From: Clostridiales bacterium | Lineage (GTDB): Bacteria; Bacillota; Clostridia; Christensenellales; QALW01 | DNA length: 64,000 nt | Assembly: GCA_015069575.1 (NCBI GenBank) | Contig: SVIH01000008.1 | Span: 1-64,000, forward strand | Direction of reading: 5' to 3' | Shown here: in pieces, positions 1-64,000 of the stretch | How positions within the stretch are numbered: position 1 is the first letter of the stretch | Layout: every line of letters starts with the position of its first letter | Notes under the pieces: generated by a model | What the model was told of the DNA's origin: nothing | What the model saw: the letters and a program-made list of their open reading frames with translations, nothing else | Databases searched by the model: none | Translations under genes and position numbers: made by a program

Positions 1-80
1 TGGTGTTCTCGCATATCCATTATAACAGATATCTTAAAATCTGCACTATATTTTTGTTGTATTGTTCCTTTTTTTGCCAT
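1..80 (-). CDS. IS3-family transposase OrfA, N-terminal 26 residues only (partial)
   Basis: The frame starts with ATG at 80 on the minus strand and reads MAKKGTIQQKYSADFKISVI and onward to the window edge. A short basic N-terminus followed by Y-S-x-D-F-K is characteristic of the helix-turn-helix OrfA proteins of IS3-family elements, which bind the IS ends and, by frameshift with OrfB, give the DDE transposase. The ribosome-binding site GGAGG lies at 92-96 and is buried in an inverted repeat (85-124). The rest of the protein and OrfB lie outside the window, so integrity is unknown. Confidence 0.72.
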   Translation of the reverse strand, partial: MAKKGTIQQKYSADFKISVIMDMREH

Positions 81-84
81 AAAA

Positions 85-124
85 ATATGCACCTCCAAAA
101 GTGTCTAACTTTTGGGGTGCATAT
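85..124 (-). promoter_or_regulatory. Inverted repeat covering the transposase ribosome-binding site
   Basis: Bases 85-102 and 108-124 are complementary with a single extra base and a five-base loop. On the minus strand the GGAGG of orfA (92-96) lies in the stem. Transcripts entering from outside the element would contain both arms and could mask the site, a protection known for several insertion sequences. The function here is inferred. Confidence 0.5.
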
Positions 125-150
125 CATTTTTACTAGTGGCTTTTTTGCTT

Positions 151-984
151 TTATAATTCAGTTTTAAAAATTTCTATCAGTTTTTTATTAAACTCGTCAG
201 CGCATTCTTCGTGAATCATATGTCCGCAATTAGCAAATGTTGCAGAATAAACATCAGAAAGAGCATCTTCGTAAAGTTCAAGCATTTCTAAAGGATGCCA
301 TTCATCGTTTTCACCCCAGAATATGTATGCAGGTGCTTGCACAGAAGATAATTCATAAGCAATATTGCTGTCGTCCCAATTAGAATATGCTACAATAGTT
401 GAATCAAGATTTTCTTTATTGGATAAAACCTTAAAATAGTGCTTTACAAGGTCATTTGTAATTAAATCAGGATCATAATATGCTTTTTCAAGGATATTTT
501 TAATCATGGATTTATTGAAGAATGTAAATAAAATATCCGATATAATTGGTGTTGATAAATGTTTAATAAGCCATGGATATGTTTTTGTAACACCGCCTGG
601 AGATAAAAGAATAAGTTTTTCAACATAACCAGGAAATTTAATTGCCGTATCTAGTGCAATAATTGCGCCGGTGCTAAAACCAACTAATGAAGCCTTTTCT
701 ATATTCATTGCATCCATAAAATCAATGATTAATTTTGAAAAATCTGAAATCGTATAATCAATTTCAGGTTTATCTGATAATCCGTGGCCTAATAAATCGA
801 TTGAAATAACATGGCAATGTTCAGATAAAACTCTTACGTTTTTCCTGAATGTATACATTGCCTGACCTAAACCGTGAATAAATATAACGGTTTCGCCTTG
901 GCCTTCTTCAAAATATCTTATATTATAATCACCGATAGATATGTATTGTCCGCCTGATTTACGAACTTCTGTAATTTCGCTCAT
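151..984 (-). CDS. Alpha/beta-fold hydrolase
   Basis: This 277-residue protein has the full alpha/beta hydrolase signature: an HG oxyanion-hole motif at residues 37-38 (FIHGLGQ), the nucleophile elbow GFSTG with Ser104, an acid Asp227 in WGENDEWHP and a catalytic His255 in CGHMIHEE. A lid-like helical region sits between about 135 and 210. No signal peptide or membrane segment is seen, so it is probably cytoplasmic. The family includes esterases, epoxide hydrolases, haloperoxidase-like enzymes and C-C bond hydrolases; the substrate cannot be told. Its stop is 16 bases from the sortase stop/start region and both genes lie on the minus strand, so they may be co-transcribed. Confidence 0.85.
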   Translation of the reverse strand: MSEITEVRKSGGQYISIGDYNIRYFEEGQGETVIFIHGLGQAMYTFRKNVRVLSEHCHVISIDLLGHGLSDKPEIDYTISDFSKLIIDFMDAMNIEKASLVGFSTGAIIALDTAIKFPGYVEKLILLSPGGVTKTYPWLIKHLSTPIISDILFTFFNKSMIKNILEKAYYDPDLITNDLVKHYFKVLSNKENLDSTIVAYSNWDDSNIAYELSSVQAPAYIFWGENDEWHPLEMLELYEDALSDVYSATFANCGHMIHEECADEFNKKLIEIFKTEL

Positions 985-1000
985 TTTAAACCTCCAATAA

Positions 1001-2407
1001 TTAAGCAGTAGGAATTGCGGGTGTAGGTGTAATTAAATTTGTTGTAGGTGCACCTATAGAAGAAGATGGGGTAGTTTGTACAAATTCATCAATAGGAATA
1101 AGGAATCGTTTTTGCAAATAGCCTTCCATACTACCTTCAGTTTTCACTTTTACCCATTCATTATGTTCAGAAATAATAGTAACCTTGGTACCGTGGGCAA
1201 GTGCAGCCTCAATAACAGAAGAAGTGTTTGGTTGATTTCTTAAACGGAGTGTACTTTTAGGATCAGTTAAATTAATTTTAAATACTTTTCCTGCAGAAAA
1301 AACATTTTCAGTAACAGGTGGGGTTGGAATATTAGGGGTTTGCGTTGCTGATGGTTGTAATGTAGGTGTAGGCGTAATTTCTTCAGGATTAATAGTATCT
1401 GGCGGAAGCGGTGTTCCTGTTTCACTATCTGTAAATGCTGAATCAATATCACCTACAGGTTCTGGGTAAACCATTTTTGCATGCACTATTATGCGGTATT
1501 TGTTAGTTGCATCGCAAGTAGAAAGTGTTAAAATTCTATCATTTGCAGTAAATGTTGTTTCGGTATCCTTAAAAAGACTTTTTGAATATGTTTCATTACA
1601 CCAATTTAAGAAACTTGAATTACTGCTAAATTCAACTTGCAAGTAAATATCTTCGGGATCAGTCTGATAAACACTGTAAATTTCATATCGGTAAGTTCCA
1701 TATAAGGTATCAAGAAAAATATATTTGTGTGAATCGTAATAGGCTTTTGTACCACGAAGGAAATTTGTAAGTGTTGCAAACATTGTTCCGTCACGCATAT
1801 TATGTCCATGAAGAATTAAATTTCGTGATAAAGGATTTATGCTGCATGCAGAAGGCATAAATATTGTACCAGATGTGGATTGTGTGCCGTCATAACTGCG
1901 CCTTAAATAATAGTCAATTTTGCCGTTTTCTTGTGCTATTGGATAGTTTATACCCATACCATACATATATATCCACGCAGTAATATCTTTATTTATTGAA
2001 TTATTTATTGACCATAAAGTTGATTGCTTGTTAGTGTAGCCTAATGCTTGTTCAAATTCAGTAGTTCCCAAAATATTTGAAGGGCGTGAACCATCGGTAA
2101 GTTCCAAGGGCGAAAGAGCTAATGGATCAAAACCGTTCTCATCTGTTGATGAAAATAATGATTTCCAATCAATATCAAGGGGTGAATAGTTATCAAGCAT
2201 CGGATCGTCAATTGTTCCACGGTCAGCAAGAGCATTGTGTTTAACATGTGCAAGAATTTCACTTATACGCTTATTAAAAATTGTAAATCCGCATACTGAA
2301 ATAATTACTACCAAAACTATTGGTAATACTCTGAAAATTATAGATCTGATAACCATTGAATCAGCACGGTTTTTTCTTTTGATTTTAACAGGTTTGTAAT
2401 TATTCAT
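1001..2407 (-). CDS. Class B-like sortase with C-terminal SH3 domain
   Basis: The start is taken at 2407, where GGAGG precedes ATG by a normal distance; an upstream in-frame start adds 15 residues without a site. The 468-residue protein has a basic N-terminus, one membrane segment near residues 18-42, and a sortase domain at about 130-320 with the catalytic His in LHGHNMRDGTMF and the catalytic Cys in TLSTC followed by a downstream Arg (NKYR). The LHGHNM form and the long insert fit class B sortases, which attach proteins to peptidoglycan. A Pro/Thr-rich linker follows and then a bacterial SH3 domain (about 375-438: LRLRNQP...WVKVKTEGSMEGYL), which probably binds cell wall. The sortase-SH3 fusion is unusual. 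No sorting-signal substrate was found nearby. Confidence 0.85.
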   Translation of the reverse strand: MNNYKPVKIKRKNRADSMVIRSIIFRVLPIVLVVIISVCGFTIFNKRISEILAHVKHNALADRGTIDDPMLDNYSPLDIDWKSLFSSTDENGFDPLALSPLELTDGSRPSNILGTTEFEQALGYTNKQSTLWSINNSINKDITAWIYMYGMGINYPIAQENGKIDYYLRRSYDGTQSTSGTIFMPSACSINPLSRNLILHGHNMRDGTMFATLTNFLRGTKAYYDSHKYIFLDTLYGTYRYEIYSVYQTDPEDIYLQVEFSSNSSFLNWCNETYSKSLFKDTETTFTANDRILTLSTCDATNKYRIIVHAKMVYPEPVGDIDSAFTDSETGTPLPPDTINPEEITPTPTLQPSATQTPNIPTPPVTENVFSAGKVFKINLTDPKSTLRLRNQPNTSSVIEAALAHGTKVTIISEHNEWVKVKTEGSMEGYLQKRFLIPIDEFVQTTPSSSIGAPTTNLITPTPAIPTA

Positions 2408-2443
2408 AGATAACCTCCGGCAAAAGTAAAACTGTTTGTATTT

Positions 2444-2449
2444 ATTATA
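2444..2449 (-). promoter_or_regulatory. Possible -10 box of the sortase gene
   Basis: A perfect TATAAT preceded by TG is read on the minus strand 37 bases before the sortase start. I see no convincing -35 box at the right distance, so this is only a weak candidate. Confidence 0.3.
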
Positions 2450-2514
2450 CACTAAAATATAAAAAAATGCACTATAAATTTTTATATATTAATTATACTA
2501 TATAAATAAATCTA

Positions 2515-2543
2515 TTGCAAGATGAAGTTTTTTAGGTTAAAAT
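2515..2543 (+). promoter_or_regulatory. SigA-type promoter of mutS2
   Basis: TTGCAA at 2515-2520 and TAAAAT at 2538-2543 are separated by exactly 17 bases and lie 31 bases before the mutS2 start codon. Confidence 0.6.
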
Positions 2544-2574
2544 AAGTATAGAAAAAAACGAATGGAATTTAATA

Positions 2575-4920
2575 ATGAATAAAAAGACGCTAGAAATATT
2601 AGAATTTGATAAAATTAAAGAAGAATTAAAAAAGAATACTTCATCTTCTTTGGGCGCACAACTAGCACAAGAACTTTGCCCAAGTTATGAATATGATGAG
2701 GTAATTACCCTGTTGAAAGAAACAGATGAAGCGGTAAAAATTATTGAAAAATGCGGTAGTTCACCTATAATTAAATATAATGATGTCAGCGCGATTTTAG
2801 GGCGTATAAAGTTAGAGGCAATGCTATCTATGGCAGAACTTTTATCTTTTGCATCATTTTTAAAAGCGGTTCGTTTTGCGCGCAATGGTATTTTAGACAG
2901 TAACGAAGAAAATGAAGATAGTTTATACGATTTTGCAAGGCAACTTGTTCCTTATAAAGATATTGAGCAGTCTATTTATAATGACATAATAAGTGAAGAA
3001 GAAATTGCAGATTCAGCAAGCCCTAAATTAAATTTATTAAGAAAGCAGATTCGCAAACAAAACGAAAGTATTAAGGACAGGCTTAATAGTTTAGTTCGTT
3101 CTTTAGATAAAGAAGGCGTATTGCAAGAAGGGATTATTACGTTGCGTAATGACCGATATGTTCTTCCTGTTGTTGCAGCGCATAAAGGCAGAGTACCCGG
3201 AATTGTTCATGATCAGTCAGCAAGCGGTGCAACATTATTTATAGAACCAATGGCTGTTGTTGAAATAAATAATACTATACGCCAGTTAAAACTTGATGAG
3301 CGTGATGAAATAATCAGGATTTTGCAGGAATATTCTCAAAGTTTATTTTATGAATATAAAAATCTTGAAAGCAATAATAATCTTTTGGCAAAACTTGATT
3401 TAATTTTTGCAAAAGCAAAATTAAGCAGGGAAATGGATGCAATTACACCGCAAATAAATAAAAAAGGTTATGTTTATATAAAAGAAGGCAGACACCCTTT
3501 AATTGATAAAAAAGCGGTTGTTCCAATAAATGTGTGGCTTGGTAAAGAATTTACTCAATTATTGATAACAGGTCCAAATACAGGCGGTAAAACAGTTTCC
3601 CTTAAAACTATTGGCTTGTTTTCATTAATGGTGCAAAGTGGGCTCAATATTCCTGCAGAAATTGGAACACAATTTCCTGTTTTTGATAATATTTTTGCAG
3701 ATATAGGTGATGAACAAAGTATTCAGCAAAGCCTTTCAACTTTTTCTTCACATATGAAAAATATTGCAGAAATTATGAAAAATATTACAACTGATTCACT
3801 TGTGCTTTTTGATGAATTAGGTGCAGGAACTGATCCTACTGAAGGCGCAGCACTTGCCTTATCTATTTTGGAAGAATTGCGTAAACGCAGAATACGAACA
3901 GTTGTAACAAGCCATTATGCCGAATTAAAGGCATATTCTTTATCACATGTAGGTGCAGAAAATGCATCAGTTGAATTTGATGTTCAATCGCTTAAACCAA
4001 CATATAAACTTATGGTGGGTGTTCCTGGAAACAGTAATGCATTTTTGATTTCTCAAAAACTTGGTTTGGATAGATATCTTATAGATAGAGCTCGTAGCTA
4101 TGTTGATGATGATAAAAGAAAATTAGATAAAGTTCTTTTAAATGCTGAAGAATACAGGGCATCTGCGCAGGCAAAGAAAACTGAAGCACAACAGATAAAA
4201 AATGAAATAGATATCCAAAAACGCAAACTTGATAAAGAAAAGCAGGATATTATAAAAGAAAGAGAAAAGATGCTTTTACAAGCATCAAAAGAAGCGCAGA
4301 TAATAAAAGAAAATGCCTTAAAAGAAGTAACGAAAGTTATTGATGAATTAAAAGATATTCAAAATAGTGCGGATCCATCGGCAATATTTAAGGCAAGAGA
4401 ATTAAAGAAAAAAATTAATGTAGAAGAAAAAGAAGAAAAGCAAGAATTAAAAAAAGGTGAAGCGATTAAAAATTATGTTTTAGGCATGGATGTTTATATT
4501 ACATCGCTTGATAAAGAAGGAACATTAGTTTCTATTCCAAATTCTAAAGGAAAAGCGCTTGTTAATGTGGGAATAATTCAAATGGAAATTGACAAAAAAT
4601 ATCTTGCGGTTTCCAAACAAAAAAAAGAAAATCAATTAAATTCCACATTAAGTGTGCATAGAACCAATACAAATGTTCCTATGTCTATAGATGTTCGCGG
4701 GCAACTTGCTGATGAGGCAGTTGCAAATGTTGATTTGTATCTTGACCTTGCATACGGAAGAAATCTAGGCTCTGTAACTATAATACACGGCAAAGGCACA
4801 GGTGCATTAAAAAATGCCATTTGGCAATATTTGCGCCAAAATAAGAAAGTTAAATCGTTCAGGTTAGGCACTTATGGTGAAGGCGATGCAGGGGTAACAA
4901 TTGTTGAGTTTAATGGATAA
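2575..4920 (+). CDS. mutS2: Endonuclease MutS2
   Basis: This 781-residue protein matches MutS2 in length and plan: an N-terminal MutS-like clamp/connector region, a P-loop ATPase around residues 330-440 (Walker A GPNTGGKT near 333; Walker B/D-loop LVLFDELGAGTDPTEG), a long charged coiled coil at about 510-640, and a C-terminal Smr nuclease domain (about 705-781, with IDVRG and the IIHGKGTGAL motif). MutS2 lacks mismatch recognition; in Firmicutes it suppresses recombination and binds collided ribosomes, with the Smr domain acting on nucleic acid. It is transcribed alone from its own promoter; the next promoter (4927-4956) starts the two-component operon immediately after. Confidence 0.96.
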   Translation: MNKKTLEILEFDKIKEELKKNTSSSLGAQLAQELCPSYEYDEVITLLKETDEAVKIIEKCGSSPIIKYNDVSAILGRIKLEAMLSMAELLSFASFLKAVRFARNGILDSNEENEDSLYDFARQLVPYKDIEQSIYNDIISEEEIADSASPKLNLLRKQIRKQNESIKDRLNSLVRSLDKEGVLQEGIITLRNDRYVLPVVAAHKGRVPGIVHDQSASGATLFIEPMAVVEINNTIRQLKLDERDEIIRILQEYSQSLFYEYKNLESNNNLLAKLDLIFAKAKLSREMDAITPQINKKGYVYIKEGRHPLIDKKAVVPINVWLGKEFTQLLITGPNTGGKTVSLKTIGLFSLMVQSGLNIPAEIGTQFPVFDNIFADIGDEQSIQQSLSTFSSHMKNIAEIMKNITTDSLVLFDELGAGTDPTEGAALALSILEELRKRRIRTVVTSHYAELKAYSLSHVGAENASVEFDVQSLKPTYKLMVGVPGNSNAFLISQKLGLDRYLIDRARSYVDDDKRKLDKVLLNAEEYRASAQAKKTEAQQIKNEIDIQKRKLDKEKQDIIKEREKMLLQASKEAQIIKENALKEVTKVIDELKDIQNSADPSAIFKARELKKKINVEEKEEKQELKKGEAIKNYVLGMDVYITSLDKEGTLVSIPNSKGKALVNVGIIQMEIDKKYLAVSKQKKENQLNSTLSVHRTNTNVPMSIDVRGQLADEAVANVDLYLDLAYGRNLGSVTIIHGKGTGALKNAIWQYLRQNKKVKSFRLGTYGEGDAGVTIVEFNG

Positions 4921-4926
4921 AAAAAT

Positions 4927-4956
4927 TTGTCAAAAAAGCAAAAGTTGTGGTATAAT
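4927..4956 (+). promoter_or_regulatory. Extended -10 promoter of the response regulator operon
   Basis: TTGTCA (4927-4932), an 18-base spacer and TATAAT (4951-4956) preceded by TGG give an extended -10 promoter 43 bases before the response regulator start. Confidence 0.65.
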
Positions 4957-4999
4957 ATGTCTATAAATGCAGTTTTATGCTTATTTTAGGAGGATATTT

Positions 5000-5689
5000 A
5001 TGTTAAATAAAACAAAAATTCTTGTTGTTGATGATGATAAACACATATCTGAGGTTGTTAAACTTTATCTTGAAAAAGAAGGTTATGAAGTTTATGTAGC
5101 CCAAGATGGTTTAGAAGGTGTAAATATGTTTAAGGCAGTTCAGCCTAAACTTGTAGTGCTTGATATTATGCTTCCCGGAATTGACGGAATGCAGGTTTGT
5201 AATGAAATCCGCCGAATCGATAATACACCTATTATTATGCTTTCTGCTAAAGGCGAAGCCTTTGATAAAGTTCTTTTACTTGAACTTGGCGCTGATGATT
5301 ATGTTGTTAAGCCGTTTGAACCTAAAGAACTTATTGCGCGTATAAAGGCAGTTTTAAGGCGCAGCGTTCAAAGGGAAGAGGTTGGTCAGATAGTTGAGTA
5401 TAAAGATCTTATAATTAACATAACAGATTATACAGTTACTTATAAGGGTAATAAGATAGAAATGCCTCCTAAGGAAATTGAACTTATTTATTATCTTGCT
5501 TCACATCCCCAGAAAGTATTTACACGCCAACAATTACTTGAGCATGTTTGGGGCTTTGAATATTATGGTGATTCAAGAACAGTTGATGTTCATATTAAGC
5601 GTATCCGTGAAAAAATCGGCAAAAGTGATTTTTGGAATATTAAAACAGTTTGGAGTATTGGTTATAAGTTTGAGGTAACTGAAGAATGA
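5000..5689 (+). CDS. OmpR/PhoB-family response regulator
   Basis: The start is set at ATG 5000, which follows AGGAGG at the right spacing; an upstream ATG at 4967 lacks a site. The 229-residue protein has a receiver domain (1-120) with the acidic pocket DDD at 11-13, phospho-acceptor Asp55 (VLDIMLPG) and Lys in VVKPFEP, followed by a winged-helix DNA-binding domain (about 135-228, GFEYYGDSRTVDVHIKRIREKIG). It overlaps the sensor kinase gene by four bases (ATGA), so the two are translationally coupled. The kinase and the HtrA-like protease downstream suggest an envelope-stress type circuit; this is an inference from context. Confidence 0.93.
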   Translation: MLNKTKILVVDDDKHISEVVKLYLEKEGYEVYVAQDGLEGVNMFKAVQPKLVVLDIMLPGIDGMQVCNEIRRIDNTPIIMLSAKGEAFDKVLLLELGADDYVVKPFEPKELIARIKAVLRRSVQREEVGQIVEYKDLIINITDYTVTYKGNKIEMPPKEIELIYYLASHPQKVFTRQQLLEHVWGFEYYGDSRTVDVHIKRIREKIGKSDFWNIKTVWSIGYKFEVTEE

Positions 5690-7140
5690 TCTTCAAATCG
5701 CTTCATGCAAAACTTCTTGCTATCTATGTTGGTATAGTTGTTGGTTTTTTAGCATGCCTTGGTGGTACATTAACCATTTCATACAGAAAAAATCTTACTG
5801 TTATGCGTGAAAACAGTGTTGTTGAATGTGCTGAACAAATAGCAAATATGTATGCCGATGGTTCTCTTGCTATAGTTGATTTGGAAAACGGACAAACCAT
5901 TCCTGTTTTGATGACTATGGCTAAAGATTTTGATGCAACAATACAGATAGTAAATACTACTTCTAAGCGTCTTTTCTTTAATATGAGCGCCGATAAAATG
6001 ACGGTGTATGAAACAGATTTGCTTGTTGAAGAGGATATCTTTAATACCGTTTATAATAATGAAGATATTTATATTCGTTCCAATTATTATAATTCGGAAA
6101 TGGATGAAAATGTTTCAACTATTGCATATCCAATTATGTATCCAAACAGTGCAAAAGATGCTAAACCTTGGGCAATTCTTATTATAAATTCGTCACTTGC
6201 ACCTGTTAATGAAGCTTTTTCGCATATTGTTGCAACGTTATGGGTTCCGGCAATATTAGTTTCTTTGCTTGGCCTTGTTATAGTTTATACGCTTACAAAC
6301 AAAATTGTCAGGCGTGTAAAAATTCTTAATAACGCCACAGAAAAAATTGCTAAAGGCGGTTTTGATACTCGCGTAAATTTCAAGGAATATGATGAAATCA
6401 GGCAACTTGCAGAAGGTTTCAATAAGATGGCGGAAGATCTTAAAATTGCCGATGCTTCAAAAAGGGATTTTGTATCAAATGCCGCTCATGAATTGCGTTC
6501 ACCAATGACAAGTATAAACGGTTTTGTTGAGGGTATGCTTGATGGAACAATTCCTAAAGAAAAACATCGTATGTATCTTGAGATTGTTTCTTCAGAGGTT
6601 AAACGCCTTACAAAACTTGTAAAAACAATGCTAGATTTAAGTAGAATTGAATCGGGCAGAGATAAAATTTCTATGGCAAAAACGGATATAAATGAACTTA
6701 TCCGTCATGTTGTTATAAGATTAAGCCAAAAAATTGAATTAAAAGGTATAATTCCTGAAATTAATATATCTGATGAACCTTTATTTGTCTATGCTGACAG
6801 TGATAAAATCGAACAAGTATTGCAAAACCTTATTGATAATGCGATAAAGTTTACGGATAAAGATCAAGTTATTTCTATTTCTACTTCGTTACAGGGTAAT
6901 AAAGTTTATGTTTCGGTTAAAGATGAGGGCGCAGGTATAAATGATGATGATATTAAATTTATCTGGGACAGATTTTATACCGTCGATAAAGCGCGCAGCG
7001 GAAACAAAACAGGTACAGGATTAGGTTTATCCATCGTTAAAACGATAATTGATCAGCACAACGAAAACATCACAGTCAAAAGTAATTTAAATCAAGGTAC
7101 TGAGTTTGTTTTTACACTACAATATGCAGGAGAAATATAA
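5686..7140 (+). CDS. Membrane sensor histidine kinase
   Basis: The 484-residue protein has two membrane segments (about 9-31 and 183-205) flanking an extracytoplasmic sensing domain of roughly 150 residues, a HAMP linker (about 205-258), a HisKA dimerisation helix with phospho-acceptor His268 (NAAHELRSPMTSI), and a HATPase domain with the N box (NLIDNAIKF), G1 box (DEGAGI) and G2 box (GTGLGLSIVK). It is the partner of the response regulator it overlaps. Its stop codon shares a base with the start of the HtrA-like gene, so all three are one translational unit. The signal sensed is unknown. Confidence 0.93.
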   Translation: MIFKSLHAKLLAIYVGIVVGFLACLGGTLTISYRKNLTVMRENSVVECAEQIANMYADGSLAIVDLENGQTIPVLMTMAKDFDATIQIVNTTSKRLFFNMSADKMTVYETDLLVEEDIFNTVYNNEDIYIRSNYYNSEMDENVSTIAYPIMYPNSAKDAKPWAILIINSSLAPVNEAFSHIVATLWVPAILVSLLGLVIVYTLTNKIVRRVKILNNATEKIAKGGFDTRVNFKEYDEIRQLAEGFNKMAEDLKIADASKRDFVSNAAHELRSPMTSINGFVEGMLDGTIPKEKHRMYLEIVSSEVKRLTKLVKTMLDLSRIESGRDKISMAKTDINELIRHVVIRLSQKIELKGIIPEINISDEPLFVYADSDKIEQVLQNLIDNAIKFTDKDQVISISTSLQGNKVYVSVKDEGAGINDDDIKFIWDRFYTVDKARSGNKTGTGLGLSIVKTIIDQHNENITVKSNLNQGTEFVFTLQYAGEI

Positions 7141-8228
7141 TGAAAGATATTTTTGTTGGAGACGAAAAACAAAAAAATTTCAGTTTAACTTCAATAATTA
7201 TTATTGTAATTTTAATTGTTGTTTTAAGTTCATCGTTAACATATTTTTTTATGCCTACAATAACGGTGAACCAAAAACCGCCTATTGCAACAAGTTCGCC
7301 TAAGCCAACATTAGATAATGGCAATAATGAACAACTATTTATTGAAGAATCTGTGTTTACATCATTGTATAATAAAAACTGCGAAACAGTAGTTATTCTT
7401 GATTCATATATAAATTCTGATGGCAAACTAGTGCCATATAGTCAAAGCTCAGGATTTATTATTTCAGATGATGGATATATTTTAACAAATACACATTGTG
7501 TTCAGGATATGTCAAGCGTTAAAGTAACGCTTTATAATGGCAAAAGTTATGATGCTAAAATTATAGGTTACGATGAAAGAACGGAAGTTGCTGTTATTAA
7601 AATAGAACCTGATGCACCACTTAGTGTAGCAGTTTTAGGTGATTCAGATAAGGTTAAAATCGGTTCTTATGCAATTGCTATCGGTAACCCTATGGGATAT
7701 GAATTCTCCATGAGTGTAGGGTATATTTCAGGCGTTAAAAGAACTGTGGATACAAATAATAACAGATATGAAATGTTACAGATGGATATAGCCATTAATT
7801 CAGGCAACAGCGGTGGACCATTATTTAATATAAATGGTGAGGTAATAGGCATTAATACTATGAAAACCTCATCTACTGATAGTTCTGCTATTGTTGAAGG
7901 AATGGGTTTTGCAATACCTATAAATGTTGCAAAAGATATTTCTGACCAGTTGATTAAAAATGGTAAAGTAAAAAGAGCATCTCTTGATATTTATGTTGGT
8001 AACAGTAATAAAGGCGTTGTAATTGCCGAAATTATTTCAGGCGGTGCAGCAGAAAAGGCAGGATTAAAAACCAACGATATAATTATTAAATATAATAATA
8101 TCAATATAAATACAGTTGCAGATTTAATATCATGTTTAAATAAGGCAACAACAGGCGAAAAAGTAAAAATAACTGTTTTAAGAAAAAATGTTGAATTGAC
8201 ATTTGATGTTACATTAGGAACTACATAA
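7140..8228 (+). CDS. HtrA/DegP-like membrane-anchored serine protease with PDZ domain
   Basis: The 362-residue protein has an N-terminal membrane anchor (about 17-38), a trypsin-like S1C domain (about 75-260) and one PDZ domain (about 275-360). The catalytic His119 (TNTHCVQD) and Ser224 (NSGNSGGPLF) are present. The position normally held by the catalytic Asp (the TDLAVLKI-type motif) reads TEVAVIKI, with Glu149 encoded by GAA. The enzyme may therefore work with a Glu or be weakened; this needs a test. HtrA proteins degrade or refold damaged exported proteins outside the membrane. It is the last gene of the two-component operon, before a strong terminator. Confidence 0.88.
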   Translation: MKDIFVGDEKQKNFSLTSIIIIVILIVVLSSSLTYFFMPTITVNQKPPIATSSPKPTLDNGNNEQLFIEESVFTSLYNKNCETVVILDSYINSDGKLVPYSQSSGFIISDDGYILTNTHCVQDMSSVKVTLYNGKSYDAKIIGYDERTEVAVIKIEPDAPLSVAVLGDSDKVKIGSYAIAIGNPMGYEFSMSVGYISGVKRTVDTNNNRYEMLQMDIAINSGNSGGPLFNINGEVIGINTMKTSSTDSSAIVEGMGFAIPINVAKDISDQLIKNGKVKRASLDIYVGNSNKGVVIAEIISGGAAEKAGLKTNDIIIKYNNININTVADLISCLNKATTGEKVKITVLRKNVELTFDVTLGTT

Positions 8229-8268
8229 AAAAGGCTATCTCAAATTAATGAGATAGCCTTTTAATTTT
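8229..8268. terminator. Bidirectional intrinsic terminator
   Basis: The 12-base arms AAGGCTATCTCA and TGAGATAGCCTT are flanked by A- and T-runs, serving both the HtrA operon and the convergent zinc-ribbon gene. Confidence 0.88.
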
Positions 8269-8275
8269 TTATTAA

Positions 8276-9901
8276 CTATGCATTATATATAAACCACGCA
8301 CGGAAAACGGAAGAATTGTTTTGGCTGTTTCCTGTGCATTGTGCAAAGATTTTATAATTTGAACCGATAATTACATTTGATGAAACATCTTTGCGATCAA
8401 TTATTACAGTATAGTCAACTCCATTAAGGTTTACAACACCTTCAAATGTGTTAGCGCCAATATTTTTTGTTACTTTAACTGAATTTAAAACATAATTTCT
8501 GTTTTTATAATTTGCAGGATTTGTTGCTACAGCCGAAGTAAATTTATTAGAAGATGTGGTTATTGTTTTTTCGTCAGGCCAATACATAAACTTGTGTGAT
8601 TTAGTTGATGTGCCTTTAGAACTTGTTGCTGTGATAAGTGCCTCAATTTCACCATAATCGCAGTTTTCAAGGCTTAATGTTATTTCACAGGTGTTATATA
8701 ATTCGTTTTTAATTGATTGGATTATAGGAAGGTTTGATGTAATGGTAGCGCCTTCTTCTGTCTGGCATTTAAGTGTAATTGTATTGTCGCTGATAGATTC
8801 AGAATTATTTGCAGCAACTGTAAGTGTTACAGGTAATGGATCTCTATTTATAACAAAAACAATCGTTTTTGGAATTCTGTATGGTTGTGTAACAGAAAGA
8901 GAATAAGTGTTTTTTGAATCAGGTTCAATATTAACTTCGTATTTAAAATTGCCTGTGCCATCCATAGAAGAAGTTATATTTTTGTTGTTAAGTTCAACTT
9001 TTGCGTTTGATGAAGTCCAAAATTCGATCTGGTATTTATCATTATATACTTTAATATTCTGGCTTGATAACTTACTTGTATCAAGATCGGCTTCAGGCAC
9101 GGTCATTTGAAATGAATTTGCATCATATGAATATTCTTTGCTATCACGAACATAGTACGCATTTAAATTTGCATTAACGGTTGAATCGATAAATTCATAT
9201 TCTATGTCAAACAAATCCTCAAGGTAAAGGTCAACTTCAAGGGTATCTGTAATAAATGTGTGATATGTGTTATTGCATTTAAGATGAAGTCTGTCACCGG
9301 AAGTGCCTTTAAAAACAGCATGTACATATTCGATACCGCTATTATCTTTAAGTTTTGTGATTTCGGGTTTAGGTAAATTAAGTTTGCTAACGGTGTTTTT
9401 AGTAGGATCTATATTTATATCATTATTATCCGAAATGTATTGATATATTAATGTACCAACAAGAATAGAGCCAATTATAAACACTAAACATAATATCCAT
9501 ATTGCAACTGTAAAAGCGGAGTTTTTATTTGAATTTGAAGGTTTAATATCTTTTTTAGTTTTATTGTTAATTATATCTTGTTCAAATTCTTCGTCAAAAT
9601 TTTCATTGTCAAGAAAAATATCAAGTTCTTCATCTTCAATAATATTTTCATCAGAAATTTCATTGGTTTCTTCAATATAAAAATCATCAGATTCTATGTT
9701 TTTAGTTTCAACAAAATCTGTTTGCTCATCTGATTCTTCCGTGATTGCATCTTCAACAGTAAATTCTTCAATAACAAGATTGCTTGCATCATTTTTTGCG
9801 GGGGTGTTTATTGAAGTTTCGGTTTTTTCAAGAGGATAACCGCAATGAAAACATTTTGTACGAGTATCATTATTTTTTGCACCGCATTTATTACAAATCA
9901 T
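8276..9901 (-). CDS. Zinc-ribbon membrane protein with acidic linker and extracytoplasmic domains
   Basis: The start is ATG 9901 after AAAGGTGA; the reading frame is open further upstream but that region contains the promoter. The 541-residue protein begins with a zinc ribbon (CNKCGAKN...KCFHCG, residues 3-22), followed by a strongly acidic Glu/Asp-rich linker (about 35-120), one membrane segment (about 130-155), and a large extracytoplasmic part with repeated beta-rich, Ig-like stretches. This plan is common in clostridial proteins of unknown function where a cytoplasmic zinc ribbon is tied to an external beta domain. It is divergent from the class A penicillin-binding protein gene, so a wall-related role is possible but not shown. 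Confidence 0.8.
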   Translation of the reverse strand: MICNKCGAKNNDTRTKCFHCGYPLEKTETSINTPAKNDASNLVIEEFTVEDAITEESDEQTDFVETKNIESDDFYIEETNEISDENIIEDEELDIFLDNENFDEEFEQDIINNKTKKDIKPSNSNKNSAFTVAIWILCLVFIIGSILVGTLIYQYISDNNDINIDPTKNTVSKLNLPKPEITKLKDNSGIEYVHAVFKGTSGDRLHLKCNNTYHTFITDTLEVDLYLEDLFDIEYEFIDSTVNANLNAYYVRDSKEYSYDANSFQMTVPEADLDTSKLSSQNIKVYNDKYQIEFWTSSNAKVELNNKNITSSMDGTGNFKYEVNIEPDSKNTYSLSVTQPYRIPKTIVFVINRDPLPVTLTVAANNSESISDNTITLKCQTEEGATITSNLPIIQSIKNELYNTCEITLSLENCDYGEIEALITATSSKGTSTKSHKFMYWPDEKTITTSSNKFTSAVATNPANYKNRNYVLNSVKVTKNIGANTFEGVVNLNGVDYTVIIDRKDVSSNVIIGSNYKIFAQCTGNSQNNSSVFRAWFIYNA

Positions 9902-9931
9902 AAAATTCACCTTTAAAATTTTTATATGTAT

Positions 9932-9960
9932 AGTATAACATATGTTTCCTTGCTTGGCAA
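9932..9960 (-). promoter_or_regulatory. SigA-type promoter of the zinc-ribbon gene
   Basis: On the minus strand TTGCCA (9955-9960) and TATACT (9932-9937) are 17 bases apart, 31 bases before the start codon. Confidence 0.7.
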
Positions 9961-10010
9961 TAATTTGAATATTTTTTTTGTTTGTACGAATAATAAAAAC
10001 AGGTGATTTT

Positions 10011-12248
10011 ATGAAAAAAATAAAAAAATTCAGATTAGTTCTATTTTCTTTAATACTTATATTATGTTTAATATCAGCATTTTTGATTTTTAAAGTACCT
10101 GATTTATCAGTTGAAAAAATAACAAATATTAGCCAAACGCTTACAATTTTTGATAAAAATAATGAAGTATGTGCAAAAATCAACAGTGGTGAAAACAGAC
10201 AAAATGTAAACTTTGAAGAAATTCCAAAACATACAGTGAATGCGTTAATAGCAACAGAAGATATCAGATTTTATCAACATAACGGTATTGATATTAAAAG
10301 AATAATCGGCGCAATATTGGCTGATATAAAAGCAGGTGATTTTAAAGAAGGCGCAAGCACAATTACACAACAACTTATAAAGAATTCACATTTGTCAAAT
10401 GAAAAAACTATAATGCGCAAAATAAATGAGGCAATTTTAGCGCTTCAGCTTGAAAGAAAATATGATAAAAATGAAATTCTGGAAATGTATCTGAATTTTG
10501 TGTACTTTGGCAGAGGTGCATATGGCATACAAGCTGCCGCAAAAGCATATTTCGGAATCGATGCAAAAGATCTTAGTTGTCCGCAAAGTGCAGTTTTAAT
10601 CGGAATTTTAAAAGCACCTAATAAATATGCTCCCCATATTAATATGGAAAAATGCATTTCAAGAAGAAACACGGTGCTTTCGCAAATGCATAAATATGGC
10701 TTTATTTCCCAAAGTGAGTTTGAGCAATATAAAAACGAAAAAATCACCGTTGTTGAACAGGAAAAAATCGGTGATTATGGGTATTTTACTGATTATGTGC
10801 TTGAAGAAGGCGCATCAGTTTTAGGGATTTCTGTAAGTGATTTTATGGGAAGCGGATATAAAGTGTATACTACGCTTGATTCGTATTTGCAAACAGAATT
10901 GCAAAATATTTATGATGATGAAAATAATTTTCCCAATAAAGATGTTCAGTCTGCATCGGTAGTAATAGATAATAATTCAGGCGGCATAAGTGCGATGATA
11001 GGTGGCCGTGAACATCAGGGAATGCGCCTATTTAACAGGGCAACTGCAAACAGGCAACCGGGTTCATGTATAAAACCTGTGCTGGTGTATGCACCTGCTT
11101 TTGAAAAAGGTACAATAACATCAGCAACAATTCTTGATGATTATAGAAAAGATTTTAACGGATATCGTCCTACAAATTATAAGGATGTATATTACGGTAA
11201 GGTAACGGTAAGAGATGCGCTGAAGTTATCATTAAATATACCTGCAGTTGATCTTTTAGATAAAACAGGGGTTGAATATTCAAAACAATTTGCAAAAAAT
11301 GCAGGAATAGAATTTGATGATAGTGATTTAAATTTAGCGATTTCGTTAGGCGGAATGAAATATGGAACATCTGTTTTAAAATTAGCAGGCGCTTACAGAT
11401 GCTTCGCTATGAATGGAAAATATGTTGAGCCTTGGTGTATTGAAAAAATCACTGATTATGATGGTAATATTCTTTATCAACATCAAACACAGGAAAAACA
11501 TGTTTTTAAGGATAGTACTGCATTTATAATAACAGATATATTGTGCGAAGTTTCAAAGCAGACAAATAACCCGTTAAATAAATTAAAATATCCTGTTGCT
11601 TGCAAAACAGGAACAGTTGCTTATACACAAGGAAATTCAGATGCACTTTCAACAGCATATACAAAAAACCATACGGTAAGTGTTTGGATGGGATATGATA
11701 AAACTGATAGTGAGAATCATCTTGATAGTTCAGTTACGGGAAGTTCATATCCATCGCAAATAGTTTATTATATTTTCAATAAGATAGTAAATAAATATCA
11801 ATATGAATCATTTATTATGCCTGAATCGGTTGTATATAAAGAAATTGATGCATACTCTTTAAAAAAAGAAAATAAAATATATCTTGCAACTGAATATACG
11901 CCCAAAAACAATATTATAAAAGAATATTTTGATATTGATAATTGTCCTAAATATTCAAGTGATTATTGGGAGAGTCCTCAAAAAATAGATAAAATTTATG
12001 CACAATTAAATGAATTGCGTCATATGGAAATTTCGTTTAATGCAAAACAAAATTTTGTTGATTATATTATATATAAAAATAATACAAAAGTTGCTGTTCT
12101 GTGGGGAAATAAGGGCGAAAAATTAATCTATACAGATAAAGAATATAATCAAGATGATTCTTATTATATTGTGCCTGTTCATAAGATAATTAATGTTAAC
12201 GGGAGCGGATTACAAGGCGAAAAATCAAAGGAAATTAAACTTAATTAA
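10011..12248 (+). CDS. Class A penicillin-binding protein (transglycosylase/transpeptidase)
   Basis: The start is ATG 10011 after AGGTGAT. The 745-residue protein has a membrane anchor (about 8-28), a GT51 glycosyltransferase domain (about 55-230) with the catalytic motif ATEDIRFYQHNGID and EGASTITQQL, and a transpeptidase domain with the active-site SCIK motif (PGSCIKP), SLN (KLSLNIPAV) and KTGT (CKTGTVAY). It polymerises and cross-links peptidoglycan on the outer face of the membrane. Length and domain order fit PBP1A/1F-type proteins. The C-terminal ~100 residues (about 640-745) have no motif I recognise. Confidence 0.93.
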   Translation: MKKIKKFRLVLFSLILILCLISAFLIFKVPDLSVEKITNISQTLTIFDKNNEVCAKINSGENRQNVNFEEIPKHTVNALIATEDIRFYQHNGIDIKRIIGAILADIKAGDFKEGASTITQQLIKNSHLSNEKTIMRKINEAILALQLERKYDKNEILEMYLNFVYFGRGAYGIQAAAKAYFGIDAKDLSCPQSAVLIGILKAPNKYAPHINMEKCISRRNTVLSQMHKYGFISQSEFEQYKNEKITVVEQEKIGDYGYFTDYVLEEGASVLGISVSDFMGSGYKVYTTLDSYLQTELQNIYDDENNFPNKDVQSASVVIDNNSGGISAMIGGREHQGMRLFNRATANRQPGSCIKPVLVYAPAFEKGTITSATILDDYRKDFNGYRPTNYKDVYYGKVTVRDALKLSLNIPAVDLLDKTGVEYSKQFAKNAGIEFDDSDLNLAISLGGMKYGTSVLKLAGAYRCFAMNGKYVEPWCIEKITDYDGNILYQHQTQEKHVFKDSTAFIITDILCEVSKQTNNPLNKLKYPVACKTGTVAYTQGNSDALSTAYTKNHTVSVWMGYDKTDSENHLDSSVTGSSYPSQIVYYIFNKIVNKYQYESFIMPESVVYKEIDAYSLKKENKIYLATEYTPKNNIIKEYFDIDNCPKYSSDYWESPQKIDKIYAQLNELRHMEISFNAKQNFVDYIIYKNNTKVAVLWGNKGEKLIYTDKEYNQDDSYYIVPVHKIINVNGSGLQGEKSKEIKLN

Positions 12249-12301
12249 TTTTTTGCTTTTAATTTTTTGAAAAATATGTTAAAATTATTGCGGTGATTAT
12301 T

Positions 12302-13231
12302 ATGAAAACTGCAATTTATGATAAATCAGGTATAAAAATAGCAGGTGACGATAGCCTGTTTGATAAACTACCTGCACATATTTTAAGCGAGGATCTTCCG
12401 TTAATTGAAAACGGGGGATTATATTCACGCTTAAGTGACGGTAGTATCTCTGTTATTTATGCCGATGAAAAGGCGCTTGAGAATTTTGTTGAAAAGAAAA
12501 ATGAAAACAAAAGACTTACCAAAAACGAATTTATCAAAAACCTTCTTTTTGGAATAAACGGTACAGATATAAAAAATATGTGTACAAGATATTCGTTTAT
12601 GTTTGATGATGCGCGAAGAGTTTTTGTTGCTGAATTAAATGAAGATATTTCAGGATTTGTTACGCCGTTAGAAGAAATCTTTGATGATGATTCCATAACC
12701 GTAATCGGTCTTGATGGGCACCGTATTGCCGTTATTTGCCTTGAAGATGATATCTTGGCTGAAGAAATGGCTGATGCAATCGGTGGAACATTTGCAGAAC
12801 TTAACACCGATTATAATATTGGCGTAAGTTGTATCTGTGATAATGCATCACAACTTTCTTTTGCTTTTGAACAGGCACTTTCTGCAATAAGGGTTGGTAA
12901 AAAACTATCTTATTCAGGCGGTGTGTGGTTTTATTCAAATATTTTGCCTGAACTTATAATTTCAGAACTTCCAAGTGAAGCGGTAAACGGGTTAAAAGAA
13001 AAAGCAGAACAAGTTCGTAAAACACTTGATAGTGAAACTATTGAAATTGCGCAGGAGTTTTTTAAGCATAATCTGAATATAAGCGAAACTGCAAAATTTT
13101 GCTATCTTCATCGCAATACACTTATTTATAAACTTGATAAAATTCAAAAAGAAACAGGTTTTAATATGCGTAACTTTAACGAAGCAGTTGCGCTCAGAAT
13201 ATATATTGCAGCAAATAAGGTGTTAAAATAA
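12302..13231 (+). CDS. PucR/CdaR-type helix-turn-helix regulator
   Basis: The start is ATG 12302 after GGTGAT, three codons inside the longest frame. The C-terminal ~60 residues (about 245-305: NISETAKFCYLHRNTLIYKL) are the PucR-type helix-turn-helix found in purine-catabolism and sugar-diacid regulators, where HRNTL is the hallmark. The preceding 150 residues resemble the GGDEF-like central domain of that family. The N-terminal sensor part (1-90) has no recognisable domain. The ligand and targets are unknown; it lies just upstream of a CtpA-type protease, with three bases between them, so co-transcription is likely. Confidence 0.8.
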   Translation: MKTAIYDKSGIKIAGDDSLFDKLPAHILSEDLPLIENGGLYSRLSDGSISVIYADEKALENFVEKKNENKRLTKNEFIKNLLFGINGTDIKNMCTRYSFMFDDARRVFVAELNEDISGFVTPLEEIFDDDSITVIGLDGHRIAVICLEDDILAEEMADAIGGTFAELNTDYNIGVSCICDNASQLSFAFEQALSAIRVGKKLSYSGGVWFYSNILPELIISELPSEAVNGLKEKAEQVRKTLDSETIEIAQEFFKHNLNISETAKFCYLHRNTLIYKLDKIQKETGFNMRNFNEAVALRIYIAANKVLK

Positions 13232-13234
13232 TTT

Positions 13235-14401
13235 ATGAGAAAAAAAAGAACATCGTTTGTATCCATACTATTAATAATTATAATAAGTTTTTGCGGTGGA
13301 TATTTTTTTAACAACTATATTAATAGTGGTTCATTAACATTTGAACAAACAAGGGCTTTAAATCAGGCGGCAAAAATAATTAACGATGCAGCTATCAATG
13401 AGCAGGATGGCGATTACACTGTTGATTTTGCATTAAAAGGAATGGCGGCTTCTTTAAATGACCCTTATGCATATTATTTTACTGCTGATGAGTTAAAAGA
13501 GTATAATAACTCGGTTTCAGGTGTTGTTGAAGGCGGAATAGGTGTTCAGATTGTAATGGAAGGTAATGAATGCCGAATAGTCGATGTTTATTCAGGATTA
13601 ACTGCAAAAAGCGCGGGAATTAAAGTTAATGATGTTATAATTAAAGTTGATAATGAGGCTGTAGCCGACCTCTCTTTAGAAGAAATAAGTTCTAAAGTTA
13701 AGGGCGAAGAAGGAACAAGTGTTAAAATCACTGTTTTAAGGGATAATAAAGAACTAACTTTTAATGTTCAACGCAGTAACGGTCAACGGCAAATGACCGA
13801 ATACAGTATGATTGAAAATACAAAAATACTGTATGTGAAAATTATTTCATTCCGTGGCAATGCTGCTGAATATTTTAAAAAAGCAATTGAATTTGGTGAA
13901 GAAAATCAATACGAAAGTATATTGGTTGATATAAGGGATAATGGTGGAGGCGAACTTTCAGTGTTTGCTTCTATTGCCGATGTTTTGTTGCCCGAAGCTG
14001 AAATATTTTATGCGATGGATAGGCACGGTAATAAAAATAACGTAATTACCTCTGATGCTGAATATATAAATAAACCGATATGTGTGCTTGTTAATGCATC
14101 AAGTGCAAGCGCATCAGAAGCCTTTGCAGGCTCTTTAAGAGATGTTGTTAATGCAAAAATAGTTGGCACAAAAACATTTGGCAAAGGAATTATGCAAACA
14201 AGTTATAGTTTAACCAACGGTGGCGTATTTAAGTTAACAACAGGTAAATATTATCTGCCAAGCGGTCAATGCATTCATGAAAAAGGCATTGAACCTGATT
14301 ATAATGTAGAACTTTCTGAAGAATTAAGCCAAAAATATTGGCTAAGAAATATGGAAAATGATTTACAATTTAAAAAGGCTGTTAAATTATTGACAAATTA
14401 A
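13235..14401 (+). CDS. Carboxy-terminal processing protease (S41 family)
   Basis: The 388-residue protein has an N-terminal membrane anchor (about 7-27), a PDZ domain (about 98-180, GGIGVQIVMEGN) and an S41 peptidase domain with the Ser-Lys dyad: the nucleophile in NASSASASEAFAG and the base in GTKTFGKGIMQ. These proteases cleave C-termini or processed substrates in the extracytoplasmic space; in spore formers, relatives include CtpB, which activates SigK signalling. Whether this copy is CtpB cannot be decided. Its stop codon overlaps the -35 region of a perfect promoter (14390-14418) for the next transcript. Confidence 0.92.
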   Translation: MRKKRTSFVSILLIIIISFCGGYFFNNYINSGSLTFEQTRALNQAAKIINDAAINEQDGDYTVDFALKGMAASLNDPYAYYFTADELKEYNNSVSGVVEGGIGVQIVMEGNECRIVDVYSGLTAKSAGIKVNDVIIKVDNEAVADLSLEEISSKVKGEEGTSVKITVLRDNKELTFNVQRSNGQRQMTEYSMIENTKILYVKIISFRGNAAEYFKKAIEFGEENQYESILVDIRDNGGGELSVFASIADVLLPEAEIFYAMDRHGNKNNVITSDAEYINKPICVLVNASSASASEAFAGSLRDVVNAKIVGTKTFGKGIMQTSYSLTNGGVFKLTTGKYYLPSGQCIHEKGIEPDYNVELSEELSQKYWLRNMENDLQFKKAVKLLTN

Positions 14402-14418
14402 TTATTATGTTTTATAAT
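14390..14418 (+). promoter_or_regulatory. Perfect consensus SigA promoter of the TM1266/ABC operon leader
   Basis: TTGACA (14390-14395), a 17-base spacer and TATAAT (14413-14418) match the consensus exactly. The predicted transcript start at about 14425 lies 150 bases before the first gene, leaving a long untranslated leader. Confidence 0.9.
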
Positions 14419-14424
14419 AAAGGT

Positions 14425-14576
14425 GTTCAAAGTGAAGGATGCGTTCTGACATGGAGACGGTTTATATATCACTGAAAGCAAGGTTATTACTAAGCCCAGG
14501 TAAAGCAGAAATTTAATAGTATTTTTTAATTCTCTTTACTTGTGTTTTGTAAAGAGAATTTTTTTATGGAGGTAAA
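14425..14576 (+). promoter_or_regulatory. Candidate riboswitch leader with antiterminator/terminator switch (class not recognised)
   Basis: The leader runs from the predicted transcript start to the start codon. A closing stem can form between UUCUG (14444-14448) and CAGAA (14506-14510), enclosing a hairpin GGUUA/UAAGCC (14482-14495). The segment GUAAAGCAGAA (14500-14510) mimics the 3' arm of the terminator, GUAAAGAGAA (14549-14558), and can pair with the terminator 5' arm UUCUCUUUAC (14530-14539) through 10 pairs and one bulged C. Closing the upstream stem would release that arm and allow termination. I see no TPP, FMN, SAM, cobalamin, purine, lysine, glycine, GEMM or T-box core. Ligand unknown. 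Confidence 0.65.
14528..14565 (+). terminator. Intrinsic terminator inside the leader, just before the ribosome-binding site
   Basis: A 12-base stem AATTCTCTTTAC / GTAAAGAGAATT with a 9-base loop is followed by T5. GGAGG starts three bases later, so the hairpin gates the downstream operon and does not simply end the upstream one. Confidence 0.88.
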
Positions 14577-14840
14577 ATGGAAAACAGAATAGGCGTTGTT
14601 GGAATCGTAATAGATGATCCTAAAAAATCTGCTGAATCAGTTAATGAACTTTTAAGTGATTTTTCAGATATAATTATAGGCAGAATGGGTATTCCTTACG
14701 AAAAAAGAAGTATATGTATAATTTCTGTTATGGTTGATGGCACTAACGATCGTATCGGTGCGTTGTGCGGCAAACTTGGCAGATTAGAAGGCGTTAATGC
14801 CAAAAGTGTATTATCAACAAAAATATATAAAGGAGAATAA
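14577..14840 (+). CDS. TM1266-type iron-only hydrogenase system regulator family protein
   Basis: The 87-residue protein begins MENRIGVVGIVIDD and has the ferredoxin-like/ACT-like fold pattern of the TM1266 family, whose name comes from proximity to [FeFe]-hydrogenase maturation genes; the sequence IIIGRMGIPYEKRSICIISV fits it well. Its molecular role is not established. Here no hydrogenase gene is nearby; it starts a four-gene operon with an ABC transporter, two bases upstream of the binding-protein gene. The strong GGAGG site follows directly on the leader terminator, so it is the first gene controlled by that switch. Confidence 0.78.
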   Translation: MENRIGVVGIVIDDPKKSAESVNELLSDFSDIIIGRMGIPYEKRSICIISVMVDGTNDRIGALCGKLGRLEGVNAKSVLSTKIYKGE

Positions 14841-14842
14841 TT

Positions 14843-15823
14843 ATGAAAAAGATTTTTAGTTTGTTTTTAATTTTGTCACTTGTAATAACAGTTTTTGCAG
14901 GCTGCGATAACCAAGAAAACACACAAGCAGATGATGAATATAACGCAGTTGATATTAAAGTTGCAGCGCTAATGGGTCCAACAGGAATGGGAATGTCCAA
15001 ACTTATGGCAGATAGTGACGCAAAAAAAACTGCTAATAACTATACATTTGAACTCTTTAAAGCGCCAACTGATTTAACAGGTTTGATTATTAACGGTGAA
15101 TTCCAGATTGCTGCAGTGCCAACAAATCTTGCAGCAACACTTTATAATAAAACAAAAGGTCAGGTAAAGCTTCTTGCGCTTAACACGTTAGGCGTGCTTT
15201 ATATTCTTGAAAAAGGCGAAACAATTAATTCAATAAATGACCTTGAAGGTAAAAAAATATATTCTTCAGGTCAGGCGGCAACTCCACAATATGCACTTGA
15301 TTATGTTTTAAAGGCTAATAATATTAATTGTCAGGTTGAATACTTTTCAACCCATGAAGAACTTGCAACTCAGGCTTTAGCAGGTAATGCGGATATAATA
15401 CTTATTCCTGAACCGCAAGTTTCAACAATTCTTTCAAAAAATGCCGGTTTCAGAATAGCCGTTGATTTTAATAAAGCATGGAATGATGCAACAAACAATA
15501 GTTCGTTATTTTCTATGGGCTGCCTTGTTGTAAGAAAAGATTTTGCGGATTCAAATCCCAAAGCGGTTGAGAAATTTTTAGAAGAATATACAGCATCGGT
15601 AAAATTTGTTAACGAAAATCATGATGAAGCATCACAAATTATTGCAAATTATAAGATAGTTCCTAATCAGTTAATAGCAAAAAATGCTATTCCAAACTGT
15701 AAAATGGTCACAATTTCAGGTGAAGAAATGAAAACAAAAACCAAACCATATCTTCAGATTTTATTTGATAGCGATAAAAAATCAATAGGCGGTGCATTAC
15801 CGGGTGAAGACTTCTATTATTAA
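14843..15823 (+). CDS. ABC transporter substrate-binding lipoprotein (NitT/TauT, NMT1-like)
   Basis: The 326-residue protein has a lipoprotein signal (VFAGC, acylated Cys21) and a periplasmic-binding fold of the NMT1/SsuA type, including MGPTGMGMSKLM near the N-terminus of the mature part and the typical LTGLIINGEFQIAAVPTNLAA region. This family binds aliphatic sulfonates, nitrate, thiamine pyrimidine precursors or related small molecules; the substrate here cannot be read from sequence. It is membrane-anchored outside the cell and should feed the permease and ATPase encoded next. The permease gene begins within its last codons. Confidence 0.88.
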   Translation: MKKIFSLFLILSLVITVFAGCDNQENTQADDEYNAVDIKVAALMGPTGMGMSKLMADSDAKKTANNYTFELFKAPTDLTGLIINGEFQIAAVPTNLAATLYNKTKGQVKLLALNTLGVLYILEKGETINSINDLEGKKIYSSGQAATPQYALDYVLKANNINCQVEYFSTHEELATQALAGNADIILIPEPQVSTILSKNAGFRIAVDFNKAWNDATNNSSLFSMGCLVVRKDFADSNPKAVEKFLEEYTASVKFVNENHDEASQIIANYKIVPNQLIAKNAIPNCKMVTISGEEMKTKTKPYLQILFDSDKKSIGGALPGEDFYY

Positions 15824-16571
15824 AAAAATATTAACCCCAATAATAATAACTGCCATATGGTTAATCATATGGCAGGGTGTTTATTTGATTGTTAATAATT
15901 CATTGTTTGTTTGTGCACCGTTAGATGTTCTAAAAAGAATATTTATTCTTTCACAAACAAAAGTATTTTGGTTTGATGTGTGTTCAAGCGTTGTAAGAAT
16001 AGTTATAGGTTTCATTCTTGGTGTATTTGCAGGGCTTTTTATGGCATTTATAAGCAGTATAAATTTTGCTGAAAAACTTTTTTCGCCATTAAAATTGATT
16101 ATTCGTGCAACACCTATTGCTTCTTTTATTATGCTTGCTTGGATTTGGCTTGATAGGGAAAATATTCCTGTATTTGTTTCATTTTTAATGGTCGTTCCTG
16201 TTATCTGGGGAAATGTTTCAACAGGAATTAAAAACATTGGTAAAAACTATAAAGAACTTGCAAAAGTATATAATATAAAAAAATCACGTCAAATAAAATA
16301 TATATACTTTCCGGGTGTTTTGCCATATTTTACATCAGCACTTTGCACATGTGCGGGGCTTGTTTGGAAAGCAGGTGTTGCAGCAGAAGTTCTTTGTCAG
16401 CCTAAAAACTCCATTGGAACGAATTTATTTTATGCCAAAAGCATTTTGGAAACATTAGATGTTTTTGCATGGACAACAGTTATCATTATTATAAGCCTTT
16501 TGCTTGAATGGATAATAAAATATGTGCTTAAAAAACTTGAGAAAAAGTTTTTATTTGCGGGGTTAACATGA
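15804..16571 (+). CDS. ABC transporter permease (NitT/TauT-like)
   Basis: I chose GTG 15804, which follows AGGCGG; GTG 15792 in the same frame is the alternative and overlaps the lipoprotein gene further. The 255-residue protein has about six membrane segments and the EAA-like cytoplasmic loop (about 170-190: ELAKVYNIKKSRQIKYIYFP) that contacts the ATPase. It belongs to the binding-protein-dependent permease family of nitrate/sulfonate/taurine importers. The gene overlaps its binding-protein gene and its ATPase gene, so the three form one importer. Confidence 0.88.
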   Translation: MKTSIIKKILTPIIITAIWLIIWQGVYLIVNNSLFVCAPLDVLKRIFILSQTKVFWFDVCSSVVRIVIGFILGVFAGLFMAFISSINFAEKLFSPLKLIIRATPIASFIMLAWIWLDRENIPVFVSFLMVVPVIWGNVSTGIKNIGKNYKELAKVYNIKKSRQIKYIYFPGVLPYFTSALCTCAGLVWKAGVAAEVLCQPKNSIGTNLFYAKSILETLDVFAWTTVIIIISLLLEWIIKYVLKKLEKKFLFAGLT

Positions 16572-17113
16572 TAAAAATAAAAAATTTAACCGTAAAATTT
16601 GAGAAAACAATTCTTGAAAATATAAATATCGAATTCAATAGTGGCGTGTATTGTATATATGCACCATCTGGCAGGGGCAAAACAACGCTTTTAAACGCTA
16701 TAGCAGGATTGATTAAGTATAAAGGGGAAATATCTGTTAACGGTAAAATCAGTTATATTTTTCAGGAAGATAGATTGTTGAATTGGCTTAGTGCAAAACA
16801 AAATATTATGCTTGTTGAGCCTGATGAAAAAACTGCCTTAGAGTATATGAATTATTTGGGAATCACCGAATTTCAGGATAAAAAAGCACAAGAACTTTCG
16901 GGCGGAATGAAAAGAAGATGCGCGCTTGTCCGCGGATTATCAGTTGATACAGACATATATCTTCTTGATGAACCCTTCAGAGCGTTAGATAAGGTTAATG
17001 CCCAAAAAGTAAGGGATATTATAAATGAAATGGCAACAACAAAATTATTTATTATAGTTACTCATAATGAGGAAGATTTTGAACTATTAAATGCAAAAAA
17101 AATATTACTTTAA
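16568..17113 (+). CDS. ABC transporter ATPase (short)
   Basis: The 181-residue protein has Walker A (APSGRGKTT, about 33-41), Q-loop (IFQEDRLLNW), signature LSGGMKRR, Walker B (IYLLDEPF) and the H-loop (IVTHNEED). It is shorter than typical NitT/TauT ATPases (about 240-260) and ends soon after the H-loop, lacking the usual C-terminal extension, yet all nucleotide-binding motifs are intact, so it is probably functional. It overlaps the permease gene by four bases. The last 9 bases overlap the convergent small gene. Confidence 0.88.
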   Translation: MIKIKNLTVKFEKTILENINIEFNSGVYCIYAPSGRGKTTLLNAIAGLIKYKGEISVNGKISYIFQEDRLLNWLSAKQNIMLVEPDEKTALEYMNYLGITEFQDKKAQELSGGMKRRCALVRGLSVDTDIYLLDEPFRALDKVNAQKVRDIINEMATTKLFIIVTHNEEDFELLNAKKILL

Positions 17114-17356
17114 ATTGGACATAATGTCTTTTAATGTATCAACATAATTTTCACTGGTTTGCGGGGAACTTTGTCCGCTAAAATTATTTATATTATTTAA
17201 TAATCCCGTAAAATTAGGTAACATAGACATCATGTTTGTTATATTATTTATTTTTGTTGTAAATCCATCTGCGGCTTCGAAAGCATTTTTTATGCTGTTG
17301 AAGCCGTTTTTGTTTGTTAATGCAAGAATAAATATTAGTGGGGTAAGGTCAGTCAT
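17105..17356 (-). CDS. Small protein of unknown function
   Basis: The start is ATG 17356, preceded by GAGGTGATTT. The 83-residue product begins MTDLTPLIFILALTNKNG with a short hydrophobic N-terminus and continues as an Asn/Phe/Met-rich, probably helical region (MMSMLPNFTGLL), with no motif I recognise. It is convergent with the ABC ATPase gene and divergent from another small gene (17429-17716), with which it shares a nearly symmetrical intergenic region. Ribosome-binding site and coding bias support a real gene; function is not known. Confidence 0.6.
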   Translation of the reverse strand: MTDLTPLIFILALTNKNGFNSIKNAFEAADGFTTKINNITNMMSMLPNFTGLLNNINNFSGQSSPQTSENYVDTLKDIMSNLK

Positions 17357-17358
17357 AA

Positions 17359-17424
17359 AAATCACCTCGTTATATTTATATGCACTTTTTTGTTATTTGT
17401 GCATAAATTGTATAGAGGTGATTT
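17359..17424. repeat. Near-palindromic divergent intergenic region
   Basis: AAATCACCTC (17359-17368) mirrors GAGGTGATTT (17415-17424), and TATGCAC (17379-17385) mirrors GTGCATA (17399-17405). The outer arms are the ribosome-binding sites of the two divergent small genes; the inner arms could form a symmetric operator. Confidence 0.55.
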
Positions 17425-17428
17425 AAAA

Positions 17429-17716
17429 TTGAAACGAACATTAAGGTCAAATTCTTCAAATAATAATGTAAATGAAAACAACTTAAATAAAGAACAAAAA
17501 CAACAATTTGATAAATTAAAAGGTATGGCAAAACAGTATGAAGGCAAAAGCGATGCTGAAATATTAAAAGATCTTTCAAAAGCAGTTGAAAAAGGCAAAA
17601 AAGACGGTTCTTTAACAAACGAAAAAATAGATAATATTGCTTCAACAATCGCGCCAATGCTTAATAATGAGCAAAAAGCAAAATTGCAAAAACTAATGGG
17701 TGTTATAAAAAAATAA
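17429..17716 (+). CDS. Small helical protein of unknown function
   Basis: A TTG start at 17429 is chosen because GAGGTG lies eight bases upstream; a longer frame from 17390 crosses that site and is unlikely. The 95-residue protein is basic, rich in Lys, Asn and Gln, lacks a membrane segment and is predicted to be mostly alpha-helical (EQKQQFDKLKGMAKQYEG, ILKDLSKAVEKGKKDG). I do not recognise the family. It is followed by a strong terminator shared with the convergent cysteine desulfurase-like gene. Confidence 0.6.
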   Translation: MKRTLRSNSSNNNVNENNLNKEQKQQFDKLKGMAKQYEGKSDAEILKDLSKAVEKGKKDGSLTNEKIDNIASTIAPMLNNEQKAKLQKLMGVIKK

Positions 17717-17742
17717 GGGGGGAGATTCCCCCTTATTTTTTT
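17711..17742. terminator. Bidirectional terminator
   Basis: AAATAAGGGGG and CCCCCTTATTT form a G-C-rich stem flanked by A and T runs between the small helical protein and the convergent aminotransferase gene. Confidence 0.88.
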
Positions 17743-18860
17743 ACAATTTTTTCAACTGCATCTATTAAATATAAAATGTCTTCCATTGTGTTAAAATAGC
17801 CAACGCTTATTCTTACAGCGCCTGTGCTTTCAGTTTTAAGGTATTTATGCAAAAGTGGGGCACAATGAAAACCGCCACGACAACAAATTCCGAATTTTTT
17901 ATCTAAAATTTCAGCAACTTCATTTGAATGAATATTGTCAATATTAAAAGCAACAACACCACTTTTTGATAAATGCGGTGAATATATTTTAACTGAGCTT
18001 ATATGCTTTAAATTATCAATAAGATATTGTGTTAATTTTTTTTCATGATTTAATATATTTTCACTGTTTCTTTTACAAAAAATAACGCCTTGTTCTAGTG
18101 CTGCAATATTTTGTACTGAAAGAGTTCCACTTTCAAGGTATTCAGGCATATCATTTGGTTGGTCAAGGCTGAAAGTAGCAGTTCCTGTGCCACCAAATCT
18201 GAAAGGTCTGGGTAAAAATGAATCGTTTTTTATTCCTAAAATTCCGATTCCTTGTGGGCCATATAACCCTTTATGACCTGCACAGCAAATATAATCATAA
18301 TCAAAATCAAGATTTTGTACTCCTACAGCCTGCGCACCATCAATAATCAAAAGTAGATTGTGCTTTCTTTTGAATGAAGAAAATATATTCATGTTCTGTT
18401 TAATGCCTGTTACATTTGAAACATAGTTAACGATAATGGCTTTTGTATTTTTTTTAATACTTTTTTCTAGGCTTTCCTCTGTAATTATACCATTTTCATC
18501 AGGCATAATTACTGTGTAATCTACACCTTTAATGTTTTTTAGATTTTCAAGAGGTCTTAAAACAGAATTGTGTTCATATACTGTTGTTAAAATATGATCA
18601 TCGGAATTAAACAAGCCATTTATAATCATATTCAGTGAATCAGTGCAACCAAATGTAAAAACAACATTTTCAGGTTTATTAATATTTAAAAAATCGGCAA
18701 TTGTATAGCGTGCTGTATAAATTATTTCTGCCGCTTTAATGGAAGCAATATGACTGCTTCTTCCTGCGTTTGCAGAATATTTTTTTAAAATTTCATCACT
18801 TTTTGTATAAACCTCAGGAGGTTTTAAAAGTGTTGTGGCAGCATTATCAAGATATATCAT
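17733..18860 (-). CDS. Cysteine desulfurase-family aminotransferase class V (TIGR01977-like)
   Basis: This 375-residue PLP enzyme has the Schiff-base Lys in CAGHKGLYGPQGIG, the class V core and a C-terminal RGGFHCAPLLHK with the candidate catalytic Cys. The pattern fits the EF2568/TIGR01977 cysteine desulfurase group found in clostridia, distinct from IscS. It would release sulfur (or selenium) from cysteine. Its neighbour on the opposite strand is DUF3343, a proposed Se/S carrier-like family, a pairing often seen. The start follows GGAG. A second desulfurase lies 400 bases downstream. Confidence 0.85.
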   Translation of the reverse strand: MIYLDNAATTLLKPPEVYTKSDEILKKYSANAGRSSHIASIKAAEIIYTARYTIADFLNINKPENVVFTFGCTDSLNMIINGLFNSDDHILTTVYEHNSVLRPLENLKNIKGVDYTVIMPDENGIITEESLEKSIKKNTKAIIVNYVSNVTGIKQNMNIFSSFKRKHNLLLIIDGAQAVGVQNLDFDYDYICCAGHKGLYGPQGIGILGIKNDSFLPRPFRFGGTGTATFSLDQPNDMPEYLESGTLSVQNIAALEQGVIFCKRNSENILNHEKKLTQYLIDNLKHISSVKIYSPHLSKSGVVAFNIDNIHSNEVAEILDKKFGICCRGGFHCAPLLHKYLKTESTGAVRISVGYFNTMEDILYLIDAVEKIVKK

Positions 18861-18934
18861 AAAATACTCCGTTCACTTTTATTTACTGCACATAATATAT
18901 TATATTAAATGCATCAGTTGGAGGTCACAATATT

Positions 18935-19198
18935 ATGAATGAATTTATCTTAATAGTTCTCCGTTCGCGAACACAGGTGTTTGGGTTTCAAAAATTAATT
19001 AAAAGTTCAGGGATAGAAAGTGAAATTGTTAATACTCCTAAAGAAATTTTTGTTGGGTGCGGATTATCTATAAGAATTAATAACAAAGATTTTAACGAAG
19101 TAAAAAGATTATATCAGCAATACAGACCTCAAAGTTTTGTTGGGTTTTACAATGTGATATTTGATGGATATAAAAATATAATTTTATCTGTGTTATGA
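18935..19198 (+). CDS. DUF3343 protein (putative Se/S carrier-like)
   Basis: The 87-residue product (MNEFILIVLRSRTQVFGFQK start) matches DUF3343, whose members are small proteins located next to desulfurases or selenium genes and proposed to carry sulfur or selenium. Cys47 in VGCGLSI would be the candidate carrier residue. GGAGG precedes the start. It lies between two cysteine-desulfurase-type genes, in keeping with a sulfur-transfer role; the biochemical function is not proven. Confidence 0.75.
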   Translation: MNEFILIVLRSRTQVFGFQKLIKSSGIESEIVNTPKEIFVGCGLSIRINNKDFNEVKRLYQQYRPQSFVGFYNVIFDGYKNIILSVL

Positions 19199-19227
19199 TT
19201 GACATTTAAAAAATATTATGATAGCAT
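19199..19227 (+). promoter_or_regulatory. Possible promoter of the cysteine desulfurase gene
   Basis: TTGACA (19199-19204) and a weaker TAGCAT (19222-19227) are 17 bases apart, 30 bases before the start. Confidence 0.45.
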
Positions 19228-19257
19228 TTAATTATAAAAAATATAAAGGATGTTTTT

Positions 19258-20385
19258 ATGATTTATGCTGATTATGCTTCAACAACTCCTGTAGATAAAG
19301 AAGTTGTTGAACAAATGTATGCTTGTTTAAAAAATGATTTTGCAAACGCATCAAGCGTTCATTTGTTTGGTAGGGAAACTTCGTATTTAATAGAAAAAGC
19401 AAGAAAAGAAATTGCACAGATTCTTAATGCTGATAAAAATGAAATATATTTTACTTCCGGCGGAACAGAAAGTGATAACTGGGCACTACAGGGTGTAATA
19501 GAAGCAACAGGTAAAAAACATATAATTACAACTTCGATAGAACATCACGCAATATTGAATTGTTGCAAATTTCTTGAAAAAAAGGGAATAAGGGTAACAT
19601 ATCTTTCTGTTGATAAATATGGAAAAATTGATATAGACGCTCTTAAAAACGCTATATGTGAAGATACTGCGATTATTTCGATTATTGCCGCTAATAATGA
19701 GATAGGAACTATTCAGGATATTGATGAAATTGGCAAAATTGCAAAAGAGAATAATATCATATTCCATACAGATGCTGTTCAAGCCATCGGTAGTTTAAAA
19801 ATTGATGTAAAAAAATCAAATATCTCACTTATGTCACTTTCTGCACATAAGTTTTATGGTCCTAAAGGCATTGGAATTTTGTATATAAAAAGTGGTACAA
19901 AAATTTCTAATATGTTTTATGGTGGTTCTCAAGAAAGAGATAGACGACCGGGAACATCTAATACGCCATTAATTGTAGGTATGTCTGTTGCCTTAAGAAA
20001 ATTATATGAAAATTTTGATATTAATAATTGCATTTTAACAAAAAGAAGTGATACGGTAAAAGAAATTATAAAAAATAATTTGCCGCAAGCAATATTTAAT
20101 GGTCATCCTACTCAAAGGATAAACGGTAATATCAGTATCAGTTTTCCAAACATTCAATCAGATGCATTAGTTGTTTTGCTTGATGCAATGGGTGTTGCTG
20201 TTTCTAATGGTGCAGCGTGTTCTGCAGGTTCTGTTAAAACATCACATGTAATAAAAGCCATAAATAGTGATGCTGAAATGTTTGGCACAATAAGAATATC
20301 TTTAAGCCATTTAACAACTGAAGATGAAGCAATAAATATTGCCAATACAGTTGTTAATGCTGTAAAAAATTTATTAAATAAATAA
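19258..20385 (+). CDS. Cysteine desulfurase (IscS/NifS type)
   Basis: The 375-residue protein has the class V PLP fold with the Schiff-base Lys in LSAHKFYGPKGIG and the catalytic Cys on the mobile loop (SNGAACSAGSVKTSHV) typical of group I (IscS/NifS) enzymes. It moves sulfur from cysteine to iron-sulfur clusters or tRNA thiolation. In Bacillus the equivalent gene (yrvO) lies next to trmU and upstream of yrrD and yrrI homologues; here the PRC-barrel and AI-2E genes follow but trmU is absent from this locus. No IscU is adjacent. A strong terminator follows. Confidence 0.9.
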   Translation: MIYADYASTTPVDKEVVEQMYACLKNDFANASSVHLFGRETSYLIEKARKEIAQILNADKNEIYFTSGGTESDNWALQGVIEATGKKHIITTSIEHHAILNCCKFLEKKGIRVTYLSVDKYGKIDIDALKNAICEDTAIISIIAANNEIGTIQDIDEIGKIAKENNIIFHTDAVQAIGSLKIDVKKSNISLMSLSAHKFYGPKGIGILYIKSGTKISNMFYGGSQERDRRPGTSNTPLIVGMSVALRKLYENFDINNCILTKRSDTVKEIIKNNLPQAIFNGHPTQRINGNISISFPNIQSDALVVLLDAMGVAVSNGAACSAGSVKTSHVIKAINSDAEMFGTIRISLSHLTTEDEAINIANTVVNAVKNLLNK

Positions 20386-20389
20386 AAAG

Positions 20390-20420
20390 TACTGTTGGAT
20401 TTTTCCAACAGTATTTTTTT
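20390..20420 (+). terminator. Intrinsic terminator of the cysteine desulfurase gene
   Basis: ACTGTTGGA and TCCAACAGT form a nine-base stem followed by A and T7. Confidence 0.88.
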
Positions 20421-20486
20421 GTTTTTGGTGTTAAAAAATCAATTAATCGGCAATAATATTTCTATAATAATTTAAAAGGTGGAAGT

Positions 20487-20939
20487 ATGGAAGCGTTAAG
20501 CAGTTATATCGGAATTGATGTGTATTGCCAGGGTAAAATTATAGGCAGAATAACTGATTTTTTAATAAATATTACCCAAAAAGATATCGGAGGCATTACC
20601 TGTATCGGCAATTCAGGAATAATAAGAAACAAGTTCTACGTTGATAAATCAGGCATTAAGCATCTTGACAGAAACGGCGCAGTTATCGATAAAGATAAAA
20701 TCAGATACAAACGATTTTTTTACGAAGAGTATGCGCAAAGTGGATTTGGTATATACAAAGATAAAGATTATTTTGCAGGCAGTGTTGGTGATATATATTT
20801 TGACCCTGTAAAATTGAAAATTGATAGTGTTAGTGTTAAAAAAGGGTTTATTGATGATATGATTTATGGCAGGGATATTGTTGATATTAAGAATATTTCT
20901 ATGACAGAAAAAGGTCTAATTATTATAAACAGAGAATAA
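20487..20939 (+). CDS. PRC-barrel domain protein (YrrD-like)
   Basis: The 150-residue protein has two PRC-barrel-like halves: residues 3-60 (GIDVYCQGKIIGRITDFLI) and about 90-145 (SVGDIYFDPVKLKIDSVSV). PRC-barrels mediate protein or RNA contact in proteins such as RimM; YrrD-type stand-alone double barrels have no proven role. The ribosome-binding site is GGTGG. Position upstream of an AI-2E permease and ireB matches the order around yrrD and yrrI in Bacillus subtilis. Confidence 0.75.
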   Translation: MEALSSYIGIDVYCQGKIIGRITDFLINITQKDIGGITCIGNSGIIRNKFYVDKSGIKHLDRNGAVIDKDKIRYKRFFYEEYAQSGFGIYKDKDYFAGSVGDIYFDPVKLKIDSVSVKKGFIDDMIYGRDIVDIKNISMTEKGLIIINRE

Positions 20940-20953
20940 AGGGAGGTGTTGTT

Positions 20954-21100
20954 ATGAAATTGGTTAGTACAGGAATTATGGTTGTAACAGGTGTAGCAGC
21001 AGGAATGGTTGCAGGTGCATATCTTTCTATGAGTAAACCTTGTGTTAGAAGAATTTACCGTTATGGCAAGCGTGCCGCTAAACAAATGTTTAATATGTAG
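20954..21100 (+). CDS. 48-residue membrane-associated small protein
   Basis: A small frame from ATG 20954 follows GGGAGGTG. The product has one hydrophobic Gly/Ala/Val-rich segment (TGIMVVTGVAAGMVAGAYLS, residues 6-25) and a basic C-terminal tail (RRIYRYGKRAAKQMF), a plan like YtxH-type or other short single-pass proteins. It sits between the PRC-barrel and AI-2E genes in the same direction. The family is not identified; the start, site and membrane segment support a real gene. Confidence 0.65.
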   Translation: MKLVSTGIMVVTGVAAGMVAGAYLSMSKPCVRRIYRYGKRAAKQMFNM

Positions 21101-21136
21101 TTTAGGGGGCTTAGCCCCTACATAAAAGGAGATATT

Positions 21137-22177
21137 ATGAATAAGAAAAAAATACTATATATTATAATTTTATCATTACTTTTATTAATAATATTCTTTT
21201 TTGCACGCAAGGCAGTTTTGACGGTGCTGGGTTTGCTTATTGCTTGTACTATTTTATCGTATATTGTATTGCCTTTTATTAAAATATTAGAAAAAAGAGC
21301 GCCAAAAACATGGGCAACACTAATTGGTTTTTTACTATTAATTGTAATTTTAATTGCTTTTTTTGTTTTGCTTGTTCCTGTTTTTGTTCAGCAAATAAAA
21401 GATTTAATTGTTTTTTTACCGCAGTATGTTGAAATGGCAAAAAAATATATATCTTTTATCTTTTTAAAAGTGCCTTTTTTAAAAGAAATTTTTAATAATA
21501 TAAAAATTGATGAAAGTATATCGCAAAAAGCGTTAAATTTAATAAATAATTTTTCACCTTCTACATTAATAACTATTGCTTCCACGGCATTATTAGTGCC
21601 GGTTGTTATGTTTTATATGATTCGTGATAGAGAACAAATAAAAAAAATAGGTATGTTTTTATTGCCGGGTAAAATGCGTGTTCACTTGATGTTTACTTTT
21701 CGCGATATAAACCGTCAGTTAAGAGATTATGTGATGGGCGAATTTATTATAATTCTTATTGTCAGCGGTTTAATGTCAGTAACACTTGTTTTATTTGGGT
21801 ATGAATATTGGTTGATTCTTGGACTAATTATGGGCATTTTTAATGTTATCCCATATGTTGGCCCAATCTTTGGTAGTATACCTATTTTGTTAACTGCTGC
21901 AACACAGGGATGGAATAGGGTGATTCTGGCATTAATTTTAATAATTGTTGTGCAACAAATAGATAATCTTATCATTCAGCCAAGAATAATTTCTGATAGT
22001 GTAAAAATTCATCCGGTGACAGTTTTGATATGCGTTCTTGCAGGAAGTGCTATTGGAAATTTTTTAGGAATGGTACTTGCAATACCTGTTTATATTATTT
22101 TAAGAATTCTTTTTATAGAATTTTATAAACATTTTAGTGAAAGAAAGCAGAAAATACCTGAATTTTATAAATTATAG
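21137..22177 (+). CDS. AI-2E-family transporter (YrrI-like)
   Basis: This 346-residue protein has about seven or eight membrane segments and the family features: paired N-terminal helices, a soluble middle (about 75-150), and the conserved GIFNVIPYVGPIFG and LIIQPRIISDSVKIHPV motifs. AI-2E-family members include Na+/H+ antiporters and exporters of small solutes; the substrate is unknown. AAAGGAG precedes the start. The position just before ireB/yqgF resembles yrrI in Bacillus, although alaS, which normally separates them, is missing. Confidence 0.9.
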   Translation: MNKKKILYIIILSLLLLIIFFFARKAVLTVLGLLIACTILSYIVLPFIKILEKRAPKTWATLIGFLLLIVILIAFFVLLVPVFVQQIKDLIVFLPQYVEMAKKYISFIFLKVPFLKEIFNNIKIDESISQKALNLINNFSPSTLITIASTALLVPVVMFYMIRDREQIKKIGMFLLPGKMRVHLMFTFRDINRQLRDYVMGEFIIILIVSGLMSVTLVLFGYEYWLILGLIMGIFNVIPYVGPIFGSIPILLTAATQGWNRVILALILIIVVQQIDNLIIQPRIISDSVKIHPVTVLICVLAGSAIGNFLGMVLAIPVYIILRILFIEFYKHFSERKQKIPEFYKL

Positions 22178-22179
22178 TC

Positions 22180-22208
22180 TTGAAAAATTTTCCAAAATAT
22201 ACTATAAT
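22180..22208 (+). promoter_or_regulatory. SigA-type promoter of ireB-yqgF-DUF1292
   Basis: TTGAAA (22180-22185), a 17-base spacer and TATAAT (22203-22208) lie just after the AI-2E stop codon. Confidence 0.72.
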
Positions 22209-22240
22209 ACAAATATAATATAAAAATGGAGGGCTATAAT

Positions 22241-22492
22241 ATGACAAATATTAACGATACAATGAAATATACCCGTTGCGAAGATAATACTCAAATTAAA
22301 GATATTTTAGTTCAGGTTTATTCTGCTTTGCAAGAAAAAGGATATGATCCTGTAAATCAAATCGTTGGATATATTCTTTCGGGCGATCCAACATATATTA
22401 CAGGATATAATAATGCAAGAAACCTTATTCGCAGGGTTGAAAGAGACGAACTTCTTGAAGAATTAGTTAAAAACTATATTGAAAATTGCTGA
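22241..22492 (+). CDS. ireB: IreB-family regulatory protein (UPF0297)
   Basis: The start is ATG 22241 after GGAGGG; an in-frame ATG 15 bases upstream overlaps that site and is rejected. The 83-residue product, with [15 protein letters not shown] at the N-terminus and [20 protein letters not shown] in the middle, is a clear IreB/YrzL-family protein. In Enterococcus it is a small phosphorylated regulator controlled by the PASTA kinase IreK. It is co-encoded with yqgF and DUF1292, a highly conserved Firmicute trio. Confidence 0.93.
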
Positions 22493-22911
22493 TGGTTTAT
22501 CTGGGGCTTGATATAGGTGACAAACGAATAGGTATTTCAGTAAGCACAAGCGGTATTTTTGCAAGCGGTGTTGAAACATATTATCGAACAAGTCTTAAAA
22601 ATGATTGCCAGCATATTCTTGAACTTGTGAAAAAATATAATGTTGATATTATTGTTGCAGGATTACCAAAGCATTTAAATGGCGATAATCATCAACAGGC
22701 TGAAAAAAACGAAGTTTTATGTAGCGCGTTAAGAGAACAAGGATGTAAGATTGATTATTTCGATGAAAGGCTTACTTCTGCTGCTGCCGAAAAGGCGATG
22801 CTTGAAGCAGATTTGTCACGCAAAAAACGTAAAGAAAATATTGATAAACTTGCTGCAGTTATAATATTGCAGGACTATTTGGATACTAAAGGCGGAGGAT
22901 TTAAATTATGA
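22492..22911 (+). CDS. yqgF: YqgF/RuvX-family putative pre-16S rRNA nuclease
   Basis: I place the start at ATG 22492, sharing one base with the ireB stop (coupled translation); an in-frame TTG six bases upstream is the alternative. The 139-residue protein has the RNase H-like fold motifs YLGLDIGDKRIGISVS, IIVAGLPKHLNG and DERLTSAAAE. The family trims the 5' end of 16S rRNA; it has also been described as a Holliday-junction resolvase-like protein. Its stop overlaps the DUF1292 start by four bases. Confidence 0.92.
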   Translation: MVYLGLDIGDKRIGISVSTSGIFASGVETYYRTSLKNDCQHILELVKKYNVDIIVAGLPKHLNGDNHQQAEKNEVLCSALREQGCKIDYFDERLTSAAAEKAMLEADLSRKKRKENIDKLAAVIILQDYLDTKGGGFKL

Positions 22912-23177
22912 GTGAGCAAACAGAAAATATTGTGGTTACACTTATGGATGAAAATGATGAGAGCTTTGATGCAGAACTTTTAGACAGTATTATGTACGAT
23001 GGACATATATATAACTTTTTTATTCCTGTTGAAGAAAAGGATAAAGAAGAACCCCTTGTTATTATTTTGGAGTATAAAGAAGAAGGGGATGATATAATTC
23101 TTCTTCCTGTTGAAAATGAAGTTCTTCTTGATGAGATATGGCAGGCATACGAAGAAGAATATATTGATGAAGAATAA
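22908..23177 (+). CDS. DUF1292 protein (YrzB-like)
   Basis: This acidic 89-residue protein has the DUF1292 pattern, with MDENDESFDAELLDSI and the C-terminal Glu-rich tail (YEEEYIDEE). The function is not known. Across Firmicutes it is encoded with ireB and yqgF, as here, where it overlaps yqgF. The site GGCGGAGG lies before its start, and a large hairpin terminator follows. Confidence 0.88.
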   Translation: MSEQTENIVVTLMDENDESFDAELLDSIMYDGHIYNFFIPVEEKDKEEPLVIILEYKEEGDDIILLPVENEVLLDEIWQAYEEEYIDEE

Positions 23178-23218
23178 TATAACATAATAAATTATTTAAA
23201 ATAAAAAAAGGTTTTTTT

Positions 23219-23261
23219 AGTCTTTTGCAGAATTATTATATTTGAGCAAAAGACTTTTTTT
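23219..23261 (+). terminator. Terminator or attenuator between DUF1292 and dgt
   Basis: AGTCTTTTGC (23219-23228) and GCAAAAGACT (23246-23255) form a ten-base stem with a 17-base loop and T6. The AAAGG of dgt starts only five bases after the T-run and no clear promoter lies between, so some transcripts must read through. Confidence 0.82.
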
Positions 23262-23276
23262 GTTGAAAGGTGTTTT

Positions 23277-24275
23277 ATGAGAAAAGAAATTGAACTTTTT
23301 GAACAAAATAATCTCTCTCCGTTTGCACAAAAAGCGTGTGAAAGCAAAGGTAGGGATATTTATGAAGAAGAGTGTGATTTGCGAACAGCATTTCAAAGGG
23401 ATAGGGACCGCATTATTTATTGCAAGTCATTCAGGCGCCTGAAACATAAAACACAGGTATTTCTTTCACCCGAAGGCGATCACTATCGCACAAGATTAAC
23501 GCATACCCTGGAGGTAAGCCAGATAGCAAGAACAATTGCAAGAAGTTTAAGGCTTAATGAAGATCTTACCGAAGCCATAGCGATGGGGCATGACCTTGGT
23601 CATACACCTTTTGGTCATGCAGGTGAAAGGGTGTTGAACAGGCTTTCTTCAACAGGATTTGAACATAATGTTCAAAGCAGGCGCGTTGTTGAACAACTTG
23701 AAAATGGGGAAGGTCTTAATCTTACATGGGAAGTTCGTGATGGAATTGAAAACCATACTAGCAGGTCAAAACCATCAACCCTTGAAGGCAAAATAGTTTC
23801 TTATGCCGATAGAATTGCTTATATAAACCATGATATTGACGATGCCTGCCGTGCAGGAATTATTACTGAGGCTGATTTACCTTTCAGAACAAATATGATT
23901 CTTGGTACAGATAATTCCTCAAGAATTGATACTCTTGTAACTGATATTATCGTAAACAGTAAAGATAAAAATGAGATAACAATGTCACCGCAGATATATG
24001 AAGTAATGAACGAATTAAGGGATTATATGTTCAGTAACATATATTGTTCAGAAAGCACAGCTAAAACAGAAGAAATAAAGGCCGAGGGCGTTATAGAAAA
24101 TCTATTTAATGCTTATATGAATGATGATAGTATTTTGCCTGATAGTGTAAAATTTGCTATAAAACAGTATGGCAGAGAACAGGCGGTATGCGATTATATT
24201 GCCGGAATGTCCGATGGATATGCATTAAAGGAGTATGAACGATTGTTTGTTCCACGTTCATGGCAAAAGAATTAA
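23277..24275 (+). CDS. dgt: Deoxyguanosinetriphosphate triphosphohydrolase-like protein (HD domain)
   Basis: The 332-residue protein has the dGTPase-family HD motif set: H(62-70 region) SFRRLKHKTQVF, THTLEVSQIA, the HD pair in MGHDLGHTPFGHAGE and a later Asp in SYADRIAYINHDIDD. These enzymes remove triphosphate from dNTPs and tune the pool. In clostridia this gene lies immediately upstream of dnaG and rpoD, as here (12 bases to dnaG), forming the macromolecular synthesis operon. Confidence 0.92.
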   Translation: MRKEIELFEQNNLSPFAQKACESKGRDIYEEECDLRTAFQRDRDRIIYCKSFRRLKHKTQVFLSPEGDHYRTRLTHTLEVSQIARTIARSLRLNEDLTEAIAMGHDLGHTPFGHAGERVLNRLSSTGFEHNVQSRRVVEQLENGEGLNLTWEVRDGIENHTSRSKPSTLEGKIVSYADRIAYINHDIDDACRAGIITEADLPFRTNMILGTDNSSRIDTLVTDIIVNSKDKNEITMSPQIYEVMNELRDYMFSNIYCSESTAKTEEIKAEGVIENLFNAYMNDDSILPDSVKFAIKQYGREQAVCDYIAGMSDGYALKEYERLFVPRSWQKN

Positions 24276-24287
24276 AAGGAGAAATGT

Positions 24288-26048
24288 ATGCCAAGAATAC
24301 CTGAAAATTTTATTGATGCAGTAATCGATAAAGTGGATATTGTTGATGTAATTTCAGAATATGTTTCGCTACAGAAAAAAGGCAACAAATATGTTGGCTT
24401 GTGTCCATTTCATAATGAAAAAACAGCTTCATTCACTGTTGATGGTGATAAGCAACTTTTTTATTGCTTTGGCTGTCACGTTGGCGGTAATATTATTGGC
24501 TTTTTAGAAAAAAAAGAAAATCTTACATATTTTGAAACAATTGAAGAACTTGCTAAAAGGGCTAATATGCCGATGCCTCAGTTGGAAAATAAAAATTATT
24601 CTTCAGGCTATTCCAATGAAACCAAGAAGAAGATATATGAAGCTAATAAAGAGGCGGCAAGATTTTATTTTAATACCTTGTTTGAACCTGAAGGTGCAGA
24701 GGGGCTTGAGTATTTTTTAAATCGCGGCTTAACAGAAAACATTATAAGAAGATTTGGTTTAGGATATGCACCTAACAGCCGTGATGCATTAGTTAAACAT
24801 CTGATTAGTAAAGGATATGATGAAGAAACCATTGTGCTTGCAGGTTTAGCACAAAGGAATGATTATGGCATAAGGGATAACTTCCGTACAAGAGTAATGT
24901 TTCCTATAATTGCGCCAGGCGGTGAAATTCTTGGGTTTGGCGGCAGGGTGCTTGATAAATCATTACCTAAATATTTAAATACAGGGGATACGCCTGTTTT
25001 TAATAAGCGTAAAAATCTTTATGCACTTAATATTCTTAAAAAGAATAACAGGGGCAGGGCAATAATAGGCGAAGGCTATATGGATGTTATTGCACTTAAT
25101 ATGGCTGGTTTTGATTATGGTGTTGCCTCACTTGGTACGGCTGTTACGCCTGAACAGGTGCGCTTGTTAAAAAGATATACCACTGAAATTTATATTTGTT
25201 ATGATGGCGATAAAGCGGGTATAAGCGCTACACATAAAGTTATCGATCTTATGAAAGATGCAGAATTAAAGCCAAAAATAATAGCGCTTCCATTAGGTGT
25301 TGATCCTGATGAATTTATTAATGAACACGGTGCACAGGCTTTTAGTGATAAAATTAAAACTGCGCGGACAAGCATTGAATATCTGATGGATGAAATTAAA
25401 GAACAATGCGATATGAATACTGAGGAAGGCAAAGCTCAATTTGCACAAAAAGCAACAGCTGTTGTTGAAAAATATGCCTTTGACAGTATTGAAACGGAAA
25501 TGTATCTTCGCAGAATTAATCAGATAAGTGGGTTTTCTATTGATGCTCTTTACAGTTCATTTGATAAAAAAAATGTCAAAAAAAATAATTATCAAAACGA
25601 TGTAAATTACAGTTTTATAAATAAATTCGATGCAGTTACTGAAAGGGCATTGATTTCTGTTTTAATTGAACATCCTGAACTTGTAAATAATATCAAAGAT
25701 TCAATGAAGGATGAATACTTTACAAATCCATCGTACAATAAAATATATAAACATATCGTTCAAAACGAGGTTAAAACAGAAATATCTGTTTTAATGCGCG
25801 AATTTGAAGGCGATGATGAATGTATAAATGCATTATCGGCTGTTGGAATTGAAAACACTGTCTTTGGTGATGCAAGAGCGTATCTTGAAGATTGTTTCTT
25901 AAAAATGGTAGTTGAATATAATAACAGAAAAAGAGAAGAATATTCAAGAAAACTTTCTGAACCATATTCAGCAGAAGAAAAGATTAGTTTTGCTGCTGAA
26001 ATAGCAAAAATAGATATGGAAATTAAAAAATTACGCAGTAAATTTTAG
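24288..26048 (+). CDS. dnaG: DNA primase DnaG
   Basis: The 586-residue protein has the N-terminal CHC2 zinc ribbon ([20 protein letters not shown] to CFGCHVGG, about 39-65), the primase catalytic core with the Toprim motif ([19 protein letters not shown]) and a C-terminal helicase-binding region. It makes RNA primers at the replication fork. It starts after AAAGGAG and is followed by rpoD after 11 bases with an AGGAGG site, a conserved pairing. Length is normal for Firmicute primases. Confidence 0.97.
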
Positions 26049-26059
26049 GAGGATATACG

Positions 26060-27157
26060 ATGAGCGAGAATGTAATTGATTTTAATGATCAACTTTTGGA
26101 AAAAATGGTTGAAATTAAAAAGAAAATTAAAGAAGGCACTGTTAAAAACTACCTTACATATACCGAAGTTATCGATATGCTTGACGGTGTTGAATATGAT
26201 GTTGACCATATTGAAAAGATTTTTGATATGTTTGAGGGCATGGGTGTAAAAATAAAAAGTGATGCTGAATCAACGGATGACATTATGCCCGAAAGTGATT
26301 CTCATATGATTATCCTTAATGATAGTATTAGTGTGGATGATCCTGTAAGAATGTATCTTAAGGAAATGGGAAAGGTGCCACTGCTTTCTGCTGATGAAGA
26401 AATTGAAATAGCAAGAAGGGTTGAAAATGGCGATGAAAAAGCAAGGGAAAAACTTGCAGAAGCAAACCTTCGTCTTGTTGTAAGCATTGCAAAAAGATAT
26501 GTTGGCAGAGGAATGCTTTTCCTTGATCTTATTCAGGAAGGTAATTTAGGCCTTATAAAAGCAGTTGAAAAATTTGATTATACTAAAGGATACAAATTTT
26601 CAACATATGCAACATGGTGGATTAGACAAGCTATTACCCGTGCTATTGCTGATCAGGCGCGTACCATTCGTATTCCTGTTCATATGGTTGAAACTATTCA
26701 TAAACTTTCAAGGGTAAAACGTCAACTAGTTCAATCTCTTGGCAGAGACCCGCAGGTTGAAGAAATTGCAGAAGCAATGGAAGTTTCAGTAGAAAGGGTA
26801 AGGGAAATTATAAAGATAGCTCAGGACCCTGTTTCGCTTGAAACACCTATTGGTGAAGAAGAAGACAGTCATTTAGGAGATTTTATACCTGATGATGATA
26901 TCCCGCTTCCATCTGATGCTGCAGCAGCCACGCTTTTGAAAGAACAACTTATGCAGGTGTTAAGTACTTTAACACCAAGGGAAGAAAAGGTTCTTCGTTT
27001 AAGATTTGGCATTGATGATGGGCGCCAACGCACATTAGAAGAAGTAGGTAAAGAATTTAATGTTACAAGGGAAAGAATTCGTCAGATTGAAGCAAAAGCG
27101 TTAAGAAAACTTCGCCATCCAAGCAGAAGCAAAAAGTTAAAGGATTATCTTGAATAA
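26060..27157 (+). CDS. rpoD: RNA polymerase primary sigma factor (SigA)
   Basis: The 365-residue protein has a short acidic region 1.1, region 1.2/2 with [20 protein letters not shown] and the [13 protein letters not shown] motif of region 2.4, region 3, and region 4 with the helix-turn-helix ([20 protein letters not shown]). It is the housekeeping sigma factor, and the many TTGACA/TATAAT promoters in this window should be its targets. It lies between dnaG and trmK, the standard clostridial order. Confidence 0.97.
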
Positions 27158-27158
27158 T

Positions 27159-27827
27159 ATGCTTTCATCACGTTTAGATGCAATAGTGTCTTTGCTTGAT
27201 AAAAATAGTATAGTTGCTGATATCGGATGTGATCATGGAAAATTAAGCGTTTTTCTTTTGAAAAATAAGCTTGCTGAAAAAGTTTTTGCAACAGATATTT
27301 CAAGCGCGTCTCTTGATAAAGCAAAAAAACTTGCAAAAGACGAACAAGTTGATAATATTATGTTTTTTTACGGTGATGGTTTTTCATGTTTACCACAGCC
27401 GGTCGATGCCGCTGTTATTGCAGGAATGGGTGGACAAGTTATTGCAAATATAATTGAAAATGATTTGGCAAAAACAAAGCTTATTCTTCAGCCAATGAAG
27501 GATTCAGATATTTTGTATAAAAAACTTTTTAGTTTGGGCTTTTTTGTTGAAAAAGTTGTGGTTATCCGTGAAAGCGGAAGATTTTATGAAATTATTCTTG
27601 CAAAGCCTGGTAGTGATACTGCGTTTGATTATGAACTTCCGCCCATTGATAGACTTTTGATGAATGAAGATGCACATATGTTTTTAGAACATAAAATTTC
27701 AGTTTTAAAAAAAGCGCTTAACGGTGCATATAAAGCCAATAGTATACAAGGCAAAAAGAGATTTGATGAAATTAACAGAAAAATTGAGTTGATAAAAGAG
27801 GTAATTAAAAATGCCTACGGTGAATGA
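27159..27827 (+). CDS. trmK: tRNA (adenine22-N1)-methyltransferase TrmK
   Basis: The start is ATG 27159, one base after the rpoD stop. The 222-residue protein has the SAM-binding motif VADIGCDHGKLSVFLL and AGMGGQVI of the TrmK family, a Rossmann domain and a C-terminal helical part. TrmK methylates A22 of tRNAs in Gram-positive bacteria. It lies between rpoD and the nif3 homologue, as in Bacillus (yqfN-yqfO). Confidence 0.93.
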   Translation: MLSSRLDAIVSLLDKNSIVADIGCDHGKLSVFLLKNKLAEKVFATDISSASLDKAKKLAKDEQVDNIMFFYGDGFSCLPQPVDAAVIAGMGGQVIANIIENDLAKTKLILQPMKDSDILYKKLFSLGFFVEKVVVIRESGRFYEIILAKPGSDTAFDYELPPIDRLLMNEDAHMFLEHKISVLKKALNGAYKANSIQGKKRFDEINRKIELIKEVIKNAYGE

Positions 27828-28602
27828 TATAATAATTGAAATAGAAAAGATAGCCGACCCTAAATATGCATATGAATGGGATAATTGTGGTTTATGTGCC
27901 GGTGATAAAAAAAGTATTGTTAAAAAAGTTTTAATTACTCTTGATATTACAAAAGATGTTGTTATAGAAGCAATTAATAAAGGTTGTCAGATGATTATAT
28001 CCCATCATCCACTAATTTTTAAACCTGTATTAACAGTAAATACGGATACATACGCAGGCGAAGTTTTATCACTTTTGTATAAAAATAATATTGCTTTATA
28101 TTGCGCACATACAAGCCTTGATATTGCAGTTAATGGCGTAAATGAAGCGCTTTGTAAAAAACTTCAATTAAAAAATGTTTCACTATTAGCTCCTTTTATT
28201 ATTGATGGAACAAAATTATCTTGTGCAAGAACAGGTGAAATTGAAAAAACTTTAAATAAAAATCAACTTATACAATATGTAAAAGAAAAAATCGGTGCAA
28301 AAGTTTTAAATTATAACCTTGAGGATAAAATGTATAAAAAAATTGCTCTTTCAACAGGGGCAGGTGAAGATTTTGCATTTGATATTACAGATGAGGATGT
28401 TTTTATAACAGGTGAAATTAAATATCATACTGCGCTTGAATTAAAACGCAAAAATGTTTCGTTTATTGTTGCAGGGCATTATTACACAGAAATTCACTAT
28501 ATTGAAGATTTTATGGCTTGTTTACAAAAAGCAGTAAATGTGTTACAATACAATGTAACATTTTTAAAATCGGAAACTAACACTAATCCGTTTGAGAATT
28601 AG
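27811..28602 (+). CDS. Nif3-like dinuclear metal protein (YqfO family)
   Basis: The 263-residue protein overlaps trmK by 17 bases. It has the metal-ligand motifs ISHHPLIF and ALYCAHTSLD and a C-terminal HYYTEIHYIEDF. It is the short form lacking the inserted PII-like domain of Bacillus YqfO. The family binds two metal ions; GTP cyclohydrolase activity has been suggested for some members but the function is unsettled. AGAGGT precedes its start. Confidence 0.9.
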   Translation: MPTVNDIIIEIEKIADPKYAYEWDNCGLCAGDKKSIVKKVLITLDITKDVVIEAINKGCQMIISHHPLIFKPVLTVNTDTYAGEVLSLLYKNNIALYCAHTSLDIAVNGVNEALCKKLQLKNVSLLAPFIIDGTKLSCARTGEIEKTLNKNQLIQYVKEKIGAKVLNYNLEDKMYKKIALSTGAGEDFAFDITDEDVFITGEIKYHTALELKRKNVSFIVAGHYYTEIHYIEDFMACLQKAVNVLQYNVTFLKSETNTNPFEN

Positions 28603-28615
28603 GAGGTTATAATAA

Positions 28616-29314
28616 ATGATTGAACAGATTAAAACACTTCTTGAGTATCAGGAAGCAGATTTTGCAGTTGATGCTGCAGAAAAACAGGTTAAATCCTGTA
28701 AGGAACGCAAAACAGCAAATGCAATGAAGCAACGCTACGAGATTGCTGTTGAAGAACGCAAAAAACTTATTGCTGCCCGTGATAATGCAGAAAAAGAAAT
28801 GGAAACTTTGTCAAACGAAATTGAAAAGTTAACTTCTTTAGCACAAATTGACAGAACAAAAGATATTCCTTTAGAATCAGAAGCAATTAACAAGCTTATT
28901 GCTGAGATTGATAAACTTACATTTTCACTTAAAAAAATTGAAGAAAAAATTAATGGTATTAATGCTTCAGTTGCAGAAAATGAAAAGAAGATCAATGAGT
29001 ATGGATTAATTGCAAATAAAGCAAAGGATGAGTTTAACATTAACAAGGCAGGTTATGAAAAAATATTACAAGAGGCAAAGCCTGAAATTGATAAGTTAAA
29101 GGAAGCAAGGGATAAAATTGGTCAAAAGGTTGATAAAACCTTATTGGATAAATATTTAAGATTAAAGAAAAATAAGATTGTGCCTACTGCACCGCTTAAA
29201 AACAGCAGATGTGATGGCTGCCATATGGAAATGCCTTCATTCACAGTTTCAAATGCTGTTAAAAATGGCTACTGTGAATGTGAAAACTGCGGTAGAATAA
29301 CATATATAGAATAA
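28616..29314 (+). CDS. Coiled-coil protein with C-terminal C4 zinc ribbon
   Basis: The 232-residue protein is a long alpha-helical coiled coil (about 10-175, with many heptad Lys/Glu residues) ending in a C4 zinc ribbon (CDGCHMEM and CECENCGR). This plan fits the DUF164/CT398-type zinc-ribbon family that in clostridia lies after the nif3 homologue. Family members have been linked to secretion or flagellar assembly in some bacteria but the role here is unknown. It is the last gene before rnpB. Confidence 0.85.
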   Translation: MIEQIKTLLEYQEADFAVDAAEKQVKSCKERKTANAMKQRYEIAVEERKKLIAARDNAEKEMETLSNEIEKLTSLAQIDRTKDIPLESEAINKLIAEIDKLTFSLKKIEEKINGINASVAENEKKINEYGLIANKAKDEFNINKAGYEKILQEAKPEIDKLKEARDKIGQKVDKTLLDKYLRLKKNKIVPTAPLKNSRCDGCHMEMPSFTVSNAVKNGYCECENCGRITYIE

Positions 29315-29320
29315 ATTATT

Positions 29321-29648
29321 TTGAGTAAGCCGGATGACTGCGGTGTAAATACGAGGAAAGTCCGAGCTTCATAGAGCAGGATGCCGGATAACGTCCGGTG
29401 AAGGCGACTTCAAGGAAAGTGCAACAGAAATATACCGCCACGCAAGTGGTAAGGGTGGAAAGGCGAGGTAAGAGCTCACCGAATGCTATGGCAACTTAGC
29501 ATTCCTGTAAACCCCATTCGAAGCAAGATTGATAGTGGAGCATTAACGGCTGCTCGTCGGCTCCCATGTAATCGCTTAAGCTTTTCGGCAACGGAAAGAA
29601 TAGATAGATAGTCATCTTTAACAGAACTCGGCTTATAGGCTTGCTCAA
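29321..29648 (+). ncRNA. rnpB: RNase P RNA (class A)
   Basis: The sequence carries the RNase P core: GAGGAAAGTCCGAGCT near the 5' end, GCAACAGAAATATACCGCC, GGTAAGGGTGGAAAGGCGAG, and the 3' ACAGAACTCGGCTTATAGGC. The terminal P1 helix pairs TTGAGTAAGCC (29321-29331) with GGCTTGCTCAA (29638-29648). The GGTGGAAAGGCGAGGTAAGAG region looks like class A. It is the catalytic RNA that matures tRNA 5' ends. A terminator follows. Confidence 0.96.
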
Positions 29649-29656
29649 TATTTTAT

Positions 29657-29690
29657 CAAAAAAGAGAGAATGAAAATTCTCTCTTTTATT
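29657..29690 (+). terminator. Terminator of rnpB
   Basis: AAAGAGAGAAT / ATTCTCTCTTT form an 11-base stem with a four-base loop, followed by a T-rich tail. Confidence 0.85.
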
Positions 29691-29717
29691 CATTTTTGGC
29701 ATACTTGTACATATTAT
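29690..29717 (+). promoter_or_regulatory. SigE-like promoter of the spoIIIA operon
   Basis: TCATTTT (29690-29696) and CATATTAT (29710-29717) are separated by 13 bases, close to the SigE consensus of Bacillus, and lie between the rnpB terminator and spoIIIAA. In Bacillus the operon is read by SigE. A similar arrangement stands before sigK in this window. Confidence 0.45.
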
Positions 29718-29741
29718 TGTTTTGTAAGAGGTGGGACAACT

Positions 29742-30641
29742 ATGGAAAAACTTATGTCGATTTTGCCGCAATATATTAATAAGGCAATAAAAAAATTAAA
29801 TAGTTTTCAAATTAGTAATTTAACAGAAATTCGTTTAAGGGTAAATAAACCTGCTTATATGTATATTTCCGGAATTGAATATGGTATCAACGAAAACGGA
29901 ATTTCTAAATATGATGGGATTATTTTTTCTAAAGAAGATTCTAAAGAAATGTGGCGCAGATTATGCGAAGGTTCGCCGTATAGCACAACTATAAAACAAA
30001 GGTCAGGGTATATAACTGTTGCGGGTAATCGAGTAGGTTTTTGTGGTGAGTATGCTCTTTTGGATGATAAAATTAAACATATTGAAAAAATTTCTTCGTT
30101 TTGTGTGAGAATTAAACACGAAGTTAAAGGATGTTCAAATAAATTTTTCAGATATCTTTTTGATAATAATGAGTTTGAAAATACATTAATTGTCTCACCA
30201 CCAGGCTGTGGTAAGACCACAATGATCAGGGATATGGCAAGGCTTTTGTCGTTTGAAGGCTATAATGTGTGTGTTGTTGATGAACGGGATGAAATAGCAG
30301 CCTGTATTGATGGGGTACCAACACTGGATGTAGGCAAAAGAACAGATGTTTTTTGCAATGTTAAAAAAACAGTTGCAATTGAAAATATTGTTCGTTCACT
30401 AAGACCCGATATAATAATTGTTGATGAACTTGGCGATCAGAATGATATTTTAAGTATTACCCAAGCAAGTAAAAAAGGGGTTAAATTAATTTCTACAATT
30501 CACGGCAAAAATATTAATGATGTAATTGAATATCAGCAAATGTTTGATAGGTTTGTTTTTTTAAGCAAAAAAGAGGGCGTTGGGACTGTTGATGGAATTT
30601 ATAATAAACAATTCAAAAATGTTGTAAAAAATATATGCTGA
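29742..30641 (+). CDS. spoIIIAA: Stage III sporulation protein AA
   Basis: The start is ATG 29742 after AGAGGTGGG, 24 codons inside the longest frame. The 299-residue protein is a secretion-type ATPase with Walker A PPGCGKTTMIRD (about 153-164) and Walker B IIIVDELGDQ. It acts in the mother cell and is thought to power the SpoIIIA channel joining mother cell and forespore. Overlaps spoIIIAB by seven bases. All eight spoIIIA genes follow in order without gaps, so this is a complete operon. Confidence 0.96.
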   Translation: MEKLMSILPQYINKAIKKLNSFQISNLTEIRLRVNKPAYMYISGIEYGINENGISKYDGIIFSKEDSKEMWRRLCEGSPYSTTIKQRSGYITVAGNRVGFCGEYALLDDKIKHIEKISSFCVRIKHEVKGCSNKFFRYLFDNNEFENTLIVSPPGCGKTTMIRDMARLLSFEGYNVCVVDERDEIAACIDGVPTLDVGKRTDVFCNVKKTVAIENIVRSLRPDIIIVDELGDQNDILSITQASKKGVKLISTIHGKNINDVIEYQQMFDRFVFLSKKEGVGTVDGIYNKQFKNVVKNIC

Positions 30642-31126
30642 TAAAATTCATTAGTGTTATCATTTTATCCCTGTGCGCTTGGTTTTTTGGTAAGAATTAT
30701 TCTGATTTGTTAATAGAAAAAATTCATATTGTTGAAGAATATATCCTGTTTTCAAAAGAATTAAAAAGCGCGGTATATTTTTCAGGTAAGAATGTTTATG
30801 AATTTTTTAAAAATAACAAATTAAAAGCAACTGAAAATTTTTGTACTTTTTTAATTAATAATAAAACAATAGGAATTGAGAAATCAATAAAAAAATTTAA
30901 ACCTATAAATAATGATGAGAAAATTTGTGTTGATTTTCTATATGAACCCCTTGTTTTTATTGAAAATTCAAGTGATACAGAAGTTATTGCTGAACTTTTA
31001 AACAGTGCATCTGAAAACCTTTTAAGTTATAAATTACAAATTCAGGAGGAATATAAGGGTAGGATAAAAACTGCACCGTCAATTACCTTGATTTGCGGAT
31101 TATTTATTGCCCTTGTTTTGATATGA
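30635..31126 (+). CDS. spoIIIAB: Stage III sporulation protein AB
   Basis: The 163-residue protein has an N-terminal membrane segment (1-18), a helical cytoplasmic region resembling GspF-like/pilus proteins (about 30-140), and a C-terminal membrane segment (about 148-163). In Bacillus SpoIIIAB is required for engulfed forespore development and belongs to the channel complex. The start codon overlaps the spoIIIAA stop and its end overlaps spoIIIAC. Confidence 0.92.
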   Translation: MLIKFISVIILSLCAWFFGKNYSDLLIEKIHIVEEYILFSKELKSAVYFSGKNVYEFFKNNKLKATENFCTFLINNKTIGIEKSIKKFKPINNDEKICVDFLYEPLVFIENSSDTEVIAELLNSASENLLSYKLQIQEEYKGRIKTAPSITLICGLFIALVLI

Positions 31127-31320
31127 GCATAGATATTATTTTTAAAATAGCAGCTATAGGAATACTAGTTACACTTATAAGCCAACTTTTAACCCGTTGG
31201 GGAAGGGATGATATTGCAATGATAACGACTGTTGCAGGATTAATTATAGTGTTATTAATGGCACTTGATATGGTTTCTGAGTTTTTTCAAACAATTAAAA
31301 GTGTGTTTCAATTATACTGA
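31123..31320 (+). CDS. spoIIIAC: Stage III sporulation protein AC
   Basis: The start at ATG 31123 overlaps the spoIIIAB stop; the frame is open ten codons upstream but that lies in spoIIIAB. The 65-residue product has two membrane segments (about 6-22 and 30-55), with the conserved MSIDIIFKIAAIGILV start. SpoIIIAC and SpoIIIAD form the membrane part of the mother-cell channel. Confidence 0.94.
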   Translation: MSIDIIFKIAAIGILVTLISQLLTRWGRDDIAMITTVAGLIIVLLMALDMVSEFFQTIKSVFQLY

Positions 31321-31703
31321 TGGATAAAATATACTTAGTAACTTTGTTTGGCATAGCATCTGTTTTTATTATAATTGCAATTAAAAAATATTCTGCTAAT
31401 TTTGCTTATGTTGCGTCAATATGTGCCGGTATAATTATTTTATTTTTTGTAATCAGTGAAGTTATACAGGTGCGTGATTATATTTTAAAATGGAGTAACA
31501 GTGGTGTAATTAATTCACAATATGCCTCTACATTAATAAAAATATGTGTAATAAGTTTTGTTGGGCAATGGGGGATTCAGTTGTGCCGTGATGCAGGGGA
31601 AACTTCTATTGCAGATAAAATGGAAGTAGCAGTTAAATTTATTGTTATAATTCTTTGCTTTCCATATATAGATATGCTTTTTAAGTTGGTGACTGAAATC
31701 TGA
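31320..31703 (+). CDS. spoIIIAD: Stage III sporulation protein AD
   Basis: This 127-residue protein has about three membrane segments (3-20, 28-48, 105-125) and the conserved QWGIQLCRDAGETSIADKME motif of SpoIIIAD. It lies between AC and AE, each overlapping by one base, and is a membrane subunit of the SpoIIIA channel. Confidence 0.95.
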   Translation: MDKIYLVTLFGIASVFIIIAIKKYSANFAYVASICAGIIILFFVISEVIQVRDYILKWSNSGVINSQYASTLIKICVISFVGQWGIQLCRDAGETSIADKMEVAVKFIVIILCFPYIDMLFKLVTEI

Positions 31704-32803
31704 TGAAAAAATTGGTATTTCTTTTTATTGTATTATTTTTTTTGTTTTGCAGTGTTTCAGCACAAGGGGAAATTAATACCGATAAACTTGAAGAAAGTTT
31801 AAAAGATGGGGAATATTATTCGTTTTGTGGTAATACAGAAGAAATTATTAAGGCAATTCTCAATAATGAGTTACATCTTGATGGTGGCGGAATCTTAGAA
31901 AATATTTTAGAAATTTTATTTATTTCAATAAAAAATATTTTACCATCATTATGTGGCTTGCTTGGAATAGTTATTATTTTATCTTTTATAGACAAACTGA
32001 ATATTTTGAACGCTAAAATAGAAAATACCGCTAAAATGGGCGGAAGAATTTTGTTTTGCATTATGCTTATAAATATCACAACAGTATTTATTACCTCTGC
32101 AAAAGAAAGCCTCGGTACCGTTTCATCATTTACTCAGGTCTTAAGCCCAATATTAATTACACTTCTTGCTTCGTGCGGCGCGCAAGGAACGGTTAATAAT
32201 CTTGCACCTTCTGCTGTGCTATTATCATCTGCTTTGGTTGAAATATCTGTTAAAATTGTTTTTCCTTTAGCATTAATGGGATGTACAATTTTATCTATCA
32301 ATTCAATTTTACCGGGCGAAAAATTAAAAGGTATTGCTGAATTATTTAAGAATATTGCATCATGGATAATTGGAGTTGTTTTTACTGTTTTTTCAGGCGT
32401 TATAGCCATACAAGGTATGATTTCCGGCATTGCTGACGGAGTATCCATAAGAAGTATTAAGTATGCAATAAGTTCTTCTGTACCGGTTATAGGCGGTTCT
32501 ATAAGTGAAAGCATATCGATGGTTCTTTTAACAGGATATTGTTTGAAAAGTGCTACAGGAATTATGGGAATTATAATAATTGCCGGCATTTTAATCATTC
32601 CAATTATAAATATTTTTTCGTATGTTGTTATTTTAAATTTCTTTTGTGCTTTTGTACAACCGTTTTCTGATCCGTTTGTTATTAGTTATATAAAAGGTAT
32701 TTTGGAATTTTTAAAACTTGTTCTGATTGTTTTAATAGGTGTTAGTGTTTTATGGTTTATTTATTTAGGAATAATGGTTTCAGTAGGAAATAATATTCTA
32801 TGA
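31703..32803 (+). CDS. spoIIIAE: Stage III sporulation protein AE
   Basis: The 366-residue protein has an N-terminal signal-like segment (1-20), a soluble portion to about 70 and then seven or more membrane segments, with SCGAQGTVNNLAPSAVL typical of SpoIIIAE. It is a large polytopic subunit of the channel. It overlaps AD by one base and AF by four. Confidence 0.95.
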   Translation: MKKLVFLFIVLFFLFCSVSAQGEINTDKLEESLKDGEYYSFCGNTEEIIKAILNNELHLDGGGILENILEILFISIKNILPSLCGLLGIVIILSFIDKLNILNAKIENTAKMGGRILFCIMLINITTVFITSAKESLGTVSSFTQVLSPILITLLASCGAQGTVNNLAPSAVLLSSALVEISVKIVFPLALMGCTILSINSILPGEKLKGIAELFKNIASWIIGVVFTVFSGVIAIQGMISGIADGVSIRSIKYAISSSVPVIGGSISESISMVLLTGYCLKSATGIMGIIIIAGILIIPIINIFSYVVILNFFCAFVQPFSDPFVISYIKGILEFLKLVLIVLIGVSVLWFIYLGIMVSVGNNIL

Positions 32804-33237
32804 TTTCGTGGATTAAAGAATATATTTTAACTATAGTTGTAATCTCTGTAATAGGTTTGATTTTAGAGTGTCTTTTAAATGAAGGTAATATAAAAAAATA
32901 TGCAATGTTTGGTGTATCTATAATTTTATGCGTAAATATGATTCAACCTTTTTTAAAAATAAATTTTGAAATAAATAAACCTGATATTAATAATAAATAT
33001 CACTACACCATTGATTATAATGATGCGGTTTCATCAACAGTAAACAGTGTTAAAGGTTTTGAGAATGCGAAGGTTAATGTTGATAGCCAAAATAACAAAA
33101 TAATAAAAATCACTATAAATCCAAATGCAGATAAACTTATAGAAAAAACAATTAGTAATACTACAAAAGAATATATAAAAACTCTTTTAAATGCTATTTA
33201 TGGTGTGGATAAAGAAAATATATTTTTTACGGAGTAA
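32800..33237 (+). CDS. spoIIIAF: Stage III sporulation protein AF
   Basis: The 145-residue protein has two N-terminal membrane segments (about 8-26, 33-48) and a soluble C-terminal domain with a ring-building-motif-like fold that can assemble rings. It overlaps AE by four bases and is two bases before AG, so all are translated as one unit. Confidence 0.93.
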   Translation: MISWIKEYILTIVVISVIGLILECLLNEGNIKKYAMFGVSIILCVNMIQPFLKINFEINKPDINNKYHYTIDYNDAVSSTVNSVKGFENAKVNVDSQNNKIIKITINPNADKLIEKTISNTTKEYIKTLLNAIYGVDKENIFFTE

Positions 33238-33239
33238 TT

Positions 33240-33776
33240 ATGAAAGAATATTTTGAAAAATTAAAAAAAAGTAAAAAAGCAAAATTGGCATTAATTTTAT
33301 TACTTTGCTCAATAATGATAATTATTTATTTTGTGCCTGAAAAAAGTACTAAAAATGAAAAAACAAACATAAATAATAATACAGCAATTGAAAAAACAAA
33401 AGAACAGCAACTTGAAGAAGTTCTTTGTAATATTAAAGGCGTTGGTAAAGTCAGTGTTATGATCACATACCAAAGCGGAAGCGAGGTTGTGTGTGCAAAT
33501 AATATAGAAACTCAAACCAATACTGTAACAGAAAAATCAGAAAACGGGGGGATAAAAGAATCAGAAACAATTATAGAAAACAAGTCGCCAGTAACAGTTG
33601 GCTCAGGTGATGGCGAAAATCCATTGGTCATTATAGAAAAAGAGCCTGAAATTAAAGGTGTGATTGTGGTCGCACAAGGTGCAGAAAACCTTAATGTAAA
33701 ATTAAATTTACAAAAAGCAGTTGAAACGGTTTTACAGGTGGACCCTTCACAAGTTGATATTTTCGCAATGAATTAA
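33240..33776 (+). CDS. spoIIIAG: Stage III sporulation protein AG
   Basis: The 178-residue protein has one membrane segment (about 14-32) and an outer ring-forming domain (about 60-178) with an insertion region. SpoIIIAG makes a large ring in the space between the two membranes. The sequence LEEVLCNIKGVGKVSVMITY is typical. Two bases separate it from spoIIIAF. Confidence 0.93.
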   Translation: MKEYFEKLKKSKKAKLALILLLCSIMIIIYFVPEKSTKNEKTNINNNTAIEKTKEQQLEEVLCNIKGVGKVSVMITYQSGSEVVCANNIETQTNTVTEKSENGGIKESETIIENKSPVTVGSGDGENPLVIIEKEPEIKGVIVVAQGAENLNVKLNLQKAVETVLQVDPSQVDIFAMN

Positions 33777-33788
33777 GGAGAGAATAAT

Positions 33789-34286
33789 ATGTTTAAAATT
33801 AGTAGAAAAGCCATAGTAATTTCAGCAATGGTAGTTTTGTTGCTTGTAACAGGACTTTTAAATTGGAAATATATTGCAAACAGTAATAATGATGGTTCTG
33901 CTGTTACAGATAATAAACAAGAACAGGATATTGAAACAGCAAGTTTTTTTTCAACTTACAAAAATGAAAGAATGGCAAACAGGGAAGAAGAAATGACATA
34001 TCTTGACAGTGTTATTGCAAACGCAAACACAGATACTGAAACCATTAACGAAGCACAACAAATGAAAATGGAGATTGTTGCAAACATGGAACTTGAAAGT
34101 ACATTAGAAGGTCTTCTTGTTGCAAAAGGCTTTGAAGATGCTATTGTTACATTTGGGTCAACATCAGTAAATGTTGTAATTAAAGATGCTGAATTAACAA
34201 GCGCAAAGGTTGCTCAGATTTTAGACGTTGTAACCACCGAAACCCAATATACCGCAAGCGAAGTTAAAGTGATTCAGGCAGAATAA
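33789..34286 (+). CDS. spoIIIAH: Stage III sporulation protein AH
   Basis: The 165-residue protein has one membrane segment (about 9-26) and an outer domain (about 60-165) that binds the forespore protein SpoIIQ (or its clostridial counterpart) in other species. AAGGAG precedes its start 12 bases after spoIIIAG. It completes the operon and is followed by a strong terminator. Confidence 0.93.
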   Translation: MFKISRKAIVISAMVVLLLVTGLLNWKYIANSNNDGSAVTDNKQEQDIETASFFSTYKNERMANREEEMTYLDSVIANANTDTETINEAQQMKMEIVANMELESTLEGLLVAKGFEDAIVTFGSTSVNVVIKDAELTSAKVAQILDVVTTETQYTASEVKVIQAE

Positions 34287-34291
34287 ATAAA

Positions 34292-34330
34292 AGCAGACAG
34301 TAAGGTGCTAACCTGACTGTCTGTTTTTTT
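34292..34330 (+). terminator. Terminator of the spoIIIA operon
   Basis: CAGACAGT (34294-34301) pairs with ACTGTCTG (34316-34323), with an inner GGT/ACC, followed by T7. Confidence 0.88.
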
Positions 34331-34331
34331 A

Positions 34332-34360
34332 TTGACAAACATGTATATAAAATATATAAT
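34332..34360 (+). promoter_or_regulatory. Perfect consensus SigA promoter of the structured RNA
   Basis: TTGACA (34332-34337), a 17-base spacer and TATAAT (34355-34360) match the consensus. The predicted start, G34367, is exactly the first base of the RNA's terminal helix. Confidence 0.9.
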
Positions 34361-34366
34361 ATTATT

Positions 34367-34577
34367 GCCAAACTAACTAAATAAGTGCAAAACGAGGGGC
34401 GTATTTTCTTTTTTTAGAAATACGCTGAATAGTTTTTCCTATAAAACAAAGAATATGTTAAAAATGCAGATTCCACGTTTTGTAGGTAAGGCGCAGTCCT
34501 TGTTTTGCATCGGTTAGTTTGGCGACTATCGGAGTCTGCGTTTTATGTGCGTTTACTTCGGTAGGCGCACTTTTTTT
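34367..34577 (+). ncRNA. Complex structured RNA / leader with long pseudoknot (class not recognised)
   Basis: The RNA starts with an 11-pair helix: GCCAAACUAAC (34367-34377) with GUUAGUUUGGC (34513-34523). Inside, UGCAAAACGAGG (34386-34397) pairs with CCUUGUUUUGCA (34498-34509), 12 pairs. A local hairpin occupies 34399-34425. CCUAUAAAAC (34438-34447) pairs with GUUUUGUAGG (34477-34486), and the loop it encloses holds AUGCAGAUUCC (34464-34474), complementary to GGAGUCUGCGU (34531-34541) outside the first helix: an 11-pair pseudoknot with wobbles. A cUUCGg-loop terminator ends it. With the gene's ribosome-binding site only 13 bases after the terminator and no other promoter, it is probably a cis-regulatory leader; an independent small RNA is also possible. 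Confidence 0.78.
34547..34577 (+). terminator. UUCG-loop intrinsic terminator before the collagen-like gene
   Basis: GTGCGTTTAC and GTAGGCGCAC form ten pairs (two G-U) around a UUCG tetraloop, followed by T7; AAGGAGG starts at 34583. Confidence 0.92.
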
Positions 34578-34599
34578 ATTTTAAGGAGGAAATATAAAA

Positions 34600-37500
34600 A
34601 TGAAAGGATTAGTGTTTAAAAGGGTGCTTGCAATAATCATAGTGTTAACACTTGTTGCAGGTATTTCGGTGGGAACAAATATTTTAGTAAATAAAACTGC
34701 TCCTGCTTCAAGCACAATAAAAAACGGATTATCCGCTTATGAACTTGCAGTTCAGTATGGATATACCGGCACTGTTCAGGAGTGGTTAGAAAGTCTGAAC
34801 GGCAAATCTGCTTACGAAATTGCAAAGGAAAACGGATACACAGGAACAGAAGCCGAGTGGACTGCTTCACTTAAAGCCACAGCAGGTAAAGACGGTGTTG
34901 GTATTAAGACTGCCGCGTTTTCCGATAAAAACGAATTGCTTATTACTTTGACCGATGATACTGTATTAAATCTTGGCGTTGTAAAAGGTGCTGATGGCAT
35001 AAACGGCGCAAATGGTACCAACGGTAAAGATGGTGCTAACGGTAAAGATGGTGTAGGTATTACTTCGGCAAACATCAATGCCGAGGGTCAACTTGTGCTG
35101 TCATTCTCTGACGGCAAAACTGTCAACCTTGATAAAGTTGTTGGTATGAATGGTACAGACGGCATCGGCATTTCTTCTACCACTATCAATGCAAATGGTG
35201 AACTTGTTATTACATATACAAATGGTCAGACCGCAAACCTTGGCGTTGTAGTTGGAGCCAAGGGTGATAAAGGTGACAAGGGCGATACAGGTGCAACAGG
35301 TGCTACCGGTGCACAGGGCGCACAAGGTCAGCAAGGTATCCAAGGCGAAAAGGGAGACAAAGGCGACAAGGGTGACAAAGGTGACACAGGAGCCACAGGT
35401 CAAGACGGTGTAAGTGTAACCAAGACCGAAATCAATAACAAGGGTGAACTTGTTATTACCCTTTCTGATAACACAATATCTAATCTTGGTTTTGTCGTTG
35501 GCGCAAAAGGCGATAAAGGTGATAAAGGTGATACTGGCGCTACTGGTCAACAAGGTGCCCAAGGTGAAAAAGGCGACAAAGGCGATAAGGGTGACCAAGG
35601 CGAACAAGGCATTCAGGGTATTCAAGGTGAACAAGGTATTAGTGTAACTGGTGCTGAAATTAATTCTAACGGTAATCTTGTTATTTCTTTCTCCAACGGT
35701 CAACGTAGTGAACTTGGTAACGTAATTGGAGCCAAGGGTGACAAAGGTGACAAGGGAGATACAGGTGCAACAGGTGCACAGGGTCAACAAGGTATCCAAG
35801 GTGAACAGGGCATCCAGGGTATTCAAGGTGACAAAGGTGACAAAGGTGACACTGGTGCCACAGGTAAAGATGGTGTAAGTGTAACCAAAACCGAAATCAA
35901 TCAGAGAGGCGAACTCATTATTACCCTTTCTGATAATACTGTATCAAATCTTGGCGTTGTAGTAGGTGCCAAGGGCGACAAAGGCGACAGAGGTGAGCAA
36001 GGCATTCAGGGTATCCAAGGTATTCAGGGTGTTCAGGGCGAAACTGGTGCCAAAGGTGACGATGGTGTCGGCATTGAGACTATTGTTATTGATAACGGCA
36101 ACCTTAAAATAACTCTTACAAATAAAACCACACTTGACCTTGGTAATATCAAGGGTGAAAAAGGTGACACTGGTGCAACGGGTGCCACTGGCGAAAAAGG
36201 CGATAAAGGCGAACAGGGCATCCAAGGTATTCAGGGTATTCAGGGTGAAACCGGTAACGGTATCGCTTCCACTACTATCAATGAACTTGGCGAACTTGTT
36301 ATCGTTTATACCGATGGTTATCAAACCAACCTTGGTAAAGTTGTAGGTGAAAAGGGCGAAACTGGTGCAACAGGTGCTACAGGTGCTACAGGTGCCCAAG
36401 GTGAGCAAGGTCTTCAAGGCGAAAAGGGAGACCAAGGTGCCAAGGGCGATAAGGGTGACCAAGGTGTAGGTGTTGAATCTATCAACATTAATGCTGATGG
36501 TGAACTTGAAATTAAATTAACAGATAGTGATAACATTATTAACCTTGGCAAAATTATCGGACCCCAAGGTGCACAAGGCATTCAAGGTATCCAGGGTGAA
36601 CAAGGTGTTCAAGGTGAACAAGGTGTGGGCGTTACGGAAGTTTCAATGGTTAATAATGAACTTGTTATTAAACTTTCAGATGGCAAAACCTTTAACCTTG
36701 GCAATATCAAAGGCGAAAAAGGTGACCAGGGTGAACAAGGTATCCAGGGTATTCAAGGTATTCAAGGTGAGCAAGGTATCAGCATCACAGAAGTAAATTT
36801 AACTGTTGAAGGCGAACTTTCTATGACCTTCTCTTCTGGACAAACTGTTCCACTTGGCAATATTAAAGGCAAAGATGGTGTTGGTATTGCAGAAGTTTAT
36901 ATTCAGGATGGCAACCTTTTTGTAAGAAAAACTAATGAAGATGTTGCTGTAAACCTTGGCAATATTAAAGGAGAAAAAGGTGACCAAGGTGAGCCTGGCG
37001 AAAAAGGTGAACAGGGTAATGATGGTATTACGCCGCAGTTTAGAATAAACCCCGTTACAAATTATTGGGAAGTTTCTTCCGATAATGGCGTAACCTGGGT
37101 TCCTACTGATACAAAAGCAACAGGTGCAGAGGGTCGTGGTATTTTAAGAACAGAATTTTCAGGAACAAACTTTATTGTTTATTATACCGATGGCACTTCC
37201 GAAACACACGATTTGAGTGATATGATTAGTGATCCTAATGATAAAGAAATTTTAGTATATAGTTTACTTGAAGATGGTACATACGGTGTAATGGCAGGTG
37301 GTATGGCAAAATATGAAGCAGTTATTGAAATTCCTGCTATCCATAAAGGTATTGCAGTTACGCAAATTTTACCACATGGATTTAAAGATTTAACAACACT
37401 GCAAAAGATAAAAATGCCAAACACAGTTACAATTATTGGTAACAATGCATTTCAAAATTGTATAAGTTTAAATGATGTTGTTTTTCCGTATAAAATTAAG

Positions 37501-38421
37501 GAAATCAACCAATATGCATTTGAAGGTTGTGTTTTTTTAAATAGTGAAATTGTAATCCCCGAAACAACAAATTTAATCGGAAAGTATGCATTTTATGAAA
37601 CGAGAGTAACGTCAGTTACGTTAGCAGATACGGAAGGATGGACTACCGATAAAATGTACTATAGAGTTCCACCCGTTGGATGGGATCCATCTAGTATGAC
37701 TATAAATGCTGGGAATAATAGTGGAAGCACAACTAATTTTAATATATCTGGAAAAAAGGTTGATTTGTCTTCTCCTAAAAATGTGGCTACGTTGTTGACA
37801 CAAAGAACATATGTGTATAACAAAGGCCAATATGAAACTGTTTATACATATTTTGACGCGTATAAAGTAGATTGGTATAATGAAACCGCAGTTGAAATCC
37901 CTGATAATGCAATATATACTCTTGGACTTGAATATACCTTGCTTTCAGATGATACCTATGCAGTTTCTGTTGGTGCCGCGAGTGATAAAGATATTATTAT
38001 TCCTTACGAATATAATGGAAAAAAAGTAACTCAAATTAGTGAAGATGGATTTAAAGGTGTTGAAAATATTAATACAGTTGTTATTCCATCAAGCGTCACA
38101 AAAATTGGTGCAAATGCATTTTATAATTCGGGTGTAACAGAAGTTTATTTAAGCAACATTGAAAAATGGTCAACCAGTATACCATTTATGTACAGCGAGA
38201 GTTATGAATATTTAGACGGCGGTTATAATCCTTTTAATGGGCAGCCAACATATACAAGTGGATCTGTGAAATATGGATGCGATATTAATGATCCTAAAAA
38301 CGTTGCTGAAGCATTAAAAGGAGAAATGACTTTTGAATATAGTGTGCCTACATCAAGAACGTCTTCTATAAAAAAAAGTACAACATTTATTTGGTATGAT
38401 AAGGAATGGACTAAATCATAA
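34600..38421 (+). CDS. Giant collagen-like/LRR surface protein
   Basis: The 1273-residue protein starts with a signal or membrane segment (about 6-29), then two SAYE-x-A...GYTGT...EW repeats (about 45-90). Residues about 95-830 alternate collagen-type Gly-X-Y tracts (GDKGDKGD, GATGATGAQG, GIQGIQGEQG) with about 12-13 copies of a 31-residue beta module (pattern G-V-x-I...GELVITLSDG...NLGxVxG). The C-terminal third holds two groups of BspA-type leucine-rich repeats (IPAIHKG to TLADTEGW; IPYEYNGKKV to LSNIEKW). There is no LPxTG-like signal at the C-terminus, so anchoring is unclear. The protein should be exported and form trimeric stalks with LRR heads. The ribosome-binding site AAGGAGG directly follows the structured RNA and its terminator. 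Confidence 0.86.
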   Translation: MKGLVFKRVLAIIIVLTLVAGISVGTNILVNKTAPASSTIKNGLSAYELAVQYGYTGTVQEWLESLNGKSAYEIAKENGYTGTEAEWTASLKATAGKDGVGIKTAAFSDKNELLITLTDDTVLNLGVVKGADGINGANGTNGKDGANGKDGVGITSANINAEGQLVLSFSDGKTVNLDKVVGMNGTDGIGISSTTINANGELVITYTNGQTANLGVVVGAKGDKGDKGDTGATGATGAQGAQGQQGIQGEKGDKGDKGDKGDTGATGQDGVSVTKTEINNKGELVITLSDNTISNLGFVVGAKGDKGDKGDTGATGQQGAQGEKGDKGDKGDQGEQGIQGIQGEQGISVTGAEINSNGNLVISFSNGQRSELGNVIGAKGDKGDKGDTGATGAQGQQGIQGEQGIQGIQGDKGDKGDTGATGKDGVSVTKTEINQRGELIITLSDNTVSNLGVVVGAKGDKGDRGEQGIQGIQGIQGVQGETGAKGDDGVGIETIVIDNGNLKITLTNKTTLDLGNIKGEKGDTGATGATGEKGDKGEQGIQGIQGIQGETGNGIASTTINELGELVIVYTDGYQTNLGKVVGEKGETGATGATGATGAQGEQGLQGEKGDQGAKGDKGDQGVGVESININADGELEIKLTDSDNIINLGKIIGPQGAQGIQGIQGEQGVQGEQGVGVTEVSMVNNELVIKLSDGKTFNLGNIKGEKGDQGEQGIQGIQGIQGEQGISITEVNLTVEGELSMTFSSGQTVPLGNIKGKDGVGIAEVYIQDGNLFVRKTNEDVAVNLGNIKGEKGDQGEPGEKGEQGNDGITPQFRINPVTNYWEVSSDNGVTWVPTDTKATGAEGRGILRTEFSGTNFIVYYTDGTSETHDLSDMISDPNDKEILVYSLLEDGTYGVMAGGMAKYEAVIEIPAIHKGIAVTQILPHGFKDLTTLQKIKMPNTVTIIGNNAFQNCISLNDVVFPYKIKEINQYAFEGCVFLNSEIVIPETTNLIGKYAFYETRVTSVTLADTEGWTTDKMYYRVPPVGWDPSSMTINAGNNSGSTTNFNISGKKVDLSSPKNVATLLTQRTYVYNKGQYETVYTYFDAYKVDWYNETAVEIPDNAIYTLGLEYTLLSDDTYAVSVGAASDKDIIIPYEYNGKKVTQISEDGFKGVENINTVVIPSSVTKIGANAFYNSGVTEVYLSNIEKWSTSIPFMYSESYEYLDGGYNPFNGQPTYTSGSVKYGCDINDPKNVAEALKGEMTFEYSVPTSRTSSIKKSTTFIWYDKEWTKS

Positions 38422-38435
38422 AATAAACACAAACA

Positions 38436-38462
38436 AAAGGCAGCCAATGGCTGCCCTTTATA
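38436..38462 (+). terminator. Terminator of the collagen-like gene
   Basis: AAAGGCAGCC / GGCTGCC-CTTT form a G-C-rich stem, 14 bases after the stop codon. Confidence 0.78.
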
Positions 38463-38473
38463 TATCATAAAAA

Positions 38474-38506
38474 AACAAAAAAAGCTGTTACAAAAGTAAC
38501 AGCTTT
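38474..38506 (-). terminator. Terminator of rpmB
   Basis: AAAGCTGTTAC / GTAACAGCTTT with a four-base loop; on the minus strand the stem is followed by a T-run. Confidence 0.85.
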
Positions 38507-38523
38507 AATTTGTGCAAATTAAA

Positions 38524-38715
38524 TTATAATGCTCTTGTTACCTTGCCGGAACGAAGGCAACGTGTGCAAACACAAATCTGCTTGGGGGAGCCATCAACAA
38601 TAGCTCTAACCTTCTGAACATTGGGAGCCCAATATGTTCTTGTACGACGGTTAGAATGGCTAACCTGATTACCTGACATTACGCCCTTTTGACAAATTTC
38701 ACAATACTTTGCCAT
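38524..38715 (-). CDS. rpmB: 50S ribosomal protein L28
   Basis: The start is ATG 38715 after AAGGAGGTGG; three extra in-frame residues are open upstream. The 63-residue protein has the L28 pattern MAKYCEICQKGVMSGNQVSH with two Cys pairs (CEIC, CTRC), the zinc-binding form. It is in the large ribosomal subunit. A tRNA-Arg gene lies 52 bases upstream on the same strand, possibly co-transcribed. Confidence 0.96.
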   Translation of the reverse strand: MAKYCEICQKGVMSGNQVSHSNRRTRTYWAPNVQKVRAIVDGSPKQICVCTRCLRSGKVTRAL

Positions 38716-38766
38716 AAGTGCCACCTCCTTATACGGATGATAAAAATTTTTTTGAGCGTTGCTCTT

Positions 38767-38843
38767 TGGTGTGCGTGGAGGGACTCGAACCCCCGACCTA
38801 CTGGTTCGTAGCCAGTCACTCTATCCAGCTGAGCTACACACAC
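38767..38843 (-). tRNA. tRNA-Arg (anticodon ACG)
   Basis: On the minus strand a 77-nt tRNA folds with a 7-pair acceptor stem (GTGTGTG/CACGCAC), D-arm AGCTCAGCTGGATAGAG, anticodon arm CTGGCTACGAACCAG with anticodon ACG, T-arm GGGGGTTCGAGTCCC, and the discriminator A followed by an encoded CCA (38767-38769). The A of ACG would be modified to inosine to read CGN codons. Confidence 0.95.
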
Positions 38844-38864
38844 GTATATCTGAGCAACGGTGAT

Positions 38865-38893
38865 AGTATATAATAACCTTTTAAATTTGTCAA
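38865..38893 (-). promoter_or_regulatory. SigA promoter of tRNA-Arg (and probably rpmB)
   Basis: On the minus strand TTGACA (38888-38893) and TATACT (38865-38870) are 17 bases apart, about 22 bases before the tRNA. No separate promoter is evident before rpmB. Confidence 0.82.
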
Positions 38894-39039
38894 ACATTTT
38901 TTTGTTAAATTTTTGTTTATTTTATTTTGTGTTTGTGATAAAATATTTTTAAAGATAAACATTTTTATCATTTTGCTATCACAATTATAGGGTACAATAA
39001 TATTAAATAATAAACCTTTTATATGAAAGGACGAAAAAT

Positions 39040-39720
39040 ATGGCAAGAGTTTTAATTGTTGATGATGAAGAAAATATCCGCATTGGTTTAAGGGAGTATG
39101 CAGAGTTTGAAGGGCATATAGTTACCGAAGCTGTTGACGGTATGGATGCAGTTAATAAGTGCAAAAATACTGATTTTGATGTTATTATTATGGATATAAT
39201 GATGCCACGCCTTGATGGCTTTTCTGCATGCAAGGAAATTAGAAAAATTAAAGATATTCCTGTTTTGATGCTTTCAGCAAGGGGCGAAGAATACGATAAA
39301 CTATTTGGCTTTGAGCTTGGCATTGACGATTACGTTGTTAAGCCTTTTTCACCTAAAGAAGTTATGGCAAGAATAAACGTAATTGTTTCAAGAAGGCAGA
39401 ATGCCCAAAAGGAAAGTGAAAATAAGCATATAATCATTAAGGGGATTGATATTGACGCTTCAGCCCGTAAGGTTTATATTGACGGTAAAAGGGTTGAGCT
39501 TACGCCAAAAGAATATGATCTTCTTACATTTATGATTAAAAACAAGAATATTGCGTTATCCCGCAATCAACTTTTATCAGAAGTATGGGGATATGAATTC
39601 TTTGGTGATGACAGAACTGTTGATACACATATTAAGATGTTGCGCAACAGTATTGAACCATATCGTGATTTGATTTCTACTGTGCGAGGGGTAGGTTACA
39701 TATTTGAAACAGAAGAATAA
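39040..39720 (+). CDS. OmpR/PhoB-family response regulator
   Basis: The 226-residue protein has a receiver domain with the acidic pair DDE (8-10), phospho-acceptor Asp52 (IMDIMMPRLDG) and Lys in VVKPFSP, and a winged-helix domain (about 130-226, GYEFFGDDRTVDTHIKMLRN). It overlaps the sensor kinase gene by 17 bases. It is similar in plan to the earlier regulator (5000-5689) but distinct in sequence. Targets are unknown; a spore-protein gene follows the kinase. Confidence 0.93.
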   Translation: MARVLIVDDEENIRIGLREYAEFEGHIVTEAVDGMDAVNKCKNTDFDVIIMDIMMPRLDGFSACKEIRKIKDIPVLMLSARGEEYDKLFGFELGIDDYVVKPFSPKEVMARINVIVSRRQNAQKESENKHIIIKGIDIDASARKVYIDGKRVELTPKEYDLLTFMIKNKNIALSRNQLLSEVWGYEFFGDDRTVDTHIKMLRNSIEPYRDLISTVRGVGYIFETEE

Positions 39721-41182
39721 ACATGGCGTAAAACTGAAGATTTGGGAATATTTTTGTATATTTGCAATTGTTTTATTGGTTATTATTTGGTTGTTGCAAA
39801 TTGTTTTTCTTCAGTATTATTATATCGGTGCAATGGCGCGTGAAACAATTAATAATGCAAGGGAAGTTGTTTCATTATATAAAAAAAATCAACTTGATGA
39901 TAAAATAATATATGAAAAAGCCCACAAAAACAATATGGTTATTGTTATAACCAATAAAGATGGCTATGTATTATCTGCATATGATGATATGGGTATTATT
40001 GATAATCAGCGTATCAATTCTATAAATGATTATGGGAAAATATTAGGTAATGTGCACGATAAAATTTTAGATAGTAAAACAAAAGAAATTTATTATCGTG
40101 TTGAAAATGAAAAATCACAGGACCGTATAATTTTTTATGGCGCATATGCACAAAATAATAATGAAGAAGCATATATTTTTGTTTTATCTCAATTACAACC
40201 AATTGATTCTGTAATTGCGGTTATACAAAAACAATTTGTTCTAATAACTTTAATTGCGCTTTTAATGGCAGCGGTAATAGCATATGTTATTGCAAGAAGG
40301 TTTTCTAAACCTGTTGAAAAATTAACTAATTCTGCAAGAGAATTGGCTTTAGGTAATCTTAATGCTGATTTTAATTGCAAAGAGGCATTTTTTGAAATAT
40401 CCGATCTTTCAAAAGCACTTAATTATGCATCGTCAGAAATAAAAAAAGCGGCTGATTTCAGGCGTGAACTTATGGCAAATGTTTCTCACGATTTGCGTAC
40501 ACCGCTTACAATGATAAAAATGTATGCAGAAATGATTCGTGATATTTCAGGTGATAATAAAGAAAAGCGTGATAAGAATTTAAAGATTATTATTGATGAA
40601 ACAGACAGACTATCGTTGCTTGTTAATGATATTCTTGAATTATCTAAAATTGAAAATGCTGAACTTGATTTTGATGTTAAAGTTTTTGATATTTGCAAAA
40701 CCATAACAAGGGTGCTTGAAAAATTTTCTGTTATGGTTAATAAAGGATACTCGTTTAATCTTGAAGCACCTCAAAATGTTTATGTTGTAGGTGATGAAGC
40801 GCGTATCGAACAGGTTATTTATAATCTTTTAAGTAATGCGATACACTATACAGGTGAGGATTTAAAGGTAAATATTCATATTACCAAAAAATTTGATTTT
40901 GCTAAAATCGAGATTATTGATACCGGTGAAGGAATTCCCCAAGAAGAACTTTCAAATATTTGGGAACGCTATTATAGAACAAAAAATCATATTAGATCTC
41001 AAATTGGTACAGGTCTTGGATTATCAATTGTTAAAAATATTTTGATTGCGCATAATGCTGATTTTGGCATAGAAAGCACATTAGGCGTCGGATCGAATTT
41101 TTGGTTTGAATTAAAATTGCCTGAAAATTCCAATAATAAAACATTAAGACTTGCAGATAATAATATTGCAAAGGATGAATGA
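39704..41182 (+). CDS. Membrane sensor histidine kinase (TTG start)
   Basis: A TTG start at 39704 is supported by GAGGGGTAGG eight bases upstream; the next in-frame ATG would remove the first membrane helix. The 492-residue protein has two membrane segments (about 15-38, 178-200), an outer sensing domain, a HAMP linker, a HisKA helix with His262 (NVSHDLRTPLTMI), and the HATPase motifs NLLSNAIHY, DTGEGI and GTGLGLSIVK. It pairs with the overlapping response regulator. The signal is unknown. Confidence 0.92.
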   Translation: MKQKNKHGVKLKIWEYFCIFAIVLLVIIWLLQIVFLQYYYIGAMARETINNAREVVSLYKKNQLDDKIIYEKAHKNNMVIVITNKDGYVLSAYDDMGIIDNQRINSINDYGKILGNVHDKILDSKTKEIYYRVENEKSQDRIIFYGAYAQNNNEEAYIFVLSQLQPIDSVIAVIQKQFVLITLIALLMAAVIAYVIARRFSKPVEKLTNSARELALGNLNADFNCKEAFFEISDLSKALNYASSEIKKAADFRRELMANVSHDLRTPLTMIKMYAEMIRDISGDNKEKRDKNLKIIIDETDRLSLLVNDILELSKIENAELDFDVKVFDICKTITRVLEKFSVMVNKGYSFNLEAPQNVYVVGDEARIEQVIYNLLSNAIHYTGEDLKVNIHITKKFDFAKIEIIDTGEGIPQEELSNIWERYYRTKNHIRSQIGTGLGLSIVKNILIAHNADFGIESTLGVGSNFWFELKLPENSNNKTLRLADNNIAKDE

Positions 41183-41230
41183 CTTAATTAAAGTCGTTTC
41201 TTTGCTAAAAAAAGTTGGAGAAATATTATT

Positions 41231-41386
41231 ATGTCAAAAATGTCAGAAGCTCTTAAGCAAGAAATTGCAAAAGAATTAGGCGTGTATGACACAGTTAAAA
41301 ATTCAGGCTGGGGTGAAGTATCATCTCGTGACTGTGGTCATATGGTAACTAAGGCTATTGAAATTGCTGAAAGAAGCGTAAAATAA
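41231..41386 (+). CDS. Small acid-soluble spore protein, alpha/beta type (short)
   Basis: A 51-residue frame from ATG 41231 (GGAG site) reads MSKMSEALKQEIAKELGVYD, then GWGEVSSRDCGHMVTKAIEI. The EIAKELG block and GWG-x-VSSRDCG-x-MV-x-KAIE-x-AE are the two conserved parts of alpha/beta-type SASP, which coat and protect DNA in the spore. It is shorter than the Bacillus proteins but fits the clostridial short form. It lies 48 bases after the sensor kinase, has its own terminator and strongly indicates a spore former. Confidence 0.9.
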   Translation: MSKMSEALKQEIAKELGVYDTVKNSGWGEVSSRDCGHMVTKAIEIAERSVK

Positions 41387-41390
41387 ACAT

Positions 41391-41421
41391 TAGCGGGATG
41401 TAAAATTTACATTCCGCTTTT
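41391..41421 (+). terminator. Terminator of the spore protein gene
   Basis: AGCGGGATGTAAA / TTTACATTCCGCT with a short A loop, followed by TTTTC. The T-run is short. Confidence 0.65.
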
Positions 41422-41467
41422 CATATTTTGTATTTTTTTTCATATCCTTTATTAAGGAGTGATTTAA

Positions 41468-41779
41468 ATGTACAAAACGGGAAATTACATAATATACAAA
41501 GAGCATATGAATTTAAGAATCAAACCCAAAGTAAGTTCAGATGTACTGTGCGTTATACCGCAGGGAACTTGTATTGAAGTTGTGGAAGTATGGGATAATT
41601 GGGGTAAAATTACATATGATGATTATACGGGCTGGTGCTGTATAAGTGAATGTTTTGCCAAACTAGTTTGTTCTTGTAACAGTGATGATTGTTGTTATTT
41701 TAAAAAATATGATGAGTTAAATAATAAATATCAAGAACTTCTTAAAGATTTTGAAAAAATTAAGAAAATAATAAAATAA
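41468..41779 (+). CDS. SH3-domain protein with C-terminal coiled coil
   Basis: The 103-residue protein has a bacterial SH3 domain (about 5-60: MNLRIKPKVSSDVLCVIPQG, WGKITYDDYTGWC) and a C-terminal coiled coil (about 75-103). It has no signal peptide and five Cys residues between 53 and 77 (CISEC...CSCNSDDCC), which could bind metal or form disulfides. Its role is not known. AAGGAGTG precedes it. Confidence 0.72.
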   Translation: MYKTGNYIIYKEHMNLRIKPKVSSDVLCVIPQGTCIEVVEVWDNWGKITYDDYTGWCCISECFAKLVCSCNSDDCCYFKKYDELNNKYQELLKDFEKIKKIIK

Positions 41780-41845
41780 TTGCAATAGATAGATAGATAT
41801 GATATAATAAATATATATTTTTTGCGTTTAATTTGGAGTGAATGT

Positions 41846-43105
41846 ATGTTTATTATCAAAAATTATCATTTTAGGTATATTAAAACAGTTTTATATGTAT
41901 TACTTTCTTTATCTCTTGTTGTTATGTTAATTGTACTTGCTGTTGTTAATATTCGTCCTGCTAATAATGTTAATATTAGTTCATCACCAACTCCAACATC
42001 AACTAATAAAAGTGAGACAACAAATAAGGTAAAAATACAACTTGCCGGAGATGTTGTTCTTAATAGTAATTTGCTTACAAGCAGTTCAAATTCTTATGGT
42101 GAATTTAATTTTGATAATATTTTTAAAAGTATAAAGAATAGTATTAATGGCGATCTGGCAATTTTTAATATGGAAGGTATTATAGATGCATATAAAGATG
42201 GTTCACAAATTGCAGGCGCACCTATATTCAATTATCCTAAAGAAATTGCAAATTCATTAAAAAATGCTGGTTTTAATATGTGTATAACAGCTAACGATAG
42301 GGCTTCATATTTTTCTGATGCAGGAATTATTAATAATTATCAAAATATTTTAAATTCAGGTATGCTTCCTGTTGGAACTTCATTAGAAGGTAACAAAAAT
42401 TTTGCTGTATCTGAAATCAACGGTATCAAAATTGCAGTTTTAGCGTATACGGACAAGCTTTCAAATTTCGATAAAATTACTTTAGACAGGATTTCTTCAC
42501 TTGATTTTGAGGATATAGAAGGAACTATCGATGCAATTTCTGAAGATGTTGCTTATGTAAAAAATCAAGGGGCAGAAATTATCGTTGCTTCTATGCATTG
42601 GGGCGATGAGATGGCATCTGAACCAAATGAATCGCAGCGTGAACTTGCCGATAAAATGGCTAAATGCGGCGTAGATATTATTTACGGAACACGCTCGCAT
42701 GTTTTTCAACCTGTAACCTTTAAAAATATTGTTGATGATAATAATAACAGTAAAAATATTATTGTTGCATATTCAATGGGAAATTTATTGTCCCATCCAA
42801 CAGTTACAAGCGGAGAAACTACACAGCAAAGCGCAATCTTAAATATTTATATTGAAAGAGATCAAAGCGGTAAGGCGTATATATCCACTGCTGAGTGTGA
42901 ACCAATCTATATATATGCAAATTCGTTAAAAAATAACAACTATGAATATCATATCGTTTCTTCTTCTGAATATTATAGTGTACAGGAAAGACCGCAAATT
43001 TTTGCAAACGATTCTGATTGGAAAAACTGCAAGGATGCTTACGATAACATTAAGAAAATTATTGAACAAAGCGGTAAAAACGGAATGCCGCTTGGCTTAA
43101 AATAA
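41846..43105 (+). CDS. CapA-family (poly-gamma-glutamate/PgsA-like) protein
   Basis: The start is ATG 41846 after TGGAGTG. The 419-residue protein has a membrane anchor (about 15-38), a Ser/Thr-rich linker and a CapA domain of the calcineurin-like phosphoesterase fold, with LAGDVVLN, IFNMEG, ASMHWGDEM and GTRSHVFQPV. CapA/PgsA proteins anchor or transport poly-gamma-glutamate in some bacilli, but most clostridial relatives are uncharacterised. No capBCE genes are near, so a capsule role is not supported. Confidence 0.85.
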   Translation: MFIIKNYHFRYIKTVLYVLLSLSLVVMLIVLAVVNIRPANNVNISSSPTPTSTNKSETTNKVKIQLAGDVVLNSNLLTSSSNSYGEFNFDNIFKSIKNSINGDLAIFNMEGIIDAYKDGSQIAGAPIFNYPKEIANSLKNAGFNMCITANDRASYFSDAGIINNYQNILNSGMLPVGTSLEGNKNFAVSEINGIKIAVLAYTDKLSNFDKITLDRISSLDFEDIEGTIDAISEDVAYVKNQGAEIIVASMHWGDEMASEPNESQRELADKMAKCGVDIIYGTRSHVFQPVTFKNIVDDNNNSKNIIVAYSMGNLLSHPTVTSGETTQQSAILNIYIERDQSGKAYISTAECEPIYIYANSLKNNNYEYHIVSSSEYYSVQERPQIFANDSDWKNCKDAYDNIKKIIEQSGKNGMPLGLK

Positions 43106-43135
43106 AAGCCGCCATAATGGTGGCTTTATCTTTTG
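43105..43135 (+). terminator. Possible terminator after the CapA gene
   Basis: AAAGCCGCCA / TGGTGGCTTT form a ten-pair stem, followed by a short T-rich run. Confidence 0.5.
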
Positions 43136-43150
43136 GATAGGGGTATAATT

Positions 43151-44809
43151 ATGTCTTATTTTGACCATTTTGAATTTCACAAAAACTACAAAAGAAAATA
43201 TCTTGCAAAAGGATCTAACTATATCACATTTAGTGAAGAATGGCGTATACTAAAAACAGAATTACCAATTTCTTTTGCCATTGATGATTTTAATGCTTGT
43301 TTAAATAAATCATTTGGTGTTACCTTAAACGAAAATGGCGAAAAATATATTGATTTTGAAATTGAAAACGGTCTTGAACATAAGTTTAAAATTATAGTTA
43401 CTGAAAATTTTGTTAAGTTCGTTGCTTCTGATTATGCTGGGATTGTTCAAGCAATATATTATGCAGAAGATTTAATGAGGCAGTTTGGTGATGCTTCATT
43501 ACAAATAAAAGAATATTTTATCACTCCTGTTGTTTGGCCAAGATTAGTAACTTCATCATTAGATGGTGGAGTGTATAATAAAGAATATCTTAATGTTATT
43601 TTGCATTATGGATATAATGGTGTTATTTTTTACTATCATGATGAAAATGCTTTAAAAAACGCTAAAGATATGGGGTTAATGGTGTATTATGGCGGTGAAG
43701 ATGATTCTTTTTTAAACTTGTATGATGGGGTTATTATAGAAGATATTCCTCAAAAATTTGAATTAAATGAAAATTTAATATATTCATCATTATATTGGAA
43801 TATTCCTACAAACGAAAAGATTAAATTAATTAAAAGTATGCCTGAAAATTCAAATTTAATTTTGAGCTTTGATAGTGAACAGGTGATTGAAAAAGACGCA
43901 ATAGAATATAAAACTGAATCAGGCGCTCTTGTAATGAATCAACCTTCTGAAGATTTTATTAAATGTTTAGAAGTTGCAAAAGAAAATAATATAAACATTA
44001 TTGCATCAACAAACGGTTGTGGCAGAACAAATGAATTTGGTACGGTTCCGTATATTCCGGCAATGATGCAGTGGTTTATGCGTTCGCAATCCATAAAACA
44101 AATGGGCGTAAAAGCAACAATTGAATCTGAACGATATGGTTTTATTCCTAATATTGTAGCGGAGTTTTCAAAACATCAGTCTTTATTACCTTGCGATGAA
44201 GGTGGTATCTGTATTCAAAAAATTGCATCAATGCATTTTGGGGCTGAAAATGTTGAAAAGGTGATGATGGCGTTTAAAAAAATTACAGATGGCGTTAATT
44301 GGCTTGTATTCAACGATGCGGACAAGCAAGGTCCGTTGCAGTTTGGCCCTGCATATCCATTGATTAACGGTAATTTATATGAATATGATTTTGATAAAAA
44401 CGATTCAGCATTAGAAACAGATATTAATATGAAGGCTTGTGATGCATTAAATAAGGCTTCATTAATATTAAGCCATATTGAAAATGACGAGGCAAAAGAG
44501 TTATCATATATTTTAAGTTTTGCAGTTAATACAATTGTTACTTGTGCAAATGCTAAACGCTGGTATAGGCGTATTTGCGCAATAGAAAAAACCGACGCGG
44601 ACTATAAAAAGAATTTTTTATACACACAAATGGTGAAAATAGGTGAACAGGAACTTAAAAACGCTTATGAAACTATTGAGTTACTTATAAATGCACCATA
44701 TTTAGCCCAAAATAATTTTGAACCTCTTTGCACTGCTCAAGCAATAGAAACAAAAACAAAATTAACGCAAAAAGCACTAAATGAAATTAAGAAAAAAATA
44801 AATTATTAG
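43151..44809 (+). CDS. Glycoside-hydrolase-like protein (GH20-type N-terminal fold), catalytic role unclear
   Basis: The start is ATG 43151 after AGGGG; a TTG upstream is rejected. The 552-residue protein has no signal peptide. Residues about 20-125 fit the zincin-like beta-N-terminal domain of GH20 enzymes, followed by a TIM-barrel-like region starting WPRLVTSSLDGGVYN. I do not see the GGDE motif of true GH20 hexosaminidases, and the C-terminal part (NDADKQGPLQFGPAYPL) resembles glycoside-hydrolase relatives of unclear activity. It may act on amino-sugar oligosaccharides inside the cell, but this is inference. It is transcribed alone. Confidence 0.5.
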   Translation: MSYFDHFEFHKNYKRKYLAKGSNYITFSEEWRILKTELPISFAIDDFNACLNKSFGVTLNENGEKYIDFEIENGLEHKFKIIVTENFVKFVASDYAGIVQAIYYAEDLMRQFGDASLQIKEYFITPVVWPRLVTSSLDGGVYNKEYLNVILHYGYNGVIFYYHDENALKNAKDMGLMVYYGGEDDSFLNLYDGVIIEDIPQKFELNENLIYSSLYWNIPTNEKIKLIKSMPENSNLILSFDSEQVIEKDAIEYKTESGALVMNQPSEDFIKCLEVAKENNINIIASTNGCGRTNEFGTVPYIPAMMQWFMRSQSIKQMGVKATIESERYGFIPNIVAEFSKHQSLLPCDEGGICIQKIASMHFGAENVEKVMMAFKKITDGVNWLVFNDADKQGPLQFGPAYPLINGNLYEYDFDKNDSALETDINMKACDALNKASLILSHIENDEAKELSYILSFAVNTIVTCANAKRWYRRICAIEKTDADYKKNFLYTQMVKIGEQELKNAYETIELLINAPYLAQNNFEPLCTAQAIETKTKLTQKALNEIKKKINY

Positions 44810-44866
44810 TAGTGTTTTTTTACAAAATGTGATACAATATTTTCAAATAACATTGGAGGCATCGCT

Positions 44867-45595
44867 ATGCTGGAATTACAACACATTTCATACACAGTAA
44901 AAGATGAAAATAATAATGATAAACACATATTAAAAGATATTTCTGTAAAAATAAATGATAGATTTGTTGCAGTTACAGGACCAAATGGTGGCGGAAAAAG
45001 TACACTTGCAAAAATTATCTCAGGTATATATACGCCAACAAGCGGAAGAATCATTCTTGACGGTGAAGATATTACAGATTTATCCATAACCGAAAGGGCT
45101 AAAAAAGGCATCAGTTTTGCGTTTCAACAGCCTGTAAGATTTAAAGGTATAACCGTAAAAGACCTTATTTGCTTATCTGCAGGAAAAAATCTTAAAATTA
45201 ACGAGGCTTGTGAATATCTTTCAGAAGTAGGGCTTTGTGCAAGAGATTATATTAAACGTGAAGTAAATGCTTCGCTATCAGGCGGTGAACTTAAGCGAAT
45301 TGAAATTGCAATGATTATTGCTCGTGGTACAAAATTTTCAGTTTTTGATGAACCTGAAGCAGGTATTGATCTTTGGTCATTTAATAATCTTATTCAAGTT
45401 TTTGAAAATATGCATAAAAAGATCAACGGTACAATTTTGATAATTTCACATCAGGAAAGAATTCTTGATATTGCTGATAAAATCTTAGTTGTTGCCGATG
45501 GCAGAGTTGCCGATTTTGGTCATAAAAAGGATATTTTGCCAGGGTTATTAGGTGGAAAACAGATTGCCTGTAAAACACTTATTGATAAACTTTAA
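44867..45595 (+). CDS. sufC: Fe-S cluster assembly ATPase SufC
   Basis: The 242-residue ABC ATPase has Walker A (GPNGGGKST), signature LSGGELKRIEIAM and Walker B (FSVFDEPEAGIDLWS). The DEPEAGID motif is typical of SufC, which drives the SufB scaffold. It lies 16 bases before a SufB-like gene; no SufS, SufU or second SufB/D gene is attached, so this is a two-gene minimal system. GGAGG precedes the start. Confidence 0.93.
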   Translation: MLELQHISYTVKDENNNDKHILKDISVKINDRFVAVTGPNGGGKSTLAKIISGIYTPTSGRIILDGEDITDLSITERAKKGISFAFQQPVRFKGITVKDLICLSAGKNLKINEACEYLSEVGLCARDYIKREVNASLSGGELKRIEIAMIIARGTKFSVFDEPEAGIDLWSFNNLIQVFENMHKKINGTILIISHQERILDIADKILVVADGRVADFGHKKDILPGLLGGKQIACKTLIDKL

Positions 45596-45611
45596 AAGGG
45601 GGGCTTTGATA

Positions 45612-46529
45612 ATGAATCAAATACAAAAAGATTTACTTGAACAAATTGCAGGCATTCACGAAGTTCCTCAAGGTGCATATAACTTCAGAATGAATGGCGA
45701 AGGCGCAGGAAGAAATACTACTGAAAATATTGATATTGTAACAAAAACGGATAAACCGGGTATTGATATTATTATTAAACCAAATACTAAAAATGAAAGT
45801 GTTCATATACCTGTTATCTTAAGTCAGACAGGTTTAACAGACCTTGTTTATAACGATTTTTATATTGGCGATAATGCTGATGTTACTATCGTTGCAGGAT
45901 GCGGTATTCATAATGGCGGTGATGAAAAAAGTCAGCATGATGGTATTCACTCATTCCATATTGGTAAAAATGCCAGAATAAGATATATTGAAAAACACTA
46001 TGGTGAAGGTGATGGCAACGGTGAAAATGTTATGAATCCTACCACCATAATTGAAATTGATCAAAAAGGCTATATGGAAATGGAAACCGTGCAAATCAAA
46101 GGTATTTCATCAACAAAACGCGATACAATTGCCAAACTTGGCGAAGGCGCAACATTAATTGTTAAAGAAAAACTTATGACACATGGAAATCAATATGCTG
46201 AAACCAATTTCAATGTTGATCTAAATGGTGCGGATTCTTCAACACATGTTATTTCGCGTGCAGTTGCTAAGGATGATTCTAAACAACTTTTTGTTTCGAA
46301 GATTAATGGTAATAATCGCTGTAATGGCCATACTGAGTGCGATGCAATTATTATGGATAATGCTGTTGTACAAGCAATTCCTGAAATTACCGCTGCAAAT
46401 GTTGATGCAAGCCTTATTCACGAGGCAGCTATCGGTAAAATTGCAGGTGAACAAATTATAAAACTTATGACACTTGGCTTAAGCGAAAAGGAAGCTGAAG
46501 AACAAATTGTAAGTGGATTCTTAAAATAA
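45612..46529 (+). CDS. Short SufB/SufD-family scaffold protein
   Basis: The start is ATG 45612 after AGGGGGG. The 305-residue protein has the SufB/SufD beta-helix core (about 60-285), including SQHDGIHSFHIGKNARIRYI and the C-terminal HEAAIGKIAGEQIIKLMTLG of the family. It is much shorter than SufB (about 470) and fits the minimal SufBC (SMS-like) two-gene systems found in anaerobes. It would be the scaffold for Fe-S cluster assembly, with SufC as ATPase; sulfur would come from desulfurases encoded elsewhere. Confidence 0.88.
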   Translation: MNQIQKDLLEQIAGIHEVPQGAYNFRMNGEGAGRNTTENIDIVTKTDKPGIDIIIKPNTKNESVHIPVILSQTGLTDLVYNDFYIGDNADVTIVAGCGIHNGGDEKSQHDGIHSFHIGKNARIRYIEKHYGEGDGNGENVMNPTTIIEIDQKGYMEMETVQIKGISSTKRDTIAKLGEGATLIVKEKLMTHGNQYAETNFNVDLNGADSSTHVISRAVAKDDSKQLFVSKINGNNRCNGHTECDAIIMDNAVVQAIPEITAANVDASLIHEAAIGKIAGEQIIKLMTLGLSEKEAEEQIVSGFLK

Positions 46530-46535
46530 AAAACT

Positions 46536-46573
46536 AAATTGGCTTTTTGTTAAAAATAAGCCAATTTTTTTTA
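46536..46573 (+). terminator. Terminator of the suf genes
   Basis: AAATTGGCTT / AAGCCAATTT form a ten-pair stem followed by T-rich sequence. Confidence 0.85.
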
Positions 46574-46590
46574 TATTTATTCAAAAGTAT

Positions 46591-46619
46591 TTGACTAACT
46601 ATTTTCAGAGTATTATAAT
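46591..46619 (+). promoter_or_regulatory. SigA promoter of the aromatic amino acid operon
   Basis: TTGACT (46591-46596), a 17-base spacer and TATAAT (46614-46619) lie 37 bases before the aroF start. The leader is too short for a T-box or attenuator. Confidence 0.82.
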
Positions 46620-46655
46620 AATTTTATTAATTTTATTTATAAGAAGGTACAAAAA

Positions 46656-47657
46656 ATGATTGCTGTAATTAAGCAAGGAACAGAACAAAAACAACTTGAT
46701 AATCTTATTCAGTGGTTAAATACTCAGGGTGTTTCCACACATATTTCTAACGGCGAATATTCAACAGTTTTAGGGCTTATCGGCGATACTTCAAAAATCG
46801 ATATTGAATTACTTGAAAACCTTGAGATTATTGAAACCGTTAAGCGCATAAGTGAGCCTTTTAAAAGTGCAAACAGAAAGTTTCACCCTGATGATACAAT
46901 AATAGATGTTAATGGATTTAAAATTGGTGGCGGAAATTTTGCTTATATTGCAGGTCCTTGTTCAGTTGAATCTGAAGAACAGATTTTAGAAGTAGCATTA
47001 AGGGTAAAAAAAGCAGGTGCAACTTTTTTAAGGGGCGGTGCATTTAAACCAAGAACATCACCTTATGATTTCCAAGGCTTGCAGGCAACAGGTCTTGAAT
47101 TACTTAAATATGCAAAAAAAGTTACAGGTATGCCTATTGTTACGGAAATTATGAGCACAAAACATCTTCCGTTATTTGAAGATGTTGACATTATTCAGGT
47201 TGGCGCAAGAAATATGCAGAACTTTGAACTTTTAAAAGAGCTTGGCAAAACAAATAAGCCTATTCTTTTAAAAAGAGGCCTTGCAAATAACCTTAAAGAA
47301 CTTTTGATGAGCGCCGAATATATTATGGCAGGTGGTAACGAAAAGATTATTCTTTGCGAAAGGGGTATCCGTACCTTTGAAACCTATACCCGTAATACTC
47401 TGGATGTTTCTGCCGTTCCAATGCTTCATGAACTTACACACCTTCCTGTTGTGGTTGACCCAAGCCACGCAAGCGGTTTAGCACGCCTTGTTAAACCAAT
47501 GGCTATGTCTGCCGCTGCTGCAGGTTGCGATGGACTTATGATTGAAGTTCATAATAATCCACAAAAAGCACTTTGTGATGGCGCACAATCACTTACTCCT
47601 GATCAGTTTGATGATGTTACAAATGCAGTTAATAAGGTTCGTGAGGCAATAAAATGA
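46656..47657 (+). CDS. aroF: 3-Deoxy-7-phosphoheptulonate synthase (DAHP synthase)
   Basis: The 333-residue protein has a small N-terminal ferredoxin-like regulatory domain (about 1-75) and the DAHP synthase barrel with the motifs [22 protein letters not shown], and the metal ligands in VDPSHASG. It makes the first step of the shikimate pathway from phosphoenolpyruvate and erythrose 4-phosphate. This AroF/G type I-beta form with an N-terminal domain is common in Gram-positives. It overlaps tyrA by four bases. Confidence 0.95.
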
Positions 47658-48487
47658 TCATAGGCATTGTTGGTTTAGGTCTTATTGGCGGATCGTTTTT
47701 AAAAGCAATTAAAAACTTTACGCATAATACAGTATTTGCATTTGATATAAAAAATGAAACTGTTGAATTTGCAAAATGTATGAATCTTGTTGATGAAACA
47801 CTTGATAATAAAAATGTTTCATTGTGCGATTATATTTTAATTTCAACTTATCCTAAAAGCGCAGTTGAATGGCTTAATGAAAATAAGAACCGCATAAAAA
47901 AAGAAGCAGTTGTAATTGATTGCTGCGGTATTAAACGATCCGTTTGTGAAAAGTGTTTTGATATTGCTTCTAAAAACGGCTTTACCTTTATTGGCGGTCA
48001 TCCAATGGCTGGATATCAGAAATCAGGTTTTAAATATTCTAAAGAAACATTGTTTAAAGGTGCAACAATGATTCTTGTGCCTAAGGATACAAAAAATATT
48101 GAATTACTTGCAAATGTTACTGCATTTTTTAAGAATTTAGGTTTTTCTTCTGTTACAGTAACAGATGCTTTAACTCACGATAAAAACATTGCTTTTACAT
48201 CACAACTTGCCCACGTTGTTTCAAACGCGTACGTTAAAAGCCCAAGGGCGATGGTTCATAAAGGTTTTTCTGCAGGCAGTTACAAGGATTTAACAAGGGT
48301 AGCATATCTTAATGAAGATATGTGGACAGAACTTTTTTTAGATAACAAGGACTTTTTAAAAGAAGAAATTGACTGTATTATCGATGAACTAAAAAAATAC
48401 AGCGATGCCCTTAATAATAACGATGAAACTATGCTTAAAGCATTGTTAAAAGAGGGCAAGGATAGGAAGGAACTTATTGATAAATGA
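47654..48487 (+). CDS. tyrA: Prephenate dehydrogenase
   Basis: The 277-residue protein has an N-terminal Rossmann fold (GIVGLGLIGGSFLKAI) and the catalytic GGHPMAGYQKSG region. It makes 4-hydroxyphenylpyruvate from prephenate for tyrosine. No ACT domain is present at the C-terminus, so it may lack tyrosine feedback. Coupled with aroF and aroB by 4-base overlaps. Confidence 0.94.
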   Translation: MIIGIVGLGLIGGSFLKAIKNFTHNTVFAFDIKNETVEFAKCMNLVDETLDNKNVSLCDYILISTYPKSAVEWLNENKNRIKKEAVVIDCCGIKRSVCEKCFDIASKNGFTFIGGHPMAGYQKSGFKYSKETLFKGATMILVPKDTKNIELLANVTAFFKNLGFSSVTVTDALTHDKNIAFTSQLAHVVSNAYVKSPRAMVHKGFSAGSYKDLTRVAYLNEDMWTELFLDNKDFLKEEIDCIIDELKKYSDALNNNDETMLKALLKEGKDRKELIDK

Positions 48488-49533
48488 AAACGGTTACCGT
48501 AAATGCAACAACAGAATATGATGTTCTTATTGATAGTGGAATACTAGATGATGTAGGTAAGATTGTAAAAGAAAAGTTTGGCTTAAACAAAATATGCATT
48601 ATTACTGATGATGTTGTTGATGGTTTATATGGTGAGAGAGCAGTAAATAGTTTTAAAAAACAAGATTTTAATGTTGAAAAAATTTTAATTCAGCACGGTG
48701 AACAAAGCAAAAATACAGAAAATCTTATTGATATTGTTAGAAAACTGGCTAAAATGCACTTTACAAGAAACGATATGTTAGTAGCATTAGGCGGCGGAGT
48801 TGTAGGAGATCTTTGCGGATTTTGCGCAGCAACATATATGCGTGGTATTCGATTTATTCAAATGCCAACAACGCTTTTAGCAGCAGTTGATTCATCTGTA
48901 GGTGGAAAGTGTGCTGTTGACCTTCCTGAAGGGAAAAACCTTTTTGGTGTATTCTGGCAACCATCGCTTGTAATATGTGATACAGATACACTTAATACAC
49001 TAACAAAAGAAATTTATGCAGATGGTTGTGCCGAAATTATTAAATACGGTATGATTTACGATAAAAACTTATTTGAAATGGTTAAATCGGGAGCCTTTGA
49101 TCATAGTGAGGTTATTGCCCGTTGTGTTCAGATTAAACGCGATATTGTAAATCAGGATGAATTTGATACAGGGCTTCGTCAGATTTTAAATTTTGGTCAT
49201 ACCTTTGGTCATGGCATTGAAATTTTAAGTGATTTTAAAGTTTCTCATGGTATGGGTGTTGCTATTGGAATGTCAATTATTACAAATGCACTAAAAAATG
49301 CAGGGTTAATTGATGAATCAGTTTATAATGAACTTGTAGATACGTTAAAAAACAATAATTTACCCACAAATTATTCCTGCTCACCAAGTGAACTTTTTGA
49401 AAAAGTGATTGTTGATAAAAAACGAGTAGGCGAATGTATAAATGTTATTCTTGTTAAAGCAATCGGACAATCAGAAATATGTAAAATGGAACTTGATAAA
49501 GTAAATGAACTTATCAAAATTGGTATGAACTAA
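48484..49533 (+). CDS. aroB: 3-Dehydroquinate synthase
   Basis: The 349-residue protein has the NAD and metal motifs of AroB: ALGGGVVGDLCGFCAATYMR, PTTLLAAVDSSVGGK and the zinc ligands in NFGHTFGHGIE. It closes the ring of DAHP to dehydroquinate in the second shikimate step. Its stop shares a base with the aroA start. Confidence 0.97.
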   Translation: MKTVTVNATTEYDVLIDSGILDDVGKIVKEKFGLNKICIITDDVVDGLYGERAVNSFKKQDFNVEKILIQHGEQSKNTENLIDIVRKLAKMHFTRNDMLVALGGGVVGDLCGFCAATYMRGIRFIQMPTTLLAAVDSSVGGKCAVDLPEGKNLFGVFWQPSLVICDTDTLNTLTKEIYADGCAEIIKYGMIYDKNLFEMVKSGAFDHSEVIARCVQIKRDIVNQDEFDTGLRQILNFGHTFGHGIEILSDFKVSHGMGVAIGMSIITNALKNAGLIDESVYNELVDTLKNNNLPTNYSCSPSELFEKVIVDKKRVGECINVILVKAIGQSEICKMELDKVNELIKIGMN

Positions 49534-50786
49534 TGCAAACTATAGTATCTTGTGGTAAAAGATGGGGCACAGTTAAGGCTATTGCATCAAAATCACATAT
49601 TCATCGCCTTTTAATATGTGCGGCATTATCTGATAAAAAAACCGTTATAAAAGATGTAACTTTTTCAGCCGATATTATGGCAACGGTAAGTTGTTTGAAC
49701 GGTTATATTGCAGATGTTTTTGTTGATTACGATACAATAACTGTTCAGCCATATAAAAAAGCGGCAGCAGATTGTGTGCTTAATTTAAATGAAAGCGGTT
49801 CAACTTATAGATTTTTAGTGCCTGTTGCCTGTGCGTTAGGTGAGCAAGTAAGTTTTACAGGCAGTGAACGATTAAGCCACCGCCCGCTTTCTCCGTTATA
49901 TGATTTGTTAAAAAAACATGGATGTACTTTATCCGAAGAGGGCGTTTTCCCGTTAATTTGTTCAAGAAAACTTGAACCGGGTGAATTTGTTGTTCCAGGT
50001 GATGTTAGTTCACAGTTTATAAGTGGACTTCTGTTTGCTTTACCACTTTTAGATGGCGACAGCGTTATTCATATAACAGGAAAAATGGAATCATATCCAT
50101 ATATAAAAATGACAATAGATGTGCTTAAAACCTTTAATATAACTGTTGAACAGGACGAACAATCTTTTTATATCTCAGGTAATCAGCAGTATATCAGCCC
50201 CAAAGAAGTTGTTGCAGAAGGTGATTGGTCAAATGCCGCATTCTTTATTGGTTTAGGCGCTATGAGTGAAAAAGGTATACAAGTAGAAAATGTAAACCCA
50301 AATTCGCTTCAAGGTGATAAACAGATAGTTGATATTGTTAAGTGGATGGGGGCAAACATTGAACAAACCGAAACAAGTATTTTTGTTTCAGGTGAAAAAC
50401 TTACAGGTGCAAGAATAGATGCATCGCACATTCCTGATCTTGTTCCTATTCTTGCAGTTCTTGGTTGTGCAGCAAAAGGTGAAACGGTTATTTATAATGC
50501 GTCGCGTTTAAGATTAAAGGAAAGCGATAGAATAGAAAGTATTTTTAATATGCTAAAAAATCTTGGTGCAGATATTAAAAAAACTGACGATGGCTTTATT
50601 ATCAACGGAACAGGCAATCTTAAAAGCGGAACAGTAGATGGCGCAAACGACCATCGTATAGTTATGGCAAGTGCATGCGCAAGTTCAATAACCGATGGAA
50701 ATGTAACTATTAACGGCTCTCATGCGGTACACAAATCGTACCCGACATTCTTTGAGGACCTTTCTAAACTTAATTCGGAGAAATAA
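49533..50786 (+). CDS. aroA: 5-Enolpyruvylshikimate-3-phosphate synthase
   Basis: The 417-residue protein has the EPSP synthase signature (KSHIHRLLICAALS near the N-terminus, LNESGSTYRFLVPVA, and RLRLKESDRIES). It transfers enolpyruvate to shikimate 3-phosphate. It lies between aroB and pheA. The next gene starts two bases after its stop. Confidence 0.96.
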   Translation: MQTIVSCGKRWGTVKAIASKSHIHRLLICAALSDKKTVIKDVTFSADIMATVSCLNGYIADVFVDYDTITVQPYKKAAADCVLNLNESGSTYRFLVPVACALGEQVSFTGSERLSHRPLSPLYDLLKKHGCTLSEEGVFPLICSRKLEPGEFVVPGDVSSQFISGLLFALPLLDGDSVIHITGKMESYPYIKMTIDVLKTFNITVEQDEQSFYISGNQQYISPKEVVAEGDWSNAAFFIGLGAMSEKGIQVENVNPNSLQGDKQIVDIVKWMGANIEQTETSIFVSGEKLTGARIDASHIPDLVPILAVLGCAAKGETVIYNASRLRLKESDRIESIFNMLKNLGADIKKTDDGFIINGTGNLKSGTVDGANDHRIVMASACASSITDGNVTINGSHAVHKSYPTFFEDLSKLNSEK

Positions 50787-50787
50787 T

Positions 50788-51930
50788 ATGAAAATAGAAG
50801 ATTTAAGAAATAAAATTGACGCAATTGATGATGAACTTGTTTCTTTGTTAAAAGAAAGACTTTCCGTTGCTTCTGAAATTGCAAAATACAAAATGGAAAA
50901 CGGACTTAACGTGCTTGATAAAACAAGAGAACGCGAACTTATCAACAAGGTTACTGAAAAAGCAGGCACAGAATATGAAAGTGAAACAAGGGCGTTTTTT
51001 AACGACCTTATGGGTATTTCACGGGGCTATCAGAGTAAACTTTTAAAAGAAAAAAGCTCTTACGGTGATAAAATTGATGAAGCGTTAAACCAAACGGAAA
51101 GAACTTTCCCTGAAAGTGCTATGGTAGCTTGTCAGGGCGTTGAAGGTTCATATTCTCAAAAAGCATGTGAAAAGTTATTCCCTAATCCTACAATCGTTTA
51201 TCTTAACACTTGGGAAGGCGTATTTCACGCAGTTAACAGTGGGTTCTGCCGTTATGGCATTCTTCCACTTGAAAATTCAAATGCAGGATCTGTAAATCGT
51301 ATTTATGATCTTCTTGCACAGTTTAATTTTAGTATTGTACGCAGTACAAGAATACATATTAATCACAGCATTTTAGCAAAAAAAGGCGTTAAAATTGAAG
51401 ATATTAAAGATATATATTCACACGAACAGGCAATAAATCAGTGCAGTGATTTCCTTGCAACGCTTAAAGATGTTAATGTTCATGTTTGTGATAATACAGC
51501 TATGGCGGCACAAATGGTTGCAGAATCTGATAGAAATGACGTTGCGGCAATATCGTCTTCATCCTGTGCTGAACTTTATAATCTTGAAGTTATAGGTAAT
51601 AGCGCACAGAATGACGGCAATAACTATACCCGTTTTATCTGTATCAGTAAAAAACTTGAAATTTATCCCGGCGCAAATAAAACAAGTTTAATGATAGTTG
51701 CACCACATAAGCCGGGCGCGCTTTATAGCATCTTATCAAAGTTCAATAGTCTTAATATTAATGTTATTAAGCTTGAAAGCCGACCGATTCCGGGAAGCGA
51801 TTTTGAGTTTATGTTTTATTTTGACATTGACATTTCAGTTTATTCAGATAAATTCCAGGTTGTACTTGCGCAACTTGAAGCTGAAGCTGAGAAATTCCAA
51901 TATTTAGGTAGTTATATTGAGGTAATTTAA
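50788..51930 (+). CDS. pheA: Bifunctional chorismate mutase/prephenate dehydratase
   Basis: The start at ATG 50788 follows CGGAG; the frame is open upstream inside aroA but that is a shadow. The 380-residue protein has an AroQ-type chorismate mutase (about 1-88, starting MKIEDLRNKIDAIDDELV), a prephenate dehydratase domain (GVEGSYSQKACEKLF, CRYGILPLENSNAGSV, NYTRFI) and a C-terminal ACT domain (about 300-380, PHKPGALYSILSKFNSLNIN) for phenylalanine feedback. It makes phenylpyruvate. Confidence 0.95.
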   Translation: MKIEDLRNKIDAIDDELVSLLKERLSVASEIAKYKMENGLNVLDKTRERELINKVTEKAGTEYESETRAFFNDLMGISRGYQSKLLKEKSSYGDKIDEALNQTERTFPESAMVACQGVEGSYSQKACEKLFPNPTIVYLNTWEGVFHAVNSGFCRYGILPLENSNAGSVNRIYDLLAQFNFSIVRSTRIHINHSILAKKGVKIEDIKDIYSHEQAINQCSDFLATLKDVNVHVCDNTAMAAQMVAESDRNDVAAISSSSCAELYNLEVIGNSAQNDGNNYTRFICISKKLEIYPGANKTSLMIVAPHKPGALYSILSKFNSLNINVIKLESRPIPGSDFEFMFYFDIDISVYSDKFQVVLAQLEAEAEKFQYLGSYIEVI

Positions 51931-53183
51931 TGGCTGAATATCGCTATGGTTTAATAGGTAAAACATTAAAGCATTCACTTTCGCCTGAGATACATAAACA
52001 TTTTTATGATAATGAGTATTCTTTAATTGAATTAAACGAAGAAGAACTGAAAGATTTTTTAATTAAAAAAGATTTTATCGCTGTAAATGTTACTATTCCG
52101 TATAAACAGGCAGTAATTCCTTATTTAACAAAAATTGATGATTTTGCAAAAAAAATAGGCAGTGTAAACACCATTAAAAAGAAAAAAGATGGCACTTTAA
52201 CAGGATATAACACCGATTACTTTGGTTTTCTTTACCTAATAAAAAGTAATGGAATCAAAGTTAAAAACAAAAAAGCTATTGTTCTTGGCAGTGGCGGATC
52301 TTCTAAAACAGTTTGTACAGTTTTAAGTGATTTAGGTGCTAAGTCTGTTACTGTTATTTCAAGGTCAGGTGAAAACAATTATCAGAACATTTCAAAACAT
52401 TTTGATGCTGAAATAATCGTTAATACTACACCTGTTGGAATGTATCCTGATAATCTTAATTCGCCCATTGATTTAACTGATTTTAATGATGTTCAGGCAG
52501 TTGTTGATATCATTTACAATCCATTACAAACAAAACTTTTGCTTGATGCCAAAAAGAAAAATGTTAAATATGCTAACGGCTTATTAATGCTTGTTGCACA
52601 GGCAAAAATGGCGGCAGAGATATTTTTAGATAAAAAAATACCCGATTCTGAAATTGATCGGATATATAATATTATTAAAAAGCAAACTGAAAATATTGTT
52701 TTTGTTGGTATGCCGGGTGCTGGAAAATCAACTATTGCAAGGGAACTTGGCATAAAATTAAATAGGGAAGTTTTTGATACTGATAAGGTAGTTGAAGAAA
52801 AAACAAAAAAAACAATTCCTATGATTTTTGAAGAATACGGTGAAGAATATTTCAGAAAATTAGAAACTGATGCTGCAAAAGAAATAGGTAAAAAAACATC
52901 TTCTGTTATTGCAACAGGTGGGGGAATTATAAAAAAACAGGAAAACTTTGATGCGTTAAAGCAAAACGGTTTTGTTGTGTTTTTGAATAGAGATATTAAC
53001 GAACTTTCTTTAAAAGGTAGGCCACTTTCAACTGATAGGGAACGCTTAAAAGAAATGTATCTTGAACGATATCCGAAATACAAAGAAATTGCTGATACAG
53101 AGATTGTAGTTCAAAACAAAATATCTGATACGGTTAATAAAATTTTAAATATGTTTTATGGAGACTTATATGAAAAAAACTAA
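51930..53183 (+). CDS. Bifunctional shikimate dehydrogenase-shikimate kinase
   Basis: The 417-residue protein fuses AroE (about 1-250: LSPEIHKHF, NVTIPYKQAV, GSVNTI, NTDYFGF, LGSGGSSKTV) with AroK (about 254-417: Walker A GMPGAGKST, FDTDKVVEE, ATGGGII, GRPLS). The two domains carry out successive steps (shikimate formation and phosphorylation). The frame is continuous with no stop or frameshift. Fusion in this order is unusual. AroQ/D and AroC are not in this operon, so 3-dehydroquinase and chorismate synthase must be elsewhere. Confidence 0.93.
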   Translation: MAEYRYGLIGKTLKHSLSPEIHKHFYDNEYSLIELNEEELKDFLIKKDFIAVNVTIPYKQAVIPYLTKIDDFAKKIGSVNTIKKKKDGTLTGYNTDYFGFLYLIKSNGIKVKNKKAIVLGSGGSSKTVCTVLSDLGAKSVTVISRSGENNYQNISKHFDAEIIVNTTPVGMYPDNLNSPIDLTDFNDVQAVVDIIYNPLQTKLLLDAKKKNVKYANGLLMLVAQAKMAAEIFLDKKIPDSEIDRIYNIIKKQTENIVFVGMPGAGKSTIARELGIKLNREVFDTDKVVEEKTKKTIPMIFEEYGEEYFRKLETDAAKEIGKKTSSVIATGGGIIKKQENFDALKQNGFVVFLNRDINELSLKGRPLSTDRERLKEMYLERYPKYKEIADTEIVVQNKISDTVNKILNMFYGDLYEKN

Positions 53184-53670
53184 AAAACTTGTTCTTGCAG
53201 CATTGTTAGCAGCACTTATATGTGTTTCTACACTTATTATTACGGTAACCCTGCCAGGTGGCGGATATTTTAATCTTGGCGATTGTTTTGTTATAACTTC
53301 AGGTGTTGTTTTAGGTCCACTGTTTAGTTTTTTAGCAGCAGCAATTGGTTCGGCGCTTGCAGATATTATTTCAGGCTACGCGCTTTATGCTCCTGCAACA
53401 TTTGTTATTAAAGGGCTTATGGCGTTGGTTGTTGGTTTTATTTGTTTAAAAAATAAAAAAATGTTAAATGTTTTTATAAGCGGATTTTTAGCAGAAATAA
53501 TAATGCTTATAGGATATTTCTTGTATGAACTTATGCTTAATGGTTTTTCACTTGCAATATTAGGCGTTGCAGGTAACGCACTTCAAGGTGTTGTAGGCGT
53601 TGTTTCTTCTTTTGCGTTAATATTGTTATTAACAAAAAACAAGGCAATAAATAAATTTATTACACAGTAA
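53170..53670 (+). CDS. ECF transporter S component
   Basis: The start is ATG 53170 after TGGAGA, overlapping the shikimate fusion by 14 bases. The 166-residue protein has about five or six membrane segments and the S-component pattern near the N-terminus (AALLAALICVSTL) and GGYFNLGDCFVITSGVVLGP, PATFVIKGLMALV. S components bind a vitamin or metal and pair with a shared EcfAT module encoded elsewhere. Linkage to the aromatic operon suggests an aromatic-related substrate, but the ligand cannot be read. Confidence 0.85.
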   Translation: MKKTKKLVLAALLAALICVSTLIITVTLPGGGYFNLGDCFVITSGVVLGPLFSFLAAAIGSALADIISGYALYAPATFVIKGLMALVVGFICLKNKKMLNVFISGFLAEIIMLIGYFLYELMLNGFSLAILGVAGNALQGVVGVVSSFALILLLTKNKAINKFITQ

Positions 53671-53690
53671 AATTTTATTTTTCAAAATAT

Positions 53691-53719
53691 TTGACAGAAA
53701 AAAACTGTTATAATATAAT
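53691..53719 (+). promoter_or_regulatory. Perfect consensus SigA promoter of gdhA
   Basis: TTGACA (53691-53696), a 17-base spacer and TATAAT (53714-53719), 35 bases before the start. This suggests strong expression. Confidence 0.87.
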
Positions 53720-53753
53720 AATATTACTTATTTTATTGAAAGAAGGCGTATTT

Positions 53754-55106
53754 ATGAGTTTTAAAAATCCTTATCTTGCACAGCTTATGGAAACAGTTAT
53801 TAAGCGTAATGCTAACGAACCAGAATTCCATCAGGCAGTGCGCGAGGTTCTTGAATCACTTGAACCTGTTGTAGAAAAGAGCCCCGAATATATTACAAGC
53901 GGTGTTCTTGAAAGAATGGTTGAACCTGAAAGAATTATTAAATTCAGAGTTCCTTGGGTTGATGATAACGGTAAGGTACAGGTAAACCGCGGTTTCAGAA
54001 TTCAGTTTAACAGTGCTATCGGTCCATATAAGGGCGGTTTGAGATTTCATCCAACTGTTAACGAAAGTATTATTAAATTCCTTGGCTTTGAACAAACCTT
54101 TAAAAACTCCTTAACCACACTTCCTATGGGTGGCGGTAAAGGTGGTTCTGACTTTGATCCTAACGGTAAATCAAATGGCGAAGTTATGCGCTTCTGCCAG
54201 AGCTTTATGACAGAATTACAGAAATATATCGGTGCTGATACTGACGTTCCTGCAGGTGACATCGGCGTTGGCGCAAGAGAAATCGGTTATCTCTATGGTC
54301 AGTACAAGAGATTACGCGATGAATTTACAGGCGTTTTAACAGGTAAAGGCCGTTCTTACGGTGGCTCACTTATCCGTCCTGAAGCAACAGGCTTTGGTGC
54401 AGTTTATTACACTGCAGAAATGCTTAAATGGCTTGGTGAAGATATTAAGGGCAAAACCTTTGCAATTTCCGGATTTGGTAATGTAGCATGGGGTACTGTT
54501 CAGAAAGTTAATGAACTTGGCGGTAAAGTTGTAACAATTTCAGGTCCTGACGGATATGTTTACGATAAAGATGGTATTGCAACACAAGAAAAGATTGACT
54601 TTATGCTTGAAATGCGTGCATCATGCCGTAACAGAGTTGAAGACTATGCGGATAAGTTTGGTGTTCCTTTCTTTAAAGGTCAGAAGCCTTGGGGTGAAAA
54701 AGTTGATGTTGTTATGCCTTGCGCTACACAGAACGAAGTTAACCTTGAAGATGCAAAGAAGATGGTTGCAAATGGCTTGAAGTATTATGTAGAAGTTTCA
54801 AATATGCCTACAACTGCTGATGCTGTTGCATATCTTAAAGAAAACAATGTTGTTATTGCTCCTTCTAAAGCAGTTAACGCAGGTGGCGTTGCAGTTTCAG
54901 GTTTAGAAATGAGCCAGAACTCAATGCGTTACAGCTGGAGTGCAGAAGAAGTTGATGCTAAACTTCACGATATTATGAAGAATATCTTTGAATCTTCTGT
55001 TGCTGCTGCTAAAGAATATGGATTAGAAGGCGATCTTATTGCAGGTGCAAATATTGCAGGTTTCAAGAAGGTTGCTGATGCTATGATGGCACAGGGAGTT
55101 GTTTAA
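53754..55106 (+). CDS. gdhA: NADP-type glutamate dehydrogenase
   Basis: The start is ATG 53754 after AGAAGG. The 450-residue protein has the substrate-binding motif GPYKGGLRFHPTVN, the catalytic Lys in LPMGGGKGG, DTDVPAGDIGVG and the Rossmann domain (about 200-370, SGFGNVAWGTVQK). Length and motifs fit the hexameric NADP-specific family (about 450 residues). It makes glutamate from 2-oxoglutarate and ammonia. It has its own promoter and terminator. Confidence 0.97.
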   Translation: MSFKNPYLAQLMETVIKRNANEPEFHQAVREVLESLEPVVEKSPEYITSGVLERMVEPERIIKFRVPWVDDNGKVQVNRGFRIQFNSAIGPYKGGLRFHPTVNESIIKFLGFEQTFKNSLTTLPMGGGKGGSDFDPNGKSNGEVMRFCQSFMTELQKYIGADTDVPAGDIGVGAREIGYLYGQYKRLRDEFTGVLTGKGRSYGGSLIRPEATGFGAVYYTAEMLKWLGEDIKGKTFAISGFGNVAWGTVQKVNELGGKVVTISGPDGYVYDKDGIATQEKIDFMLEMRASCRNRVEDYADKFGVPFFKGQKPWGEKVDVVMPCATQNEVNLEDAKKMVANGLKYYVEVSNMPTTADAVAYLKENNVVIAPSKAVNAGGVAVSGLEMSQNSMRYSWSAEEVDAKLHDIMKNIFESSVAAAKEYGLEGDLIAGANIAGFKKVADAMMAQGVV

Positions 55107-55116
55107 TAATAAAAAA

Positions 55117-55147
55117 ATAAGGGATGAGTTTTTGCTCATCCCATTTT
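55117..55147. terminator. Bidirectional terminator between gdhA and the oxidoreductase
   Basis: GGGATGAG / CTCATCCC with a six-base loop, flanked by A- and T-runs. Confidence 0.88.
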
Positions 55148-56254
55148 TTATATTTTTGGAATTTCTACCGTCACTTCTTTTCCTAATTCACTTGATTCTA
55201 CAATTGCATTTATAATTGCTTGGTTAATAATTATTTGTGAAGTTGGAACAGGGCTTTGTGAGTTGTTTTTAATTGCATCTAAAAAAGTTCTTATTTTATA
55301 ATAAAAATTACCTTTTTCATTTTCTCGTAACGGAATTTGTTTTTCAGTTTTTTCGCCATTAATTGTTTGGTAAAGAACCATTGGTCCACCAATTGAACCA
55401 TTCCAACATTCAGTAGATGGTAATCTGAGACCGCCATCAGTACCCAGAATAATAGTGTCACCTGTTGTATCCATATTCATTGCCCATGAAATTCTGAAAT
55501 CTAAAATAATATCGTTTTCAAGACGAATAAATGCTGCTGCAAAATCATCAACTTCGAATTTTTCTGCATATTCTTTGCATGGCATATATTTAGGATTTGT
55601 ACCAAAAAATGCGCTTTTATATCCTGTTACAGTTAATGGTTTTGGATATCCTATTGCATTAAGAACCATATCGAGTGAATAACAGCCAATATCTGCAAGA
55701 GCACCTATGCCTGCAGTTTTCTTTTCAATATAAGATGTGCCAAATGGGGTAGGAATACCATCTCGTCTACCACCGCCTGTTTGAATATAATATATTTTAC
55801 CTAAAACACCTGAATCAATAATTTCTTTAAGTAATTTCATATTATTATCAAAGCGTGGTTGAAAACCGTGCGAAAGAATTTTGCCACTTAACTTTTCTGC
55901 TCTTGAAATTTCGATGGCCTCATCCATTGTAACGCACATTGGCTTTTCGAGTAATACATTTAATCCATGATTAAGTGCATATATAGCAGGTGAAGCGTGC
56001 TGAGTATTATATGTACATATACTAACAGCATCCAGATCCTTTTCATTATTAATTAGTTCTTTATCACTGCTGTAATATCGTATGTTTTCTAAACCAAATC
56101 TATTTTTCAATAGTTTTTCAGCTTTTTCTGGAATTAAATCTGCTGCTGCAACAATTTCGCAATCAGGCATTTGTAAATAGTTATCAATATGGGCAATAGC
56201 AATTTTACCACAACCAATAATACCTATTTTTAATTTTTTATTTAAGGGCGCCAT
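55148..56254 (-). CDS. Gfo/Idh/MocA-family oxidoreductase
   Basis: The 368-residue protein has an N-terminal Rossmann fold (KIGIIGCGKIAIAHIDNYL), the EKPMC motif around residue 117 and a C-terminal Gfo/Idh/MocA beta domain. Such enzymes use NAD(P) to oxidise or reduce sugars, inositols or related compounds. The substrate is unknown. It is divergent from an AraC regulator with a cupin sensor, and the two promoters overlap, so the regulator probably controls it. Confidence 0.9.
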   Translation of the reverse strand: MAPLNKKLKIGIIGCGKIAIAHIDNYLQMPDCEIVAAADLIPEKAEKLLKNRFGLENIRYYSSDKELINNEKDLDAVSICTYNTQHASPAIYALNHGLNVLLEKPMCVTMDEAIEISRAEKLSGKILSHGFQPRFDNNMKLLKEIIDSGVLGKIYYIQTGGGRRDGIPTPFGTSYIEKKTAGIGALADIGCYSLDMVLNAIGYPKPLTVTGYKSAFFGTNPKYMPCKEYAEKFEVDDFAAAFIRLENDIILDFRISWAMNMDTTGDTIILGTDGGLRLPSTECWNGSIGGPMVLYQTINGEKTEKQIPLRENEKGNFYYKIRTFLDAIKNNSQSPVPTSQIIINQAIINAIVESSELGKEVTVEIPKI

Positions 56255-56287
56255 AATGTAAAACCTTTTCTAAATTAAATTTTATAC

Positions 56288-56320
56288 TTGTAGTATAAGA
56301 CAAAAAGTGATATAATACAA
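56288..56320. promoter_or_regulatory. Overlapping divergent promoters of the oxidoreductase and AraC genes
   Basis: Plus strand: TTGTAG (56288-56293), 17 bases, TATAAT (56311-56316) with TGA before it. Minus strand: TTGTAT (56315-56320), 17 bases, TATACT (56292-56297). Each -35 overlaps the other's -10, so only one can be used at a time. Confidence 0.75.
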
Positions 56321-56371
56321 GACGAATATTGTAAATTTTAAGACATTTTTTGCATTTTGGTAGGTGTTTGT

Positions 56372-57175
56372 ATGAGTATTAAATACGAAACTATAAAAAA
56401 TTCACACAGGATTATAAAATCTAATAAACTTCAATATGTAGCGCATCTTCACCGTGATGTAGAATTAATTTATGTTTTAAGCGGTCAGACCAAGGCGTAT
56501 CTTGATTCTAAAGAGTATGTTTTAAACCAAGGTGATTTATTTATTGCATTTCCAAATAAAGTGCATTATTATAGTTCTTTTACTGAGGAAGAATCATATC
56601 TGATTATTTTTTCAGCAGATTATTTTGAAGATTTTAAATCAATCTTTTTTAAAAAAGATCCTATCAACCCTGTAATTAAAAAAGAAGAATTACCTGAAGG
56701 TATTGAAGATATTATTTCAAAAATGCATTCTTGTTACGGTGAAAATTGCCCGTTCAAAAATGAAAAAATAAAGGGTTTTTTTTATATACTGCTTTCAGAA
56801 ATAATCCCTTGTTTTCAATTTATGGAAAAGAAAGATGATAATTTAGATATGGTTTCATCTGTGTTATCATATTGTGCTGAAAATTATAAATATAATATTT
56901 CTCTTGACGAGATGGCAAAAAAGTTGCATGTAAGTAAGTATTATATTTCCAGATTATTCAGTGATAAAATTAAGATAAGCCTTAGCAATTACATAAATAT
57001 GTTAAGGGTTAATGATGCAAAAGAACGGTTGATAAAAACAGCAGATTCTGTAACTGAAATCGGAAGTAAAGTAGGTTATAATACAATAAGATCTTTTAAC
57101 AGGGCGTTTTTAGCGCATACAGGTGTGCAACCCCGTGAATTCAGAAATAAATATGGTAATAAATTAAAAAAATAA
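56372..57175 (+). CDS. AraC-family regulator with cupin sensor
   Basis: The start is ATG 56372 after GGTAGGTG. The 267-residue protein has an N-terminal cupin (about 5-125: HLHRDVELIYVLSGQTKAYL) and a C-terminal double helix-turn-helix (about 165-265, SLDEMAKKLHVSKYYISRLF) with the AraC motif NRAFLAHTGVQPREFRNKYG. The likely target is the divergent oxidoreductase. The ligand is unknown, probably a sugar. Confidence 0.9.
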   Translation: MSIKYETIKNSHRIIKSNKLQYVAHLHRDVELIYVLSGQTKAYLDSKEYVLNQGDLFIAFPNKVHYYSSFTEEESYLIIFSADYFEDFKSIFFKKDPINPVIKKEELPEGIEDIISKMHSCYGENCPFKNEKIKGFFYILLSEIIPCFQFMEKKDDNLDMVSSVLSYCAENYKYNISLDEMAKKLHVSKYYISRLFSDKIKISLSNYINMLRVNDAKERLIKTADSVTEIGSKVGYNTIRSFNRAFLAHTGVQPREFRNKYGNKLKK

Positions 57176-57176
57176 T

Positions 57177-58082
57177 ATGTTTGTATACAATTCATTAAAT
57201 AGCTATTTGAAAAAACGGTTTGTTAAAAAAATTTATAAACTTTCTGTTGATTGCGGATTTACTTGTCCGAATAGAGATGGTTCAAAAGGTGTGGGCGGAT
57301 GTGTTTTTTGTTCACAGGGTGGCTCAGGAGAATTTGCATCAAAAGGCAATGATATTTTAAATCAATTAGAAGATGCCAAACAAAGAATAAAAAATAAGGT
57401 TAAAGGCAATGCAGGATATATATGCTATTTTCAATCATTCACAAACACATATGCACCTGTTGAAAAACTTAGAAAACTATATTATTCTGTATTAAATATA
57501 AAAGATATTGTTGCAATTTCTATAGCAACACGACCCGATTGCCTGCCTGATGATGTTTTGAATTTATTAGGTGAATTAAATAAAAAAATACCTGTTTTTG
57601 TTGAACTTGGCTTGCAAACATCAAATGAAATAACAGCCAATATTATTAATCGCTGTTATGAAAATTCTTGTTTTTCACAAGCAGTTGAAAAACTTAATAA
57701 GTTAAATATTGAAGTTATTGCACATGTTATAATTGGTTTACCGGGTGAAAATATACAAGACTATGTAAACAGTGTTAAATATGCTTCAGAATGCGGCATA
57801 AAAGGTATTAAACTTCAACTTTTACATGTTTTAAAAAATACTGCACTAGAAAAAATGAATTATACACCTTTAACGATGGATGAATATTTTTATGCGCTTA
57901 AATGCTGTATTGAAAATATTCCGCCTGAAATTGTTATCCACAGATTAACAGGCGATGGTGATAAAAAAATATTAATTAAACCGCTTTGGAGCGGTAATAA
58001 ACATAATGTTTTAAATAAACTTAAAAATTATATGGAAGAAAATAATGTTATACAAGGAAGTGCTTTAAATGGACAGAACTAA
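57177..58082 (+). CDS. TIGR01212-family radical SAM protein (YtqA-like)
   Basis: The 301-residue protein has the cluster motif CPNRDGSKGVGGCVFC, the distinctive spaced form of TIGR01212, plus HVIIGLPGEN and ELGLQTSN. It uses a 4Fe-4S cluster and SAM for radical chemistry. The family is widespread but its reaction is not established. It starts one base after the AraC stop and overlaps the small membrane gene by 14 bases. Confidence 0.92.
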   Translation: MFVYNSLNSYLKKRFVKKIYKLSVDCGFTCPNRDGSKGVGGCVFCSQGGSGEFASKGNDILNQLEDAKQRIKNKVKGNAGYICYFQSFTNTYAPVEKLRKLYYSVLNIKDIVAISIATRPDCLPDDVLNLLGELNKKIPVFVELGLQTSNEITANIINRCYENSCFSQAVEKLNKLNIEVIAHVIIGLPGENIQDYVNSVKYASECGIKGIKLQLLHVLKNTALEKMNYTPLTMDEYFYALKCCIENIPPEIVIHRLTGDGDKKILIKPLWSGNKHNVLNKLKNYMEENNVIQGSALNGQN

Positions 58083-58431
58083 TGAATTTAATAAAAGAGA
58101 CATTGAAGAAAATAAAGGCATATCATGTTTTGCTTATTTTGGTTTTATGTTTATAATGCCATTATGGGCTGCATCAGATTCTCCTTATGCACAATTTCAC
58201 GCAAAGCAAGGCAAAATTCTTGCTATTAATGAACTTTTAATGTGTGTTTTAATTTTTCTTGCGCATATTTTAGTGCCTTTAATGCCATCTCTTTTTAGAA
58301 TGTTAAGAACACTTCTGTGTTTGATGTTGTTTTTATCAATGTTATTTTATGTTATTTATGGTGTTACAAACACAATGCGTGGCAAAGCAAAAGAACTTCC
58401 GTTAATTGGTACAATAAAATCTATTCGTTGA
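58069..58431 (+). CDS. Small membrane protein (DUF4870/Tic20-like)
   Basis: The 120-residue protein has about three membrane segments (about 20-40, 50-70, 78-100) with AQFHAKQGKILAINE, a pattern seen in DUF4870/Tic20-like proteins. Its function is not known. AAGG lies before the start and it overlaps the radical SAM gene. Confidence 0.7.
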   Translation: MDRTNEFNKRDIEENKGISCFAYFGFMFIMPLWAASDSPYAQFHAKQGKILAINELLMCVLIFLAHILVPLMPSLFRMLRTLLCLMLFLSMLFYVIYGVTNTMRGKAKELPLIGTIKSIR

Positions 58432-58438
58432 GGTTTGT

Positions 58439-60517
58439 ATGATTTTGATTATAGCCGAAAAACCAAGCCTTGCGCGTAATATTGCTTCTGCTATTGGTAA
58501 ATTAACACGAAAAGATGGATATCTTGAAGGTAATGGGTATATTATTACATGGGCATTTGGTCATTTGTTTTCCTTGTGTGATATAGAAGATTATTCTCCA
58601 AATGCTTCAGGCAAATGGACAATGGAAAATTTACCATGTTTTCCTTCTGAGTTTAAATTCCAATTAAAAAAGGATGCAAGCAAATCCGTAGATGCTGGTG
58701 TTGAAAAACAATTTAATATTATAAAATCTCTGTGTTTAAGAGAAGATGTTGATGTAATCGTTAATGCAGGCGATGCTGACAGAGAAGGTGAAATTATTGT
58801 TCGTCTTTGTATCGAAAATGCCCATACAAATAAAAAACTTATGCGTTTGTGGTTGCCTGACCAAACAGAAGAAACCGTTCAAAAAGCCTTAAATGAAATG
58901 AAGGACGAAAGTGAATACGATAATCTTGCAAATGAAGGTTATGCGCGAACATATATTGATTGGCTTTATGGCGTTAATCTTACTCGATTTGCAACATTAA
59001 AAACAGGCGTTTTGCTTCGTGTTGGCAGAGTAATTATTCCTGTTGTAAAAGCAATTTATGATAGAGATATGTCTATAAGAAATTTTGTGCCTGATATTTA
59101 TTACGCAATAAAAAGTTGTGAATTAACTAACGGTTACGAAATTGAATTAAATAGCAAGGTTAAATTTGATAAAAATAAAAAAGTTGCTGCTCAAAATTTA
59201 TGTAATGAATATAATGCTTGTAATGCAACTGTAACCGAAGTTAAAAGCAAAAAAGATGTTATAAATGCCGGCAAACTATATTCTTTATCAAAACTGCAGA
59301 ATTTTTTAGGCAAAAAATATAAAATGCCAATGGAACAAAGCCTTAATATAGTTCAGAAATTATATGAAAACGGTTATTTAACTTATCCAAGAACAAATAC
59401 TGAATATCTTGCCACGGCAGAAAAAGATAAAATAAAGAAGATAATATCTAACATTAAAAGTTTAGGGTATGATATTGAGTTCAAAGATAAAAAGACAATT
59501 TTTGATGACTCAAAAATAGAATCACATTCGGCAATTACACCTACATATAAAATACCTAAAAAGGAAAGTCTTACTGAAGATGAATATAAAGTTTATTCTG
59601 CAGTTATGCGCAGATTTGTAGCGGTATTTTGTAAAGAAGAATGTTTAGCACAAAAAACTGAAATTACTGTTTCCGTTGGTGATAAAGAAGATTTTATTTT
59701 AAAAGGAATGGTTATAATCCAAAAAGGATGGATAAAGTATGATGATTATAATCAAAAAGACAAGATTCTTCCGCCATTAAATAAGGGAGATATTGTTGCT
59801 ATTAATTTTAAGCCTTATGAAAAAGAAACAACACCTCCAAAACATTATACAATTGAAACATTAAATAATTATCTTAAAAATCCCTTCCGAGATGAAAAAA
59901 ACAATGCGGAAGAAAATGATGATGAAGATTATAAAGCGTTGTTTGAAGGTCTTGAGCTAGGCACAGAAGCAACAAGAACAGGGATTATTGATAATGCAAG
60001 AAAAAGTGAATACATAGAACTTAAAAAAGATGTTTATAAAATTTTGCCTAAAGGCGAATATTTAATTGAATCTCTCACATATATGGGAATTTCAATGGAT
60101 AAATATAAAACATCCCAGATGGGAAAAATTCTTAAACAAATTTATCACGGCAAGCTTACGGTTGAATATGGCGTAAATGAAGCCAAAAAAGAAATACAAA
60201 ATGTTTTTTTTCAAAAGGAACTTCCCATTGAAACAGATACTGATAGCGGATTTTATATGGATAAAGTAGGTGTTTGCCCAATATGCAAAAGTGATGTAGT
60301 TAAAAGCAGATTTGGGTATTCATGCAGTGGATATAAAAATGGCTGTAAATTTAATATCAGTGGTGTTATATGTAAGCGCGTTATTTCAAAAAGAAATGCA
60401 CAATTATTACTTGAAACGGGAAAAACATCAGAAATACAGGGGTTTGTTTCAAAAACAGGTAAAAATTTCAATGCAAAATTGAAGCTTGATAACGGTAAGG
60501 TTGTGTTTGATTTTTAA
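58439..60517 (+). CDS. topB: DNA topoisomerase III
   Basis: The 692-residue protein has the Toprim domain (IIAEKPSLARNIASAI, NAGDADREGEIIVRL), the type IA catalytic Tyr in YENGYLTYPRTNTEYL (near residue 319) and a C-terminal zinc finger (CPICKSDVV, CSGYKNGC). TopB relaxes or decatenates DNA. GAGGTT precedes the start. Length and motifs fit TopB; the full-length gene lies seven bases after the membrane protein. Confidence 0.95.
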   Translation: MILIIAEKPSLARNIASAIGKLTRKDGYLEGNGYIITWAFGHLFSLCDIEDYSPNASGKWTMENLPCFPSEFKFQLKKDASKSVDAGVEKQFNIIKSLCLREDVDVIVNAGDADREGEIIVRLCIENAHTNKKLMRLWLPDQTEETVQKALNEMKDESEYDNLANEGYARTYIDWLYGVNLTRFATLKTGVLLRVGRVIIPVVKAIYDRDMSIRNFVPDIYYAIKSCELTNGYEIELNSKVKFDKNKKVAAQNLCNEYNACNATVTEVKSKKDVINAGKLYSLSKLQNFLGKKYKMPMEQSLNIVQKLYENGYLTYPRTNTEYLATAEKDKIKKIISNIKSLGYDIEFKDKKTIFDDSKIESHSAITPTYKIPKKESLTEDEYKVYSAVMRRFVAVFCKEECLAQKTEITVSVGDKEDFILKGMVIIQKGWIKYDDYNQKDKILPPLNKGDIVAINFKPYEKETTPPKHYTIETLNNYLKNPFRDEKNNAEENDDEDYKALFEGLELGTEATRTGIIDNARKSEYIELKKDVYKILPKGEYLIESLTYMGISMDKYKTSQMGKILKQIYHGKLTVEYGVNEAKKEIQNVFFQKELPIETDTDSGFYMDKVGVCPICKSDVVKSRFGYSCSGYKNGCKFNISGVICKRVISKRNAQLLLETGKTSEIQGFVSKTGKNFNAKLKLDNGKVVFDF

Positions 60518-60520
60518 CTG

Positions 60521-60548
60521 TCAAATTTCGATAAAAACAGCATATAAT
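60521..60548 (+). promoter_or_regulatory. SigE-like promoter of sigK
   Basis: TCAAATT (60521-60527) and CATATAAT (60541-60548), with a 13-base gap, match the SigE consensus. In Bacillus sigK is read by SigE (and SigK). A similar box with the same spacing precedes spoIIIAA. Confidence 0.6.
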
Positions 60549-60579
60549 TAATAAAACATTTTTAATGGGGGTTAATTAT

Positions 60580-61275
60580 ATGTGTTCTTTACTATCGTTT
60601 TTATTGGAACTTCGGTTTTTTATAGGACATATTGGTGATAAAAACTATTTTCCAAAACCGCTAACAAAAAACGAAGAGAAAATACTTGTTGAAAAATTTC
60701 GTAATGGTGATCAAAGTGCTTTTGATAAACTTGTTGAACATAATATGCGTCTTGTTGCACATATAGCAAAAAAATATACTTCGGATAGATATGAATTTGA
60801 TGATCTGATTTCAATTGGTTCTATTGGGTTGATTAAAGCAGTTAAATCGTTTAATTCTGATAAAAGCACACACCTTGTTACATATGCATCAAAATGTATT
60901 GATAATGAAATTCTTATGTATTTAAGAGCAACTAAAAAACAAAAAAATGAAGTTTCTTTATCTGAACCTGTTGGTGTGGATAAAGAAGGTAACGAAGTTA
61001 CGCTTATTGATATACTTAAAAGCGGAGATATTGATGTTCTTGAAAATGTAGATAATCGTTTTCAAGTTAGAAAAATGCTTTGTAAAATGAACGATGTTCT
61101 TGATGAAAGAGAAAAACGTGTTATGATATTGCGTAATGGGTTAGGGGGCAGAACCCCTCTTACACAAAGGGAGACGGCAAAAATACTAAAAATTTCCCGG
61201 TCATATGTAAGCAGGATTGAAAAATCTGCTTTTAATAAAATTAAAAATGGAATGTGTACAGATTTTCACTTTTGA
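60580..61275 (+). CDS. sigK: Sporulation sigma factor SigK
   Basis: The start is ATG 60580; the ATG at 60565 overlaps the GGGGG site and is rejected. The 231-residue protein has a hydrophobic pro-sequence (about 1-20: MCSLLSFLLELRFFIGHIG), the SigK mark FPKPLTKNEE, regions 2 (DDLISIGSIGLIKAVKSF) and 4 (LTQRETAKILKISRSYVSRI). Pro-SigK is membrane-bound and cleaved in the late mother cell. The frame is unbroken, so there is no skin-type insertion here. Confidence 0.93.
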   Translation: MCSLLSFLLELRFFIGHIGDKNYFPKPLTKNEEKILVEKFRNGDQSAFDKLVEHNMRLVAHIAKKYTSDRYEFDDLISIGSIGLIKAVKSFNSDKSTHLVTYASKCIDNEILMYLRATKKQKNEVSLSEPVGVDKEGNEVTLIDILKSGDIDVLENVDNRFQVRKMLCKMNDVLDEREKRVMILRNGLGGRTPLTQRETAKILKISRSYVSRIEKSAFNKIKNGMCTDFHF

Positions 61276-61336
61276 ATCTTAATATTATCAAATAAATAGT
61301 GTACAATAAAGTAAAGATACTTGAAGGAGTTTTATT

Positions 61337-61741
61337 ATGCGAGATAAATTTATAAAATTTATGTATGGCAGATACGGTGTTGATGAGTTAAATAAATCAG
61401 CAGCAGTTTTTGCTATTATCCTTTCTATATTAGGGATGTTTTTTAATGGATGGATATCATTTATTTTATCTTCCTTAAGTTTTTTTACTGTTTTGATGGT
61501 TGTATTTAGAACTTTTTCACGCAATATAAATAAAAGAGTTATGGAAAATCACAAATTTCTTGCTAAAACAAATAAAATCAGGTCATGGTTGCTTTTTACT
61601 AAAACAAGATTTAATGATAGAAAATTATACAGGTATATAAAATGCCCAAATTGCAAAAATTATTCACGCGTACCAAAGGGAAAAGGTAAAATTAAAATTA
61701 CCTGCAGAGTTTGTAAAAAACAGTTTGATAAAAAAGTATAA
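61337..61741 (+). CDS. Membrane protein with C-terminal zinc ribbon
   Basis: The 134-residue protein has two membrane segments close together (about 24-60) and a C-terminal zinc ribbon (CPNCKNYS...CRVCKK, 97-130). This plan occurs in unnamed clostridial proteins. GAAGGAG lies before the start. It is 12 bases before a metalloprotease gene and probably co-transcribed. Confidence 0.72.
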   Translation: MRDKFIKFMYGRYGVDELNKSAAVFAIILSILGMFFNGWISFILSSLSFFTVLMVVFRTFSRNINKRVMENHKFLAKTNKIRSWLLFTKTRFNDRKLYRYIKCPNCKNYSRVPKGKGKIKITCRVCKKQFDKKV

Positions 61742-61753
61742 AAGAGGTTAATT

Positions 61754-62455
61754 ATGTTTTTTGATTGGACATATCTTGTACTTGTTATGCCTGCGGTTAT
61801 TTTTGCTTTATGGGCAAGTGCAAAAGTAAATAGCACATATAATGAATATCAGAATCAATTGAATTCTAAAAATATTACTGCTTATCAGGCAGCAAGAATG
61901 GTTCTTGATTATAACGGTTTAAATGAAGTTAAAATTGAACGGGTAAATGGTAATCTTACTGACCATTATGATCCAAAGGCAAATGTTGTTAGATTATCAG
62001 ATTCAGTATATTCAAGCACATCGACTGCCGCAATTGGTATTGCCTGCCATGAAGTAGGTCATGCTATACAATTTGCAGAGGATTATGCGCCGGCAAAATT
62101 TCGGATGGCGATTGTACCTATTACAAATATTGGCTCTAGATTAGCGCTTCCGTTAATTTTATTAGGTGTTGTTTTCAGTGCGCTTTCACCGTTTTTTTCT
62201 AATCTTATTTACATTGGTATAGGATGTTTTGGTTTAAGCACCGTATTTCAACTTGTAACATTGCCAACGGAATTTGATGCAAGCAATAGGGCAATTTATT
62301 CAATTGAATCCAATTCTATTTTAGTTGGCGAAGAAGTTTATGGTGCTAAAAAAGTTTTAAATGCTGCTGCCCTAACTTATGTGGCAGCGTTGGCTGTTTC
62401 TCTGATGCAATTTTTAAGGCTTCTTTTAATATTTGGCGGAAGGCGCAGATCATAA
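61754..62455 (+). CDS. YugP-type membrane zinc metallopeptidase
   Basis: The 233-residue protein has an N-terminal membrane segment (about 5-22), the HEVGH motif (residues 96-100) in IACHEVGHAIQFAED, two middle membrane segments (about 120-160) and a C-terminal one. The family (YugP/DUF2235-type neutral zinc peptidases) is membrane-bound with the active site facing the membrane or outside. Substrates are unknown. Confidence 0.85.
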   Translation: MFFDWTYLVLVMPAVIFALWASAKVNSTYNEYQNQLNSKNITAYQAARMVLDYNGLNEVKIERVNGNLTDHYDPKANVVRLSDSVYSSTSTAAIGIACHEVGHAIQFAEDYAPAKFRMAIVPITNIGSRLALPLILLGVVFSALSPFFSNLIYIGIGCFGLSTVFQLVTLPTEFDASNRAIYSIESNSILVGEEVYGAKKVLNAAALTYVAALAVSLMQFLRLLLIFGGRRRS

Positions 62456-62462
62456 AAAAATT

Positions 62463-62498
62463 AATGACCGTATTTTTTGTTTATACGGTCATTTTTTT
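62463..62498 (+). terminator. Terminator after the metalloprotease gene
   Basis: AATGACCGTAT / ATACGGTCATT form an 11-pair stem followed by T6. Confidence 0.9.
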
Positions 62499-62528
62499 GT
62501 TTATACTTATATATAGTATGTTATTTGA

Positions 62529-62557
62529 TTGACATATTTTGGTTTTTGATATACAAT
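62529..62557 (+). promoter_or_regulatory. SigA promoter of prfC
   Basis: TTGACA (62529-62534), a 17-base spacer and TACAAT (62552-62557), 37 bases before the prfC start. Confidence 0.82.
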
Positions 62558-62594
62558 TTTATGTTGATAAAAATTGATTTTAGAGAGGTTACTT

Positions 62595-64000
62595 GTGAGT
62601 ATACTGAACGAAGTAAATCGTAGACGAACTTTTGCTATTATATCTCACCCTGACGCAGGTAAAACAACATTAACAGAAAAACTTTTACTTTACGGTGGGG
62701 CTATTCATGAAGCAGGATCAGTTAAAGCTAGAAAGACTGATCGCCATGCAGTTAGTGATTGGATGGAAATTGAAAAACAACGCGGTATTTCTGTTACAAG
62801 CAGTGTTATGTTGTTTGACTATAACGGATACCGTATAAATATTCTTGATACTCCCGGGCATCAGGATTTCTCTGAAGATACTTACCGTACATTAGTTGCT
62901 GCCGATAGTGCAGTAATGCTTATAGATGCAGCAAAAGGTGTTGAACAACAAACAATTAAACTTTTTCAAGTTTGCCGTAAAAGAAATATTCCTATATTTA
63001 CTTTTGTAAATAAACTTGACCGTGCAGGAAAAAATCCATTTGATTTGATGGATGAACTTGAAACTGTTCTTGGCATTAGAGCGTGCCCGATGAACTGGCC
63101 TATTGGTACAGATGGTGATTTTAAAGGTGTTTATCATCGCCAAAGCGGTCAAATTGAACTGTTTTCCGGCGGAAATCACGGAATGAGTAAAGTTGAATCG
63201 GTAACAGGTGATGCTAATGACCCAGAATTTACAAATATTCTTGGTGAATATCATCATAAAAAACTTATTGATGAAATTGAACTTCTTGATGTTGCAGGGG
63301 ACGAATTTGATTTAGAAAGGGTTCTTTCAGGAAATCTTACGCCAATGTTTTTTGGCAGTGCTATGAATAACTTCGGCGTTCAACCTTTCCTTGAAAAGTT
63401 TTTGTCCATTACAACACCGCCTACGGCAAGGGAATCAGATACAGGAATTATTGATCCTGAAAGTGAAGATTTTACAGGCTTTATCTTTAAAATACAAGCA
63501 AATATGAATCCTGCACACAGGGATAGGGTTGCATTTATGCGCATTTGCTCGGGTAAATTCCAAAAAGGAATGACAGTTAAACTTGCAAGATGCGATAAAG
63601 AACTTAAACTTGCACAGCCACAACAGTTTATGGCACAGGAAAGGGAAACTGTTGAAGAAGCATTTGCAGGCGATATTATTGGCTTGTTTGATCCTGGCGT
63701 TTTTGCATTAGGTGATACGGTTTATACAGGTAAAAAAGTTCAGTTTGCAGGTATTCCTGTATTTGCTCCTGAACATTTTGCAAGAATTAAACCTGTTGAT
63801 ACTATGAAAAGAAAGCAATTTCTTAAAGGTATCACTCAACTTGCTCAAGAAGGTGCTATTCAGGTGTTTAAGGATAACACCTACACTGCAGAAGAAATTA
63901 TTGTGGGTGTTGTTGGTGTTTTGCAATTTGAAGTACTTGAACACCGATTAAAGACCGAATATAATGTTGAAATTACATCAAATCAGCTTGCATTCAGATT
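62595..64000 (+). CDS. prfC: Peptide chain release factor 3 (partial at the window end)
   Basis: A GTG start at 62595 follows AGAGAGGTT. The frame stays open to the window end (468 codons of an expected ~525). It has the GTPase motifs of RF3: ISHPDAGKTTLTEKLL (P-loop), DTPGHQDFSEDTYR (G3), NKLDRAG (G4) and the following domain 2 sequence. RF3 recycles RF1/RF2 after stop-codon hydrolysis. The last ~55 residues lie beyond the window. Confidence 0.93.
   Translation, partial: MSILNEVNRRRTFAIISHPDAGKTTLTEKLLLYGGAIHEAGSVKARKTDRHAVSDWMEIEKQRGISVTSSVMLFDYNGYRINILDTPGHQDFSEDTYRTLVAADSAVMLIDAAKGVEQQTIKLFQVCRKRNIPIFTFVNKLDRAGKNPFDLMDELETVLGIRACPMNWPIGTDGDFKGVYHRQSGQIELFSGGNHGMSKVESVTGDANDPEFTNILGEYHHKKLIDEIELLDVAGDEFDLERVLSGNLTPMFFGSAMNNFGVQPFLEKFLSITTPPTARESDTGIIDPESEDFTGFIFKIQANMNPAHRDRVAFMRICSGKFQKGMTVKLARCDKELKLAQPQQFMAQERETVEEAFAGDIIGLFDPGVFALGDTVYTGKKVQFAGIPVFAPEHFARIKPVDTMKRKQFLKGITQLAQEGAIQVFKDNTYTAEEIIVGVVGVLQFEVLEHRLKTEYNVEITSNQLAFR

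Follow-up and report, generated by a model that had tools for sequence, protein, structure and literature searches.

A candidate attenuator RNA class associated with H-cluster maturation genes, and its copy before a clostridial TM1266/ABC transporter operon

What kind of RNA stands before the TM1266 and ABC transporter genes of this Clostridiales genome, and what might operate it? Within the window, that is, the whole stretch of 64,000 nucleotides that was analysed, the locus is laid out as follows:

14390-14418, forward strand: promoter TTGACA-17-TATAAT (-35 TTGACA at 14390-14395, -10 TATAAT at 14413-14418, 17-nt spacer), read in the sequence, with identical spacing in the G001 and G002 leaders
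14427-14457, forward strand: hairpin 1, UC AAA GUG AA GGA ugcgu UCU GA CAU GGA GA
14471-14501, forward strand: hairpin 2, ACU GA AAGC AA GGU uauu ACU AA GCCC AG GUA
14498-14510, forward strand: antiterminator 5' strand, AGGUAAAGCAGAA, overlapping the 3' strand of hairpin 2
14530-14541, forward strand: antiterminator 3' strand, also the terminator 5' arm (duplex energy, ensemble folding)
14528-14565, forward strand: intrinsic terminator with a 12-bp stem (arms 14528-14539/14549-14560) and a T-run at 14559-14565 (sequence, duplex energy, ensemble folding)
14568-14572, forward strand: Shine-Dalgarno GGAGG
14577-14840, forward strand: TM1266-family protein of 87 aa (PF21699, TIGR03959), NikR-C/ACT-like fold, the proposed effector
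14843-15823, forward strand: substrate-binding protein (SBP), NMT1/SsuA-like
15825-16571, forward strand: ABC permease (BPD_transp_1)
16568-17113, forward strand: ABC ATPase

The promoter, the leader of ~100 nt and the terminator behind it all lie where a preliminary description of this stretch had placed them, and the strong terminator does end just ahead of GGAGG, at a distance of two bases from the T-run rather than the three first given. The same order of promoter, leader and terminator recurs in three related genomes (G001, G002 and G003). Over 172 nt of non-coding DNA the window leader shares 74% identity (E 2e-18) with its counterpart in G001, a genome of the same genus and the only match in a direct DNA search, which returned none beyond the genus. 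Farther along, the window encodes a bacterial class A RNase P RNA (29322-29651, forward strand).

Sequences that precede TM1266 genes in different settings revealed a recurrent hairpin; before it was recognised, MAFFT alignments of leaders across families were unreliable. The element is a roughly dyad-symmetric hairpin of ~31 nt, in which three short helices are split by GA/RA tandem mismatches. Its order is P1 (CCU/AGG), GA/RA mismatches, a variable helix of 3-4 bp, RA/GA mismatches, P3 (GGA/UCU) and a loop, and the choice between antiterminator and terminator comes after it. Examples are L124 (CCU GA CAC AA AGG uuua CCU GA GUG AA AGG), L082 from Sedimentibacter (ACU GA GCUU AA GGA uug UCU GA GAGC AA GGA) and the G002 copy (ACU GC GAGC AA GGU uaag ACU GC GCUU AA GGG). 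In a descriptor scan over 1.68 Mb the top-scoring matches lay upstream of TM1266, and a score of at least 22 was reached by 41 of 80 TM1266 upstream regions, by none of the 535 controls and by a single one of 80 shuffled sequences; about half of the TM1266 upstream regions have no element by these tests.

The preliminary description had suggested looking for homologous leaders with covarying stems, and indeed the leader is kept in relatives and the hairpin covaries. In an alignment of 12 sites from families other than the window's own, 98.3% of cells were paired (72.8 ± 2.7% when shuffled), the covariation score was 0.835 (0.277 ± 0.044 when shuffled) and 6 of the 10 hairpin pairs showed double changes. 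With genome matches included (36 sites), the middle helix was paired in 91.7% of cells and displayed all Watson-Crick types, vs. 52.0 ± 3.6% when strands were re-dealt (maximum 65% in 5000 shuffles), figures to be read with the caveat that sites, the 4-bp ones included, were partly chosen by scores that reward pairing. In the 3-bp group (A3), P1 and P3 covary and the middle helix is often not Watson-Crick. The sequence data thus strongly support the existence of the element, the covariation within it, its association with particular genes and the competing folds described below, and the leader RNA is a new, widespread and so far unlisted class, of a functional kind that is already known.

Several leaders stand apart from the main consensus. 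One subgroup (L152, L175, L181, L184 and L179) has a nearly invariant core, AUUUGGGUAMGYYCCGGAUGGRAAGG. The f4 leaders (L035, L039, L052 and L146) and those of the Ruminococcus flavefaciens group contain terminators and did not fit the hairpin consensus; the latter group (L125, L126, L129, L136, L139, L141, L144, L149 and L150) carries another strongly conserved leader, TTTTCGGGCAGCAGGGTG..ACTCTGTTATCGGATGGC, upstream of TM1266.

Three features define the class, and G001 and G002 both have them: (C)CUGA / RAGG strands that are conserved, tandem GA/RA mismatches and a middle helix of 3-4 bp that covaries. The window copy (hairpin 2) is the weakest member of the class, with 6 of 10 consensus pairs and most consensus letters kept, and a scanner score of 11.1 vs. 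24.8 in G001 and 26.9 in G002. R1, a covariance model with a 3-bp middle helix, did not detect the window. R2, a covariance model whose training set left out the window's family (f1), matched it at 14471-14501 with 14.9 bits, a match that is only the fifth-best in its own genome and not significant genome-wide by itself (E 6.1). The R2 matches at C6:17551 and C18:41355 of that genome were discarded as chance. Hairpin 2 aligns with the strong G001 and G002 matches at the same place, and R2 matches all four f1 leaders at the homologous position. We therefore assign the window copy to the class putatively, and mainly through its position, its homology to G001 and G002 and these four R2 matches. 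Hairpin 1, whose inner half fits the consensus and which is kept in G001 with CAU changed to CAC, is probably a degenerate first copy; tandem copies are also present at L200, L218 and L094.

Which genes follow the element elsewhere? Among 398 genomes of the phylum, R2 accepted 28 sites (E ≤ 0.01), and in 25 of these the first gene downstream was TM1266 (12), hydG (8) or hydE (5), which indicates that the main regulon is H-cluster maturation; a HydF gene follows TM1266 in L214. Of the three other sites, one is at a contig end and two (L202 and L216) lie inside unrelated coding genes and were discarded as chance matches. The preliminary description was thus right that the leader precedes a TM1266/NMT1-type operon, a gene of the regulon being directly downstream (TM1266 start at 14577), although the element is not confined to NMT1-type transporter operons. 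At L179 (genome G325), a related element directly precedes an SBP gene with no TM1266 beside it, an independent link between this transporter family and the regulon. For many other SBP orthologues the preceding gene is of the Crp/Fnr family and not TM1266. The element occurs in many Clostridia, with single examples in Spirochaetes, Syntrophus, Desulfofervidaceae and other groups. A cis-regulatory RNA common to hydE, hydG, hydF and TM1266 operons is now defined. At L209 and L213 no terminator is present and the hairpin runs directly up to the ribosome-binding site or start of hydG, which suggests translational control there.

Turning to how the window leader may switch, the segment GUAAAGCAGAA (14500-14510) pairs with the terminator 5' arm as first described, in a helix longer than then claimed that reaches AGGUAAAG(C)AGAA (14498-14510) paired with UUCUCUUUACUU (14530-14541). 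This duplex is predicted at -14.5 kcal/mol, vs. -6.1 on average for shuffles (z -3.7); the antiterminator so formed shares bases with the 3' strand of the hairpin and is incompatible with the terminator. Across 52 leaders, the duplex of hairpin 3' flank and terminator 5' arm had a mean z of -1.9, with z < -1.5 in 34. Partition-function folding of the unbound ensemble gives the antiterminator a probability of 1.0 as long as the terminator 3' arm is still missing and of 0.88 once the leader is complete, with the terminator at about 0.12; only 0.4 kcal/mol separates the two folds. These values point to read-through as the default and to a balanced switch; the whole-leader minimum free energy was no better than that of shuffles (z -0.23) and is uninformative. 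The mutually exclusive terminator and antiterminator proposed for this leader are therefore borne out as near-isoenergetic folds, and the attenuator is conserved in relatives.

The proposal that closing an upstream stem should favour termination also holds, for a different stem. The UUCUG:CAGAA pairing put forward for that role (14444-14448 with 14506-14510) is present as complementarity in the window and absent from G001 and G002 in the alignment, and was dropped; the stem is instead the hairpin at 14471-14501. Since its 3' flank is part of the antiterminator duplex, a stabilised hairpin should favour termination, and we infer from the folding models an OFF direction of control in the cell. 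By default, the nascent RNA would pair 14498-14510 with 14530-14541 and the operon would be read through. An effector would stabilise the GA/RA-mismatch hairpin at 14471-14501, and perhaps also that at 14427-14457; the antiterminator strand would then be kept back, the terminator at 14528-14565 would form and the operon would be off. The effector would most likely be TM1266 protein, as a homo-oligomer on the roughly dyad-symmetric hairpin that reports cofactor status. With moderate confidence, we thus read the leader as an attenuator that acts in cis on transcription, belongs to a widespread class for H-cluster genes (TM1266, hydE, hydG and hydF) and works as an effector-bound OFF switch; its control of TM1266 and the NMT1-type ABC transporter in the window lineage is part of the same explanation and carries the same moderate confidence.

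As to the effector itself, we lean, with similar reserve, towards TM1266 protein, which like the signal sensed and the compound transported we infer. The protein is annotated as a "putative iron-only hydrogenase system regulator", and the hairpin family gives it a concrete, testable job. AlphaFold, poor with a single sequence and good with 32, predicts a NikR-C/ACT-like fold (pLDDT 95) that matches 2nzc and then NikR-C. R36 and K76 are invariant and R4 and K66 nearly so, such that the conserved charged residues are all basic, and the overall charge is not strongly basic. TM1266 is not known to bind RNA. It shares its fold with the C-terminal domain of NikR, a tetrameric regulator; unlike NikR, TM1266 is without a DNA-binding domain and has no His or Cys among its invariant or near-invariant residues. 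PyrR, HutP and similar proteins bind attenuators of operons whose first gene encodes the protein itself. The present leaders share with these a leader hairpin and a terminator/antiterminator before the gene of a putative RNA-binding oligomer, as well as several sites of the same regulon within a genome, and differ in RNA motif, NikR-C/ACT-like fold and H-cluster regulon, the binding of RNA by TM1266 being putative.

Co-occurrence, counted by hand for HydG, TM1266 and the element, is also consistent with such a role. TM1266 is encoded in 30 of 31 element-bearing genomes, not directly beside the element in G302, G336, G325 and G546, and G465 (94% complete, with a partial HydG) carries an element with no TM1266 match. 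No element match was found in about 30 HydG-positive genomes without TM1266, vs. about 23 of the about 172 genomes that have HydG and TM1266.

The best-surviving alternative, which we regard as possible and distinctly less probable, is that the hairpin, often in tandem, is a small-molecule riboswitch aptamer for a compound of H-cluster biosynthesis and that TM1266 is merely regulated by it. Unpaired purines conserved within a constant setting, the tandem copies, a metabolic regulon and the elements that precede hydE, hydG and SBP genes with no TM1266 alongside would all suit an aptamer. The element is, however, only ~31 nt long, with no junction or pseudoknot seen, its rough dyad symmetry better fits a protein dimer, such as a TM1266 homodimer, and the co-occurrence counts above speak against this reading. 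Overall, the dyad-symmetric hairpin, the adjoining TM1266 gene and the co-occurrence with TM1266 lead us to favour a protein-bound attenuator.

It is improbable that the window leader is instead a decayed, unregulated member of the class, constitutive and partially terminating. Its element match is the weakest of its family, as such decay would predict, but the promoter, hairpin region, antiterminator and terminator are all kept, the antiterminator pairing stands well outside its shuffles, and the 74% identity to G001 extends over 172 nt of non-coding DNA.

Still less credible is a divergent form of a known leader (xanthine/NMT1 motif, T-box, PyrR or ribosomal-protein leader) or a leader-peptide attenuator. 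Rfam 15 gave no match to the window leader at the gathering threshold and only chance-level, sub-threshold scores in a permissive search (E up to 10); no leader match, and no family near its gathering score, was obtained on 34 related loci, nor any match on the better-conserved relative L175. That no recognised class applies, as the preliminary description held, is thus confirmed, and is probably explained by membership in an unlisted recurrent family of ~31-nt hairpins; a literature search on TM1266, its regulator annotation and hydG riboswitches returned nothing on this RNA. The xanthine riboswitch (NMT1 motif) resembles the window leader in being a short RNA and an off switch that can precede NMT1-type transporter genes, but it is found in Proteobacteria only, folds as a two-stem junction, acts mostly by translational control and almost never has a terminator (PMC7373994), whereas the host here belongs to Clostridia and a terminator is present. 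A 25-codon open reading frame from ATG 14439 might have encoded a leader peptide and was rejected, its start being lost in G001 (GATGCG to GACGCG).

Least plausible of all is a DNA operator, bound as an inverted repeat by a dimeric transcription factor with the terminator incidental: the sequence is an inverted repeat, and the f21 leaders L059, L064, L067 and L071, which precede TM1266, carry a CRP/FNR-type palindrome (TGTGA-N6-TCACA), albeit over the -10, outside the element and ahead of the attenuator, but the element lies downstream of the promoter, is orientation-specific and overlaps the antiterminator, and its GA/RA positions consistently break the palindrome as expected of RNA mismatches.

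What might the transporter bring in? The window genome (G000; 1,588,697 bases read, almost whole, 95.6% complete) encodes, outside the window, a complete trimeric [FeFe]-hydrogenase operon (C11 41041-49215), in which the hydrogenase gene (C11 41041-42798) has all three H-cluster motifs intact. HydE, HydF and HydG were not found in this genome by tblastn, positive controls included, nor was HydG by HMM. In a set of 22 genomes, chosen because they have the TM1266/transporter operon or related features, PF02906 was present in all 22, and HydG above cut-off was absent from 17, this genome included. Apo-hydrogenase has been matured in living cells by externally supplied [2Fe] complexes (PMC6984386), and such maturation, together with a hydrogenase lacking HydE, HydF and HydG, suggests that the transporter might import the cofactor or a precursor. 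We thus speculate that the switched ABC transporter supplies what the missing HydE, HydF and HydG make. In its fullest and rather doubtful form, TM1266 would be an RNA-binding sensor of H-cluster status, acting via the hairpin, and in bacteria without HydE, HydF and HydG would control the uptake of an H-cluster precursor or ready [2Fe] unit from other cells. Transporters of this family occur together with HydG too (hand comparison), and also near CO-dehydrogenase genes, where their role is unknown (PMC11338639). With a regulator tied to an ABC transporter, the cofactor source of HydG-less [FeFe]-hydrogenases becomes a direct experimental question.

Follow-up and report, generated by a model that had tools for sequence, protein, structure and literature searches.

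A pseudoknotted leader RNA family with a predicted switchable terminator ahead of diverse genes in gut Clostridia

Pseudoknots serve as aptamers in riboswitches of the preQ1-II and SAM-II types, and in Clostridia the c-di-GMP riboswitches occur in many copies per genome and control lipoproteins and a variety of surface proteins. Autonomous promoter-gene-terminator insertions are known as gene cassettes and as phage morons. The raiA motif RNA has been studied as a free-standing RNA (PMC11706538), and in type III toxin-antitoxin leaders, as in the phage-encoded AbiF RNA system (PMC12373285), the order is promoter, structured RNA, terminator and gene.

The window, meaning the whole stretch of 64,000 nucleotides that was analysed, lies on contig C19 of a genome of 1.59 Mb (22 contigs, 95.6% complete), and its bases 34367-34578 are one copy of a real, widespread RNA family that was found neither in Rfam 15 nor in the literature searched. 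Transcription-terminating riboswitches of the preQ1-II and SAM-II types are alike in the 5' leader position, the pseudoknot, the exclusive antiterminator and terminator, the nearby ribosome-binding site and the multi-copy regulon; the window family differs from them in having no Rfam match and clients without a common pathway, and in that its pseudoknot draws its 5' strand from the loop of a distal hairpin and is itself the competitor of the antiterminator. It resembles raiA as a pseudoknotted Clostridia RNA of ~200 nt, but has no match to it in Rfam and is joined to diverse genes by a putative switchable terminator. With the c-di-GMP riboswitches it has in common the many copies per genome and the surface-protein and lipoprotein clients, whereas it matches neither class in Rfam and differs in architecture and conserved residues. 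The toxin-antitoxin and AbiF systems differ too, since the window RNA has no repeat array and precedes many unrelated families rather than one toxin family; a type III toxin-antitoxin identity was rejected for a single pseudoknotted unit with no tandem antitoxin repeats and with unrelated clients. Gene cassettes and morons are similar as autonomous units placed between housekeeping genes or next to phage genes, but the units described here carry a shared regulatory RNA, and a recombination site was not identified.

The promoter of the window copy begins 1-2 bases past the T-run of the spoIIIAH terminator, which ends the spoIIIA operon. The features of the locus are as follows.

34332-34360, + strand: sigma-A promoter, TTGACA-17-TATAAT, 12 of 12 consensus matches
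34367-34578, + strand: structured leader RNA, P1 through terminator, 212 bases
34367-34378 with 34512-34523, + strand: P1, 12 pairs, its first base the predicted transcription start
34386-34397 with 34498-34509, + strand: P2, 12 pairs, also in the MFE folds of many relatives
34399-34425, + strand: P3 hairpin with a U-rich loop
34438-34447 with 34477-34486, + strand: P4, 10 pairs
34451-34473, + strand: P5 hairpin, weak in this copy (-2.0 kcal/mol)
34461-34474 with 34531-34544, + strand: pseudoknot, 14 unbroken pairs
34526-34535 with 34555-34564, + strand: antiterminator, 10 pairs, which excludes pseudoknot and terminator
34547-34570, + strand: intrinsic terminator hairpin, 10 pairs, UUCG loop, followed by T7
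34583-34589, + strand: Shine-Dalgarno sequence AAGGAGG of the downstream gene
34600-38421, + strand: gene under predicted control, with its ATG at 34600, encoding 1273 aa with an N-terminal hydrophobic anchor, collagen repeats (PF01391) and BspA-type LRR_5 (PF13306)
38439-38455, + strand: terminator-like hairpin 3' of the collagen/LRR gene

A sequence-only reading of this DNA had proposed a perfect SigA promoter with its start on the first base of the terminal helix, and the full consensus together with the 6 nt between the -10 box and G34367, the first base of P1, bears this out. The nested 12-pair helix, hairpin and 10-pair helix that it described were all found as P2, P3 and P4, as was the UUCG-loop terminator ahead of AAGGAGG; the terminal helix and the pseudoknot with a strand beyond it are also present, at 12 pairs and 14 unbroken pairs rather than the 11 given for each. 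The fold energy of the window RNA is -80.4 kcal/mol against -46.8 +/- 4.1 in dinucleotide shuffles (z = -8.1), and the core folds of all 60 sampled relatives have z of -4.8 to -12.5 (median -8.3), so that the long-range complementarity does exceed chance, as had been claimed. Overall the observation was correct and understated. It had overlooked the antiterminator and the weak hairpin P5, and likewise the existence of homologues and the nature of the complete unit as an insertion.

The 3' strand of P5 is also the 5' strand of the pseudoknot, and the two are mutually exclusive. P5 is stronger in relatives (GAATTTG...CAAATTC) and strong in most of them. The 3' strand of the pseudoknot, at 34531-34544, in turn has GGAGU in common with the antiterminator. 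In a compact subtype (L252-L305) P3 is absent and P5 has a U-rich 5' strand that is almost a repeat of the 3' strand of the pseudoknot, as though these two strands exchanged for one partner. The idea that the A-run of the pseudoknot and the U-rich junction form a U.A-U triple helix was set aside, because compact members pair the same U-tract within P5.

Comparison of 225 non-redundant copies, from a total of ~265, upheld the fold, the start at P1, the pseudoknot and the terminator. The evidence is all computational and mostly from MAGs; covariation was judged by shuffles and slid registers, not by R-scape, with statistics that ignore kinship, and on that footing P1, pseudoknot and terminator covary, contrary to the lack of covariation that would have refuted the fold. 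Among the 175 relatives with a recognisable -10 box, this box lies 6-7 nt ahead of P1 in 162 and carries the TG of an extended -10 in 142, and the fixed spacing indicates that the RNA starts at P1. In P1, 98.7% of cells are paired, a percentage biased upward because the register was picked by best pairing, although promoter spacing fixes that register independently; double-changed cells number 424, against 94 +/- 8 when shuffled. For the pseudoknot, 94.9% of cells are paired compared with at most 57% in slid registers, with 51 double-changed cells against 12.6 +/- 3 shuffled. When the copies were divided for duplex-energy tests into 167 canonical and 58 divergent ones, the pseudoknot duplex was better than that of shuffled tails by more than 4 kcal/mol in 165 and 55 of them, respectively, with the sequence altered on both strands in divergent copies (e.g., L077, L108, L265, L279, L299). 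The pseudoknot strands are the most conserved sequence of the RNA, though the surrounding arms differ. The terminator is 98.5% paired, with compensatory changes in 9 of its 10 pairs.

A further pairing competes with both of these elements. Ten base pairs are possible between the strand CTATCGGAGT (34526-34535) and ACTTCGGTAG (34555-34564), the latter comprising the terminator loop plus parts of both terminator arms. When scored on an alignment fitted to the terminator only, this antiterminator is paired in 95.1% of 869 cells, compared with at most 57.4% in slid registers; its double-changed cells number 38 against 11.3 +/- 2.7 shuffled, and columns 13-58 and 14-57 vary among AU, UA, GC, UG and GU. 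In 159 of 223 copies the MFE fold of the free tail contains at least 6 antiterminator pairs, a preference seen in 11 of 669 tails with the first 20 nt shuffled. In the remaining copies, ~29%, the antiterminator is not the free-tail optimum, and judged by duplex energy an antiterminator is not clear in 15 of the 58 divergent copies. For the window copy, the free tail folded as antiterminator has -17.2 kcal/mol, the terminator alone -12.6 kcal/mol and the pseudoknot duplex -19.6 kcal/mol.

The homolog search that had been suggested found many relatives. Searches by blastn gave matches in 7 of 61 genomes, the source genome counted, and these relatives share the anatomy of the window copy but not the sequences of its arms. 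The 65 conserved bases at the 3' end were made into a covariance model (R1, whose E-values are rough), which matches the window at 34515-34579 with 92.7 bits. Within the order 100 of 396 genomes have R1 matches and within the class 80 of 391, with up to 12 copies per genome, and single-copy genomes also occur. No R1 match was obtained in ~380 genomes sampled from the rest of the phylum, outside the class, which is a good specificity control for the model and also rules out a wide taxonomic spread. The source genome has 3 clear R1 copies. Two copies besides the one in the window lie at G000:C6:707-772 (- strand) and G000:C11:76895-76958 (- strand), and the genes behind these two encode an SH3-like exported protein and a small lipoprotein, as named by eye. 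A pattern scan of named genomes gave at least 120 loci, the listed ones all from Clostridia-type or Bacillota records and nearly all MAGs; Pumilibacter intestinalis CLA-AA-M10 and Lachnospiraceae bacterium MD329 are carriers among the matches listed, both in records without a MAG label. Tandem RNA copies with no full gene between them were seen at L095 (G001:C37), L077 and L308 (G367:C8 and C3), L280 (G642:C80), L307 (G562:C22) and L108; at L280 the first copy is followed by just a Shine-Dalgarno sequence and an 8-codon ORF before the next promoter.

Infernal searches of the window and 40 loci against Rfam 15 (4227 families, including riboswitches, T-box, EAR, 6S, others and raiA, which the sequence-only reading had named as one to check) gave no match for this RNA at the gathering threshold, the matches in those loci being limited to tRNA, RNase P and, at another place on L295, an unrelated SAM riboswitch, and a search of two copies at permissive E-values gave no family match either. 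A known Rfam family, which would have ended the claim of novelty, was therefore rejected as the identity of this RNA. No description of it was found in topic searches of open-access literature, nor by term search in two structured-RNA surveys (PMC11109978, PMC8632094).

The genes behind the RNA are placed with regularity and are of many kinds. A Shine-Dalgarno sequence with an ORF of at least 35 aa starting no more than 45 nt past the terminator is found behind 143 of 216 non-redundant copies, compared with 104 of 930 control positions; the median terminator-to-gene distance is 16 nt, and roughly one copy in three lacks such an ORF in this interval. The encoded proteins have no common family, 137 of them matching 70 Pfam families, led by BspA-type LRR (LRR_5, 16), zinc ribbons (8), dockerin (3), EcoRI-type methylase (2), AMP-binding (2) and collagen (2). 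A lipobox was detected in 48 of 114 downstream proteins of at least 100 aa (42%) and in 4 of 219 control ORFs of the same loci (1.8%; p = 1e-21), and an N-terminal hydrophobic segment in 69% against 19% of controls, by crude predictors and with controls from a crude ORF caller. The suggested control of a surface protein stands insofar as exported proteins and lipoproteins are strongly over-represented, but not as anything specific to collagen-like proteins, since the RNA precedes very many unrelated genes. An obligate link with one gene family was likewise rejected: only 2 of the 29 EcoRI-type methylase loci in the order (3 including a weak one) carry the RNA, which indicates that RNA and gene are modular. 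A recurring 77-aa protein family (MKKKxTNEEVGE...ELYQRKF) was observed behind the RNA at L077:619-849, L075, L107 and L226.

These findings make it probable that the gene behind the RNA has it as a 5' leader, which would act in cis as a riboswitch-like transcription-attenuation switch. Constitutive transcription would begin at the first base of P1, and P1-P4 would fold and expose the P4/P5 loop. In the OFF state the strand directly after P1 (GGAGUCUGCGUUUU) would pair with that loop to form the pseudoknot and sequester GGAGU, so that no antiterminator could form, the terminator would fold and transcription would stop. In the ON state, with the loop strand held in P5 or bound by some factor, GGAGUCUGCGUUUU would be left free, and CUAUCGGAGU could pair with ACUUCGGUAG of the terminator and let polymerase continue into the gene. 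P5 would thus block the pseudoknot, the pseudoknot the antiterminator, and the antiterminator the terminator, and this chain of exclusive helices has the logic of a riboswitch expression platform. We infer that the RNA switches between these two states in the cell and that some signal, whether small molecule, ion or protein, makes the choice. As in riboswitches, a conserved structured leader occupies the 5' UTR of a gene and, by sequence and energy only, contains an expression platform of mutually exclusive structures. The clients, however, are tied to no one metabolite or pathway, their sole bias being toward exported proteins, which is unusual for a metabolite riboswitch. The leader would operate in the manner of such a platform, yet with clients that share no pathway it is at most a candidate riboswitch. 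Counting against the switch as a whole are the copies with no antiterminator optimum or no nearby ORF, the lack of a common pathway among clients and the weak P5 of the window copy.

Long surface-protein genes are typical clients of processive antitermination, and a LoaP/NusG-like or other RNA-binding regulator, rather than a small molecule, could in principle read the leader. Targets without shared metabolism, among them long surface-protein genes, would fit such protein-dependent antitermination, yet it appears unlikely, as the majority of targets are single genes of short length, none of the antitermination leaders known to Rfam (e.g., EAR) gives a match, and a complete terminator/antiterminator pair needs no processive factor. 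The sequence-only reading had offered two outcomes, cis-control by read-through or a stand-alone RNA. If the latter, the terminated transcript of ~210 nt would be the product and the gene behind it incidental or expressed by leakage, for which the strong promoter at P1, the stable fold, the RNA's own terminator and the tandem copies without a full gene between (G001:C37, G367:C8, G367:C3, G642:C80) could be cited. A purely stand-alone form leaves unexplained the Shine-Dalgarno sequence and ORF at a fixed short distance, the conserved antiterminator and the biased targets, and is improbable; gene placement behind 143 of 216 copies and the conserved antiterminator favour cis-control by read-through. 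Terminated RNAs or a dedicated small RNA might also act in trans: by invading another copy at its P5 loop or free tail they would set its read-through and so couple the cassettes of a genome. Pseudoknot strands that are near-identical in many copies, and most conserved although the arms differ, would agree with such an exchange, as would the presence of up to 12 copies per genome; single-copy genomes occur, however, and intramolecular pairing should outcompete pairing in trans, so there is little probability of this either.

The locus of the window is also an insertion, one further feature being:

34332-38470, + strand: whole promoter-RNA-gene-terminator unit, absent from congener G001

This 4.1-kb unit lies between spoIIIAH and rpmB. 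The corresponding locus of the congener (L313) aligns to 33176-34331 and 38471-39837 with just ~30 bp between, which implies that promoter, RNA, gene and terminator came or went together; as with mobile cassettes, presence or absence at this one site is that of a unit. The only usable empty site is ~79% identical, too divergent for a target duplication to show. A second genus of the family has an RNA tail and gene with 79% identity to the window across 795 bp, set in unrelated flanks. Where other homologous units were compared in pairs, the alignment began near the promoter and rarely went past the stop codon. The RNA was sought on plasmids, with none found, and it occurs also on one phage record and on IMG/VR contigs. 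The RNA module appears to travel with accessory genes. In the human-faeces phage record (L319, MT835503.1:319-1723) the RNA precedes a DUF262/HNH-like gene and an EcoRI-type methylase; on an IMG/VR contig (L248:2854-4685) it stands beside apparent terminase genes. Both placements are moron-like, with the genes named by eye. tRNA genes upstream of the RNA number 34, or 0.206 per kb compared with 0.014 per kb downstream, and are thus more than 10 times denser on the upstream side; in ~30 of 265 loci (e.g., L059, L084, L055, L097, L206) they precede the R1 match by 246-622 nt and are usually on its strand.

The insertion, the homologous units in unrelated flanks and the tRNA genes enriched upstream could suggest that the structure serves as DNA, marking where a mobile cassette recombines or integrates. 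This is very improbable, since RNA is the only level at which the promoter spacing, the G-U pairs, the antiterminator and the terminator are meaningful. In pairs of homologous units, moreover, the similarity does not go on past the stop codon into any conserved 3' element, and no linked recombinase was found. Translation-coupled attenuation by a leader peptide, for which a terminator/antiterminator pair before a gene is the classic arrangement, is scarcely credible and was rejected, since a Shine-Dalgarno sequence, start and 4-codon ORF occur in just 25 of 225 cores, and the one conserved ATG (AAAAATGC) reads ACG in about a fifth, with C there in 36 of 178 copies.

For the favoured cis-acting switch, promoter, RNA and gene would form a portable unit, placed ahead of many accessory, mostly exported, proteins. 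A bolder and more tentative proposal, possible though on balance doubtful, is that promoter and pseudoknot-gated terminator make up a reusable expression header carried with unrelated, horizontally moving genes (lipoproteins, LRR/collagen surface proteins, methyltransferases, phage morons), which would put dispersed accessory genes of gut Clostridia under one RNA-sensed signal.

In summary, Rfam misses a family present in roughly one fifth to one quarter of the sampled genomes of its class and order, at up to 12 copies each, in which both proposed switching states are legible from compensatory changes. The signal is directly testable because at least two carriers, the Pumilibacter and Lachnospiraceae strains named above, are in records without a MAG label. 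The predicted regulon that it defines consists largely of exported proteins, in gut bacteria of which few have been cultured. If the regulatory RNA does move together with accessory genes, this would be an unusual route to shared control of newly acquired genes.
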